This document shows, piece after piece, positions 1-43,979 of a stretch of DNA of 43,979 nucleotides; positions within the stretch are counted from its first letter, which is position 1; each line of letters begins with the position of its first letter. The position numbers were made by a program, and so were the translations under genes. The stretch is from a virus: positions 1 through 43,979 of the IMG/VR virus record IMGVR_UViG_3300042328_000860; one strand, written 5' to 3'. The notes beneath the pieces are model-generated. The model was not told where the DNA came from. It worked only from the letters and a program-made list of their open reading frames with translations, and did not search any database.

Positions 1-2
1 AA

Positions 3-305
3 AGATTCGAATTAGAACAACTTTATTTTCAAGCCAAAGAGGCTTACTATACTGGAGAACCTTTAATGAACGATGATGAATTTGATAAACTTGAACAAGA
101 GCTAATCACTATGGGTTCTGACGCTCCGTATATTGTTGGTGCAGATGATCGTAAAGCAATAGGAGGATTTTGGTGGACGTCAAATACGCAGAATGGGAAA
201 AACATAGGGATAGAACTTACACATGAATATGTATGGAGGGATGGATATTTGCTTCCTGGCGATTGCGCTGCAGTTCGTTGTGTTAAAAATGATGACGAAG
301 ATTAA
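3..305 (+). CDS. LigA domain Ia copy fused to an unrelated C-terminal module (partial, 5' end outside window)
   Basis: The frame is open to the left edge, so the start lies outside; ATG 66 is internal. The first 52 visible residues copy the N-terminus of the downstream LigA, with 41 of 52 identical by my alignment. They carry YYTGEP and DDEFD, the NMN-binding Ia domain of NAD+ ligases. After the shared PYIVGADDRKA the sequence diverges to GGFWWTS ... AAVRCVK. That resembles the C-terminal end of the Fib_succ_major/DUF1566 family, which typically has a WW-S-S motif and ends VRCVK. There is no KxDG adenylation motif, so it cannot ligate on its own. Codons differ widely from the ligA copy, so the duplication is not recent. 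The N-terminal identity is firm; the C-terminal family is tentative and no function is assigned. Confidence 0.75.
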   Translation, partial: RFELEQLYFQAKEAYYTGEPLMNDDEFDKLEQELITMGSDAPYIVGADDRKAIGGFWWTSNTQNGKNIGIELTHEYVWRDGYLLPGDCAAVRCVKNDDED

Positions 306-310
306 ATAAT

Positions 311-520
311 ATGACATACTACTGTGATGATAGCCGTCATCTAATATGCGTTCCATATTCAATTGATAACCTACATATGATGGCTAATGACTTAAATATA
401 AAGCGATGCTGGTTTCATAAATCTCATTATGATATCCCAAAGAAACGAATTGCAGAAATTCAATCTAAATGCGAAGTTATATCATCTAGAGAAATTCTAG
501 ACATTATAAAAAATTGTTAA
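311..520 (+). CDS. DUF4031-like small protein
   Basis: A 69-residue protein starting five bases after the previous stop, so probably co-transcribed. Features that recall DUF4031 are an N-terminal YxDD, CWFHKSHYDIP (residues 33-43) and a C-terminal VISSRE. DUF4031 proteins are small, occur in bacteria and phages, and have no established biochemical role that I know. There is no signal peptide or membrane segment. The stop codon overlaps the TTGTTAATAACTTT module that precedes ligA. The family call rests on motif memory only. Confidence 0.7.
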   Translation: MTYYCDDSRHLICVPYSIDNLHMMANDLNIKRCWFHKSHYDIPKKRIAEIQSKCEVISSREILDIIKNC

Positions 521-590
521 TAACTTTATAAAAATAAAATTTATTTATAGTGCTTAACTAATATAAAATGGTTAAATTTAACTATAATTA
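514..590 (+). promoter_or_regulatory. Putative early/middle promoter module, copy A (upstream of ligA)
   Basis: TTGTTAATAACTTT at 514-527 and a GGTTAA ... TATAATTA block ending at 590, which is 14 bases before the ligA ATG at 605. The same pair recurs at 27765-27843 and 30436-30503, each time just upstream of a gene. TATAATTA looks like a -10 element. No TTGACA-type -35 is visible at the usual distance. Confidence 0.55.
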
Positions 591-604
591 AAAATACAAA
601 TAAT

Positions 605-2431
605 ATGAACAAAAGATTTGAACTTGAACAAACTTATTTTTCCGCTAAGGAATCTTATTACACTGGTGAACCAATCATGTCTGATGATGAGTTTGACGCA
701 CTTGAAAAGGAATTAATAGGTTTGGGTTCAACTACTCCATATATCGTAGGCGCTGATGATCGTAAAGCAAAATACTCACACCCTTCTCCTATGTTATCTC
801 TTGCTAAATATCAAGCAAGTTTATCAGGAGTTGCTCCCACAGAATCCGCTACAAACTGGATGAAAAAATTTGGTGCTACTTCTTTTGAGGTTACACCTAA
901 ATATGATGGTAATGCTGCTAACGTAATTTACCAAGATGGCAAATTACTTCAGGTATTAACTCGCGGAAACGGTGCCAAAGGTCGTGATATCACTGAAAAG
1001 GTAAAACATAACATGCCCGAAAGGATTGGTCTTCAAGGCACTGTTGAGATTCGTGGTGAAGTAGTTATCAAGATATCTACCTTTAATGAAAAGTATTCTC
1101 ATTTTAAGAATCCAAGAAACTATGTTGCTGGCGTTCTAAATCGTGATGATAACTCTACCGAAACTCTACATAATCTTGACTTTATACCTCTTGAGGTTAG
1201 GCAACGTTTAAACGATGAAATCTATTATATTGCTCCAAGAGTACCAGGTTTCAAACATACACCACATATTTTTTATATAGGTCAAAAAAACTTTGAGGTT
1301 GCATATCAAGATATGGTTAAATTCAGAACTACTAGTGAATATCAACTTGACGGTTTTGTAATTAAAACGCCTGAAGGATTACGGCCAATCTGGGGAGAAA
1401 ATTCACACGATCCTAACTGGGCAATCGCAATTAAATTTCCGCCAAAAGAAGCAATTACCAAAATTAAATCTATTTCTTGGCAATATGGCAAAACCGGAGA
1501 ATTAACACCGGTTGCCGTAATGGAACCTATTGATCTTGACGGTTCTACTGTATCACGAGCAGCTCTTTTTAACTTAGGCTATCTTAAAGAAAAAAGAGCT
1601 TACCCTGGAGCAATCGTTGCTATTGCAAAATCAGGTGATATTATTCCACAAATTACAAGATTGGTTACTCCTGGCAATGAAACCGAATTTCAATATCCAA
1701 CGGATTGTAAATGTGGTTCTCCGCTAAAAGTAGAAGGGATTCACCTTATCTGTAGTAATTTTAACTGTGATATGAAAGCGTGGCATAAGTTTAACATGGG
1801 AGTTGCTTTTTTGGAAATTGACGGTGTTGGTTATTCTCTTGCTAAACAACTGTGGAATGCTGGTTTCAAGAATCCTTTGGAGTTACTTGACCCCACCAAA
1901 ATGAATAAAGAAAGATTAATCCAATCTGGAGAGTTTAAAGCTGGGAAAACCTTGGATAACATCTTTAAAGAATTAGAAAAAACCAAGGAACTCCGCCCTG
2001 TGGATATCGTTATGCTTATGGGTATCGACGGTATGGGTTACACAACTGCTAAACAAATTGGAAATTACATATCAGGTTTACCACATAGTTTCTCCGGATT
2101 ACAGAAAGATGTAATCGCAGGATTCGAAGAAGGTGGCGCTAAAAGAGAGAAATATAATTCTTTGGTTGAGAGCGTTTTACCTTATATTAAAATCGTAATG
2201 CCTGAAAAGATTTCTGAAGATTCTATTCCATATGAAATCACAGGTTCGCCAAAAGCATTTGGCTACAAAACCAAGAATGAGTTTATTAAAGCAGCAAAGG
2301 AAAAAGGATATCACCATTCGGGTTTATCAGGCGCTAAGGTTTTATTCGTTGATGATTTAAGTACAGTAAGTAATAAAATGAAATCAGCGCAAAGCAAAGG
2401 TATTAAAATAATGTTATACTCGGATATTTAA
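605..2431 (+). CDS. ligA: NAD+-dependent DNA ligase
   Basis: Seals DNA nicks using NAD+. The 608 residues run in LigA order: Ia domain (about 1-60), adenylation domain with the catalytic lysine in K99-Y-D-G102, OB fold, a four-Cys zinc finger (C368, C370, C383, C388), helix-hairpin-helix region (about 400-520), and a C-terminal BRCT-like segment from about 540 (ITGSPKAFGY ... VLFVDDLS ... GIKIMLY). Cellular LigA is usually around 670 residues, so this is slightly compact but apparently complete. T4 itself uses an ATP-dependent ligase (gp30), so this is a non-orthologous replacement. The ATG at 605 gives a complete Ia domain and sits directly after a promoter-like module. A separate Ia copy lies at 3-305. 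Confidence 0.96.
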   Translation: MNKRFELEQTYFSAKESYYTGEPIMSDDEFDALEKELIGLGSTTPYIVGADDRKAKYSHPSPMLSLAKYQASLSGVAPTESATNWMKKFGATSFEVTPKYDGNAANVIYQDGKLLQVLTRGNGAKGRDITEKVKHNMPERIGLQGTVEIRGEVVIKISTFNEKYSHFKNPRNYVAGVLNRDDNSTETLHNLDFIPLEVRQRLNDEIYYIAPRVPGFKHTPHIFYIGQKNFEVAYQDMVKFRTTSEYQLDGFVIKTPEGLRPIWGENSHDPNWAIAIKFPPKEAITKIKSISWQYGKTGELTPVAVMEPIDLDGSTVSRAALFNLGYLKEKRAYPGAIVAIAKSGDIIPQITRLVTPGNETEFQYPTDCKCGSPLKVEGIHLICSNFNCDMKAWHKFNMGVAFLEIDGVGYSLAKQLWNAGFKNPLELLDPTKMNKERLIQSGEFKAGKTLDNIFKELEKTKELRPVDIVMLMGIDGMGYTTAKQIGNYISGLPHSFSGLQKDVIAGFEEGGAKREKYNSLVESVLPYIKIVMPEKISEDSIPYEITGSPKAFGYKTKNEFIKAAKEKGYHHSGLSGAKVLFVDDLSTVSNKMKSAQSKGIKIMLYSDI

Positions 2432-2481
2432 AGATAAGACTGGGGTTATCTAAGACCCATCCAAGAACTTTATATCAATCT

Positions 2482-2491
2482 GTTATATAAT
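2482..2491 (+). promoter_or_regulatory. Possible promoter upstream of topoisomerase gene
   Basis: TATAAT at 2486-2491 lies 38 bases before the ATG at 2530, in an AT-rich 98-base intergenic stretch. It ends with CATCTAAAGT-like sequence also seen before the genes at 6827 and 31722. No clear -35 element is visible. Confidence 0.3.
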
Positions 2492-2529
2492 CTATACAAA
2501 TAAAACTATAAGTCATCTAAAGTAAACTA

Positions 2530-4332
2530 ATGGCAAAAGCAACAACTAATAAAGAAATTGTAGCATTAACAGATTTTGAGCACGTACTACACAGACCAAC
2601 TATGTACATCGGTTCGGTTGAGAAATCTGAAGAAAAAGTTCAAATTGTAGAAAACAAAAAACTTGTAGAAAAACCCAAGGTAATATCTGTTGGTTTCTAT
2701 AAGATGTTAAATGAAATTGTTGATAACGCATTTGATGAGGCAAAACGCATGAAAGGGGCAATGCCTAAAATTATCGTAAAAATCAATTCCAAAACAAATG
2801 AGGTAACTGTAACCGATACGGGTGGTGGTTTTCATAACGCGGAAAAAGAAAATAAGAAAACCGGAGCTAGTAATGTTGAGACAGCAATGTCAATGTTAAG
2901 AGCTGGTTCCAACTTCTATAATGAAAGTTCTAACGATTCTTTAATTGGAACCAATGGGGTTGGTGCGGCTTTGGTAAACATGCTATCCGATAAGTTTTCA
3001 GTTCATACCGTAAACAGTGAAGTTGAGTTTAGTGTTGAGTGGGATAAGTTCGTTAAGAAAGATGAAAAGCTTAAACCTGTAGGTCGAGCAAAGACTGGTA
3101 CTACTGTAACATACATTCCACGTAAAGATATCTTTAAAGGCTGTACTTGGGATAAAGAATACTTACATACACTATTCATATTTAGAGAGTTCTTAAAGAA
3201 CCAAGATCCAATAATTAGCAATCTTAAAATTGAGTTTTACTTTGATGATGTATTACTTGACTTAAACATTCCGTTCTTACCAGACAACGCAATTACATTA
3301 AAAGGTAAACTTGGTATGTTTGTGATATGGGACAAGTATGAAAACGCTACAAGTGCATCATTTATTAACGGTGCTATCTGTACAGGTATTCATCAAAAGA
3401 TCTTTACTGACTGGGTAAATGATATCTTTGAGTACAATCTTGCTCATCACTTTTACGAAACGTTGCTCATACTAAACATGCCACCTAAACTTGTTAGGTT
3501 TGGTGATCAAAATAAAACTAAGTATGCAGTAGGTCGCTGGGAGATTCAGCAAATGTTGGAAAAAGATTTCTTCAAGAAGCTACGTCCTTCTATTCTGAAA
3601 TCAGAGTTTTATGAAATTGTTAAGAAAAAGATTGATGAAAGAAATCTTAAACAAGATCTTAACACTCTTAAAGCTAAAAAGAAAGCAAACGCCAAGAAAA
3701 TTTCTGATAAGTATTTTCCACCGTCTTCAAGTAAAGGAACACTTTTTATTGTGGAAGGTAGTTCAGCTATGGGTTCAATCTTACAAAAAAGAGATCCTCG
3801 AGTAGATGCTGTGTATTCACTTAAAGGTAAAATCAAAAATGCAAGAAGTATTTCTGACTTATCGTCAAATAACGAAATCATTGACTTGATGAATATCTTG
3901 AATCTTGAACCACGAGACGGTAGTAAATGTGCATTTGCTAATGTTGCTATTGCTACTGACTGGGATCCTGATGGAATTGGTCACATTGCTTCGTTGGTTA
4001 TTAACCTTTTCTATAAGTGGTTCCCACAAGTAATTGAACAAAATAAACTTAATATACTTATTACACCGTTGGTTTCTGCTGAGGTTGGCAATAAACGCAA
4101 GTACTTTTACTCAATGACTGAATGGACTGACTTTGAGAAAAGCAAAACTGCGTATAAAAATGTTCGTTACCTTAAAGGATTAGGTTCATTAAGTATTGAA
4201 GATTGGCAAATGGTTATGGCAGAAAGAAAACTATTCAGAATACGTCAAGACCGTTTTGCTGCTAAATACATTGACATTGCATTTGGAAATAACGCTACAA
4301 AACGTAAGCGCTGGCTCGAGGGTTCTATCTAA
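2530..4332 (+). CDS. 39: Type II DNA topoisomerase large subunit (ATPase + TOPRIM)
   Basis: Corresponds to T4 gp39 plus gp60, the ATP-driven strand-passage enzyme used in phage replication. GHKL ATPase motifs are the N-box (E62-N66 region), DTGGG at 96-100 and GTNGVGAALVN at 140-150. The TOPRIM part has the acidic EG-S motif (E409) and the metal-binding DWDPDG at 477-482. In T4 the TOPRIM part is carried on a separate gene 60; here the 600-residue protein is continuous, like GyrB/ParE. Its partner, the gp52-like medium subunit, is at 6827, separated by small late genes. The ATG is preceded by an A/T-rich leader without Shine-Dalgarno sequence. Confidence 0.93.
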   Translation: MAKATTNKEIVALTDFEHVLHRPTMYIGSVEKSEEKVQIVENKKLVEKPKVISVGFYKMLNEIVDNAFDEAKRMKGAMPKIIVKINSKTNEVTVTDTGGGFHNAEKENKKTGASNVETAMSMLRAGSNFYNESSNDSLIGTNGVGAALVNMLSDKFSVHTVNSEVEFSVEWDKFVKKDEKLKPVGRAKTGTTVTYIPRKDIFKGCTWDKEYLHTLFIFREFLKNQDPIISNLKIEFYFDDVLLDLNIPFLPDNAITLKGKLGMFVIWDKYENATSASFINGAICTGIHQKIFTDWVNDIFEYNLAHHFYETLLILNMPPKLVRFGDQNKTKYAVGRWEIQQMLEKDFFKKLRPSILKSEFYEIVKKKIDERNLKQDLNTLKAKKKANAKKISDKYFPPSSSKGTLFIVEGSSAMGSILQKRDPRVDAVYSLKGKIKNARSISDLSSNNEIIDLMNILNLEPRDGSKCAFANVAIATDWDPDGIGHIASLVINLFYKWFPQVIEQNKLNILITPLVSAEVGNKRKYFYSMTEWTDFEKSKTAYKNVRYLKGLGSLSIEDWQMVMAERKLFRIRQDRFAAKYIDIAFGNNATKRKRWLEGSI

Positions 4333-4333
4333 A

Positions 4334-4342
4334 GATATATAC
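4334..4342 (+). promoter_or_regulatory. Putative late promoter (GATATATAC)
   Basis: The motif sits just after the topoisomerase stop and 32 bases before ATG 4374. It matches the G[A/T]ATATA[A/T]A motif found before many structural genes in the window. It would drive the head-targeting cluster at 4374-6708. Confidence 0.5.
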
Positions 4343-4373
4343 GTCAAAATACCGAATTTTATCCACATTCTTT

Positions 4374-4775
4374 ATGAAAGACTATAAAAGTTGGCTAACT
4401 GAGGCTGCAGTACAAAATGTGATAGATTACACTACGCCTACTTCATTAGAAATGAAAATGGGTAATGTAATTACTCCGCTAGATCCTAACTCTGAAAATT
4501 GGTTTGGCGAAATTGCCCGCATGAAAGAATATGAAGGAATTGCTTCACAGATTAAAAAAGCTCTTAAAGATGAAGATGATACTCTAATACGTAAACTTAT
4601 TAGTCAAACCAAAGACATGCCTTTGTTTAGAAATGAACAAACTACTATCTGGAAGAAATCACAAATAGATGGTCTTGAAGATTTTCGCTCAGATGCAGAA
4701 TTTCGTAGATGGATAGCGGGATATATAATCAATAAGATAAACCTGTTTAAAGACTGGGTTAACAATAAAACTTAA
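4374..4775 (+). CDS. Candidate head-packaged internal protein (CTS-like N-terminus)
   Basis: 133 residues with no recognised domain. The N-terminus MKDYKSWLTEA closely parallels the capsid-targeting sequence of T4 internal proteins IPI-IPIII (MKTYQEFIAEA). In T4 that sequence sends the protein into the prohead and is removed by the gp21 protease at L/I-x-E. Here the matching cleavage site would be LTE|A after residue 10. The rest is soluble and helical, with a basic and aromatic C-terminus (KINLFKDWVNNKT). A late-promoter-like GATATATAC lies upstream, and three more genes with similar N-termini follow. The packaging role is inferred from the N-terminus alone; the molecular activity is unknown. 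Confidence 0.6.
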   Translation: MKDYKSWLTEAAVQNVIDYTTPTSLEMKMGNVITPLDPNSENWFGEIARMKEYEGIASQIKKALKDEDDTLIRKLISQTKDMPLFRNEQTTIWKKSQIDGLEDFRSDAEFRRWIAGYIINKINLFKDWVNNKT

Positions 4776-4782
4776 ATATAAA

Positions 4783-5142
4783 ATGGAAAAAGAACTTTTA
4801 TCAAACGTCCTTCAAATATCAGGACAGCTTAAAGTATTACACTGGCAAACTACTTCATATGCAGAACATAATGCGTTTGAAAGAATTTATGATTCTCTTG
4901 GTGATTTGTTTGATAAACTAATTGAAGTTTATAGCGGTAAATATGAAAGACCTAAATTTGGTGGTGTTAAAGATCTTTCTTTTGCTGATTATGATAGCAT
5001 TAAAGTAGATGCTTTCATTACTGCTGCTGAAGAATTTTTTGTAGATGCTTTTATGGCAGAACAAGATTCTGAACTTGCTAACATTAAAGACGAAATTGTT
5101 GCTGAGTTACAACAACTTAAGTATTTACTTACTTTAAAATAA
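4783..5142 (+). CDS. Ferritin/Dps-like four-helix protein (DUF5856-like)
   Basis: 119 residues. The segment LKVLHWQTTSYAEHNAF (17-33), followed by YDSLGDLFDKLIEVYSGKY, resembles helix 1-2 of Dps/ferritin-like proteins. In those, a conserved LHWxT segment and later acidic residues lie near a metal site. A further acidic helix (FITAAEEFFVDAF) follows. I recall a similar phage family named DUF5856. It lacks the CTS-like N-terminus of its neighbours but sits within their operon, seven bases after the previous stop. Whether it binds iron or DNA cannot be told from the sequence. Confidence 0.6.
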   Translation: MEKELLSNVLQISGQLKVLHWQTTSYAEHNAFERIYDSLGDLFDKLIEVYSGKYERPKFGGVKDLSFADYDSIKVDAFITAAEEFFVDAFMAEQDSELANIKDEIVAELQQLKYLLTLK

Positions 5143-5152
5143 TATTACCGCA

Positions 5153-5809
5153 ATGAAACACATACAAACATTCGAAAACTATATAATTAGTCTTAATGAA
5201 GCTGACACTTTTAAAGAAGGTGATTTTGTTAAGTGGATAACACCACAAACTGGAACACAAATTTCTTTTGGTATAGTTACAAAAGTGTACAGCAACTCTT
5301 TTGACGCAAAGACGATAGCTACCGGAGGAAAAGGAGATGAGCAGCCAAACAGAGGCTTGTCTATTGGCTTGGGTGGACCAGTTCTTTGGAACCCTCGAAT
5401 AACCGCTAAGAAACTTAAACAAGATATTGAAGATCTTGGCGGATCTACAAACATGGCGGATAAGATTAAATTTGACAAGGCATCAATTTGGAATATTAAT
5501 GAAAGCCAAGTAAATGAATCTAATGCAACACTTGGTACTAAAGCAAAACAATTTGCTAACGCTGTTAAAGGATTAGTTGACACTTTCATCGAAGCTGAAA
5601 AGAAAGAAGAAGACAAATTACCAGATGAATATACAGCAGCGCTTAAAACATTAGGTATTAACAAGCAAGACGCTGCTATATGTTTTTTTGACTCAGTAGG
5701 TGATGCTGATGACGTACTTGACGCTGCAAAGAAAGCTGGTATCAAATACGCAGAAGTTAATGATAGTGAAACCGGTTCTGGAGCAATTGTATTTTCAACA
5801 AAACAATAA
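5153..5809 (+). CDS. Candidate head-packaged protein with CTS-like N-terminus
   Basis: 218 residues. It opens with MKHIQTFENYIISLNEA, sharing MKHIQ-F with the next gene and offering a T4 gp21-type cleavage site LNE|A. Residues 20-80 hold a segment (EGDFVKWITPQTGTQISFG) resembling a small beta-barrel of the kind often named hypervirulence-associated or TUDOR-like; this is weak. A charged linker follows (about 115-150) and then a C-terminal alpha/beta region ending SGAIVFSTKQ. Start chosen at the ATG preceded by CA, the same context as the following two genes. No enzymatic motif seen. Confidence 0.55.
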   Translation: MKHIQTFENYIISLNEADTFKEGDFVKWITPQTGTQISFGIVTKVYSNSFDAKTIATGGKGDEQPNRGLSIGLGGPVLWNPRITAKKLKQDIEDLGGSTNMADKIKFDKASIWNINESQVNESNATLGTKAKQFANAVKGLVDTFIEAEKKEEDKLPDEYTAALKTLGINKQDAAICFFDSVGDADDVLDAAKKAGIKYAEVNDSETGSGAIVFSTKQ

Positions 5810-5813
5810 TATT

Positions 5814-6377
5814 ATGAAACACATACAACTTTTTGAACACTTTGCTGAAAACATCGTTGAAGGTGTAAACTTTAATGGTTCTAAAGATGCTGATCTTGAA
5901 GATGTAGGCGCAGCTATCTCTAAAGAGAGAGACGCCGATGAAGCAGAATTAGTAAAAATAGGTAAAGAAGCTCTTAAAGCAGCAAAGCCAGTTTCTTTAA
6001 CGGGCAAAATTAAAGAAGATGCTCCAAAGTTAATTAAGTATCTTGTAGATGCTTTTAAAAGAGCAGACATTGAACTTGATGATAAGAATGTATACATCAC
6101 AAGTTCTCCAGGCATTGGTTGGGATAATGTAATAGAAATCCCAGTTGCAAAACAGGAAGGCTTTTATTTTTCAACTGTTCTTGATTACTATGATCTTGCT
6201 GAAAGTGGAAACGGAAAAATAATTATACCTGGCGCCTTTATAGAAGAAGCTAGCGGACAACTTGATTATGCAGTAGATGATATCAATAATAATGGTCAAA
6301 TCGTTAAAGTGGCTACGGGGTTTAAGAAATACCTTGAAACTTTAAATAGTGAAAAAAATGATCTCAGATCAAAATAA
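5814..6377 (+). CDS. Candidate head-packaged protein with CTS-like N-terminus
   Basis: The ATG at 5814 is chosen over upstream in-frame ATGs (5700 onward). It gives MKHIQLFEHFAENIVEG, matching the start of the previous gene, and places the gene five bases after that gene's stop. IVE|G is a good gp21-type cleavage site. The 187-residue product has an acidic helical middle and an alpha/beta C-terminal part (VYITSSPGIGWDNVIEIPV). No family recognised. Packaging is inferred from the leader. Confidence 0.55.
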   Translation: MKHIQLFEHFAENIVEGVNFNGSKDADLEDVGAAISKERDADEAELVKIGKEALKAAKPVSLTGKIKEDAPKLIKYLVDAFKRADIELDDKNVYITSSPGIGWDNVIEIPVAKQEGFYFSTVLDYYDLAESGNGKIIIPGAFIEEASGQLDYAVDDINNNGQIVKVATGFKKYLETLNSEKNDLRSK

Positions 6378-6402
6378 ATAAAAACAAAATAAACAAAGCA
6401 CA

Positions 6403-6708
6403 ATGAAACATTTGAAAACATTTGAGGCTTTCGTAAATGAAGATCTTGTTAAAAAAGCAGCTGATGCTGAGGAAACAAAAGAGATCCCATCTGACGAAGG
6501 TTCTGGCAAAGACAAGAACGACGAAAAAGAGCCTGAAACTCCAGAAGAAGAAAAGAAAGCTGAAGAAACTGCTGCTGATGTTCAAGCATCTGCTGAAGAT
6601 AAAGCTGAAGGCGCTGGCGGCGAAGATAAAGAAGTTGAAAAGGATAATCCAGAAGGGAGCGACGAAGAAGATAAAGACGACGATAAAGACGACGATAAAG
6701 ACGACTAG
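6403..6708 (+). CDS. Highly acidic protein with CTS-like N-terminus, possible prohead core protein
   Basis: 101 residues: MKHLKTFEAFVNED, then an almost uninterrupted Asp/Glu/Lys-rich, presumably disordered tail ending in repeated DDDK. The composition and size recall T4 gp67 (PIP), a small acidic prohead core protein. The leader matches the two preceding genes, although its cleavage-like site (VNE|D) is imperfect. The 3' end is built from a 12-bp tandem repeat. It is the last gene before a strong hairpin terminator. The gp67 analogy is by composition and context only. Confidence 0.6.
   Translation: MKHLKTFEAFVNEDLVKKAADAEETKEIPSDEGSGKDKNDEKEPETPEEEKKAEETAADVQASAEDKAEGAGGEDKEVEKDNPEGSDEEDKDDDKDDDKDD
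6673..6708 (+). repeat. 12-bp tandem repeat at 3' end of the acidic gene
   Basis: AAAGACGACGAT units repeat about 2.5 times and encode KDDD units. In-frame slippage here would change the length of the acidic tail without breaking the frame. Confidence 0.8.
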
Positions 6709-6733
6709 TAATTTTCATCCTTACATAGATTTT

Positions 6734-6765
6734 AACAAATGGGAGCGTAACCGCTCCCATTTGTT
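6734..6765 (+). terminator. Hairpin terminator after the head-targeting cluster
   Basis: A perfect 14-bp stem (6734-6747 pairs with 6752-6765) with a 4-base loop, GC-rich at the top (GGGAGCG/CGCTCCC). The T-run after it is weak, but flanking A and T tracts could make it work in either direction. Confidence 0.8.
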
Positions 6766-6793
6766 GTCTTATAGGAACTAAAGTAAATTCACT

Positions 6794-6803
6794 GAATATA
6801 AAC
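6794..6803 (+). promoter_or_regulatory. Putative gp55-type promoter (GAATATAAAC)
   Basis: 24 bases before the TTG start of the gp52-like gene. Nearly the same string occurs at 8864, 27174 and 28834. Confidence 0.5.
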
Positions 6804-6826
6804 ATAAATTAAAAATCTAAAGTATC

Positions 6827-8248
6827 TTGAAGTCTAAAGTATATCCTCTAAACATTTCGCGGCAAATCGATACAAACTTCAGAAATTACGCTCTGTATGT
6901 TTTAGAAAATCGCGGTATCCCATCTTTTTATGATGGGCTCACAAATGTTCAACGATTCATTGTGTTGAACGCGCCACATAACTATAACAAGACTATCTCT
7001 TTGGTAGGTTCTTGTATATCTGATGGCTATCACCACGGAGACAAATCTTTATCAGGTGCTATTAATAAACTAGCTCGACCTTTTGGTAACAGTGAACAAC
7101 TTTTACAAGGAGACGGTTTCTTTGGTACTCCTGTTAATCATGAACCAGCTGCTGCTCGTTATACATCTGTAAAGATTAACCCTAAGATTGCTGAAATGAT
7201 TCGTAAGAGTGAATTCTTAAATCATAAGAATGAAGAATCTACATGGGATCCACTTTGGGTTGATTTGCCAATCGGATTAACTAACACAATCGTAGGTATT
7301 GCGGTAGGTTACAAAACAACTGTTCTTCCTCGAGATCTGGGTGATATTCAAAAGTATCTTGACGGGAAAGTTAAAGAAGTTAAACCTAAGTTTAAAAACT
7401 TTAGTGGTCGCATTACTAGATATAAAGGAATGGATAAGTCCTGGTTAATTGAAGGTATTTCCGAAAGAAACGATGGTGCAAGAACTATTCGTATCCTTGA
7501 GTTACCACCTTTAATGAAGTATGGTTCTTTTCTAAAAAGATTAGAAAACCTAATTACTAATCACACGGTTAAACTTACAAACAACTCTTCCACTAACGTA
7601 GATATTCTTTTACAGTTTAGCGGTACTAAAGAAGAATGGCCAATCTTTGCTGAAGCGGTTGAGAAATCGATTAAGATGCTGGTTACAGAAACACCGGTAT
7701 TTGTAAAAGACGGTCTTGTTCTTGAATATGACCGTATTGAAGATTACATTGATGATTTCCGATATCGTCTTGCTCAACTTCGAGTAAAAAGACTTGAACA
7801 CTTTAAGCAGTTAAATGATGATGAACTTATGTTCTTAATCTTTAAAGAAAAGTATTTACTTTACATGCTTGAAGGAAAGAAAACTAAAATGTTAACTGAT
7901 GAAGAAGTTAACACTTTCTTAAATGATCTAACAAAAGGATATCCACATATCCGTCGTCGCCTTGATGCAATCTTACTTAAATCTTTAACAGAACAAGAAT
8001 TGCAAAGAGTGCGTGATCGCATCAAAGAATTAACCGAAGAACTTAAAAAACAAATAATAGAACTAGCTGCGGCCAGAGAAACTCTAGGCGGTATGACAGA
8101 CACTGCCTTGAAACGTGGTACACAAAACCGCAGCAACTCAACAGTTGATCTATTTGCCGATGAAGATGAAATCGATGGAATAGCAGTATTTGGTAACATA
8201 AACAATAATGAAGACGATGATAATTCCTCCTCCGACACCGAGTATTAA
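6827..8248 (+). CDS. 52: Type II DNA topoisomerase medium subunit
   Basis: GyrA/ParC-type breakage-reunion subunit, the T4 gp52 equivalent, which forms the transient 5'-phosphotyrosyl link to DNA. The catalytic pair is R111-Y112 in PAAARYTS, with RGIPSFYDGLTNVQRF (29-44) matching the conserved N-terminal winged-helix region. The C-terminal third is a coiled-coil gate (about 300-420) followed by an acidic tail. Length is 473 residues against about 440 in T4; no GyrA-type beta-pinwheel is present. The start is TTG at 6827, which gives MKSKVYPLNI; no ATG fits. The 3' end overlaps the next gene by 41 bases. Confidence 0.93.
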   Translation: MKSKVYPLNISRQIDTNFRNYALYVLENRGIPSFYDGLTNVQRFIVLNAPHNYNKTISLVGSCISDGYHHGDKSLSGAINKLARPFGNSEQLLQGDGFFGTPVNHEPAAARYTSVKINPKIAEMIRKSEFLNHKNEESTWDPLWVDLPIGLTNTIVGIAVGYKTTVLPRDLGDIQKYLDGKVKEVKPKFKNFSGRITRYKGMDKSWLIEGISERNDGARTIRILELPPLMKYGSFLKRLENLITNHTVKLTNNSSTNVDILLQFSGTKEEWPIFAEAVEKSIKMLVTETPVFVKDGLVLEYDRIEDYIDDFRYRLAQLRVKRLEHFKQLNDDELMFLIFKEKYLLYMLEGKKTKMLTDEEVNTFLNDLTKGYPHIRRRLDAILLKSLTEQELQRVRDRIKELTEELKKQIIELAAARETLGGMTDTALKRGTQNRSNSTVDLFADEDEIDGIAVFGNINNNEDDDNSSSDTEY

Positions 8249-8843
8249 TACTTCTCCACGCTCAAGAAGGGCTGATGAAGACGAATCAATTAGCAGTAAT
8301 GTATCTGTATTACATGACCACATTTATTTTTACGCCCCGGTTACACCGGAATCTGCAATGGAACTAAATAGAACCTTGCAAGATTTATCTATGAGACTTG
8401 CGCCTACCGCATTTAGCTCAATGCAGGAAATTGGTTCACCTAGCCCAATTTGGTTACACATCAATTCATACGGTGGTGAGGTTTTTTCATCTTTTGCAAT
8501 AGCTGATACTATTGAAAGAATATCTCAAATAGTTCCTGTGGTAACAATCGTAGAAGGCTGTGCTGCGTCAGGCGCTACATTCATGTCAGTAGCTGGAAAA
8601 AAAAGATTAATGAGAAAGAATGGCTTTATGCTGGTTCATGAATTAAATGATCGTGCTTGGGGTCGTTTTACCGAATTAAAAGATAACATGACAAGCAATG
8701 TAGAGATTATGAAAACTATTAAAGCTTGGTATAAAGAAAAGACTAAAATACCAGATGCTGAAATGGACAAAATCTTGGCACATGACATTTGGTGGAATGC
8801 TAAGAAGTGCTTGAAATACGGGCTTATTGATGCAATTATCTAA
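8208..8843 (+). CDS. ClpP-like serine protease
   Basis: 211 residues with the ClpP/crotonase fold pattern: PIWLHINSYGGEV (80-92), the nucleophile in GCAASGATF (S121), the histidine in MLVHEL (H144), and an acidic residue D193 followed by KYGLID. All three catalytic positions appear intact. The first 30 residues are Pro/Ser-rich and probably disordered. It may start at ATG 8208 or 8217; either overlaps the topoisomerase gene, suggesting coupled translation. It has no ATPase partner in the window, so it may work with a host Clp ATPase or process phage proteins by itself. It sits among replication genes rather than head genes, so a prohead role is not favoured. Confidence 0.85.
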   Translation: MKTMIIPPPTPSINTSPRSRRADEDESISSNVSVLHDHIYFYAPVTPESAMELNRTLQDLSMRLAPTAFSSMQEIGSPSPIWLHINSYGGEVFSSFAIADTIERISQIVPVVTIVEGCAASGATFMSVAGKKRLMRKNGFMLVHELNDRAWGRFTELKDNMTSNVEIMKTIKAWYKEKTKIPDAEMDKILAHDIWWNAKKCLKYGLIDAII

Positions 8844-8863
8844 AAACCAAATACACTAATCTG

Positions 8864-8873
8864 AATATAAACA
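8864..8873 (+). promoter_or_regulatory. Putative gp55-type promoter (GAATATAAAC)
   Basis: Lies 22 bases before the sliding clamp ATG and continues as CAATAAATTAAAAAT. The site at 6794 has the same layout (motif then A/T-rich leader). Confidence 0.5.
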
Positions 8874-8894
8874 ATAAATTAAAAATAAATCTAA

Positions 8895-9644
8895 ATGAGC
8901 AATCAAATTCAATTACACCTGCAGTCGTCTGATGAACTGAACAATTTCTTAAAACGTTTCTCTGGAATTTCTGGAAGCTTACTAATCGAAATGGAAGATG
9001 GTTATATCAAGGCTAAAACTCACACGCCTGAAAGATCAGTTGTGAAATCGTCTAAAATGGAATTAAACAGAATATTTAATTTAAGTGGTGATACCATAGA
9101 GATTGAAACTTCTATGTTTGGCGTATATTCATTAGACCGTTTAATGAAATCCTTTTCTCACTTTGGTGATAGTAAAATTGAGTTTAACTTGACTACTGAA
9201 AAAACACCAGAAGGAACTGTTGGTACTGATCTTACATTAAAAAATGATTCACTTGACATTAACTATCAATGTGCATCTTTAAGATTATTCACTCACATTA
9301 CAGATGAGATGATGGATCGTATTGCAGACAACGCTTCTTCTCAAACAAGCTTTGTTCTTACAAAAGAATTACAAGCAAGAATTAACTCTCTTACATCTCT
9401 TGATCCTGACCAAAAATTGTTAACTATTAATGTTAAGAATGGCGTGGTTAAAGCAAGTGGTAAATCATTTAACTTAAACTTGTTAAACATTGATGATACA
9501 TCCGCTAATTTATCAATCTCCGTTTACAAATCTCAATTTGCATATCTTGATAAAGAAGATACAATGGTTTATATGAACGAAGATCGTTTAATCTTCCATT
9601 CTATCGAGACAGACACAAAAATGATAATTGGAAAAGCCGATTAG
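8895..9644 (+). CDS. 45: Sliding clamp (gp45-like)
   Basis: 249 residues, mixed alpha/beta with no enzymatic motif. The pattern fits two clamp-fold repeats: FLKRFSGISGSLLIEMEDGYIKAK, and later LTINVKNGVVKASGKSFNLNLL. It ends in a strand (DRLIFHSIETDTKMIIG) typical of PCNA/gp45 proteins. T4 gp45 is 228 residues, so the length fits. It sits between topoisomerase and polymerase genes. It would tether the polymerase and, with gp55, could activate late transcription as in T4. The call depends on fold pattern and context more than on a signature motif. Confidence 0.65.
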   Translation: MSNQIQLHLQSSDELNNFLKRFSGISGSLLIEMEDGYIKAKTHTPERSVVKSSKMELNRIFNLSGDTIEIETSMFGVYSLDRLMKSFSHFGDSKIEFNLTTEKTPEGTVGTDLTLKNDSLDINYQCASLRLFTHITDEMMDRIADNASSQTSFVLTKELQARINSLTSLDPDQKLLTINVKNGVVKASGKSFNLNLLNIDDTSANLSISVYKSQFAYLDKEDTMVYMNEDRLIFHSIETDTKMIIGKAD

Positions 9645-9741
9645 TCTAAACCATACCTAACATTTTAATGTAGAAAAGAAACTGCCTTAAAAGGGTGGGA
9701 AACACAAAGAAAAAGACAAGAAGTGCTTAAAAAAACAAATA

Positions 9742-10923
9742 ATGAAATACTGCAAGATCGACCCAAGCAACGCTTCAAAGGATGAGATCGTAGCAGAGAT
9801 TAATCGTCTTACGCTCTTCATGAACTTGAAAAAAAATGAAGAGCAGGCAATAAAGATCTTTATTAACTCTATTTATGGTGCCACTGCATCACCATACTTT
9901 GTCGGATATAATGTACGAGTTGCTGAAGCAATTACTTTGCAAGGGCAAGAAGTTCGTGATTATGGCTCAAAAATCTTTAACCGTTACTTCATGGAATTTT
10001 GGCACCGTGATAAAGATTTGCACAAAGCTCTTGGAATAACAAGAGCAGAAAAGGTAAAAGAAGAAGTAACGGTTTATGGTGATACCGATTCCGTGTATAT
10101 TACATTTCAAGATATTGTAAAAGGATGCGATTGGGAAGGCGATCCTCGTCAACTCCTTTTACAGATCTACAAAAACAGAGTTCGTGATTACATAGAAAAA
10201 TCTTATACCACTTATGCAACTCAAACAGGCACTGTTAACATTCAAGATTTGGAAATGGAAACTATTTCATATTCAGCAATTTTCTTGAAGAAAAAGAAAT
10301 ACTGTTTGGATCTTTCATGGAAAGACGGCGAAGGTGATGGTGTCTTTTATGAACAACAAAAGAAAATCAAAGCGGTAGGCGTGGAAATTGTTCAATCATC
10401 AACACCAGCATTTGCTAGGAATAAGATGAAAGAGCTACTTAAGATAATTTTCCAAGAAAGAGGCAAACTTAATTTAAGAAACTTTGCTGACCTTCTCAAA
10501 AAAGAAAAGCAATCATTCATGCTTGACAATATTGAAAATGTTTCAATGTCATCAAGTATTTCTGATTATGAAAAAGGAATTGGTGATGACCGTAAACAGC
10601 TGGTTATAAATGACCACTGTCCAATGCATGTCCGTTCTGCGGGTTATCATAATTACTTATTAAACCAAAGTAAGTGGAAAACAAAATATCAGCTGATTAA
10701 ATCTGGTGATAAGATTCGATATTACTATGCAAAAACTGATAGAGGAGCCGGTGAAAATGTATTTGGCTATCTACCCGGTAACTATCCAATTGAAATAGCA
10801 CCTCCTGTTGATTATGATATGCAATTTGCTAAATGTATTATTGATCCTCTTAATCGGTTTATCTCAGCAATTGGTCTCCCACCTATTTCATCTGAACTAA
10901 TTGTAAGAACACAACTATTCTAA
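9742..10923 (+). CDS. 43: DNA polymerase family B, C-terminal part of a split gene
   Basis: 393 residues that begin about 38 residues before motif B (K38 ... NSIYG46) and include motif C YGDTDS (112-117) plus palm and thumb. The exonuclease domain and motif A (DxxSLYPS) are absent and no frame upstream supplies them. T4 gp43 is about 900 residues, so this is less than half. Split gene 43 is known in some T4-like Aeromonas phages (43A/43B), with the two chains forming one enzyme. The start at ATG 9742 follows a 97-base non-ORF stretch. The partner subunit must be encoded outside the window. Confidence 0.92.
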   Translation: MKYCKIDPSNASKDEIVAEINRLTLFMNLKKNEEQAIKIFINSIYGATASPYFVGYNVRVAEAITLQGQEVRDYGSKIFNRYFMEFWHRDKDLHKALGITRAEKVKEEVTVYGDTDSVYITFQDIVKGCDWEGDPRQLLLQIYKNRVRDYIEKSYTTYATQTGTVNIQDLEMETISYSAIFLKKKKYCLDLSWKDGEGDGVFYEQQKKIKAVGVEIVQSSTPAFARNKMKELLKIIFQERGKLNLRNFADLLKKEKQSFMLDNIENVSMSSSISDYEKGIGDDRKQLVINDHCPMHVRSAGYHNYLLNQSKWKTKYQLIKSGDKIRYYYAKTDRGAGENVFGYLPGNYPIEIAPPVDYDMQFAKCIIDPLNRFISAIGLPPISSELIVRTQLF

Positions 10924-10940
10924 AATAATAACTAAATAAC

Positions 10941-12203
10941 ATGGCTAAAACACTTTCTTTTACAGATCTTGACTCCGCTTTAACTAAAGTAAATGACAAA
11001 GGATCTATCATTACTATTAATACTTTTTCAAAGATTGATGAGTGGATAGGTACGGGTAACTATTTACTTAATGCACAATTAAGTGGAAGTTTATTCGGAG
11101 GTTATCCAAACTCTAGATCAATCTGCGTCGCAGGCGAATCGGGTACTGGCAAGACTTTCTTAACCCTAAACGCTTGCCGTGAGGCACAAAAAATGGGTTA
11201 TAACATCATTTACATGGACTCTGAGGCTGCGGTAGATGAGGATATCATTAAAAACTTTGGTGTTAATCCTGAAGCATTCCGTTACCAACCAGTAAGTACG
11301 CCTCAAGAAGTAAGACACTTTGTTGCTAATCTTTGTGATACATTAAAGAAAGCAAAAGACAAAGGAACTGAACTTCCAAAAATCATGCTTGTACTTGACT
11401 CATTAGGAAACCTTGCTACCAACAAGGAAAGAACCGATGCTATGAGTGGCAGTGAGAAAAAGGACATGACAAAGCAACAAGAACTACGTTCTTTATTCCG
11501 TGTAATTACAACGGATCTTGCTGAAATGAAAATTCCTTTTATTTTTACCAATCACACATATGCTTCTATCGGTTCATTTATTCCGGGGCAAACAATTTCT
11601 GGAGGAGGTGGAGCAATCTATAATGCGTCAGTAATCTTACAACTTTCTAAAGCTGGTCTTAAAGAAGGTGGCGATGAAGCCGCAGCCGCTGGTGTTCAAA
11701 AGACAGGTATCGTTGTAACATCAAAACCCGCTAAGAATCGTTTTGCTCGCCCAATTCCCGTTAAGTTCCATATCAGTTTCTATAAAGGTATGAATCCATA
11801 TGTTGGATTAGAAACCTTTATTAATTGGGAAAACTGTGGTATTCAACGTGGTAAGATTCTTGACCAAAAAGTATTTGATAAGTACGTTGTTGGTAAACCT
11901 GCTGAGGCAATCATTGCGCCAACTCGTTGGGAACACATAATGGAAGATGGCACAGTAAAGGTATTCTATCTTGAACCAAAAGAAACTGCAAGAACAATTG
12001 TAGTACGTCATCTTGGATGCGAAGTAAAACCAAATGAATTGTTTACATCCAAAGTAATTACTGAAGATGTTCTTCGAGAACTTGATGAAAAAATCATTAA
12101 GAAAATGTTCATGCTTCCAAATATTGCTGACCTTAGCGAACTTGAGGATATGGAAATTGCTGATGATGTATTAGATACTGAAATTGACAACAATGAGGAT
12201 TAA
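10941..12203 (+). CDS. uvsX: UvsX RecA-like recombinase
   Basis: Strand-exchange ATPase for recombination-dependent replication. 420 residues: Walker A GESGTGKT at 65-72, Walker B KIMLVLDSLGNL, and an IFTNHTYASIGSF segment followed by a Gly-rich SGGGGAIYNAS loop, matching the RecA L2/core region. The acidic C-terminal tail (about 395-420) resembles those of RecA and T4 UvsX (391 residues). The TAA stop overlaps the next gene's ATG region by 11 bases. No intein is present here, unlike some metagenomic uvsX genes. Confidence 0.95.
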   Translation: MAKTLSFTDLDSALTKVNDKGSIITINTFSKIDEWIGTGNYLLNAQLSGSLFGGYPNSRSICVAGESGTGKTFLTLNACREAQKMGYNIIYMDSEAAVDEDIIKNFGVNPEAFRYQPVSTPQEVRHFVANLCDTLKKAKDKGTELPKIMLVLDSLGNLATNKERTDAMSGSEKKDMTKQQELRSLFRVITTDLAEMKIPFIFTNHTYASIGSFIPGQTISGGGGAIYNASVILQLSKAGLKEGGDEAAAAGVQKTGIVVTSKPAKNRFARPIPVKFHISFYKGMNPYVGLETFINWENCGIQRGKILDQKVFDKYVVGKPAEAIIAPTRWEHIMEDGTVKVFYLEPKETARTIVVRHLGCEVKPNELFTSKVITEDVLRELDEKIIKKMFMLPNIADLSELEDMEIADDVLDTEIDNNED

Positions 12204-12498
12204 TCCCAATAAACTTGAAGTTAAGTATGCCCTGGAACTATATATGGAAGTTCCAGGGTTTCCTTCACAACAGGATATTCTTTACGTTATGATTCGTTCT
12301 CTTGAAGACCAGGATTTAATAGATAAAGAATTTAACCCTGATAATATGTGGAGTGCTCTTCGAACATGCTTTGGAACTATTACAGAAATTCGTGAGTTTC
12401 TAAATTCAATTTCTGAAGGAGATGAACCTTATTTAGAAAAAACCAAACAAGATAAACGGGGTGGCTATTTTAGGCTTATTAGAAACCCGTGGATGTAA
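12193..12498 (+). CDS. Small hypothetical protein downstream of uvsX
   Basis: 101 residues from ATG 12193; an in-frame TTG at 12184 is a less likely start. The gene overlaps the 3' end of uvsX, suggesting translational coupling. Soluble and helical; a segment near residues 15-60 (PSQQDILYVMIRSLEDQDLIDKEFN) could be a small winged-helix-like fold. Position next to uvsX makes a recombination accessory role (UvsY-like) conceivable, but I see no similarity to T4 UvsY and do not claim it. Confidence 0.7.
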   Translation: MRINPNKLEVKYALELYMEVPGFPSQQDILYVMIRSLEDQDLIDKEFNPDNMWSALRTCFGTITEIREFLNSISEGDEPYLEKTKQDKRGGYFRLIRNPWM

Positions 12499-12670
12499 AC
12501 TAAATAACTTTATTAGGTATATAACAGTCAAGAACTTTAGGATTATTTATGCGTTTCATTATGTATGATCTTGACTTAGAAAGTTTATTAAATTTATGTA
12601 TCAAAAAACTAACATAACAAATTTGTATAAAATAATAAAATACATTCATTAACAATTAAATCTTAATCCC
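12499..12670. other. 172-base non-coding stretch before gp41
   Basis: Very AT-rich. It holds AAATAACTTTATTA (12503 onward), resembling the first half of the repeated promoter module, and TTTGTATAAAATAATAAAATAC near 12620-12640, which could include a -10 element. No ATG lies near the helicase coding region. A 22-codon ATG frame at 12550-12618 has no support. Confidence 0.4.
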
Positions 12671-13393
12671 ATCGTAGCTACACACTTAGAAAAGATATTT
12701 TTTCACTATCTCCTTGAGAGACGGGAACTACTTGGGATTGTAAAATCCAGGTTTTTTGAAACAGCGGACATCCGCAAAATCTATGAAGTAATTCAAGAGT
12801 TCGCAGAAAAGTACAACGAAACTCCATCTAAATCTCAAATCAATGAGTTGATTAAGATGAAGGGTTTATCCGAGGATCTTGATACTACCAAGATTGATTA
12901 CTTATACGAGGTTAACCTTAAAGAATACGAAGAAGATTGGTTAAGAGAAACGGCAGAATCTTGGATTGAATATAAGAATCTTGACTTATCAGTTTTTGAT
13001 CTTTTAAACTATTTAAAAACTACTAAGGTTACAACTGAAAACGTTAAAGATGTTGTTCAGAATGCAAAGAATATCATAACCGAAAGAAATAACATACAAT
13101 TTAACTTTGATGAAGGTCTTGACTTCTTTAATCCTGAATCTCACTTACAACCAGCAACTGATACTTTTAGTTCAGGTATTCCTATGGTGGATCTCGTTCT
13201 TGGTGGAGGCTGGTATTCAAAAGCTCTATTTTGTTTCATAGGTGAAATGAAAATTGGTAAATGTTCTTCTTATGAAACAGACATTACCGTTCGAAATAAG
13301 AAAACTGGCTTAATTGAAACCATACAAGTTGGCGACTTTCATAAACGATTCATAAATGGAATTGGCACTTTTGATTCCCATGAAGTTGTATAA
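12671..13393 (+). CDS. 41: Replicative helicase gp41, N-terminal half fused to split intein N-fragment
   Basis: DnaB-family helicase N-part. The stop is firm; the start is not. The first standard start in frame is TTG 12848, yet the frame stays open from 12653, and its product (ATHLEKIFFHYLLERRELLG, then RFFETADIRKIYEVI) looks like a DnaB/gp41 N-terminal helical domain. Coding therefore probably begins near ATC 12671 or by an unusual codon. The extein ends inside Walker A at GEMKIGK. Residues from Cys (13262) to the stop are the 43-residue intein N-fragment. After splicing to the C-part at 14537 the full P-loop GEMKIGKS is restored. The mature helicase would be about 433 residues if the upstream start is right (T4 gp41: 475). 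Confidence 0.85.
   Translation: MVATHLEKIFFHYLLERRELLGIVKSRFFETADIRKIYEVIQEFAEKYNETPSKSQINELIKMKGLSEDLDTTKIDYLYEVNLKEYEEDWLRETAESWIEYKNLDLSVFDLLNYLKTTKVTTENVKDVVQNAKNIITERNNIQFNFDEGLDFFNPESHLQPATDTFSSGIPMVDLVLGGGWYSKALFCFIGEMKIGKCSSYETDITVRNKKTGLIETIQVGDFHKRFINGIGTFDSHEVV
13262..13390 (+). other. Split intein N-fragment (43 aa)
   Basis: Starts with the nucleophile Cys1 (CSSYETDITVRNKKTG), typical of intein block A, followed by IETIQVGDF. It ends at residue 43, before any block B. Classical split inteins have N-fragments of about 90-110 residues; a short N-part is the mark of the atypical (AceL-TerL-like) class. Joined to the gp41 N-extein. Confidence 0.88.
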
Positions 13394-13410
13394 ATTTTCA
13401 TTTCTCCAAT

Positions 13411-13420
13411 GAATATATAC
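13411..13420 (+). promoter_or_regulatory. Putative late promoter (GAATATATAC)
   Basis: 15 bases before the homing endonuclease ATG, inside the gap between the two helicase halves. It gives the endonuclease possible expression separate from gp41. Confidence 0.45.
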
Positions 13421-13434
13421 AATAAACAAAACCT

Positions 13435-14526
13435 ATGGCTAGATTTAACCCAAGATCAGTAGAACAACAAATGGAAAGACACAACATTTCCAGAGAAGAA
13501 GCGGAAGTTAAAGTAGCAAAAGTTATTGCAAACAAAGCAGCAAGTAATCCATATTCTGTTGAAGTGCAGATGAAAAGATATAGCCTTACACGTGAAGAAG
13601 CTGAAATTAAAGTTACTGAACTAAAGCAAAAAACTGCAACTGGCCATCTTATAGCAGATCCACAATGGCAAATGAAAAGATTTGGACTTTCACAAGAAGA
13701 AGCTGAATTAAAGGTAAAAGATGCATATACTCGACGAGGAAGATCCACTTCTCGCAAGAAAAATGAAAACCCTGCATCTCATTTTAATACAATTGAATAT
13801 TGGAAAAGTAAAGGGCTATCTAATGAAGAGGCAAAGATTAAAAAGACTGAGCATATACAAAAAATGCAATTAGCATTTCAGGAAGAAATGCATACTAACC
13901 CTTCTCAATATATTGGCAGAACGCCTCTTGAATTAGAATATTGGTTAAATAAAGGTTATTCAGTTGAAGAAGCTACACTCTTACGTAAAGAAAGACAAAG
14001 AACATTTACATTAGAAAAATGCATTGCTAAATATGGTGAAGAAATAGGTTTTGATATGTGGAGAACTCGCAATATAAAGTGGAGCTCTAAAATGGAAAGA
14101 ATGTACAAAAACGGTGAGTTTACAAGATTTTGTAAACATAATTATTCAAATAGTGAACTCAATTTTGTTAATGATCTTCTTAGCCATTATAAGCCAAGCA
14201 CTACATTCTATTGTGCACTCCCAGGCAATAAACAATTCTTTAGACATTTTAAAGATGAAGGTATAACACTCGCGTATGATTTTGTGTGCGGGAAAAAAAT
14301 CATAGAATTTAACGGGGATTACTGGCATTGTAATCCTTTTATTTATGAGCCTACATATTTTCATAAGTTTATGAAATGCTCAGCGCAGGAAAAGTGGGAC
14401 ATTGATAAAAAGAAAATAGAATTAGCAGAATCTTATGGTTATGAAGTTCTTGTTATTTGGGAATCTGAATACCAAAAAAATAAGGAACTAACTATCAACA
14501 AATGTATAGAATATTTAACAAACTAA
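13435..14526 (+). CDS. Vsr-like free-standing homing endonuclease with tandem DNA-binding repeats
   Basis: 363 residues between the two gp41/intein halves. The C-terminal nuclease domain has E241, D282 in AYDFV, and EFNGDYWH (291-298), followed by a DKKKIELAESYGYEVLVIWE-type helix-strand. This is the very-short-patch-repair (Vsr)/EDxHD fold, reported for homing endonucleases at fractured genes with split inteins (Dassa et al. 2009). The N-terminal part has five repeats marked by (S/T)xEEAx at about 19, 52, 86, 129 and 176, each preceded by a helix (QMKRxxL or EYWxxKG). These are probably DNA-recognition modules. It likely cleaves intein-less gp41 alleles to spread the intein-HEG cassette. Confidence 0.88.
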   Translation: MARFNPRSVEQQMERHNISREEAEVKVAKVIANKAASNPYSVEVQMKRYSLTREEAEIKVTELKQKTATGHLIADPQWQMKRFGLSQEEAELKVKDAYTRRGRSTSRKKNENPASHFNTIEYWKSKGLSNEEAKIKKTEHIQKMQLAFQEEMHTNPSQYIGRTPLELEYWLNKGYSVEEATLLRKERQRTFTLEKCIAKYGEEIGFDMWRTRNIKWSSKMERMYKNGEFTRFCKHNYSNSELNFVNDLLSHYKPSTTFYCALPGNKQFFRHFKDEGITLAYDFVCGKKIIEFNGDYWHCNPFIYEPTYFHKFMKCSAQEKWDIDKKKIELAESYGYEVLVIWESEYQKNKELTINKCIEYLTN

Positions 14527-14536
14527 AAATAATTTA

Positions 14537-14938
14537 ATGAAGTTTAATCAAAAACTTGAAGCAGAAAGACCATTTAAAAAGTTTATTGAAACTTTTACGT
14601 TTGGCGATAGTAATGAAGAATACGAGGTTCTTACAGATACGGGTTGGGCTGATATTAAAGCAATAGGAAAAACAGTTGAATACGAAGTTTGGTCTCTTAA
14701 AACTCTAAATCATTCATTAAGAGCGGCAGATACACATATTGTATTTAAAAAGAATTTAAGTGGTTGGTTTGAAGAAGTATTTCTTAATGAATTAGCTATT
14801 GGAGACACTATACTAACTGAATCTGGTGAAGAGCTGGTTTTATCAATTGTAAATACATTTAAAATAGAAAATATGTATGATTTACAACTAATGAATGATA
14901 ATCGTAGATATTATACAAACGGTATTCTTAGCCATAAT
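14537..14938 (+). other. Split intein C-fragment (134 aa)
   Basis: Contains the parts missing from the N-fragment: YEVLTDTGWADI, a block-B-like ADTHIVF (64-70), block F-like ENMYDLQL, and the terminal block G HN followed by Ser+1. Together the halves make a 177-residue mini-intein. The split falls between blocks A and B, as in the atypical AceL-TerL class. Confidence 0.88.
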
Positions 14939-15649
14939 TCAATCTGGTTAGCAAATGTAGCTGCTAATAGTGTTAAACTTGGATATAATACAGCGGTGCT
15001 TTCTCTTGAGATGAGAGACAGAAAACTTATTAAACGTCTTGGTGCAAACTTGTTAGGAATTAACATGAAAGAATACAACAAGATGGCTGAAGATAAGGTA
15101 TTGATGAAGCAAAAGATTGGAAACATGGGTTATGAAAGTTTACAAGTTCCTGGTAAATTATACGTAAAGGAATTTCCAACTTCATCTGCAGGTGTTCCTG
15201 ACATTGAGAGATACTTATTAAAGATGGAAGAACTTAAAGGTATTAAGTTTAAGGTAATTGTACTTGACTATATTAATATCTTAAAGAACTGGAGAAACCC
15301 AAACTCTGAAAATACATACATGAAGATTAAACAAATTGCTGAAGATGCTCGTGCTATGGCAATGAGAAATAACTGGGCAATCGTGACAGCAACTCAGATT
15401 AATCGTTCAGGTTTTGGTAGCACCGACTTATCCGCAACTAACATTTCGGAATCAGCTGCATTAGGACATACCGTAGATGCTATGTTTGGTATTATACAAG
15501 ATGAAATGATGCACGCAAACCGCGAATACATACTCAAACTAATTGCTAACCGTGATGATGGTTACAAAAATGCAAGACAGAAATTTTTAATTAACTATGA
15601 TCTTATGCGAATAACGCAAGACATGGATTCCCAAATGATAACTGAATAA
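14537..15649 (+). CDS. 41: Split intein C-fragment fused to gp41 helicase C-terminal half
   Basis: 370 residues. The first 134 are the intein C-fragment, ending YYTNGILSHN. The helicase resumes at S135, which is both the +1 nucleophile and the P-loop serine. The C-extein has Walker B VIVLDYINIL, TATQINRSGF (DnaB motif H3-like) and the arginine-containing IANRDDGY region. It cannot bind ATP until trans-spliced to the N-part at 12671-13393. The start ATG lies ten bases after the endonuclease stop, so it may be translated with that gene. Confidence 0.93.
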   Translation: MKFNQKLEAERPFKKFIETFTFGDSNEEYEVLTDTGWADIKAIGKTVEYEVWSLKTLNHSLRAADTHIVFKKNLSGWFEEVFLNELAIGDTILTESGEELVLSIVNTFKIENMYDLQLMNDNRRYYTNGILSHNSIWLANVAANSVKLGYNTAVLSLEMRDRKLIKRLGANLLGINMKEYNKMAEDKVLMKQKIGNMGYESLQVPGKLYVKEFPTSSAGVPDIERYLLKMEELKGIKFKVIVLDYINILKNWRNPNSENTYMKIKQIAEDARAMAMRNNWAIVTATQINRSGFGSTDLSATNISESAALGHTVDAMFGIIQDEMMHANREYILKLIANRDDGYKNARQKFLINYDLMRITQDMDSQMITE

Positions 15650-16074
15650 TGAAAGAAGACAAAATTTTTAACAACAGGTACAATACAGGTGAGATAGAAT
15701 ATGAGGTATTTGGCAAAATTCAAGTGCATGATAAATTCTTACCAAAAGATGTATTTGAAGAATATACTAATAGTAAGTTACAAGATGAACTGTATGAAAT
15801 CTTTGCAAACTCAGATTTCTATGAAGAGTATTCAAAAAATAAGAAAGTAGTAAGAAGTGATGTATCACGAGTTTACTACTACTTTGATGATAACTTAGAA
15901 AATACAAAATCTATTTCACCAATTGAAAAGTTTATTGCTATTGCTGATTTTATGAGCATTCCTTATGAACAGCTTTATGAAGAGTTAGCACCGGTGTATA
16001 AAGAAGTTCTCTTACGTGAACTTGATGATAAGTACAAGATATTTACCAAACGTAAAATCAAAAGATTGTTCTAA
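15649..16074 (+). CDS. Hypothetical protein downstream of gp41
   Basis: 141 residues, acidic then basic at the C-terminus (FTKRKIKRLF). Its ATG overlaps the helicase stop by one base (TAATG), implying coupled translation. The sequence is mostly helical (DVFEEYTNSKLQDELYEIFANSDFYEEY). I recognise no family. The tight link to the helicase suggests a replication role, for example a primase or loader partner, but nothing in the sequence proves it. Confidence 0.7.
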   Translation: MKEDKIFNNRYNTGEIEYEVFGKIQVHDKFLPKDVFEEYTNSKLQDELYEIFANSDFYEEYSKNKKVVRSDVSRVYYYFDDNLENTKSISPIEKFIAIADFMSIPYEQLYEELAPVYKEVLLRELDDKYKIFTKRKIKRLF

Positions 16075-16078
16075 AACT

Positions 16079-16101
16079 AAGTATACTTTTGTGTATATAA
16101 A
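16079..16101 (+). promoter_or_regulatory. Palindrome AAGTATACTT plus gp55-type promoter GTATATAAA
   Basis: A perfect 10-bp palindrome at 16079-16088, then TTGT and GTATATAAA at 16093-16101, 20 bases before ATG 16122. The same palindrome-plus-motif pair occurs at 28820-28843 before the clamp loader gene. Confidence 0.45.
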
Positions 16102-16121
16102 TTAAAATAGAAAAATCTATA

Positions 16122-17069
16122 ATGGAGCACATTTCACTCATTAACGATATTAGGTGTAACATCGAAATCTCAAAGCAACGCGGGGAGGCTTATCAAGTAA
16201 AAGGGTGGGTGTTTAGTTTTGATAAACAGCTTACCGAAATAAGATACGTAATTGGCTCACACATTAGTAATAGTTTTAATTTAGAAAGTAGGCCTGATGT
16301 TGCCGCCTTTTACAAAAAGTCAATTACTGAAATAAGTGGCTTTAATTTCAAGTTTCCAATAAATGAGGTTAAAGACTCAATTCAATTACAAGTAAAACAA
16401 AATGGTGAGTGGCAAGACTTTTATATCATTAAAGATATAAAGATTGTGCCTTTAATAAATTCTATAGGTTTCAAAAAAAAGAAACCTGAATTTTTAGTCG
16501 TTGATGATTTTTATGCAGATCCTGAAACAGTCCGTGCTTTTGCTCTTTCTTTAGAATATCAAGAACAGAAAGATTACTTTAAAGGCCAACGAACAGACAA
16601 CAACTATTTTGTTGATGGGACTAAAGAAATGTTTGAATCTTTACTTAATCGTAAGATCACAAATTGGAACCACCCAATGTCAGGTAGGTTTCAATATTGT
16701 ACAGCAAACGAACCTATTGTTTATCATCACGATATTCAATCTTTTGCCGCGGTAGTTTACTTAACACCCGAAGCACCGCCTGAAAGTGGTACTGCATTTT
16801 TCCGTAGAAAAAGTACAAAGCAATATAAAAACTTAACTGATGTAGAAGCAGAACCATTAGGTAAAACTCAAAAGGAACTTCTTTTTGAAACCTATTTAGA
16901 AAATGCTGTTTATGATAGAACTCGATGGGAACTTATAGATCTTATAGGTAACCGTTATAACCGTCTAGTTATTTGGGACGCTCAACTATTTCATGCAGCT
17001 AATTCTTACTTTGGTGGTAGTATTAATGACTCAAGATTATTTCACATTTTCTTTTTCGACGCAGAATAA
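16122..17069 (+). CDS. 2OG-Fe(II) oxygenase-like protein (DUF6445-like) with N-terminal beta domain
   Basis: 315 residues. Residues 122-315 resemble DUF6445, a 2-oxoglutarate/Fe(II) dioxygenase-type fold. Metal ligands would be H202-x-D204 (YHHDIQSFAAVVYL) and H291 (FHAANSYFG), with R305 as the 2OG ligand (DSRLFHIFFF). VVDDFYADPETVRAFA is the usual start of this family. Residues 1-115 form a separate beta-rich module (VKGWVFS ... SRPDVAAFY ... GFNFKFP) like accessory domains seen beside glycosyltransferases; its role is unknown. The substrate is unknown. The gene stands between gp41 and gp47 and has its own promoter-like motif. Confidence 0.75.
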   Translation: MEHISLINDIRCNIEISKQRGEAYQVKGWVFSFDKQLTEIRYVIGSHISNSFNLESRPDVAAFYKKSITEISGFNFKFPINEVKDSIQLQVKQNGEWQDFYIIKDIKIVPLINSIGFKKKKPEFLVVDDFYADPETVRAFALSLEYQEQKDYFKGQRTDNNYFVDGTKEMFESLLNRKITNWNHPMSGRFQYCTANEPIVYHHDIQSFAAVVYLTPEAPPESGTAFFRRKSTKQYKNLTDVEAEPLGKTQKELLFETYLENAVYDRTRWELIDLIGNRYNRLVIWDAQLFHAANSYFGGSINDSRLFHIFFFDAE

Positions 17070-17072
17070 CTT

Positions 17073-18182
17073 ATGGTACAAATTGATGCAAAAAGAATCT
17101 GGCTTATATCAGATACACACTTAGGAGTTAGAACAAACTCGAGAGAGTGGATGGATATAATTGAGGATTACTTTAAGAATACTTTTATTCCTTTGTTGAA
17201 AAGAGAATCAAAACCCGGTGATGTGCTTGTACACTGTGGCGATGTTTTTGACTCAAGACAATCAATTAATCTTTATGTTTTAAATAAAGGTCTTGAAATC
17301 TTTGAGGAAATTAACAAGATTATGCCAATTTATATGATCATCGGTAATCATGATATTTTTATGAAATACTCTAACGATATTAATTCGTTAAAGATATTCA
17401 AGCACATGCCAGACATTCATATTTACCAAGAACCTACTATTGCTCAACTTGGTCCTAAAAAAGCTCTATTCATGCCGTGGGTTGAGGATTCAAATGAATT
17501 TGCTGAAATTGTAAATGCTCATGAAAACCGAGCTGATATTATGTTTTGTCATACAGACATCAAAGGAATGTCCTTTAATAAGTTCGTTAAGATTGAGGAA
17601 GGTTCTGATCCTGATAAGTTCTCTCACTTTGAAAGGGTTTACTCTGGCCATATTCACTATGCTCAAAAATACAAGAACGTAAGAATGCTTGGGTGTCCTT
17701 ATGAACTAACTCGTTCTGATAGTGGTAATAAGAAATCCGTTTGGTTACTTGACCTTGAAACCAATGAAGAAAGAAGTTTTGAAAATACAAGATCACCTAG
17801 ATTTGTAAAATATAGACTAGAGTGGATATTAGAACAACCAATTGGAAAATTACAGGAGATGTTTAACAATAACTTTGTTGATATTCTTGTAACGCCTACC
17901 TGGTCTCTTAAGTTTCCATTCTCTATGTTTGCTGAAAAATTCAGTGGGTATAGAAAAATCAACCCTATCATTACTGAAGGTGAAGAAATCATGACCGAGG
18001 ACGGTGAGATTGTTGAATCATATGAAGAAATTAATTTATCCAATCTAATTGAAAAGCACATTGATTCTTTACCATATTCAGAAAACGTTAAAGAAAACCT
18101 TAAGAAGGTAAGTTCTAAATTTTATCAAGAAACATTAAAAGAACTTGAAGAAAAACGATCATATGAAAATCAAATCGATTAG
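17073..18182 (+). CDS. 47: Recombination nuclease subunit gp47 (SbcD/Mre11-like)
   Basis: Metallophosphoesterase that with gp46 resects DNA ends for recombination-dependent replication. The motifs are in order: SDTHLG (15-20), GDVFDSR, IGNHD, CHTD and SGHIHY, giving the full set of metal-binding His/Asp/Asn. 369 residues against about 340 in T4. The next gene, gp46, starts two bases after its stop, so the complex is made from one operon. Confidence 0.95.
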   Translation: MVQIDAKRIWLISDTHLGVRTNSREWMDIIEDYFKNTFIPLLKRESKPGDVLVHCGDVFDSRQSINLYVLNKGLEIFEEINKIMPIYMIIGNHDIFMKYSNDINSLKIFKHMPDIHIYQEPTIAQLGPKKALFMPWVEDSNEFAEIVNAHENRADIMFCHTDIKGMSFNKFVKIEEGSDPDKFSHFERVYSGHIHYAQKYKNVRMLGCPYELTRSDSGNKKSVWLLDLETNEERSFENTRSPRFVKYRLEWILEQPIGKLQEMFNNNFVDILVTPTWSLKFPFSMFAEKFSGYRKINPIITEGEEIMTEDGEIVESYEEINLSNLIEKHIDSLPYSENVKENLKKVSSKFYQETLKELEEKRSYENQID

Positions 18183-18184
18183 TT

Positions 18185-19861
18185 ATGAAAATAAAGAGCC
18201 TAGAATGGAAAAATTTTGGTAGTTATGGAAATTCAAATCAGAAAATTGAATTTGATAGCAAACAAGGTAATTTCTATCTAATAGTTGGAGGAAACGGAGC
18301 TGGAAAGTCTACTATTTCTGATGTTATCAAGTTTGGTTTATATGGTCGAGTTGATAGTAAGAAATTAAGAGAACTGCCAAATCGTTTCAATAACAACTTA
18401 ATGGCAAAAATAGTAATAGAAAAGAATCCTACTACTACGGCAACTATTGAAAGAGGTATTGCACCAAACCATTTTAGGCTACTTATTAATGGTGTTGAGT
18501 ATGACCAGGCTGGTAAGAAAAACATACAAGAATATCTTGAAGAAGAAATCTTAGGAATACCTTATTATGTGTTTAATAACATGGTGTCACTTTCTATTAA
18601 TGACTTTAAGAGTTTTATTAGTATGGGTGCACATGATAAACGAATGATTATTGATAGATTGTTTGGTTTGGAAATCTTAGGCCATATTAAGTGGAAGATT
18701 AAGTATAAATTAAAAATACTTAAAGAATACCTTGACAATATCGATACTGAAATCTCTGTTCTTGAAAGAAGTATACAAACTTCAAACCAAGAATTGGAAA
18801 ACTTAAATGAAAAACTTAAAACTGCTGGTGAAGAAAAACGCAAGGACTTAATTGAAAAGATTGAAAAATATCAAGAATTTATTGCAAATGCAGGAGCTAA
18901 GTTACAGGAAATTGCTGAAAAGGATAAAGAAATTCAAGATGCAATGAATCTTTGGAATAGTAAGTTAAGCGAGCAAAAAGCAGAAGAAAGAATCTGTACT
19001 GAAAAGATTCACCTTTATGAAAAAGGAAAATGTCCAACATGTGAAAGCGACTTAACTACCGATGCTCATAAATCCATGCTTGAGGATTTCTTACGTAGAA
19101 ATGAAGATGCTAAAAATCTTGCATCAGAGATTAAAGATAAATCTACAGCTTTACATGAAAAACAAAAGGCTGTTAGAAAAATATATGATGAGGTTCGTGG
19201 TAAAAAAACTACTGCTGAAACTCATATATCATCATGGAGAAACGAATTAACTAAACTTAATGAAGGCAGTGTTGATAATTCTCAAACTGAATCTTTAGAA
19301 AATATCATTGATGATGCTAAAGAAAAGAAAACCGGTGCTATTGTTAAAAAGAGTGAAGAAGAAAAGAAAGGTAGTTTCTTAAGAATCGTTGAAGATGTCT
19401 TTGGTGATAAAGGTGTTAAGTTATCTGCGTTAAAAAGAATTGTTCCATTACTTAACGCTGAAATTCGTAAAGTAATGGCTGATCTAAACATGGATTACCG
19501 AGTTACTTTTAACGAAGAGTTTGATGTTGACATTCAACATTTAGGATTTAAAGTTTCTCCTGAGCAATTAAGTACAGGTGAAAGGAAGAAAGTAGACTTT
19601 GCAACCTTGGTTGCTTTAATCCGTTTAATGAAAATTAGGTTTGCCGGTCTTAACTTAACTTTTCTTGATGAAATCTTTTCTTCCATTGACGCGGATGGTA
19701 TACATCATATCTTAAAAGTATTACATAAAACCTGTCGTGAATTGAATCTTAACATATTTGTAATTAATCACAGTCAGTTACCAACCGAAATCTTTGATTA
19801 TCGTTTGGAAATTCAAAAGAACAATGGTTTTTCTAATTTAATCATAGAAAAGATTAGTTGA
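18185..19861 (+). CDS. 46: Recombination ATPase subunit gp46 (SbcC/Rad50-like)
   Basis: ABC/SMC-type ATPase. Walker A GGNGAGKST at 35-43, a coiled coil of about 190-400 with a zinc hook C283-P-T-C286, signature LSTGE at 462-466, and Walker B LTFLDEIFSSID (D495, E496). The 558 residues match T4 gp46 (560). It pairs with gp47 immediately upstream. The stop TGA overlaps the GATATATAAAC motif of the next block. Confidence 0.96.
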   Translation: MKIKSLEWKNFGSYGNSNQKIEFDSKQGNFYLIVGGNGAGKSTISDVIKFGLYGRVDSKKLRELPNRFNNNLMAKIVIEKNPTTTATIERGIAPNHFRLLINGVEYDQAGKKNIQEYLEEEILGIPYYVFNNMVSLSINDFKSFISMGAHDKRMIIDRLFGLEILGHIKWKIKYKLKILKEYLDNIDTEISVLERSIQTSNQELENLNEKLKTAGEEKRKDLIEKIEKYQEFIANAGAKLQEIAEKDKEIQDAMNLWNSKLSEQKAEERICTEKIHLYEKGKCPTCESDLTTDAHKSMLEDFLRRNEDAKNLASEIKDKSTALHEKQKAVRKIYDEVRGKKTTAETHISSWRNELTKLNEGSVDNSQTESLENIIDDAKEKKTGAIVKKSEEEKKGSFLRIVEDVFGDKGVKLSALKRIVPLLNAEIRKVMADLNMDYRVTFNEEFDVDIQHLGFKVSPEQLSTGERKKVDFATLVALIRLMKIRFAGLNLTFLDEIFSSIDADGIHHILKVLHKTCRELNLNIFVINHSQLPTEIFDYRLEIQKNNGFSNLIIEKIS

Positions 19862-19870
19862 TATATAAAC
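19860..19870 (+). promoter_or_regulatory. Putative late promoter (GATATATAAAC)
   Basis: Four bases before the ATG at 19874, overlapping the gp46 stop. If used as a promoter, the transcript would have almost no leader or start further downstream. Motif match is good; function is uncertain at this spacing. Confidence 0.35.
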
Positions 19871-19873
19871 TAA

Positions 19874-21442
19874 ATGGCAAAGACAAACTTCTTACATAAG
19901 TATAATACGGACAACGTACATTCGCGAGCTGTCATAGTGGGGCTTGTGAATTTACTTAATACCCGTGTGCAATATGAGAATATATTGTCTGACACAAACA
20001 TAGATTTAGTTACCGTCCCTTTCTTTTATAGCATGACTGGTGACGAAAGATTCTTACAAGATTACTTCTTAGAGTGGAACGATTGTGTTCACCCAAAAAT
20101 TGCAGATGGCAACTATGATGTAATACCTCGTGGTATTGTTACACTGACAGCAAATACTATTAATACAACAGTAATGACTCACAGATTTGTTCGTGGTAGT
20201 TATGTTAAAGAAGTAGCTGGTCAGTTACAAACATATAATGCTTTCTTAAATTCAATTCCGTTGTCAATGACTTTTGACGTTCAGATTGAAACTGATACAA
20301 ATCTTGATGCATTTAAGATACAGCAATCAATAATTGAAACTTTCTATAAGACTCAAGTTTATTCTGTAAGTTACAAAGGATTTCGAGTTCCTTGTCAAGT
20401 AGGTTTTCCCGAAGATTACGGTCTTGACAAAACTTTTGAGTTTACATATCAATCAGATTCAAAGCTTAACATTAAGTTTTCACTTTCTATAGAAACTTAC
20501 ATGCCTGTTATTGATCCAACTACTGAAAGAAAAAATTCGAATCGTATTACATCGCAGGGCGGACCTGGTTTAGGTTTAATAGAATTTAATGATAAAAGTA
20601 TTCTAAAGTTTGCTTTTAACACTCCTACGCCAAATGCAACATATTTTTCAGGCAGTACTCTTCATATTTCTTGGACAAACACAGGAACTATTCTAAGAAC
20701 AAACATTTATTATAGATTTGCTGGTTTAGGCGGGGACTGGTTATTGATGGCAAGATCCGCAAAAAACAAAGGAACATTTGATTGGAACATTCCGTTTTTA
20801 AACATTAGTGGAGATACTGTTGCAAACGATCCTATTAGAGCAACCGCGGTTTCGGTAACAGGTAAAGGAGCTAAACTTAGAGCAATTATAGACGTAAACG
20901 GAGAAGTTGAAAAAATAATAATTTTTGATGGTGGGTTTGCTTATACAAACGGAGATACTATAGAAGTATCTCCGTTAATCTTACCACCTCCGGGTATTTC
21001 TGCTTTTGTTGCGCCAGAAATTACAGCTAATGTTCAAGATGGGAGAATTATTGGATATCAAATATTAGATCCAGGATCTGGATTTTCTCCAACGCCAACT
21101 AATTACATTGAACTAAAAATTGAAAGTGCAGTTGATGATTCAATTTATCAAGTGTATGAAACCTCATTTTTCTTTAAAGGGGATACTGACCCGTTCTTTG
21201 ATCCAGGCGGCCCAGGAATGAAACAAGTAAAAAACCTTAACCCTACTGTAGCTGATCTTATTGCACAAGGAGTGGTTCTTGTAGACCAAACAATCTCAGG
21301 ACCAGGAACGGAATTAGGGTCAAAAATCGTATCCGCTGATGCGATAAATAATTTATTAGTTATTAATAAAGATGTTACCCTTCTTATTTCAGATGGGGAA
21401 TATACTTTAGAAAAACAAACTGCAATCTTCGAAATACAGTGA
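19874..21442 (+). CDS. 15: gp15-like tail terminator/sheath stabiliser with Ig-like and beta-repeat insertions
   Basis: 522 residues. The first 220 follow the T4 gp15 layout: an N-terminal segment on subunit lists (HSRAVIVGLVNLLN), VTVPFFYS, a strand-rich core, then MTFDVQIETDTNLDAFKIQQ and a final FSLSIETYMPVIDP. T4 gp15 is 272 residues and caps the tail tube and sheath. Residues about 250-305 add an Ig-like module (SGSTLHISWTNTGTILRTN ... GTFDWNIP). Next come two Gly-rich beta repeats (GKGAKLRAIIDVNGEV ... GGFAYTNGDTIEV, and VQDGRIIGYQILDPGSGF), of a kind also found in the sheath here. The gp15 call is moderate; it stands away from the other neck genes. Confidence 0.55.
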   Translation: MAKTNFLHKYNTDNVHSRAVIVGLVNLLNTRVQYENILSDTNIDLVTVPFFYSMTGDERFLQDYFLEWNDCVHPKIADGNYDVIPRGIVTLTANTINTTVMTHRFVRGSYVKEVAGQLQTYNAFLNSIPLSMTFDVQIETDTNLDAFKIQQSIIETFYKTQVYSVSYKGFRVPCQVGFPEDYGLDKTFEFTYQSDSKLNIKFSLSIETYMPVIDPTTERKNSNRITSQGGPGLGLIEFNDKSILKFAFNTPTPNATYFSGSTLHISWTNTGTILRTNIYYRFAGLGGDWLLMARSAKNKGTFDWNIPFLNISGDTVANDPIRATAVSVTGKGAKLRAIIDVNGEVEKIIIFDGGFAYTNGDTIEVSPLILPPPGISAFVAPEITANVQDGRIIGYQILDPGSGFSPTPTNYIELKIESAVDDSIYQVYETSFFFKGDTDPFFDPGGPGMKQVKNLNPTVADLIAQGVVLVDQTISGPGTELGSKIVSADAINNLLVINKDVTLLISDGEYTLEKQTAIFEIQ

Positions 21443-21463
21443 TAAAAATGTAATTAAGAAGCA

Positions 21464-21473
21464 GAATATATAG
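21464..21473 (+). promoter_or_regulatory. Putative late promoter (GAATATATAG)
   Basis: 26 bases before the ATG at 21499, in the 56-base gap after the gp15-like gene. Confidence 0.45.
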
Positions 21474-21498
21474 TATAGATTAAAAATATCAACAAAAA

Positions 21499-23085
21499 AT
21501 GTCAAATCTTAAGAAAAGAGTAGAAGTTCTTCTTGGTGCAACACAAATACCAGAAGTTCGTGAGGCTTGTACTGATGCTTTATCCAAATTCTCGGGAAGT
21601 ATTGTTCCGACTACGCCATATAGCCAGTCAAGTGTTATCGAAGAATCCATCGTAAATACATTAATTGAGTTAATTGAAAACATTGACGAAAACATTACAA
21701 AAGATTTTGTTAATGTAGAAAAAAGAATCATGGGAATGAATAACCTTGGTGTTCGTAAAGCAATCGCTGCTGTTATGGAAGACGAGTTATCTAAACACCC
21801 TACTGTTCATTACATTATAGAAAGTCTTAAACGTTTAAATGATGTTCCTGAGTGGATCGCAGCTAATACTGCTATGGAAGCTCTTGCTAATTTTGAATGG
21901 TCTCCAGTAGTTCGCGAGCACTTAAGTATTCTTAAGGAAAACTCTGCTAAATATGCTGAGGATATTAAAATATACAAAGCTGTTGCTGAAGCTAAAAGCT
22001 CAAGATCTTCATATCTTATGACTGGATTAGAAAAAGATGTAGATTCTTACTTAAATCGTAGAACTGCTACTAATCGTGCTAAGTTAATGGAATCTTTAAA
22101 CAAATTTATTTTTGATCCAGCAATCAAAAATCTTTACAATATCGTTGCAGAGTCTGCTAACGGTTTTCAAATTAAAGCTGATTCTAATGATGCTTATTTT
22201 AGAAATGTATATTCTCCAGTTTATGTAAATGAAGGTGTTGAGAATTTCTTCGTATTTGGTAAAGCATTTGGCAAAAAGGGTGATAATGTTACTCCACTTA
22301 CTGAAGCTGAAATGGAGTATCTCCCAGAAAACTTTATGTGGATGGCAAACTTCCTATTACAACCAAACGTTGAAATTTCTGAAAGCGGAATTAAAATCTT
22401 TTCAAGAGATAAGAAAGTTGAAATCGTTGAAGAAAACAACACACCTGTTGTAAAAATCAACAGCAAATCAGTTACTAACGCTGATTTTGAAAAAGTTTAC
22501 TTAAACTCCGGGATCTTTAGGGTTGAGGAAAGAGAAGTTCTTTCTTCAGTATATAAAATCGTTGAAAATTGGGATTCTATCTTTGAGTTGGATTTTGTAA
22601 AATCAATCTTCTCTCATTCAAATCCTAATCGCCGTGTAGATATCTTTAATACAGGAGATAAACTTCACATAAATAAAATTGATACTATCATGAATGAAAA
22701 CGTTTTCATTGCTGATTGTAACGGTACTCAATCACGTAACATGGTTCTTGAATTTATGAATTATGATTTAGGAAAAACGTTCTCTAACATGCTTTCTAAT
22801 GATGAGGTTAAAATTAATGAACTTGAGGCAAAAAGAAAAGAACATCTTGATGCTATTGCATTCCTTGAAACTCGTAAAGTTAAAATCGACAGCATTGAAG
22901 ACAGCGCTGTTCGTGAATCTGAAGAAGTTAAAGAAATCTTTGAAGCAATCAACGAAGAAATCACTCGTCTTAAAGAATCTTATGCTAATGTATCTAATGA
23001 AATTAAAAATTTTACAACAGTTTCTGAAGGAGTTGGTGTAAATGTTAACGATGAAGTTGAGCATTTAAAAAAAAAGCAAGAGTAA
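21499..23085 (+). CDS. Unknown large protein, 0-frame product (528 aa) of a gene with a -1 frameshift
   Basis: No family recognised. Residues 1-190 are helical, with an abundance of short amphipathic helices. The middle (about 230-430) is mixed alpha/beta, and about 435-515 is a predicted coiled coil (KINELEAKRKEHLDAIAF). The 0 frame stops at TAA 23083, just after a run of nine A. The -1 frame continues open for 209 codons with normal coding character. The gene lies between gp15-like and gp55 genes and follows a late-promoter motif, so a virion or assembly role is likely. Translation without frameshift gives 528 residues, with it about 735. Confidence 0.8.
   Translation: MSNLKKRVEVLLGATQIPEVREACTDALSKFSGSIVPTTPYSQSSVIEESIVNTLIELIENIDENITKDFVNVEKRIMGMNNLGVRKAIAAVMEDELSKHPTVHYIIESLKRLNDVPEWIAANTAMEALANFEWSPVVREHLSILKENSAKYAEDIKIYKAVAEAKSSRSSYLMTGLEKDVDSYLNRRTATNRAKLMESLNKFIFDPAIKNLYNIVAESANGFQIKADSNDAYFRNVYSPVYVNEGVENFFVFGKAFGKKGDNVTPLTEAEMEYLPENFMWMANFLLQPNVEISESGIKIFSRDKKVEIVEENNTPVVKINSKSVTNADFEKVYLNSGIFRVEEREVLSSVYKIVENWDSIFELDFVKSIFSHSNPNRRVDIFNTGDKLHINKIDTIMNENVFIADCNGTQSRNMVLEFMNYDLGKTFSNMLSNDEVKINELEAKRKEHLDAIAFLETRKVKIDSIEDSAVRESEEVKEIFEAINEEITRLKESYANVSNEIKNFTTVSEGVGVNVNDEVEHLKKKQE
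23067..23076 (+). promoter_or_regulatory. -1 frameshift slippery site (A9G)
   Basis: Nine A then G reads TTA AAA AAA AAG in the 0 frame. It contains A AAA AAG, the classical -1 slippery heptamer of E. coli dnaX. The 0-frame stop is only six bases beyond AAG. Polymerase slippage on the A-run is an alternative mechanism. Confidence 0.65.
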
Positions 23086-23705
23086 CAGGTCTTAGTCAAT
23101 CTGATAAAGAAATCACTTTACAATATGAAGATGGGAAAACTGCTAAAGTAGATCCAACAGAAATTAAAGTACTTAAAAAAGCCTCCTCGGCACAACCTGG
23201 CAACGATCTTGAGATAATTACTCAAATTGACGGTGCTACAGTTGGTGTCAAGGAGGCTAAAGAGTTTGTAAAAGGCAAACTTAAAGATAGCTACTCAGGA
23301 CCAGGTGCTGGTGAAGAGGTTATGATTAAAGCACTTGACTTCACAAAGAAAGGTGATGAAGATGACATTACAATTCTATATGGTGGAGGTAAAGAAATCC
23401 AAATAAAGAAGAAATTTGTAGAACCTACGGAACTATTTGAAACTGGTGTATATAATTCTGAAACGGATACCAATACTAATCCTAAAACTAGTGAAAACCA
23501 ACCAGATGCGATTGGGGCAGTAGTTGATAGATTATCAGAAAGACTGAAAGAAATAACGCATTCGCTTGAAGAAATGAGATTATTTGTAAAAGATAATTCA
23601 TCTTTATCTCATGATTCACTTGATAAGTGTATTAATGAATTAGGTTTTTATTTAAAAAGTCTAGAGGAAGAAGTTAAAACCGGTACTTCCGCAATTGTAA
23701 ATTAA
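23076..23705 (+). CDS. -1 frame C-terminal extension of the 21499 gene
   Basis: The frame is open from the slippery site to TAA 23703. It begins ARVTGLSQSDKEITLQYEDG and reads through KKASSAQPGNDLEIITQIDG to a first ATG at 23322. The 82 codons before that ATG have coding-like composition and no start codon. This shows that the region is an extension rather than a gene beginning at 23322, although internal initiation there would give 127 residues. The part after 23480 is helical (AVVDRLSERLKEITHSLEEM). No family recognised. Confidence 0.7.
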   Translation, partial: ARVTGLSQSDKEITLQYEDGKTAKVDPTEIKVLKKASSAQPGNDLEIITQIDGATVGVKEAKEFVKGKLKDSYSGPGAGEEVMIKALDFTKKGDEDDITILYGGGKEIQIKKKFVEPTELFETGVYNSETDTNTNPKTSENQPDAIGAVVDRLSERLKEITHSLEEMRLFVKDNSSLSHDSLDKCINELGFYLKSLEEEVKTGTSAIVN

Positions 23706-23712
23706 ATAACAA

Positions 23713-24057
23713 ATGGCAAATTACGTAGAACCAGAAGAGCTTAAAAAAGAAGTTCTAATATCACTTGAAAAGGGTGAACTAACTCCAAGAGCTATCGAAA
23801 TCTTTCAAAGAATGGCAAAAGAAATGTCAAAAAAGTTTCGCTACAAAGATGAAGAAGATCGTAAAGATTGTATAGCATTTGCTATGATGGATGTTATAAG
23901 ATATTGGAAAAGTTTTAATCCTGAAAAATCTAAATATCCATTTGCTTACTATACGCAAATACTAAAGAACGGATTCGCAAAGGGCTGGCGAAAGCTACAT
24001 CCAATTAGTTCACTAGACCAAGTATCTATTAACAGCGATAACTTCTATAGTATTTAA
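23713..24057 (+). CDS. 55: Late transcription sigma factor (gp55-like)
   Basis: 114 residues. The segment KKFRYKDEEDRKDCIAFAMMDVIRYWKSFNPEKSKYPFAYYTQILKNGFAKGW parallels T4 gp55 ([34 protein letters not shown] ... HAYITQACFNAFVQRI). It corresponds to sigma region 2, which binds core RNA polymerase and the -10 DNA. T4 gp55 is 185 residues; this is shorter and lacks an obvious C-terminal clamp-binding tail. It would recognise the G[A/T]ATATA[A/T]A sites. The stop overlaps the gp4 start (TAATG). Confidence 0.8.
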   Translation: MANYVEPEELKKEVLISLEKGELTPRAIEIFQRMAKEMSKKFRYKDEEDRKDCIAFAMMDVIRYWKSFNPEKSKYPFAYYTQILKNGFAKGWRKLHPISSLDQVSINSDNFYSI

Positions 24058-24548
24058 TGAGCAACATTAAATCCACAAAACCAACTAGTAAGAGTGGTTT
24101 CCGTCAAGGTTATTATGTTCTGAATAATCCTGAGAAATATGTAGGTGATCCCACAAAAATCATCTACAGATCTTCATGGGAATATAGGTTTTGTAAGTAT
24201 TGTGATGATTCTTCTAATGTACTTAAATGGTCTTCTGAACCGTATCCTATAAAATATATAAGTCCTGTTGATCATAAACAACATGATTATTACATAGACT
24301 TTTATATGAGATTAAAGAAAGACGATATTGAAGTAGATTATTTAGTAGAGGTTAAACCCGAGGGCTCCTTAAAGAAACCTGTGTTTGAAGGTATTCAGAC
24401 AATGCAAAAGTTAAAGAACTTTAATTATGCAGCAAAAACTTTTCTTGTTAACACTGCTAAGTTTGCTTCGGCTAAACAACACGCAGAATCTATTGGTTAT
24501 AAATTTGTTATTGTAACTGAAGAGTTTTTATTTAAAAATGCACGATGA
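24057..24548 (+). CDS. 4: Head completion protein gp4-like (TnsA-nuclease fold)
   Basis: 163 residues. Key signs are RQGYYVLNNPEKYVGDPTKIIYRSSWEYRFCKYCD (residues 17-51), a later DFYMRLKK and YLVEVKP (the E-x-K of a PD-(D/E)xK core), and VIVTEEFL near the end. This is the T4 gp4 pattern, in which NPxKYxGDPTNIIYRS is characteristic. The protein completes packaged heads before tail joining. The gene overlaps the next one by four bases (ATGA). Confidence 0.85.
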   Translation: MSNIKSTKPTSKSGFRQGYYVLNNPEKYVGDPTKIIYRSSWEYRFCKYCDDSSNVLKWSSEPYPIKYISPVDHKQHDYYIDFYMRLKKDDIEVDYLVEVKPEGSLKKPVFEGIQTMQKLKNFNYAAKTFLVNTAKFASAKQHAESIGYKFVIVTEEFLFKNAR

Positions 24549-25288
24549 ATAACGAAAAAACATTTCTTGACTTATATCAAGATGAAAAGAACAAAGATGT
24601 TTTAAGAAAAGAAGCATTTACATATTTTCAAGATAAGTATGTCAAGGATCCGTTTTCAGATTATTGGATCATTGAGCAACAAGAAAGATTTAAAGCAAAA
24701 AGACTTAAGTTTTTTATACCTGGGAGAGTTTATACATTTTCATACAACCCTCACGGTAGTAATATCTTGAATTTTTATGATAAACGGCCAATGGCATTAA
24801 TTATCGGGCAATACGTATCACAAACAACAGGATATAACATAGTTCAAGGTATTAACTTAAACTTTTTACCAGAAGTGGCAAAAGCATTATTTTTAGATAC
24901 TATGATGAGTTCATTTGGTAAAGCTTATGAAGAAGCTGATCAGATGAGTGATAAAGATCAAGTTGCTTTAATGCAATCTATCAGTGGAATAATAACAAAT
25001 TGGTATTTTATGACTACCACTTTTGATAAAAGAGCAAAAATTGGTTTACAATTTGCGGTTCGTAATTACGACATTGCAAGAATGACACAACCAGTTTTAA
25101 TTGAAATGGAAGATTTTGCTATGATTCCTTATTTTGTTCCGAAAGAATTTGTAGGAAAATCACCAGCATTCATATATCAGCTATATCTTAAATCAAAAAA
25201 TGAAATTATTAATAGAAGTGCAGCTAAAAACACAAATGATGTTAGAGCAAAACAACAACAAAAGAAATACAAAAAGCCAGGTGGCTAA
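24545..25288 (+). CDS. Putative virion structural protein upstream of portal
   Basis: 247 residues with an overlap with gp4 upstream. A long aromatic-rich core (FFIPGRVYTFSYNPHGSNILNFYDKRPMALIIGQYV, then GINLNFLP) is typical of minor head or neck proteins in marine T4-like phages, but I cannot name the orthologue. The basic C-terminus (AKQQQKKYKKPGG) suggests DNA or acidic-partner contact. In T4 gp53 follows gp4, but the sequence does not resemble gp53. The NUMOD1 ORF starts inside its 3' end. Confidence 0.6.
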   Translation: MNNEKTFLDLYQDEKNKDVLRKEAFTYFQDKYVKDPFSDYWIIEQQERFKAKRLKFFIPGRVYTFSYNPHGSNILNFYDKRPMALIIGQYVSQTTGYNIVQGINLNFLPEVAKALFLDTMMSSFGKAYEEADQMSDKDQVALMQSISGIITNWYFMTTTFDKRAKIGLQFAVRNYDIARMTQPVLIEMEDFAMIPYFVPKEFVGKSPAFIYQLYLKSKNEIINRSAAKNTNDVRAKQQQKKYKKPGG

Positions 25289-25484
25289 TAAAGAATATAT
25301 ACTTAATAATCCTAAAAAGAAACCTGTCTTGCAGTATGACATGAATGGCAACCTCATACGTGAATGGCCTTCAGTATCATCAGCTAAAAGAGAATTAAAG
25401 ATATTTCATATAGATGCATGTTGCAGAGGAATAAGAAATCATGCAGGTGGGTTTAAGTGGATATATAAAGAAATCAATAACTAA
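25281..25484 (+). CDS. Orphan NUMOD1-domain protein (homing endonuclease remnant)
   Basis: From GTG 25281, about 67 residues. NPKKKPVLQYDMNGNLIREW, followed by SVSSAKRELKIFHIDACCRG and NHAGGFKWIY, is a NUMOD1 DNA-binding module. That module normally sits at the C-terminus of HNH or GIY-YIG homing endonucleases. No nuclease domain is present before it: the same frame upstream runs into the structural gene with no catalytic motif. It lies between two virion genes, a usual homing-endonuclease position. It may be a remnant or a stand-alone DNA-binding protein. Confidence 0.75.
   Translation: MANKEYILNNPKKKPVLQYDMNGNLIREWPSVSSAKRELKIFHIDACCRGIRNHAGGFKWIYKEINN
25293..25302 (+). promoter_or_regulatory. 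Possible late promoter inside the NUMOD1 ORF (GAATATATAC)
   Basis: 200 bases before the portal ATG and within the first codons of the NUMOD1 ORF. It could be the original portal promoter, displaced by the insertion. Confidence 0.35.
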
Positions 25485-25501
25485 AACTAAAACAATTAAA
25501 A

Positions 25502-27118
25502 ATGGCCGGCTTTATCGATCGTGTTGGAGTTAACCCTATATTTGGTCAACTTTCAAAAAGTCTAAAAAATCTTGCAAACCTCGGCATGAGGTATGAAGAC
25601 ATGGTTATTCGACAGTCAAGAGCTGTCGGTGTAACTGAAGCAGAATTTGGTAATCAAGGTTATCTTCCTGAAGAATTTTTATATTCACTTGCATTATCCG
25701 ATGTAGGTTCTAAAAAGTTTATTGCATTTTTCGATAAGGATTATAAATCGCGCAGAGAATATCTCCGTAAGTTTGCAATGAACGGAGAAATTGAGTTTAT
25801 TCTTGATACGTTATCTGATGAATCAATTGTTTATGACGAAGGCAACTATTTTGCTAAACCTGACAATGCAAAAGTAAAAGAGATTCTTTCCCCTGATACT
25901 CTTGAAGGTATCGTTGAAGATATCAATACAGAATATAAAAAGATTTATACTCACTTCCACTTTAATGAAGGCCATGATGGCTGGGGGTACTTTAGGCAAT
26001 TCCTGATTGACGGATTTCTTGCTTTTGAGATTATTTTTGACCCAGATGGCAAAAACATCGTTGGATTTAAAGAACTTGACGCAACATCACTTCGTCCTGG
26101 TGTAGAAAAAGGCGGAGATGGTAATTACAAAAAGATTTGGGTACAGTACGAAGATATTCCTTCAATGAAACGAGTACTTCTTGACTCACAGATTATTTAC
26201 ATCTCTTATGCAAAAGGAAACTTTACATCTCGTGTATCTTATGTAGAAAGATTGGTTCGTAGCTTTAACTTGTTACGTATCATGGAAAACTCAAGAATTA
26301 TTTGGAATATCATGAACTCTTCATTCCGTATGAAGATGGTTGTTCCGATTGGTACTAAATCACCTCAGAAAGCTAAAGAATCTTTAGCTGAAATGATGGC
26401 AATTTATAAAGAAGATATTTCTCTTAACTATGAATCAGGAGAACTTGCAGTAAATGGTCAGCCTTCAATGCAATTCTATAAAAACTACTTGTTCCCATCT
26501 AAAAATGGTGAGCAACCTGATATCTCGGTAATTGGTGGTGAAGGTTACGATCTTAGCGATACTGATATTGTTAAATACTTCAAGATTAAACTTCAAGAAG
26601 ATTCTAAAATTCCATTTTCAAGATTTGACCAAGATAGCGGAGGCGGAACAATTAATATGTCTGCTGATAGTACGAATCGTGATGAAATTCGTTTTGCCAA
26701 ATTTGTTAATCGTTTAAGATCAATCTTTCAAGAAATTCTTCTTAAACCTCTGTTTATTCAAATAGGACTTAAATATCCTGAATTAGCAGAAGATGAGTTG
26801 TTTAAATCTACTCTTGCATTATCTTTTAATAAGGATAACGTATTCGAGGAAATGAAAAACATGGAGATTACTGAAAAACGATTACAATTAGTAACATCAT
26901 TAATGGGAGTTATGACAAAACGCAAAGATGCTAGTGGCATGGACGTAGATGTTCCTTACTTCAATCCGCAATTCGTAATTGAGAAATATCTTAAATTAGA
27001 TCCAGCTGACATTAAAGAAAATGATCGCTTAAATGCACAAAAAGAAATTGAGGATCTTGCATACATGAAGAAGCAACAAGATCTACAGGCAAGCCAAGAA
27101 GGCGGTGCTGCATTCTAA
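25502..27118 (+). CDS. 20: Portal protein (gp20)
   Basis: 538 residues. The T4 gp20 pattern is clear: FLLYxx-type N-terminus, GWGYFRQFLIDGFLAFEIIFD (about 160-180), FKELDATSLRPG, YVERLVRSFNLLRIMENSRIIWN and KSKLPFSRFDQ-like IPFSRFDQDSGG, then NRDEIRFAKFVNRLRSIFQEILLKPLF. It forms the twelve-fold ring at the unique vertex, through which DNA enters and leaves. T4 gp20 is 524 residues. A terminator follows at 27139, so the portal ends a transcription block. In T4 the portal follows gp19; here it is about 14 kb upstream of gp19. Confidence 0.93.
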   Translation: MAGFIDRVGVNPIFGQLSKSLKNLANLGMRYEDMVIRQSRAVGVTEAEFGNQGYLPEEFLYSLALSDVGSKKFIAFFDKDYKSRREYLRKFAMNGEIEFILDTLSDESIVYDEGNYFAKPDNAKVKEILSPDTLEGIVEDINTEYKKIYTHFHFNEGHDGWGYFRQFLIDGFLAFEIIFDPDGKNIVGFKELDATSLRPGVEKGGDGNYKKIWVQYEDIPSMKRVLLDSQIIYISYAKGNFTSRVSYVERLVRSFNLLRIMENSRIIWNIMNSSFRMKMVVPIGTKSPQKAKESLAEMMAIYKEDISLNYESGELAVNGQPSMQFYKNYLFPSKNGEQPDISVIGGEGYDLSDTDIVKYFKIKLQEDSKIPFSRFDQDSGGGTINMSADSTNRDEIRFAKFVNRLRSIFQEILLKPLFIQIGLKYPELAEDELFKSTLALSFNKDNVFEEMKNMEITEKRLQLVTSLMGVMTKRKDASGMDVDVPYFNPQFVIEKYLKLDPADIKENDRLNAQKEIEDLAYMKKQQDLQASQEGGAAF

Positions 27119-27138
27119 ATCAAATCAACTTAAATACT

Positions 27139-27173
27139 AAAGTTCCGGAGGTTAAAACTTCGGAACTTTTTTT
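27139..27173 (+). terminator. Rho-independent terminator after portal
   Basis: Stem 27139-27150 with 27058-equivalent partner at 27158-27169 (AAAGTTCCG pairs with CGGAACTTT, extended by three pairs including one G-T), a 7-base loop and seven T from 27167. Confidence 0.88.
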
Positions 27174-27183
27174 GTATATAAAC
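27174..27183 (+). promoter_or_regulatory. Putative gp55-type promoter (GTATATAAAC)
   Basis: Directly after the portal terminator and 14 bases before ATG 27197. It continues CAATAAATTACA, the same downstream sequence as at 8864 and 28834. Confidence 0.5.
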
Positions 27184-27196
27184 AATAAATTACATT

Positions 27197-27763
27197 ATGA
27201 TTGATATAGGAAATTGGACTATATGTTCAGATAGCAGTTCACCAATGACACCTATTATATTAGAAGGAGAATTTGACAAAGAAGAGTTATCAAGAATTAA
27301 AACTATTCTTACTGATGTTAAACTAACTGATTTTAAGAATGATGACCTATCATTTAAATCTTGCTGGATAAATTACACAAATGATACTGCTTGGCTTTAT
27401 GGCAGACTTGCTAAGATTTTTGAATATGCAAATAATGCCTATAAGTTTTCGGATCTTTTAATGATTGAAAAGATTGCTTACTTTGAGTTTAATGAAAACG
27501 ATCATCATGATTGGCACACTGATCTTGACATGGGTATTCCATTTTCTTCAAGGCGTTTAGGTGCTATAGTTAACCTATCTGCGTCAGATGATTACCGTGG
27601 AGGGAATCTAGAGTTTATGACAAGTAATAAACCGTACTCGGTTAGCAGAGTCATTGGAACGACTTCTATAAGCCCATCTTATCTATTGAGAAAATTTGAG
27701 CAGGTTACCTCAGGAAAGAAAAGAATTTTAGTTGCCTGGATAAACAGCCCAACTCCCGTATAA
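27197..27763 (+). CDS. PKHD-type 2OG-Fe(II) oxygenase-like protein, distal His replaced
   Basis: 188 residues matching PKHD hydroxylases: H107-T-D109 (DWHTDLD), RRLGAIVNLS, YRGGNLEF, and SPSYLLRKFEQVTSGKKRILVAWI. In the family the last block normally has the third iron ligand as SYLLHRVxPVT; here that position is R165. R176 keeps the 2OG-binding place. Loss of the distal His would normally abolish iron binding, so the protein may be inactive, use another ligand, or bind differently. It is the second oxygenase-like gene in the window and has its own promoter and upstream terminator. Confidence 0.78.
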   Translation: MIDIGNWTICSDSSSPMTPIILEGEFDKEELSRIKTILTDVKLTDFKNDDLSFKSCWINYTNDTAWLYGRLAKIFEYANNAYKFSDLLMIEKIAYFEFNENDHHDWHTDLDMGIPFSSRRLGAIVNLSASDDYRGGNLEFMTSNKPYSVSRVIGTTSISPSYLLRKFEQVTSGKKRILVAWINSPTPV

Positions 27764-27764
27764 A

Positions 27765-27843
27765 TTGTTAATAACTTTATGAAAAAAAGTTGCCCAAAAA
27801 TTTGCTATTGTGGATTTAATTGGTTAATTTTGTATTATAATTA
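27765..27843 (+). promoter_or_regulatory. Putative early/middle promoter module, copy B
   Basis: TTGTTAATAACTTT at 27765-27778 and TATAATTA at 27836-27843, with GGTTAATTTT between them and 12 bases to ATG 27855. It shares AATTTGCTA with copy C. See copies at 514 and 30436. Confidence 0.55.
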
Positions 27844-27854
27844 ATCAAACAAAT

Positions 27855-28118
27855 ATGGAAAAACATTCAATTTTAGAAAATCTTTTTCAGTCAGCCCCTG
27901 AAGTAAATGTTTATGAATACGTTCTTGAAGATGGTGATGAGTTATCATTATCAGAACTAAAAATTCTAAATGAACTGGGATACGTTTATCATTCAGAACA
28001 AACAGACATCGATTTTGATGATAACGACGAATTTGGGCTGCCTACTACTCGTTATATGAACATCTATTATTTTTCTAAAGCAAGTGAAAATGTTCATGAA
28101 AATCAATTCGTTTATTAA
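27855..28118 (+). CDS. Hypothetical acidic protein upstream of exonuclease
   Basis: 87 residues, acidic (DIDFDDNDEFG in the middle). The pattern VNVYEYVLEDGDELSLSELKILNELGYVYHSEQ could be a small wHTH-like or beta-grasp fold, but I recognise nothing. It starts the transcription unit behind promoter module B and lies 12 bases before the exonuclease, so it may be expressed early. Confidence 0.65.
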   Translation: MEKHSILENLFQSAPEVNVYEYVLEDGDELSLSELKILNELGYVYHSEQTDIDFDDNDEFGLPTTRYMNIYYFSKASENVHENQFVY

Positions 28119-28130
28119 AAAATAAAAAAT

Positions 28131-28805
28131 ATGCACTATTTATCAATCGATATCGAAACCACAGGTCTCGACAGAGAAAACTGTCAAATTCTTTCAGTAG
28201 CTGCTATCATTGAAGATACCACAAAGAAACTTCCTTTTTCAGAAATCCCTAAATTCCACGTTGCTATTAAGAGACCGTCTATTAGCGGAGATATGTATGC
28301 AATTAATCTGAACCGTGATTTAATTGAAGCAATCGTTCGTTACCAAACTGCAAAAACGCAGGATGAGAAAAATGATTTGGTTCAAATGACAGGAATGGAA
28401 TTTCTTGAAGAAGACCAAGTAGTCGAAGCGCTATTTCAATTCTGTTATGATAATGGATTAGTTGAGTTTGATCCAGAGTACTTAGCTAAAACTTCTCACC
28501 TTGTAAATGGAAAACGTTACCCTATGTTAACATCAAAAATGCCAGGTGTACACATTACATGTGCTGGTAAAAACTTTGGTACTTTTGATAAAATCTTTTT
28601 GGAAAGGCTGCCAAGATGGAAACAAGTTTTTAGAATCCGCCAAAGAATCATCGATCCAACTGTCTTATTTACAGATTGGGCAAACGATGAATCTTTACCA
28701 AGTTTATCTGACTGTAAGAAACGAGCTGGTTTATCTGAAATCGTTACTCACAACGCAGTTGAAGATGCCTGGGATGTAATTGAACTTTTAAGAAAACACT
28801 ATTAA
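28131..28805 (+). CDS. DEDDh 3'-5' exonuclease (DnaQ/oligoribonuclease-like)
   Basis: 224 residues. Exo I: D7-I-E9 in SIDIETTGL. Exo II: CAGKNFGTFDKIFLERL. Exo III: H207 ... D212 in THNAVEDAWDVIELL. All four acidic ligands and the His are present. A long insert (about 40-120) between Exo I and II is unusual beside compact DnaQ. It may be a proofreading-type or RNA-degrading exonuclease. The split polymerase here lacks its own exonuclease half in the window, but that half is presumably encoded elsewhere. Located before the clamp loader. Confidence 0.85.
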   Translation: MHYLSIDIETTGLDRENCQILSVAAIIEDTTKKLPFSEIPKFHVAIKRPSISGDMYAINLNRDLIEAIVRYQTAKTQDEKNDLVQMTGMEFLEEDQVVEALFQFCYDNGLVEFDPEYLAKTSHLVNGKRYPMLTSKMPGVHITCAGKNFGTFDKIFLERLPRWKQVFRIRQRIIDPTVLFTDWANDESLPSLSDCKKRAGLSEIVTHNAVEDAWDVIELLRKHY

Positions 28806-28819
28806 CTCAAGCAAGAACT

Positions 28820-28843
28820 AAGTATACTTTTTTGAATATAAAC
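28820..28843 (+). promoter_or_regulatory. Palindrome AAGTATACTT plus gp55-type promoter GAATATAAAC
   Basis: Palindrome 28820-28829, then T-run, G and GAATATAAAC at 28834-28843, 15 bases before the clamp loader ATG at 28859. Same layout as 16079-16101. Confidence 0.5.
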
Positions 28844-28858
28844 AATAAAATAAACCGA

Positions 28859-29806
28859 ATGTCACAATTATTTACTGAGAAATTTCGTCCAAAGAATCTA
28901 GAGCAAATGATCCTTCCTGATAGGATTCGCAAATCAATAGGAACAGGTGAATTACACCAAAACTATTTGTTTTATGGATCACCAGGTCTAGGAAAAACGT
29001 CGTTGGCAAAAGTGCTTGCTAACAACTACCCTTACTTATACATTAACGTTTCCGATGAAAGCTCAGTAGATGTAATTCGTGAAAAGATTACCAATTGGTG
29101 CTCGACTATTAGTTTACTTGATGGTGCTGAAAGATTTAAGGTTGTAGTGCTTGATGAGATGGACGGCGCTTCTGACCAATTCTATAAAGCACTTCGTGCA
29201 ACTATCGAAAAATTTGCTGATACTGCTCGTTTTATTGGTACTTGTAATTACATTAATAAAGTTCCAGATCCAGTGCAATCTCGTTTTACTTGCATTAACT
29301 TTGACTTCTTAAGTAAAGAAGAAGAGAAAGAAGTAATGGTTGAGTTTATTAAAAGATCTTGGGCAATCTTTAAAGCAGCTGGTATTGAAATTGAAAAAGA
29401 TGCAATTGTTGAGTTTGTAAAAAGAAATTTTCCTGACATGCGTTCAATTGTAAACAAGATTCAAACATTTTATGTTCAAGGTGTAAAGAAAATTAATCCT
29501 GAAGATGTTAAGAAACTTAATTATTCATTTCGTGATATTTTTGAGATAGCTTGTAAAACTGGTGATGCTCAAGAAAACTACAAGTTCTTAATGACAAACT
29601 ATGGAAGTAAAGTTGATGATGTTCTTCATTCATTAGGAAACGATTTACCTGAATATATTCGTGATAATCATTCAACAAAAGTTGCTAAGGTGCCGCAAAT
29701 TCTAATTAAAGTTGCCCATTACCAATCGCAAAGAATACATGTAATCGACCCTTGTATTTCAATGGTTGCTTGTGTGTTTGAATTACAAATGATTTTAAAT
29801 TCATAA
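28859..29806 (+). CDS. 44: Clamp loader large subunit (gp44-like)
   Basis: AAA+ ATPase that loads the sliding clamp. Start set at ATG 28859 because the in-frame TTG 28832 lies in the promoter-like motif; this gives MSQLFTEKFRPKNLEQ, the usual RFC/gp44 beginning. Walker A GSPGLGKT at 40-47, Walker B VVVLDEMDG (D99, E100) and QSRFTCINF, which corresponds to the SRC motif. 315 residues against 319 in T4. The gp62 partner is not recognised; the genes that follow are small and unlike it. Confidence 0.93.
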   Translation: MSQLFTEKFRPKNLEQMILPDRIRKSIGTGELHQNYLFYGSPGLGKTSLAKVLANNYPYLYINVSDESSVDVIREKITNWCSTISLLDGAERFKVVVLDEMDGASDQFYKALRATIEKFADTARFIGTCNYINKVPDPVQSRFTCINFDFLSKEEEKEVMVEFIKRSWAIFKAAGIEIEKDAIVEFVKRNFPDMRSIVNKIQTFYVQGVKKINPEDVKKLNYSFRDIFEIACKTGDAQENYKFLMTNYGSKVDDVLHSLGNDLPEYIRDNHSTKVAKVPQILIKVAHYQSQRIHVIDPCISMVACVFELQMILNS

Positions 29807-29808
29807 AG

Positions 29809-30222
29809 ATGCAAACGGCTGAAGATTTTTTACATCATGCTTATGAACTAGGTATTTATAAAAAAGTTTTAGGAAAGATGGTAGATATTCAAAAAACTCA
29901 CAAGTTTCAGAGTGTTAACGAATCCGTAGAGTTTGCTTATCATTTAATAACTAAAGAAATGGAACTATACACAACAGAATCCAGAGAATGGAAATCAGCT
30001 CTGGTAAAACAAACAAAATACACTCCAGATACTATGGAGTTAATTATTGAATTTAACAACGGTAAGAAGTATCTTTACAAAAATTTTACTGAAGAACAAT
30101 ACCAAGCATTCTGTAATGCAGAATCTCAAGGTAAATATTTTCTATCAGAAATTCGTAAAAAGTATAAAGATACTGAAGACGTAATAAAACTTGAAACAGA
30201 TGAACAGAGTACAGGATCTTAA
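29809..30222 (+). CDS. KTSC-domain protein
   Basis: 137 residues. The C-terminal half YTPDTMELIIEFNNGKKYLY ... FCNAESQGKYFLSEIRKKY is the KTSC domain, typically written SLxVxFxxGxxYxYxxV ... AxSxGxYFNxxIRxxY. The N-terminal 60 residues are helical with no known domain. The gene starts two bases after the gp44 stop, the position of gp62 in T4, but shows no similarity to gp62. KTSC function is unknown; the link with a clamp loader is worth note. Confidence 0.8.
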   Translation: MQTAEDFLHHAYELGIYKKVLGKMVDIQKTHKFQSVNESVEFAYHLITKEMELYTTESREWKSALVKQTKYTPDTMELIIEFNNGKKYLYKNFTEEQYQAFCNAESQGKYFLSEIRKKYKDTEDVIKLETDEQSTGS

Positions 30223-30442
30223 GAATCACATTGCCTCTAAATATCCTAAACTTGCTATCAAGAAATTTGACATAGCAAAAATTGGAGCAAGAATTTACAT
30301 TTACTTTGTAGATCTTGGTGGCAACTTACAAAGAGAACAACTATTCCGAGGTGCTTTACCAATGGTGAATGAAGTTCCTGTTCTTAAACAGCAGTTAGAT
30401 TTAAACATCAAAAACGTAATGCAAAAGTGGAACTTTTGTTAA
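30200..30442 (+). CDS. Small hypothetical protein overlapping the KTSC gene
   Basis: 80 residues from ATG 30200 (a TTG at 30191 is less likely). It overlaps the KTSC stop by 23 bases. A beta-hairpin-like centre (ARIYIYFVDLGGNLQREQLF) lies between two short helices. No family recognised. The stop lies inside copy C of the promoter module. Confidence 0.6.
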   Translation: MNRVQDLKNHIASKYPKLAIKKFDIAKIGARIYIYFVDLGGNLQREQLFRGALPMVNEVPVLKQQLDLNIKNVMQKWNFC

Positions 30443-30503
30443 TAACTTTTGTTAAATAAATTTGCTACTCTCAACTATTATGGTTAATTTTATACTATAA
30501 TTA
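30436..30503 (+). promoter_or_regulatory. Putative early/middle promoter module, copy C (upstream of rnh)
   Basis: TTGTTAATAACTTT at 30436-30449 and TATAATTA at 30496-30503, with GGTTAATTTT before the latter. ATG 30526 follows after 22 A-rich bases. Spacing between the two parts is 60 bases here, against 69-71 in copies A and B. Confidence 0.55.
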
Positions 30504-30525
30504 AAAAACAAAAAAAAACAATATT

Positions 30526-31638
30526 ATGGCAGGATTAAACTTGATCTTCGATGGCAACTATTTATTCTACAAAACCCTGTTTATCTTCAGTGGTTATTCA
30601 TCAGGCAAAAGATTACTTGAAGATGAAAAAGATCAGGCAATGTTCATGCGAAAAATTGCTACTGACATGTCCCATGCAATCCGTTCTTTCGGTAATCCTG
30701 ATAGAATAGTATTTACTATCGATTCAAGATCATGGAGAAAAGATATTGAAATTGAGGACGGCGCATACAAAGGTACTCGTACTAAGGATGAGACTACTGT
30801 AGATTGGGATACTTTCTACAAATGCATGAATGAGTTTGGTTTAATCCTTCGCAAAAAAGGAATTATCGTTTCAAAAGAAGAACGCGCTGAAGGCGATGAT
30901 CTTATGTATCTTTGGGCAGATCGTTTCTTTCAGGCCGGCGAAGACAGCGTAATCATTACAGGAGATAAGGATTTGACTCAATGTATTCGCATGAATGACA
31001 AAAACTTTGTAGTGGTTTATAATCCAAATTCAAAAAGCCGCAAGATCGTAGCTCCATACGGTTTTGCTAAATGGCTAAGATCTGAGGACTATGATTTATT
31101 CGATGCTTCTACTTTTATGAATCGTAGTAAAGATTTAATCGCTGAAGCATTGGGTGCTATTGAAATCCAAGAGATTGACCCTGCTTATCTTATATTCGAA
31201 AAGGTAATCATTGGCGATGCCGGTGATGCAGTACCGCCAATCTGGACATGGGAAAACAAGGGAAAAACATTCCGAGTTACTCCATCAAAAGCAGAAAGAA
31301 TCTATGAAATCGTTAATCGTACAAAATTCGTTGATGATGTATATGATCTTCCCAATCGTGCAACAGAAATTGCAAATGGCATCTTAGCTGCTTGTAAGCA
31401 AACTGCACCAGCCGAGGTTATCAAATCAAGATTAACTCGTAACTTACTTTTGGTTTATCTTGATGATCGCACAATCCCAACAGATATTCAAGAGAAATTT
31501 ACTGAAGCATTTGCTAAATCAAAAGACAAGTTCTTATCAGCTGCTAATTATGATATGAATTACTTGTTAGCAGAAACTCGTTTTATTTCAGCTGGCAAAA
31601 CTTTTGAGGCAGATATCTTTAAACAATTTGATATCTAA
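30526..31638 (+). CDS. rnh: RNase H / 5'-3' exonuclease (T4 Rnh-like, FEN family)
   Basis: Removes RNA primers and flaps from lagging-strand fragments. 370 residues. N-terminal LIFDGNYLFYKTLF holds the first Asp (D9). Then come EGDDLMYLWADRF and VIITGDKDLTQCI for the acidic cluster, and VIIGDAGDAVPPI for the helix-hairpin-helix glycine-Asp motif. T4 RNase H is 305 residues, so this has extra C-terminal length. It has its own promoter module and probably acts with the ligase, which has the same type of promoter. Confidence 0.92.
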   Translation: MAGLNLIFDGNYLFYKTLFIFSGYSSGKRLLEDEKDQAMFMRKIATDMSHAIRSFGNPDRIVFTIDSRSWRKDIEIEDGAYKGTRTKDETTVDWDTFYKCMNEFGLILRKKGIIVSKEERAEGDDLMYLWADRFFQAGEDSVIITGDKDLTQCIRMNDKNFVVVYNPNSKSRKIVAPYGFAKWLRSEDYDLFDASTFMNRSKDLIAEALGAIEIQEIDPAYLIFEKVIIGDAGDAVPPIWTWENKGKTFRVTPSKAERIYEIVNRTKFVDDVYDLPNRATEIANGILAACKQTAPAEVIKSRLTRNLLLVYLDDRTIPTDIQEKFTEAFAKSKDKFLSAANYDMNYLLAETRFISAGKTFEADIFKQFDI

Positions 31639-31721
31639 AAGTTTAATAGAGGATGGAAAACTATCTTACCTATGGCAAATATAATCAATAAATTACAATA
31701 CATCTAAAGTCATCTAAATAC
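31639..31721. promoter_or_regulatory. Leader with weak late-type motif before gene 31722
   Basis: Contains AAATATAATCAATAAATT (31678-31695), a weaker relative of the GAATATAAACAATAAATT sites, and ends CATCTAAAGTCATCTAAAT, echoing the leader at 2510-2529. Confidence 0.3.
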
Positions 31722-32129
31722 ATGGAATTATTTGCGCTAATCAATACAATGTTTAAACCCGAGGAGTTTAAGAAAGTTAAAATGCATGAAAGAGCTAAAC
31801 ATTTTTTCATGGTGTCAAGATTTGCCTCTATCAAGTTTCCTGTTCAAGCTTCTTATTTTAATCACATTAAAATTAATCCGGCGCAAGCAGTTACTTTTTG
31901 GCAAGAGCTTTGGAGTAAAACATACAACAGAACACCAAACTGGATGTATGTTAAAACTGCAAAGGCAAAAGCTGAAAAGAAAGCTAAGCAGCCATTCACC
32001 GATGAATTCATAAAAATCTACTGTGAAAAATTCCAAATGTCTCGTAGAGATTTTGATGAATCTTTAGAAATCATAGGTGATAGCTTTATTTTTGAGGTAA
32101 AACAAATTGAGGCAATGATATCACAATAA
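31722..32129 (+). CDS. Conserved-looking hypothetical protein
   Basis: 135 residues, basic and helical. HERAKHFFMVSRFASIKFPVQASYFNHIKINP and WQELW ... TPNWMYVKT look like a conserved phage protein I have seen without function, but I cannot name it. No catalytic motif. It stands alone between rnh and the neck gene with its own leader. Confidence 0.65.
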   Translation: MELFALINTMFKPEEFKKVKMHERAKHFFMVSRFASIKFPVQASYFNHIKINPAQAVTFWQELWSKTYNRTPNWMYVKTAKAKAEKKAKQPFTDEFIKIYCEKFQMSRRDFDESLEIIGDSFIFEVKQIEAMISQ

Positions 32130-32146
32130 TCACCGCTAAGATCGGT

Positions 32147-32156
32147 GAATATATAA
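32147..32156 (+). promoter_or_regulatory. Putative late promoter (GAATATATAA) at the foot of a small hairpin
   Basis: 20 bases before ATG 32176. TCACCG (32130-32135) pairs with CGGTGA (32143-32148) just before the motif; the hairpin has no T-run and is too small to call a terminator. Confidence 0.45.
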
Positions 32157-32175
32157 AGAAAAATATAGACACTGG

Positions 32176-34179
32176 ATGTTAGCAATCCTTTCACAACCAG
32201 GCGACTTTGTTAAGATAACACAGGATACGCCTTTTCATTACGTTACAAATCTTACTGGGTGGTGCGATGACATCACAGGAACGGGTATCCTTAAAAAAGA
32301 ATTTCGTTGGGGAACGTCAAACAGGGTAAGAGCTTCTTGGATAGAACTTACTAATCAAAATTTACAAGATGTTATTCTTGACCCCGCAAACGATCTATTT
32401 GTAGATTTTCGTATTACTCTTATTAGTGGTGGTCCTTCAACTATTAATAGCATAGAAGTTAACTGCAAACAATCTGCTGACGCAAAAGATCCGTATTTAG
32501 GATTTGTACCTGTTATGTTAGTTTCTGAAAGAGGAAACATCAGTAACTTAACAAAAATTACCAACTTTACATTTAAGCCATACCAAGTTAATCCTGCGGT
32601 TACTTTATACCGAGAACTTGCATATACTATAAATCAAATGTTTGGGCATGATGTAATGTATGCTCGTGCTGTTCCTATGGCAATAGGTCGAGATGTTACT
32701 CTTCATGAATGGACTCTATATGATGTTGACGATCCTTTATGTATTAAAGTACTTGTACCCAATAATGAATTTCCTGATAACAAGATTTTGTTTAATCCAA
32801 TGGGTCTTGATTTTGAGATGCCATTTGAGGTTCAAATAGTTAAAGAATATTATGAACAACTATTTGGTATTGGCACTGGACCACAAAAACGTGACATTAT
32901 CTATTTCCCATTAACTAACAGGATTTATGAAATAGAAAGTTCTTACTTGTGGAAAGATATTATGCAAAAAGAAGTCTATTGGAAAATAGCACTTCAGAAA
33001 TATCAACCAAAATCTAATCGTTATGAACCGCAAGATCTTCGTGAAATGTTTAATACAATCACGCATGATACTGAAGAGAGATTTGGAGAAGAAGTTCAAT
33101 TAGAAGCAATTCAAATAACAGACCCCCAGCAATATGATCCAAAGATTGGTTCTAATTATTATGACCCCACTCGTTTAAACTTTAATGATAACATAGTAAT
33201 AACACAATTGAAATTATCAAATTATACAAACATACTTTCAGAATCACAATATGATTTAAGATCTGTGTATATTGCAGCAGCTGGTAATAACCAACCAACC
33301 GCTATTGAGTACCGGTCAAATGTATTGTTTAATACAGAGGATGATAGATCTTTAAATATGTGGTTTAAAGAGCTAAAACCGTCTATCACGGTGTCAAGAG
33401 ATAATGTAAAAGGATATCTTTCACTAGGTACAGCTGGTCTTGAAACTACACCTCTTACATTTACCATTGCACCAAAAAGAAATTATGCTGTTGGTTCTTA
33501 TGTTAAAATTGCAAGGTTTAACGGGTTAGCTCTATACGGAGATGTTGTTAGCGTTACGCAAATTTCTGCAGGCTATGTTTATACGATTAACGTAAAGAAT
33601 GAAATAGTTAATTATCTTAGTACATACTATACAAATTGGGCATCTTCTTCAACTAATACAGGCTATACGTTAGAGCCTATTACTGAACAAGTTTTATTTG
33701 ATGGTTATGGCGATGGTGCGGGTTGGAAAGTTTCTATATTTGCAAGTCGTTATATAATCTTTAAAGATTCCAGTAAAGAATACCTAAACATTCTTAGTAC
33801 AAATCTTGTACAAGATTATTGGTATGGGTTATTTATGAATATGTCTAATTTCTATCGTCAATTATCAACCAATCTTTGGGTAAGAAAATGGAATGAAGAA
33901 TCTCCACTCCCAGAACAGACAACAGATCTTGAAAATATATACTCAAATACTATAAGTAATTTTGAGACTATTAATCGTAGTAGCGTAGAAACTAAATATA
34001 AATTACGGGGTGGAAATTTAGCAATGACCAACATTCGTTTATACGATAAAATAGAAACAGAATTAACAAAACAGTCTATTATGCTGAATGAAACAATTGT
34101 ACAAGATGCACAATTTGGAATTATTATTGATAACGCAATCCAACGCCTTCGCTTACCGTTTATTGGAAAAACTAAATAA
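32176..34179 (+). CDS. 14: Large neck protein, gp14-like
   Basis: 667 residues. The region near 225-290 (LDFEMPFEVQIVKEYYEQLFGIGTGP, then RDIIYFPLTNRIYEIESSYL) resembles the T4 gp14 stretch [24 protein letters not shown]. Gene order supports it: here it is followed by gp16, gp17, gp18 and gp19, as in T4 13-14-15-16-17-18-19. It is much longer than gp14 (256 residues), and residues about 400-560 (ITVSRDNVKGYLSLG ... GAGWKVSIFASRYIIF) resemble a concanavalin-like beta-sandwich, perhaps surface-exposed. It may combine gp13 and gp14 roles. The gp14 match is by short motif and order. Confidence 0.5.
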   Translation: MLAILSQPGDFVKITQDTPFHYVTNLTGWCDDITGTGILKKEFRWGTSNRVRASWIELTNQNLQDVILDPANDLFVDFRITLISGGPSTINSIEVNCKQSADAKDPYLGFVPVMLVSERGNISNLTKITNFTFKPYQVNPAVTLYRELAYTINQMFGHDVMYARAVPMAIGRDVTLHEWTLYDVDDPLCIKVLVPNNEFPDNKILFNPMGLDFEMPFEVQIVKEYYEQLFGIGTGPQKRDIIYFPLTNRIYEIESSYLWKDIMQKEVYWKIALQKYQPKSNRYEPQDLREMFNTITHDTEERFGEEVQLEAIQITDPQQYDPKIGSNYYDPTRLNFNDNIVITQLKLSNYTNILSESQYDLRSVYIAAAGNNQPTAIEYRSNVLFNTEDDRSLNMWFKELKPSITVSRDNVKGYLSLGTAGLETTPLTFTIAPKRNYAVGSYVKIARFNGLALYGDVVSVTQISAGYVYTINVKNEIVNYLSTYYTNWASSSTNTGYTLEPITEQVLFDGYGDGAGWKVSIFASRYIIFKDSSKEYLNILSTNLVQDYWYGLFMNMSNFYRQLSTNLWVRKWNEESPLPEQTTDLENIYSNTISNFETINRSSVETKYKLRGGNLAMTNIRLYDKIETELTKQSIMLNETIVQDAQFGIIIDNAIQRLRLPFIGKTK

Positions 34180-34239
34180 GTGCAAACGTTTTTGGATTTA
34201 TGAAGAAGAGTGAATTGAACTATCTAAAACAAAATAATT

Positions 34240-34911
34240 ATGGCTAGAAAAATACCAGAAGAAAAAAAAGAAGAGATTAGACTACGTGATGAACTTGAAA
34301 AAATGTTACAAGATGGAATCGAGGATCTTCAGTTAAACATAGATAGCGCCCGAGACGTTTTACCCGCTCGAGAAGGTAATTTTATGGACTATGAAAAGGT
34401 GAAAACCTATGCTGATACAAAAGCGGATAACATAGTTGATTCGATATCGGAATTTTATTTAAGCATGGGAATCATAGAAGAGATTCCGTATGTTAAACAA
34501 AAAAGTGTGGTTGATAAAATCACAGTTTCTAATCTATTGTTCCAAATGAAAACAGCGGAACATGCTATCATTAAACTTCTTGAAGAGATTGACAACGGTA
34601 ATTTACATCCAAGAACCTTTGAGGTTCTTGCTTCACTTCAGCGTTCTAAGATGGAGATTGTAAAACACCTTGCACAATTTATGGTTATTATGGAAAATAA
34701 CTATAAGAGTCTGAAAGAAGATTATCGAATTAAGAAAGCTGATGAGCCTATATCTATTAACGCTGAATATGATGAGAGCCCAAAAGCGGCTCATCAAGTA
34801 CGCGGCACAAAACAAATGATAGAAATGTTAAGAGATGCTATACCGGAGAAACGAGCTACTTCAAATCCTAATGATACTATATCCGCAGAAAATTTAGGGG
34901 AAGATGTCTAG
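34240..34911 (+). CDS. 16: Terminase small subunit (gp16-like)
   Basis: 223 residues, helical and charged (VSNLLFQMKTAEHAIIKLLEEI ... RTFEVLASLQRSKMEIVKHLAQFM) with a disordered C-terminal tail. T4 gp16 has a similar central coiled coil. The gene overlaps the large terminase start by eight bases, which fits the gp16-gp17 pair. It would recognise DNA ends and stimulate gp17. The call depends on position and helical pattern. Confidence 0.75.
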   Translation: MARKIPEEKKEEIRLRDELEKMLQDGIEDLQLNIDSARDVLPAREGNFMDYEKVKTYADTKADNIVDSISEFYLSMGIIEEIPYVKQKSVVDKITVSNLLFQMKTAEHAIIKLLEEIDNGNLHPRTFEVLASLQRSKMEIVKHLAQFMVIMENNYKSLKEDYRIKKADEPISINAEYDESPKAAHQVRGTKQMIEMLRDAIPEKRATSNPNDTISAENLGEDV

Positions 34912-36715
34912 TAGAGGTAAGATATGGAATACTAAAAAGATTGATGAACAGATAGACCGAATAGAACGTGGTCTACCTGCTGATTATTCACCGTTCTTTG
35001 AAGGCAAGATTAATACAAAGGCACCAAACCTTGTATTTGAGTATACAAGAGATGAGCTTGAAGAACTAGCGAAATGCGCAGCTGACGTTACATACTTTGG
35101 TAATAAGTATTGTTTCTCTATGACGGATGAGGGTATACGTAAAATTACTTTACGCCCATACCAAGAAGATATGCTTTCCGCATTTCAAGATAATCGATTC
35201 GTAGTAATGCTTGCTTCTCGTCAGATTGGTAAAACCGTTACATCGTCAATCTTTATTGCTTGGTATCTATGTTTTCACTCTGATAGAAATATCATGGTTG
35301 TTGCAAATAAGTTAGCAACAACGTCTGAAATTGTTGATAAGATTAAAACAGTTTTAAATAACTTACCGTTCTATATGAAACCCGGTATTACAGCCGGTGG
35401 TGTTACAGGTATGCGTTTTGATAATGGTTGCCGTCTATTCTCTCAAGCAACTACCAAAACAGCAGCTATCGGATTTACCATTCACTTGCTATTTGCTGAT
35501 GAGTTTGCTCATATTCATTCAAACTTCTTATTACCGTTCTATCGATCAATTTATCCTACGCTATCATCGTCTCAAATCTCACGAATCATTATATGTTCTA
35601 CTCCAAATGGCATGAACTTATTCTACGAGATTTACCAGGGGGCGGTAGAACAGCGAAATAACTATTTCCCAATTCGTGTGGATTGGTGGCAAGTTCCGGG
35701 TCGTGATGAAAGTTGGCGAAAACGAGAGGTTGCCAACCTTGGTTCAGAAGAATTATTTAATCAAGAATACGGTAACCAATTCTTAGCATCTTCTAGATTA
35801 CTATTTAATTCTCACACATTAATGTTGATGAAAAGAACAGCAAAAGAATTTGTATGCAAAGAAACTGATCCGTTTCTAGATTACCCTGACTTAAATAATA
35901 ACTTAAAGTGGTTACCAACATTTGATCCAGGAGATCCATATAATTTAGAGCAATCATTTGTTCTTGCTGTTGATATTGGTGATGGGGTTGGTCGTGACTT
36001 CTCGGTAATAAACATATTTCAGTTAACACCACAATCCATAGCAAGTGTTAGAAAAACTAGAGATTTTATCGATGAAACCAGCTTCTTTAGATTAAACCAA
36101 GTAGGTATCTTTAGATCAAATGTACATTCAGTCGAAGAAATGTCTAAGGTATTGGAAATATTGACATTTGAATTATTTAATTACGACAAATGTAAAGTTG
36201 TATTGGAAATTAACTTTAAAGGAAATATAGTATTTGAAAAATTATCGAAGAATAGAGAATTTTATCCAGAAATTTTTTTATACACAAAACAATCAATAGC
36301 AAACGATACTTTAAAACTGGGTGTTAAAATTCAAAAAGATAATCGTGAAACTTATTGCCGAGAATTAAGAACTTTGGTTAGAGATAAAAAGTTAGTATTA
36401 AATGAAACAAGAACATTTGATGAATTAAGTTCATTTGGTATTAATTCGGTTGGTAGATATGAATCTCAATTAGCACATGATGATGTTGCAATGACTTGCG
36501 TAAATCTTGTTGCTTTATTTGAGTCAGCAGATTTCTATGAAATGGTAGAAGAAATTTATGATACTTCTTCGGAAATATATAAATTAGCAGTTGAGACTAG
36601 AATGGCTCGAGGAGACAAAGTTGAAGACGAATTCTTATCAGCAATTAAAATGATTAAGGAATACGATGAACCAGCCTATCAACAACCGCAAAACTTTTTT
36701 AAATACAAAAAGTAA
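34904..36715 (+). CDS. 17: Terminase large subunit (gp17-like)
   Basis: DNA packaging motor. 603 residues (T4: 610). The Q-motif RPYQEDML is at 84-91. Walker A SRQIGKT at 105-111 matches the T4 SRQLGKT. Walker B is LLFADEFAHI. The C-terminal nuclease has AVDIGDGVGRDFSVI, VVLEINFKGN and HDDVAMTCV for metal-binding Asp. No intein is inserted, although terL is a known site for AceL-type split inteins. Confidence 0.96.
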   Translation: MSSRGKIWNTKKIDEQIDRIERGLPADYSPFFEGKINTKAPNLVFEYTRDELEELAKCAADVTYFGNKYCFSMTDEGIRKITLRPYQEDMLSAFQDNRFVVMLASRQIGKTVTSSIFIAWYLCFHSDRNIMVVANKLATTSEIVDKIKTVLNNLPFYMKPGITAGGVTGMRFDNGCRLFSQATTKTAAIGFTIHLLFADEFAHIHSNFLLPFYRSIYPTLSSSQISRIIICSTPNGMNLFYEIYQGAVEQRNNYFPIRVDWWQVPGRDESWRKREVANLGSEELFNQEYGNQFLASSRLLFNSHTLMLMKRTAKEFVCKETDPFLDYPDLNNNLKWLPTFDPGDPYNLEQSFVLAVDIGDGVGRDFSVINIFQLTPQSIASVRKTRDFIDETSFFRLNQVGIFRSNVHSVEEMSKVLEILTFELFNYDKCKVVLEINFKGNIVFEKLSKNREFYPEIFLYTKQSIANDTLKLGVKIQKDNRETYCRELRTLVRDKKLVLNETRTFDELSSFGINSVGRYESQLAHDDVAMTCVNLVALFESADFYEMVEEIYDTSSEIYKLAVETRMARGDKVEDEFLSAIKMIKEYDEPAYQQPQNFFKYKK

Positions 36716-36748
36716 GTAGTATCTTAAAAAATCTGATGGATTCAACAA

Positions 36749-36757
36749 GATATATAC
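36749..36757 (+). promoter_or_regulatory. Putative late promoter (GATATATAC)
   Basis: 50 bases before the sheath ATG, in the 91-base gap after terL. Perfect match to the strongest form of the motif (4334, 43430). Confidence 0.5.
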
Positions 36758-36806
36758 TACGGATTGAATAAAAAGACAATCAAAGAAAAAATAACTAAAA
36801 AGCAGA

Positions 36807-39800
36807 ATGGCCAAAATCACACTTGATCTTAACAGGTTTAAGGCATCTGGTGTCTACACAATCGAGTTTGACGCTTCAGAAAGAATCGTTGTATCTACAC
36901 AGACTATCCGTCTTGTTGTAGGTTTCTCTCGTAAAGGACCTTTTAATGGACCAGTATTCCTACGCGATGTTGCTACATCACGTAAAGTATTTGGATCTAT
37001 TGATTCTTTCCTTGAAAAGAGAGGCTCATTTTTTCACCGAGCTCTTGAAACTTGTTTACAGACAGCACCAGTATTCGGTTTAAATCTTTTACCGTTAAAT
37101 GATACTCCAGTAAATGAAGGCGGAGACGCTGTAGATTACCGTTCTTTTGCACTTGCTGCAAACGAATCAAACGGTAGTTTAACTAGAGCGTTACTATCGT
37201 CGTTCTATAATAAAGAACGCTTCTGGTTCCCAGACGAAGAATATCTACAAGCTACTGTTGATAGCAAACCGGCTAACCGCGGTAGATTGTTTAACTTTGT
37301 AAACCTCGGGCAAGAAGTACAAAGCATAATCATTCGCAAGTCTGATAATGCTGCATTATATAATGTTACAGCAGATGATTATTATGGAAGAGGAAACGTT
37401 CCGGCGTTTATTCAACCAAATGATTTCTTGTCTGATTACTTTGTAGATGTTTACGTTGTTAGAGGAGACTGGACTAACTTACAACTTCTTTCACAAGATC
37501 CATTGTATTCTAAATACTTTGACCTTCGTGGTGCTAAAGTTGATAAGTTCTTTGAGTTCTTAGGACTTGATGGAATTACATTAACAGGTTCTTTCACAGG
37601 AACTATCATTCCTGATTTCATTGATAACAACGGTGCTAACCAATCAATCAATGTAATCCTTAATTCTGCGGTTGCATTAACTGGTATCTTCTGTGATTTG
37701 AATAAAGATGCCTTTGATGATTACGAAAATTCAACATATAAAGTTGATATGGTTGGTAACAGCTTAATCAACACTACTGATGATATTATTGATTTTTTAT
37801 CATATAACACACCAATTAAATCTATCTTATCATACACTGGTACTTTACCAACTACAACTGGTGGATTTGATCCAACTGTTCAGAATACCGATACTGCAGT
37901 ATCACCAATCGTTTATGTAAAATCATATCCTTTTGGTGGAACTAAAGGTAATTTTAACAACGTTCTTGTTGTTCCAAAACCTTACCCTTCAGATACAACA
38001 TTTACAGTTGCTATGTACGATGCATTAGCTGCTACTTTAACAACTAACTCTCTTATTAAAACACTTGGTACTGACACTATTAATGATAGTGCTATTCCAA
38101 ACGATTTTGTTAAAGTTTCAAATGTAATTGATACAGGATCATCTCTTGAAATTCAATTAAGTTCACCTGCACACGCAGATGCTACTTATGAAAACACTGC
38201 TCTTGATTATGCAGAATCTAATTATATTCTAAAAACTGTTGCTAATACAATACCTTCAGCTGCTGATACTATTGTAATTGATAACCCAACTGGCTCAGGT
38301 GATTCAATTCTTACAATTAGTGCTACTACACAAACAACACCATTTGGGCAAGTTATTGCAACTATTGGTTCAACAACTCAAACTTTACCTGGTCAAGCTA
38401 TTGCTACATTAACTGCAGCTGTAACTAATACAATTGCTGGAGCAACACCAGGTTCTTACACCCTTCCTCAGGCATCAACCACTGGTTCTGGTACGGGTGC
38501 TACCTTTACTGTTGTAGTAACCGCTGGTGGCGTAATCTCTGCTGCCCCTGGTCTTGGTGCTGCGGGTTCAGATTATGTAGTTAGTGAAGTTATTACAATT
38601 AATACAACATCAATTGGTGGTTCAGGAGCATTGACAATATCTCCTGCTACATTCGTTCCAGAAACTTATACTGCAGTTGCTTCAACTTCATCAGGTGCTG
38701 GTACAGGCGCTACATTTACCGTGGTTTATACCGCGGCTGGTGCTCGCACAGTTACACTTGTTGGAGCTGGTACTAAATATACAACATCTCAAACTGTTAC
38801 TATTGCTGGTAACCTTGTAGGTGGTGCTGCAACAACTAATGATATTACATTCTCGCCTGCTACTTTAGTTCCGGTAACTTATTCAAATCTATCTGCTACA
38901 GGCGGTTCAGGAAACGGTGCTAAATTTAATGTTACATATAGTAATAACGGTACTCGTTCTGTTGCTGTGGCAACTGGTGGCGCTGGTTATACTGTTGCTG
39001 ACGCATTAACAATACCTCTTGCTCTTGTAGGTGGTGCTCCTGCTACTAACATTACATTTACAGTAGCTACTGTTTCAACAGGTGCTTCTGTTAGCCCTGG
39101 AGATATCTTGTTAATCCAAGCTCCTGGCTACGCTAAATACTTTGAGATTGATACAGTTTCTGTTGGTACTTCAACTACTACTATAACTGTTCTTAACTCT
39201 AGTTTAACAGCAGCCGCTCCTTGGTACTTAAGTAAATACTGTGTAGAAGGGTTCCCTGCTGATGAATTTGCTTCTTACTTACAACCATCTGATCTTGTAG
39301 TAACCATATTCGACATCGATGAAGCTGCTGCTCAATATCTTGTGCCTGACACTACTTTAGGTTTAGGCGATGGTTTTGGTTACGTTGCTGCTCCAAGCAC
39401 TATCTATTCTAAAATCGAAGGACTTGGTCAAGTAGAAACTGCAGGTGATGATAATGAAGTTTCTCTATACAATATAACTTCTGCTGCTGCAATCTCTGGT
39501 ACTTGGTATATCTTAGGAGATGCTACTAACCTTCCTTATGACATAAACAATAACATTGGAGATGTTCGTATCGTTGGTTCAGGTACTACTTATACACAAA
39601 ATGCTTTTGATAACGAAACTGCTGGTGATGTAATTAAAGTAACTTTACCAGGTGGACAAATATTCTACGGAGAAGTATCAAGTGTATCTGCAACTACTGC
39701 TCTTGGTTCATTCAACCTTACAGCAACTGCAGGATCTGCAACTATTGCATCTCTTGCCCTTTATGAAGCTTACCCTGGTTCAGCTCTTGCTAAAAACATC

Positions 39801-41441
39801 GCAGGTAATCTTGTAATTGACGGAGATCGTATTAAATATGGTTCAGGTTCTTCTGAATACAATTACTTGAATATAACTGACCTTTGGAATCGTGATAAAG
39901 ATTCTTATACTAAAATCTGTTATGGTTTATCTGGCGGAAAAGTTCAACAATATACAACATCTGCTTTATTAACCGCAGCAGATACTAATTTTGCTGATGT
40001 AAACTATACATACATTGGATCAACTATTTACACAGACGGATCTGCTACTACTAATGATGTAGCAATCTATTCTTCATTGGCTAAAGATATCAGCGAAAAC
40101 ATTGCAATCGAAGCTCCTGGTATTTTCGGTGGCGGTAAGAAATTTAAACTTTCTTCTACTAACGCTGCTAAACTTGAAATTGGTGATTACGTTGTAAACA
40201 ATGATATCAATAATCCAATTCTTGTAAGAGTAACTGCTAAGATCAAAAAACTTGATCCTGCAACCGGTTTACCTTTTTTCGAGTACACTGTTCTTGAAAC
40301 GCCTCAAATTACAATTACTGCCGGTATTTCTTTTGTTACTAAATTTGCGCCAATCCAAAAATTCTGTGATCGTTACCAATTTACTAAATTCTCTGGATTC
40401 AAATTGACAGACTTCCACTTACCTGGCACTCCTACTCAACTTGAAAAAATCTACGGAGTTCTTGAGAATACTAACTTATCTAAAACACTTGCTGACAAAG
40501 ATGTGATTAGCTTCCGTTATATTATTGATACTTTCAATGGTGGACTTGAGCCTCGCATGGGACCAAAACAATACTTGAGCCGCTTAGCTAAGAACCGTCA
40601 AAAATGCTTGGCTCTTCTTAATGCTCCTTCTATTGCTGAATTCCAGGATGCAACTGACCCTAGATTTACTGATTTACCTGATCCGGCTGCGGGAAATCCA
40701 AAACCAGTATTAAATACTGCATATATTGCAGAAGGTGGCAACCTTTCATTAGGACCGTCTTATATCTGGGGATTACCTGATGAAGATCAAGGCGCTAAAT
40801 TTATTGGAGTATTCTCACCAAACGTTATTATCCGTGAAAACAACAAAAACATCAGTATACCTCCTGCCGCAGACGTTTCAAATAACTTCATCCGTAAATT
40901 CATAAACGGTGAACCATTTGCAATCGTTGCTGGACCTCGTCGTGGTGTAATCTCTAATCCAAAATTTGTAAAAATGGAATACGATTACTTACTAGCTGAC
41001 AGAGAGAATCTTGAACCAATTGGAATCAACCCTATCGTTACTGTTAAGAATGTTGGACCGATGGTATTTGCTAACCAAACTGCTTACCAAAGAACTTTAT
41101 CAGCATTCAATAACTTACACGTTAGAGATCTACTTATTACTGTTGAAGAATCTGTTGAAGAAATCTTACAAAACTACTTGTTTGAGTTCAACGATGCTAC
41201 AACTCGTTTGGAGATTCGCTCAATCGTAGAAACTTACCTAGATACAGTTAGAAATGCTGGTGGTGTATACGACTACGCGGTTATCATGGATGATACAAAT
41301 AATACTCCTGCTATAATCGACCAAAACTTTGGTATAATCGACATAGCAATCGAGCCATCTCGTGGTATTCAAAAATTCATTAACAGAATCACAATTCTTA
41401 AAACCGGTACAATCAGCTCAGGCGGTTTCTCAGCGGCTTAA
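36807..41441 (+). CDS. 18: Tail sheath protein (gp18-like), very large with repeat insertion
   Basis: 1544 residues against 659 in T4. The N-terminus (TIRLVVGFSRKGPFNGPVFLRD) and the C-terminal 250 residues (FIRKFINGEPFAIVAGPRRGVI, VKNVGPMVFANQTAYQRTLSAFNNLHVRDL, IEPSRGIQKFINRITI) carry the conserved contractile-sheath core. The middle is an expansion of Ala/Thr/Gly-rich beta domains with three repeats of exactly 70 residues starting at 562, 632 and 702 (GTGATFTVV, GTGATFTVV, GNGAKFNVT). Then come further beta modules to about 1230. These would stand out on the tail surface. It has its own late promoter and ends close to the tube gene. Confidence 0.93.
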   Translation: MAKITLDLNRFKASGVYTIEFDASERIVVSTQTIRLVVGFSRKGPFNGPVFLRDVATSRKVFGSIDSFLEKRGSFFHRALETCLQTAPVFGLNLLPLNDTPVNEGGDAVDYRSFALAANESNGSLTRALLSSFYNKERFWFPDEEYLQATVDSKPANRGRLFNFVNLGQEVQSIIIRKSDNAALYNVTADDYYGRGNVPAFIQPNDFLSDYFVDVYVVRGDWTNLQLLSQDPLYSKYFDLRGAKVDKFFEFLGLDGITLTGSFTGTIIPDFIDNNGANQSINVILNSAVALTGIFCDLNKDAFDDYENSTYKVDMVGNSLINTTDDIIDFLSYNTPIKSILSYTGTLPTTTGGFDPTVQNTDTAVSPIVYVKSYPFGGTKGNFNNVLVVPKPYPSDTTFTVAMYDALAATLTTNSLIKTLGTDTINDSAIPNDFVKVSNVIDTGSSLEIQLSSPAHADATYENTALDYAESNYILKTVANTIPSAADTIVIDNPTGSGDSILTISATTQTTPFGQVIATIGSTTQTLPGQAIATLTAAVTNTIAGATPGSYTLPQASTTGSGTGATFTVVVTAGGVISAAPGLGAAGSDYVVSEVITINTTSIGGSGALTISPATFVPETYTAVASTSSGAGTGATFTVVYTAAGARTVTLVGAGTKYTTSQTVTIAGNLVGGAATTNDITFSPATLVPVTYSNLSATGGSGNGAKFNVTYSNNGTRSVAVATGGAGYTVADALTIPLALVGGAPATNITFTVATVSTGASVSPGDILLIQAPGYAKYFEIDTVSVGTSTTTITVLNSSLTAAAPWYLSKYCVEGFPADEFASYLQPSDLVVTIFDIDEAAAQYLVPDTTLGLGDGFGYVAAPSTIYSKIEGLGQVETAGDDNEVSLYNITSAAAISGTWYILGDATNLPYDINNNIGDVRIVGSGTTYTQNAFDNETAGDVIKVTLPGGQIFYGEVSSVSATTALGSFNLTATAGSATIASLALYEAYPGSALAKNIAGNLVIDGDRIKYGSGSSEYNYLNITDLWNRDKDSYTKICYGLSGGKVQQYTTSALLTAADTNFADVNYTYIGSTIYTDGSATTNDVAIYSSLAKDISENIAIEAPGIFGGGKKFKLSSTNAAKLEIGDYVVNNDINNPILVRVTAKIKKLDPATGLPFFEYTVLETPQITITAGISFVTKFAPIQKFCDRYQFTKFSGFKLTDFHLPGTPTQLEKIYGVLENTNLSKTLADKDVISFRYIIDTFNGGLEPRMGPKQYLSRLAKNRQKCLALLNAPSIAEFQDATDPRFTDLPDPAAGNPKPVLNTAYIAEGGNLSLGPSYIWGLPDEDQGAKFIGVFSPNVIIRENNKNISIPPAADVSNNFIRKFINGEPFAIVAGPRRGVISNPKFVKMEYDYLLADRENLEPIGINPIVTVKNVGPMVFANQTAYQRTLSAFNNLHVRDLLITVEESVEEILQNYLFEFNDATTRLEIRSIVETYLDTVRNAGGVYDYAVIMDDTNNTPAIIDQNFGIIDIAIEPSRGIQKFINRITILKTGTISSGGFSAA
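38490..39119 (+). repeat. Three 210-bp (70-residue) tandem repeats inside the sheath gene
   Basis: Units start at residues 562, 632 and 702. Each has GxGAxFxV, a Gly-rich turn, AGxxYT, a TI strand, a GG turn and a closing ITFSPAT-like strand. Units 1 and 2 are closest and unit 3 diverges. The DNA is not identical between units. Confidence 0.85.
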
Positions 41442-41479
41442 GATAAATGATAAATAAAGAAAAATAAACAACATAAACA

Positions 41480-42037
41480 ATGGCAGGACTTCCACATTAT
41501 AGGAACTCGAAGGCGGCAATGCAAAAGTTTGAACCAGTGTATAATGCACAGTTCGAAATTCTTCTTACACCGCCCGCGGCTGTTACTGGATGGACTCTAG
41601 TAATGGAAAACGTAATTAAAGTTGGTGGTATTGAAGTAAACAAACAACCTTCACCAGTAATACAAAAGTATAAGAGTGCAACCCGTTCTTTTGCGGGTGG
41701 CATTGTTGAGGATACTTCAATCAACATCACGCTTGACTTTGAGGTAAACCTTGATGATAGTAACTCAGCTTATGTATATAAAGCTCTTCGTAAGTGGTGC
41801 GATCTTATTTATGATCCGCTTACTGGACGTATGGGTCTTAAGAAAGACTACTCTGGAGGACCTCTTATTATCAATTACTTTAATAAAGCTGGTGATATCT
41901 TCCGCCAGGTTAAAGCACCGGTTGTATTCCCTACAACCCCAATCACACCGATTGAATCTGACTTCACGGTTAACGAAATCTATCGTATCAGCGGATTCAC
42001 TCTTCGGGCTGATTACTTTGAAGAAACTATTCTTTAA
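41480..42037 (+). CDS. 19: Tail tube protein (gp19-like)
   Basis: 185 residues (T4 gp19: 163). An N-terminal NAQFEILLTPPA, a central RSFAGGIVEDTSINITLDFE, KWCDLIYDPLTGRMGLKKDYSG, and a C-terminal YRISGFTLRADYFE match the tube fold (Hcp-like beta-barrel). It follows the sheath gene by 38 bases, the same order as T4 18-19, and ends at a terminator. Confidence 0.92.
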   Translation: MAGLPHYRNSKAAMQKFEPVYNAQFEILLTPPAAVTGWTLVMENVIKVGGIEVNKQPSPVIQKYKSATRSFAGGIVEDTSINITLDFEVNLDDSNSAYVYKALRKWCDLIYDPLTGRMGLKKDYSGGPLIINYFNKAGDIFRQVKAPVVFPTTPITPIESDFTVNEIYRISGFTLRADYFEETIL

Positions 42038-42065
42038 TACTAAACTACTTAAATTATTATTATTT

Positions 42066-42094
42066 AGGAGGGATCTTATGGATCCCTCTTTTTT
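42066..42094 (+). terminator. Rho-independent terminator after tail tube
   Basis: GAGGGATC (42068-42075) pairs with GATCCCTC (42081-42088), five-base loop, then six T (42089-42094). Ends the sheath-tube unit. Confidence 0.9.
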
Positions 42095-42126
42095 GTGTTA
42101 AAAATTAAGAACCATCAGGCACCTGT

Positions 42127-42135
42127 GATATATAA
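42127..42135 (+). promoter_or_regulatory. Putative late promoter (GATATATAA)
   Basis: 26 bases before ATG 42161 and after the tube terminator, so a fresh transcription unit probably begins here. Confidence 0.5.
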
Positions 42136-42160
42136 TTAAATCTAACAAAAATAGAATTAT

Positions 42161-43138
42161 ATGGAAGATAACAAAAATCTTAAAGAACAAATGGAGAAAG
42201 AAGCGCAACTTCTAATCCAACAAGAAGAACAGAGCGAATCTTCTGTTACCGAAGTAGAAGAGGTTAAACCTGTTTCATTAGGTAAAGCTCAAAAATTTAC
42301 TAACTATGAAACCGAGGACGATATTCTTGCAGCTGAAATTGGGTGGAAAAACGTTCCTATGGATTCTTTACCTTCACAAGGATTTTTCTATACTCCTGGA
42401 ACACAAGTTGCTATTCGTGCAGCTACGGTATCTGAAATTCGTCACTGGTCAACAATTGATGAGAATGACTTATTAGGATTAGATGACATGCTTAATTTTA
42501 TTATTGAGAAATGCTGCCGTATTAAAGTTCCTGGAAAACCCGGTACTTTTAAAGATCTTAAAGAGATTGATCGTTTTTATCTAATTTTTGCTATTCGTGA
42601 TTACACTTTTAAAAATGGTGAAAACAAACTTTTTGTTACAGTATCCGATGATGATGGTGCGGAGCAAAAAATTGAAGTAACTAAAGATTCATTGGATTAC
42701 TTTAATCCTGATGAAAAGTTAATGAAGTATTTTAAACAAGAAGATCAATGTTTTAATATTCAAATGAAAAACGGTGAAAAGTTTAAAATCTATTTACCTT
42801 CTCTTGGAATTATGGCATTTATCAAGAACTATATCAAGAATAAACAGCAAGCAAATCAAAACTTTGATAAAACATTTATTAAATATGCACCGTTTTTATT
42901 CAGTGATTGGAAAATGTTAAATCAGGCAACGTATGATAAATCTGTACAAGAATCATTCACTTGGAGCTTACAAAAGATATCCGTAATGGACAAACTAGTT
43001 GAATTGCTTTCTTCTTCAATTAGTCCAGCTGTTAGATATCAGTCATCGGGAGGAGGCGAAGGGCGTACCCCGCTAAACTTTCAAGGAGGGGTCAAATCTC
43101 TTTTCCTTATTTCAGATATCTTTGACGAATTGGTTTGA
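42161..43138 (+). CDS. T4_baseplate-family protein (gp26-like) / tail assembly chaperone
   Basis: 325 residues. LPSQGFFYTPGTQVAIRAATVSEIRHWSTIDENDLL (residues 69-104) is the signature of the T4_baseplate family (gp26/gp51 type), and a helical C-terminal half follows. The N-terminal 50 residues are acidic and probably disordered. The next ORF overlaps its 3' end in the +1 frame and the tape-measure-like gene follows. The pair therefore stands where tail chaperones G and GT stand in other phages. Hub assembly and chaperone roles cannot be separated by sequence. Confidence 0.7.
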   Translation: MEDNKNLKEQMEKEAQLLIQQEEQSESSVTEVEEVKPVSLGKAQKFTNYETEDDILAAEIGWKNVPMDSLPSQGFFYTPGTQVAIRAATVSEIRHWSTIDENDLLGLDDMLNFIIEKCCRIKVPGKPGTFKDLKEIDRFYLIFAIRDYTFKNGENKLFVTVSDDDGAEQKIEVTKDSLDYFNPDEKLMKYFKQEDQCFNIQMKNGEKFKIYLPSLGIMAFIKNYIKNKQQANQNFDKTFIKYAPFLFSDWKMLNQATYDKSVQESFTWSLQKISVMDKLVELLSSSISPAVRYQSSGGGEGRTPLNFQGGVKSLFLISDIFDELV

Positions 43139-43421
43139 GGTTGAATTTATTCTTCTTAAAGTATTAAAGTTACAACCATCCGAGCTCGATAAGATGGAAT
43201 TTTATCGAGCAGAGATTTTAATGGAAAACTTAAAAAACTTTAATGAAGAACAAGAAGGAAAACGTAAGAAAGATGAAGAGCAATATGACCAGTCAGGAAT
43301 GATGGGCCAGGCAAATTCAATAATGCGTGGTGCTCAACAATCTTTACCAAGTTTTAACATGCCAAGTTCTACTTCTTTGCCAAGTTTTAACATGCCATCT
43401 ATGCCTAACTTTAAGATATAA
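43122..43421 (+). CDS. Small protein overlapping the T4_baseplate gene (gp51- or GT-like)
   Basis: 99 residues from TTG 43122, 17 bases inside the previous gene and in its +1 frame. The helical part WFEVEFILLKVLKLQPSELDKMEFYRAEILMENL is of the type that follows the main domain in tail chaperones. The tail contains a direct repeat, LPSFNMPS twice. No ATG is available before residue 25, so it is either started at TTG, coupled to the upstream stop, or made by frameshift. Confidence 0.6.
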   Translation: MTNWFEVEFILLKVLKLQPSELDKMEFYRAEILMENLKNFNEEQEGKRKKDEEQYDQSGMMGQANSIMRGAQQSLPSFNMPSSTSLPSFNMPSMPNFKI

Positions 43422-43429
43422 GGCAGCAT

Positions 43430-43438
43430 GATATATAC
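43430..43438 (+). promoter_or_regulatory. Putative late promoter (GATATATAC)
   Basis: 19 bases before ATG 43458. Confidence 0.45.
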
Positions 43439-43457
43439 AAAAAGATTTAGAACATAA

Positions 43458-43979
43458 ATGTCAGTAGCCAATCAGGCCAATGAAAAACTTGCGCAGTTAG
43501 TATCCTTAGCCGCTAAGATAGAAAGCCACTTATCCGGTGGTAAAAAAGGCAAAGGGGAAAACGCTAAAACAGAAACGGGATTCGCTAAAGGCGGTGGTGG
43601 AGGAGATTCGCTCTCTAAAGATGCCGCTGTCATTGGCGGATTGTCGTCTTCATTGGCTACTCTAATTAAAGAGGTAGATGGCATGAGTCCAAAGGCAGGA
43701 GATAAACTTGCCTCCTTTATCATAAAGATGTCTAACGCAGTTCAAGAAGCTGTTAAAAATGGATTAGATGCTGACAAAGTAAAACAGCTAAATGAAAATC
43801 TTGATGCATTAGTAAAAGGTTCTGCGGGATTCATGAAAGAAATGGCTATGTCTATTCTTTATGGAATACCAGCAATGATTGGTGCAGTTTTCTTTGGTAC
43901 AACTTTAAGAATACTTTTTGGCATTCTTAAAGGTGTTAAAGGCATGGATGAAGATTCGCAAGAATCAATTAAGATGATT
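43458..43979 (+). CDS. Probable tail tape-measure protein, N-terminal part (runs off window)
   Basis: 174 codons open to the right edge with no stop. Begins MSVANQANEKLAQLVSLAAK. Residues 28-55 are Gly/Lys-rich and probably flexible. From about 130 a hydrophobic segment follows (SILYGIPAMIGAVFFGTTLR, then ILFGIL), as often found in tape-measure or hub proteins that form membrane channels. Its position after the tube gene and chaperone-like pair supports the call. It is too incomplete for certainty. Confidence 0.6.
   Translation, partial: MSVANQANEKLAQLVSLAAKIESHLSGGKKGKGENAKTETGFAKGGGGGDSLSKDAAVIGGLSSSLATLIKEVDGMSPKAGDKLASFIIKMSNAVQEAVKNGLDADKVKQLNENLDALVKGSAGFMKEMAMSILYGIPAMIGAVFFGTTLRILFGILKGVKGMDEDSQESIKMI

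What the first reader, a model, noticed from the sequence alone, without database searches (positions are those of the whole stretch)
12671..15649. Atypically split intein in the P-loop of gp41 helicase with a nested Vsr-type endonuclease gene
Sequence shows helicase N-part ending GEMKIGK then Cys1 of a 43-residue intein piece and a stop. Next comes an independent endonuclease gene, then a 134-residue intein C-piece ending HN, followed by Ser+1 and the rest of the helicase. The insertion falls between Lys and Ser of Walker A, the least tolerant place. Established knowledge: fractured genes with split inteins and Vsr-like endonucleases were reported from metagenomes (Dassa et al. 2009), and short-N split inteins are exemplified by AceL-TerL. 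The complete locus in one phage genome, in gp41, with Cys1/Ser+1 is unusual. The replicative helicase depends on trans-splicing.
Basis: partly seen in the sequence, partly recalled or inferred. Interest (0 to 1): 0.92.

Follow-up and report, generated by a model that had tools for sequence, protein, structure and literature searches.

The report
Split-intein phage helicase with homing nuclease
In this uncultured phage the replication helicase gene is cut in two at its ATP-binding loop by a mobile element made of a split intein with a homing-endonuclease gene between its halves, so the two protein halves must be stitched together after translation; it is a well-formed new example of a known kind of element, not a new kind.

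Summary
A T4 gp41-like helicase is split between Lys and Ser of Walker A (GEMKIGK|S) by a 1,677-bp insert: a 43-residue N-intein, a stop, a 363-aa endonuclease ORF, and a 134-residue C-intein ending SHN. Sister phages (up to 94% identical in the C-extein) have the same helicase uninterrupted. Of 92 distinct helicase loci compared, 67 are empty and 25 carry an insert at exactly this junction, always split, never contiguous. The helicase tree needs about 7 gains or losses. One near-identical pair of contigs (L108/L109) differs by precise presence or absence of the whole module. The nuclease is Vsr-like EDxHD type (best fold match I-Bth0305I). The break lies after the first intein helix, as in AceL-TerL and GOS-TerL. 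In four relatives the nuclease is gone or wrecked but the gene is still split. The same C-intein family sits in Walker A of terminase, clamp-loader and SbcC-like genes of other phages. This is a new member of Dassa-type 'fractured genes' with an atypical split. Trans-splicing is very likely but untested.

The parts
12671..13261 (+). N-extein: N-terminal 197 residues of gp41-like helicase, up to GEMKIGK of Walker A; putative ATC start codon at 12671-12673
   Evidence: PHROG_19 positions 179-366
13262..13390 (+). N-intein (IntN), 43 aa, Cys1, ends after first helix plus a 13-residue tail; stop 13391-13393
   Evidence: relatives have 32-38 aa
13435..14526 (+). free-standing Vsr-like/EDxHD homing endonuclease gene, 363 aa
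   Evidence: Foldseek top: 3r3p I-Bth0305I, then 1vsr
13456..14004 (+). region of the endonuclease holding five repeats of a helix-turn-helix-like unit with an S/T-x-EEA core, probably DNA-binding
14146..14523 (+). nuclease domain: D282, IEFNGDYWH298, D324, W342 invariant or nearly so in 44 relatives
14537..14938 (+). C-intein (IntC), 134 aa, ADTHI block B, block F Asp, ILSHN block G
14939..15649 (+). C-extein: Ser+1 of Walker A and the rest of the gp41-like helicase (236 aa) with stop
   Evidence: best fold match T4 gp41 8dtp

Best explanation
This is a mobile 'fractured gene' element. A mini-intein inserted between Lys and Ser of the Walker A loop of a gp41-type replicative helicase has been broken after its first helix, and a free-standing EDxHD/Vsr-like homing endonuclease gene lies in the break. 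Shown here: the anatomy, empty sites in close relatives, gain/loss of the whole module, and conservation of the splicing residues. Inferred: (1) the N-precursor (helicase 1-197 + IntN) and C-precursor (IntC + helicase 198-433) are made separately; IntN docks on IntC to complete the HINT fold; Cys1 attacks, the acyl group passes to Ser+1, the terminal Asn cyclises, and the spliced helicase with an intact GKS loop is released. (2) Until then neither half can bind ATP properly. (3) The endonuclease cuts intein-free helicase genes of co-infecting phages around the GK|S codons, and repair copies the whole IntN-nuclease-IntC module in. (4) Once split, the gene stays split even after the nuclease decays, because only precise removal restores the helicase.
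For: Extein continuity at profile positions 366/367. Empty-site sisters L003-L009. 25 insert-bearing and 67 empty loci, every insert exactly at GK|S/T. Intein blocks invariant in 18 relatives: A64-D65-x-H67, D115, I130-L131-S132-H133-N134. A contiguous homologue in the TerL Walker A of Salmonella phage P46FS4, IntC 38% identical (E 4e-22), shows the unbroken form and places the break after helix 1. Joined intein matches solved VidaL (E 1.7e-4). Nuclease fold: I-Bth0305I first, Vsr second. Label changes 7 times on the helicase tree. L108/L109 differ only by the 1,881-bp module at this site within 3.6 kb of identical flank. dN/dS well below 1 for IntN (0.12-0.13) and IntC (0.22-0.23) between the window's virus (L082) and L084/L183, though synonymous sites are near saturation. 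Splits without a nuclease: L183, L204, L162, and a wreck in L171.
Against: No splicing data. Pfam intein and NCBIfam intein_Cterm matches are below their cut-offs, so intein identity rests on the family comparison. The window's helicase start codon is ATC, which may mean weak initiation or a damaged gene. The contig is probably incomplete, so an intact second helicase is not excluded. The nuclease's target was not determined.
Confidence: 0.92

Rival explanations
1. The two helicase halves are not spliced but assemble non-covalently into a working enzyme, as reported for split nrdA of phage Aeh1 and proposed for T4 topoisomerase.
For: Precedent for nuclease-split phage enzymes that work without splicing (PMC2988022).
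Against: Those cases as described carry no intein. Here the break lies between Lys and Ser of Walker A, and the splicing residues are conserved across diverged relatives, including relatives that have lost the nuclease.
Confidence: 0.03
2. The locus is a dead or dying copy and the phage uses another helicase (a second gp41 outside this contig, or the host's).
For: ATC in place of the ATG start; contig is only 44 kb.
Against: Strong constraint on the N-extein against sister L003 (dN/dS about 0.02 for codons 60-197; 37 synonymous against 18 replacement changes in codons 1-59). The same ATC occurs in a second contig of the virus. All three ORFs are open and complete.
Confidence: 0.04
3. Assembly chimera or RNA intron mistaken for a split intein.
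For: None beyond the unusual layout.
Against: Same arrangement in a second contig and in many diverged phages; no Rfam match anywhere in the window; pieces end in proper stops and the junction motifs are those of inteins.
Confidence: 0.01

Closest known systems
Fractured genes with split inteins and Vsr-like/EDxHD endonucleases (Dassa et al. 2009, NAR 37:2560; content from memory, paper not held)
   Same: host gene broken into two ORFs by IntN and IntC with a free-standing Vsr-like endonuclease ORF between; T4-like replication gene as host
   Different: here the split is after intein helix 1 (short IntN); the well-known gp41 examples such as gp41-1 and gp41-8 have the usual long IntN (about 90-100 aa), as I recall
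AceL-TerL and GOS-TerL atypically split inteins (PMC11766414, PMC13014065)
   Same: short IntN with the break after helix 1; GOS-TerL IntN is 37 aa
   Different: host gene is terminase; GOS-TerL uses Ser1/Cys+1; here Cys1/Ser+1 in gp41 with a 43-aa IntN
VidaL intein (PDB 6vgv/6vgw)
   Same: atypically split, short IntN, nearest solved relative by sequence (E 1.7e-4); from memory, a T4-like helicase intein (VidaL T4Lh-1) exists, so the host gene may be the same
   Different: break after strand 2 (16-aa IntN, PMC13014065); only distantly related in sequence
Contiguous TerL mini-intein of Ackermannviridae (Salmonella phage P46FS4, QIG62080.1)
   Same: homologous splicing domain inserted between Lys and Thr of Walker A
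   Different: unbroken, no nuclease, in terminase
I-Bth0305I, founding EDxHD homing endonuclease (PDB 3r3p)
   Same: best fold match of the nuclease domain (prob 1.00, TM 0.69 on the target)
   Different: 19% identity over the alignment, E 0.057; this one has five N-terminal helix-turn-helix-like repeats

Membership tests
Class 1 intein | nucleophile at position 1 (Cys/Ser), Ser/Thr/Cys at +1, C-terminal His-Asn | tested here: met
   Cys1 at 13262, SHN|S ending at 14938; SHN invariant in 18 relatives
Class 1 intein | block B and F residues | tested here: met
   A-D-x-H67 and D115 invariant in 18 relatives. Block B Thr is Ala, as also in VidaL. The block F His of most relatives is Arg in this sequence
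Class 1 intein | splicing activity | not testable with these tools
   needs co-expression
Naturally split intein, atypical (short IntN) | IntN of roughly 15-40 aa on a separate ORF, IntC with the rest of the HINT fold | tested here: met
   IntN 43 aa (core 30), IntC 134 aa; break site located by contiguous homologue
Fractured gene (Dassa type) | free-standing endonuclease ORF between the halves | tested here: met
   13435-14526
Fractured gene (Dassa type) | module absent from homologous alleles (mobility) | tested here: met
EDxHD / Vsr-like homing endonuclease | Vsr-like fold | tested here: met
   Foldseek 3r3p and 1vsr first and second, prob 1.00 and 0.99, though E 0.06-0.09; NCBIfam vsr E 0.004, below cut-off
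EDxHD / Vsr-like homing endonuclease | E-D-x-H-D catalytic residues | tested here: inconclusive
   D282, H298 invariant and D324 nearly so in 44 relatives; the first Glu (E241 here) is Glu in only 18 of 44 rows of this alignment
EDxHD / Vsr-like homing endonuclease | cuts the intein-free allele | not testable with these tools
   needs biochemistry
gp41-type replicative helicase | DnaB/RecA-like C-terminal ATPase with Walker A restored on splicing | tested here: met
   PHROG_19 E 3e-38; T4 gp41 structures are the best PDB match by sequence and fold

The most novel reading that the evidence does not exclude
One lineage of P-loop-seeking intein modules has spread over the Walker A codons of several unrelated phage ATPases (gp41 helicase, terminase, clamp loader, SbcC-like, and at a shifted position UvsX), jumping between non-homologous genes because the nuclease reads codons for G-K-S/T. 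Once split, the gene stays split after the nuclease is lost, so protein stitching becomes an obligatory step, possibly a timing switch, in phage replication and packaging.
Probability: 0.25. Interest if true: 0.65.

Novelty: new member of a known kind. Interest (0 to 1): 0.5.

Why it matters
Short-IntN split inteins are useful for peptide labelling and few are characterised; this family offers many Cys1/Ser+1 pairs with 32-43-residue N-pieces. The near-identical plus/minus pair L108/L109 and the nuclease-less splits give a direct view of the life cycle of these elements: invasion, nuclease loss, persistence of the split. A replicative helicase that cannot hold ATP until two polypeptides are joined also makes it testable whether trans-splicing limits or times phage replication.

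Tried and rejected
(1) A duplication at the break: the tail of IntN (KRFINGIGTFDSHE) resembles the head of IntC (KKFIETFTFGDSNE); shuffling gives p 0.04 for the longer stretch and 0.27 for the tail alone, and L084/L183 lack the tail, so I treat it as chance. (2) RNA intron: no Rfam match, no tRNA. (3) Recent co-conversion of the window from a known sister: identity to L003/L006 (L166/L169) is flat around the site, so there is no sign of a recent transfer relative to these sisters. (4) Other fractured genes within the window: no second C-intein hit was seen in it; the neighbouring ORFs that match a family are ordinary replication and structural genes. (5) Reading Dassa et al. 2009 directly: not held. 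(6) Careful bootstrap tree: not finished; the quick SH-aLRT tree was used, with several long branches (L107, L162).

Full report
What is there. From 12671 an open frame encodes 197 residues of a T4 gp41-like helicase ending GEMKIGK, the first part of Walker A. It continues without break into a 43-residue peptide beginning with Cys and stops at 13393. After 41 bases comes a 363-residue ORF (13435-14526), and 10 bases later an ORF (14537-15649) whose first 134 residues end ILSHN and whose remainder starts SIWLAN and is the rest of the helicase. PHROG_19 (DnaB-like helicase) is matched to position 366 by the first ORF and from 367 by the last. T4 gp41 is the best solved relative by sequence and by fold.

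Is it an insert. Yes. Close relatives L003-L009 (83-94% identical in the C-extein) carry the same helicase uninterrupted, with GK followed directly by S. Over 92 distinct helicase loci, 67 are empty and 25 carry an insert; in all 25 it lies at the same codon boundary. Two of the 25 are the window and its near-copy L082. The sample was drawn by similarity to this protein, so the ratio is not a frequency. On a helicase tree the label changes 7 times, at least 6 forced by well-supported branches (quick search, long branches noted). Two contigs, L108 and L109, are identical for the 358 bases available upstream and for 3,628 bases downstream of the site, except that L109 has the complete 1,881-base module; all 20 downstream differences lie beyond 3.6 kb. 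If differences were evenly spread this clustering would have a probability near 2 in 100,000 (my arithmetic), though the boundary was chosen after looking. This fits transfer of the module with its flanks; direction is not known.

What the pieces are. C-intein: 18 relatives aligned share A-D-x-H (block B), the block F Asp and I-L-S-H-N before the +1 Ser/Thr. The standard intein models match only below cut-off, so the identification leans on relatives. The clearest is the terminase of Salmonella phage P46FS4, which holds a contiguous intein ...ARQSGK|CVKGD...GFLSHN|T at the same place in Walker A, 38% identical to the window's C-intein, E 4e-22. Aligning to it puts the natural break of the window's intein after the first helix (..GDFHKRF), before the strand ..YEVLTDTGW. 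That is the split position reported for AceL-TerL and GOS-TerL, while VidaL is broken earlier, after strand 2 (PMC13014065). The joined window intein matches VidaL in the PDB at E 1.7e-4. The N-piece is 32-38 residues in relatives and 43 here; GOS-TerL has 37 (PMC11766414).

Endonuclease. The C-terminal domain has invariant D282, I290, E291, N293, G294, H298, W342 and nearly invariant D324. The AlphaFold2 model (mean pLDDT 88) has the catalytic domain of I-Bth0305I as its first Foldseek match and E. coli Vsr as second. I-Bth0305I is the type enzyme of the EDxHD homing family, which reads very long targets (PMC3943268). The first Glu of that motif is not well conserved in my alignment, so that feature is inconclusive. 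The N-terminal half has five repeats of a helix-turn-helix-like unit with a core ..S/T-x-EEA...

How it most likely works. Shown: anatomy, site, mobility pattern, conservation. Inferred: the two precursors associate, IntN completes the HINT fold of IntC, splicing joins Lys to Ser and rebuilds Walker A, and the nuclease spreads the module into empty alleles. dN/dS between the window's virus (L082) and L084/L183 is 0.12-0.13 for IntN and 0.22-0.23 for IntC, which suggests the splicing parts are kept functional; synonymous sites are close to saturation, so only 'well below 1' should be read from this. Particularly telling are four loci where the nuclease is absent (L183, L204, L162) or wrecked (L171), yet both intein halves remain and the gene is still split. 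The split outlives the nuclease.

Wider family. The same C-intein family, with matching N-pieces where visible, is found after Lys of Walker A in terminase, clamp-loader-like, and SbcC-like genes, and at a shifted P-loop position in UvsX-like genes of other contigs (host genes named from the extein sequence by eye). 309 named phage records carry a C-intein homologue; the annotated ones among the 30 listed are mostly terminase. P-loops are a known favourite of inteins, with the Lys/Thr junction called 'classic' (PMC5050341), so this is a strong example of a known trend.

Comparison and novelty. It meets the tested features of a fractured gene in the sense of Dassa et al. 2009 (from memory; paper not held) and of an atypically split intein. 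I file it as a new member of a known kind. What is less ordinary is the number of relatives at one codon, the natural plus/minus pair, and the nuclease-less splits.

Open points. The helicase start codon is ATC where the sisters checked have ATG, in both contigs of this virus. The first 59 codons are nonetheless conserved against L003 with 37 synonymous and 18 replacement changes, so they are probably translated. The contig is probably a fragment, so absence of another gp41 cannot be shown.

Noticed in passing
window 12671-12673: Helicase N-ORF has ATC where the sisters have ATG; the upstream spacer is about 170 bp against about 45 bp in sisters L003/L006. Same in contig L002.
   Followed up: partly
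L246 (MF360958.1 427988-431194) and L244 (252416-260772): Cultured Salicola phage SCTP-2: terminase N-half ending LARQLGK|C... with a 43-aa IntN lies on the minus strand near 429.5 kb, and the C-half starting with IntC on the plus strand at 256.4 kb, about 173 kb apart. A dispersed split gene in an isolate.
   Followed up: partly
L108 and L109 around 2239: Near-identical phage contigs that differ by precise presence or absence of the whole gp41 split-intein module; both also carry a second nuclease plus C-intein in another P-loop gene (5001-6274).
   Followed up: yes
L171 4493-5375: Wreck of the endonuclease: helix-turn-helix repeats and the last residues remain in broken frames, nuclease core deleted, while IntN and IntC are intact.
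   Followed up: partly
window 13456-14004: Five repeats in the endonuclease N-half; the family consensus instead starts with a CxxC zinc-finger-like motif, suggesting swapped DNA-binding modules.
   Followed up: partly
L170 1542 and 8177: A relative with an empty gp41 site carries inteins in UvsX (at the P-loop, GISSHN|TGKT) and in an SbcC-like gene (NIVSHN|STLS) instead; the window's UvsX (10941-12203) is intein-free.
   Followed up: no
L162 4794-5369: A Clostridia MAG contig carries a nuclease-less split of the same helicase, probably a phage contig binned with the host.
   Followed up: no
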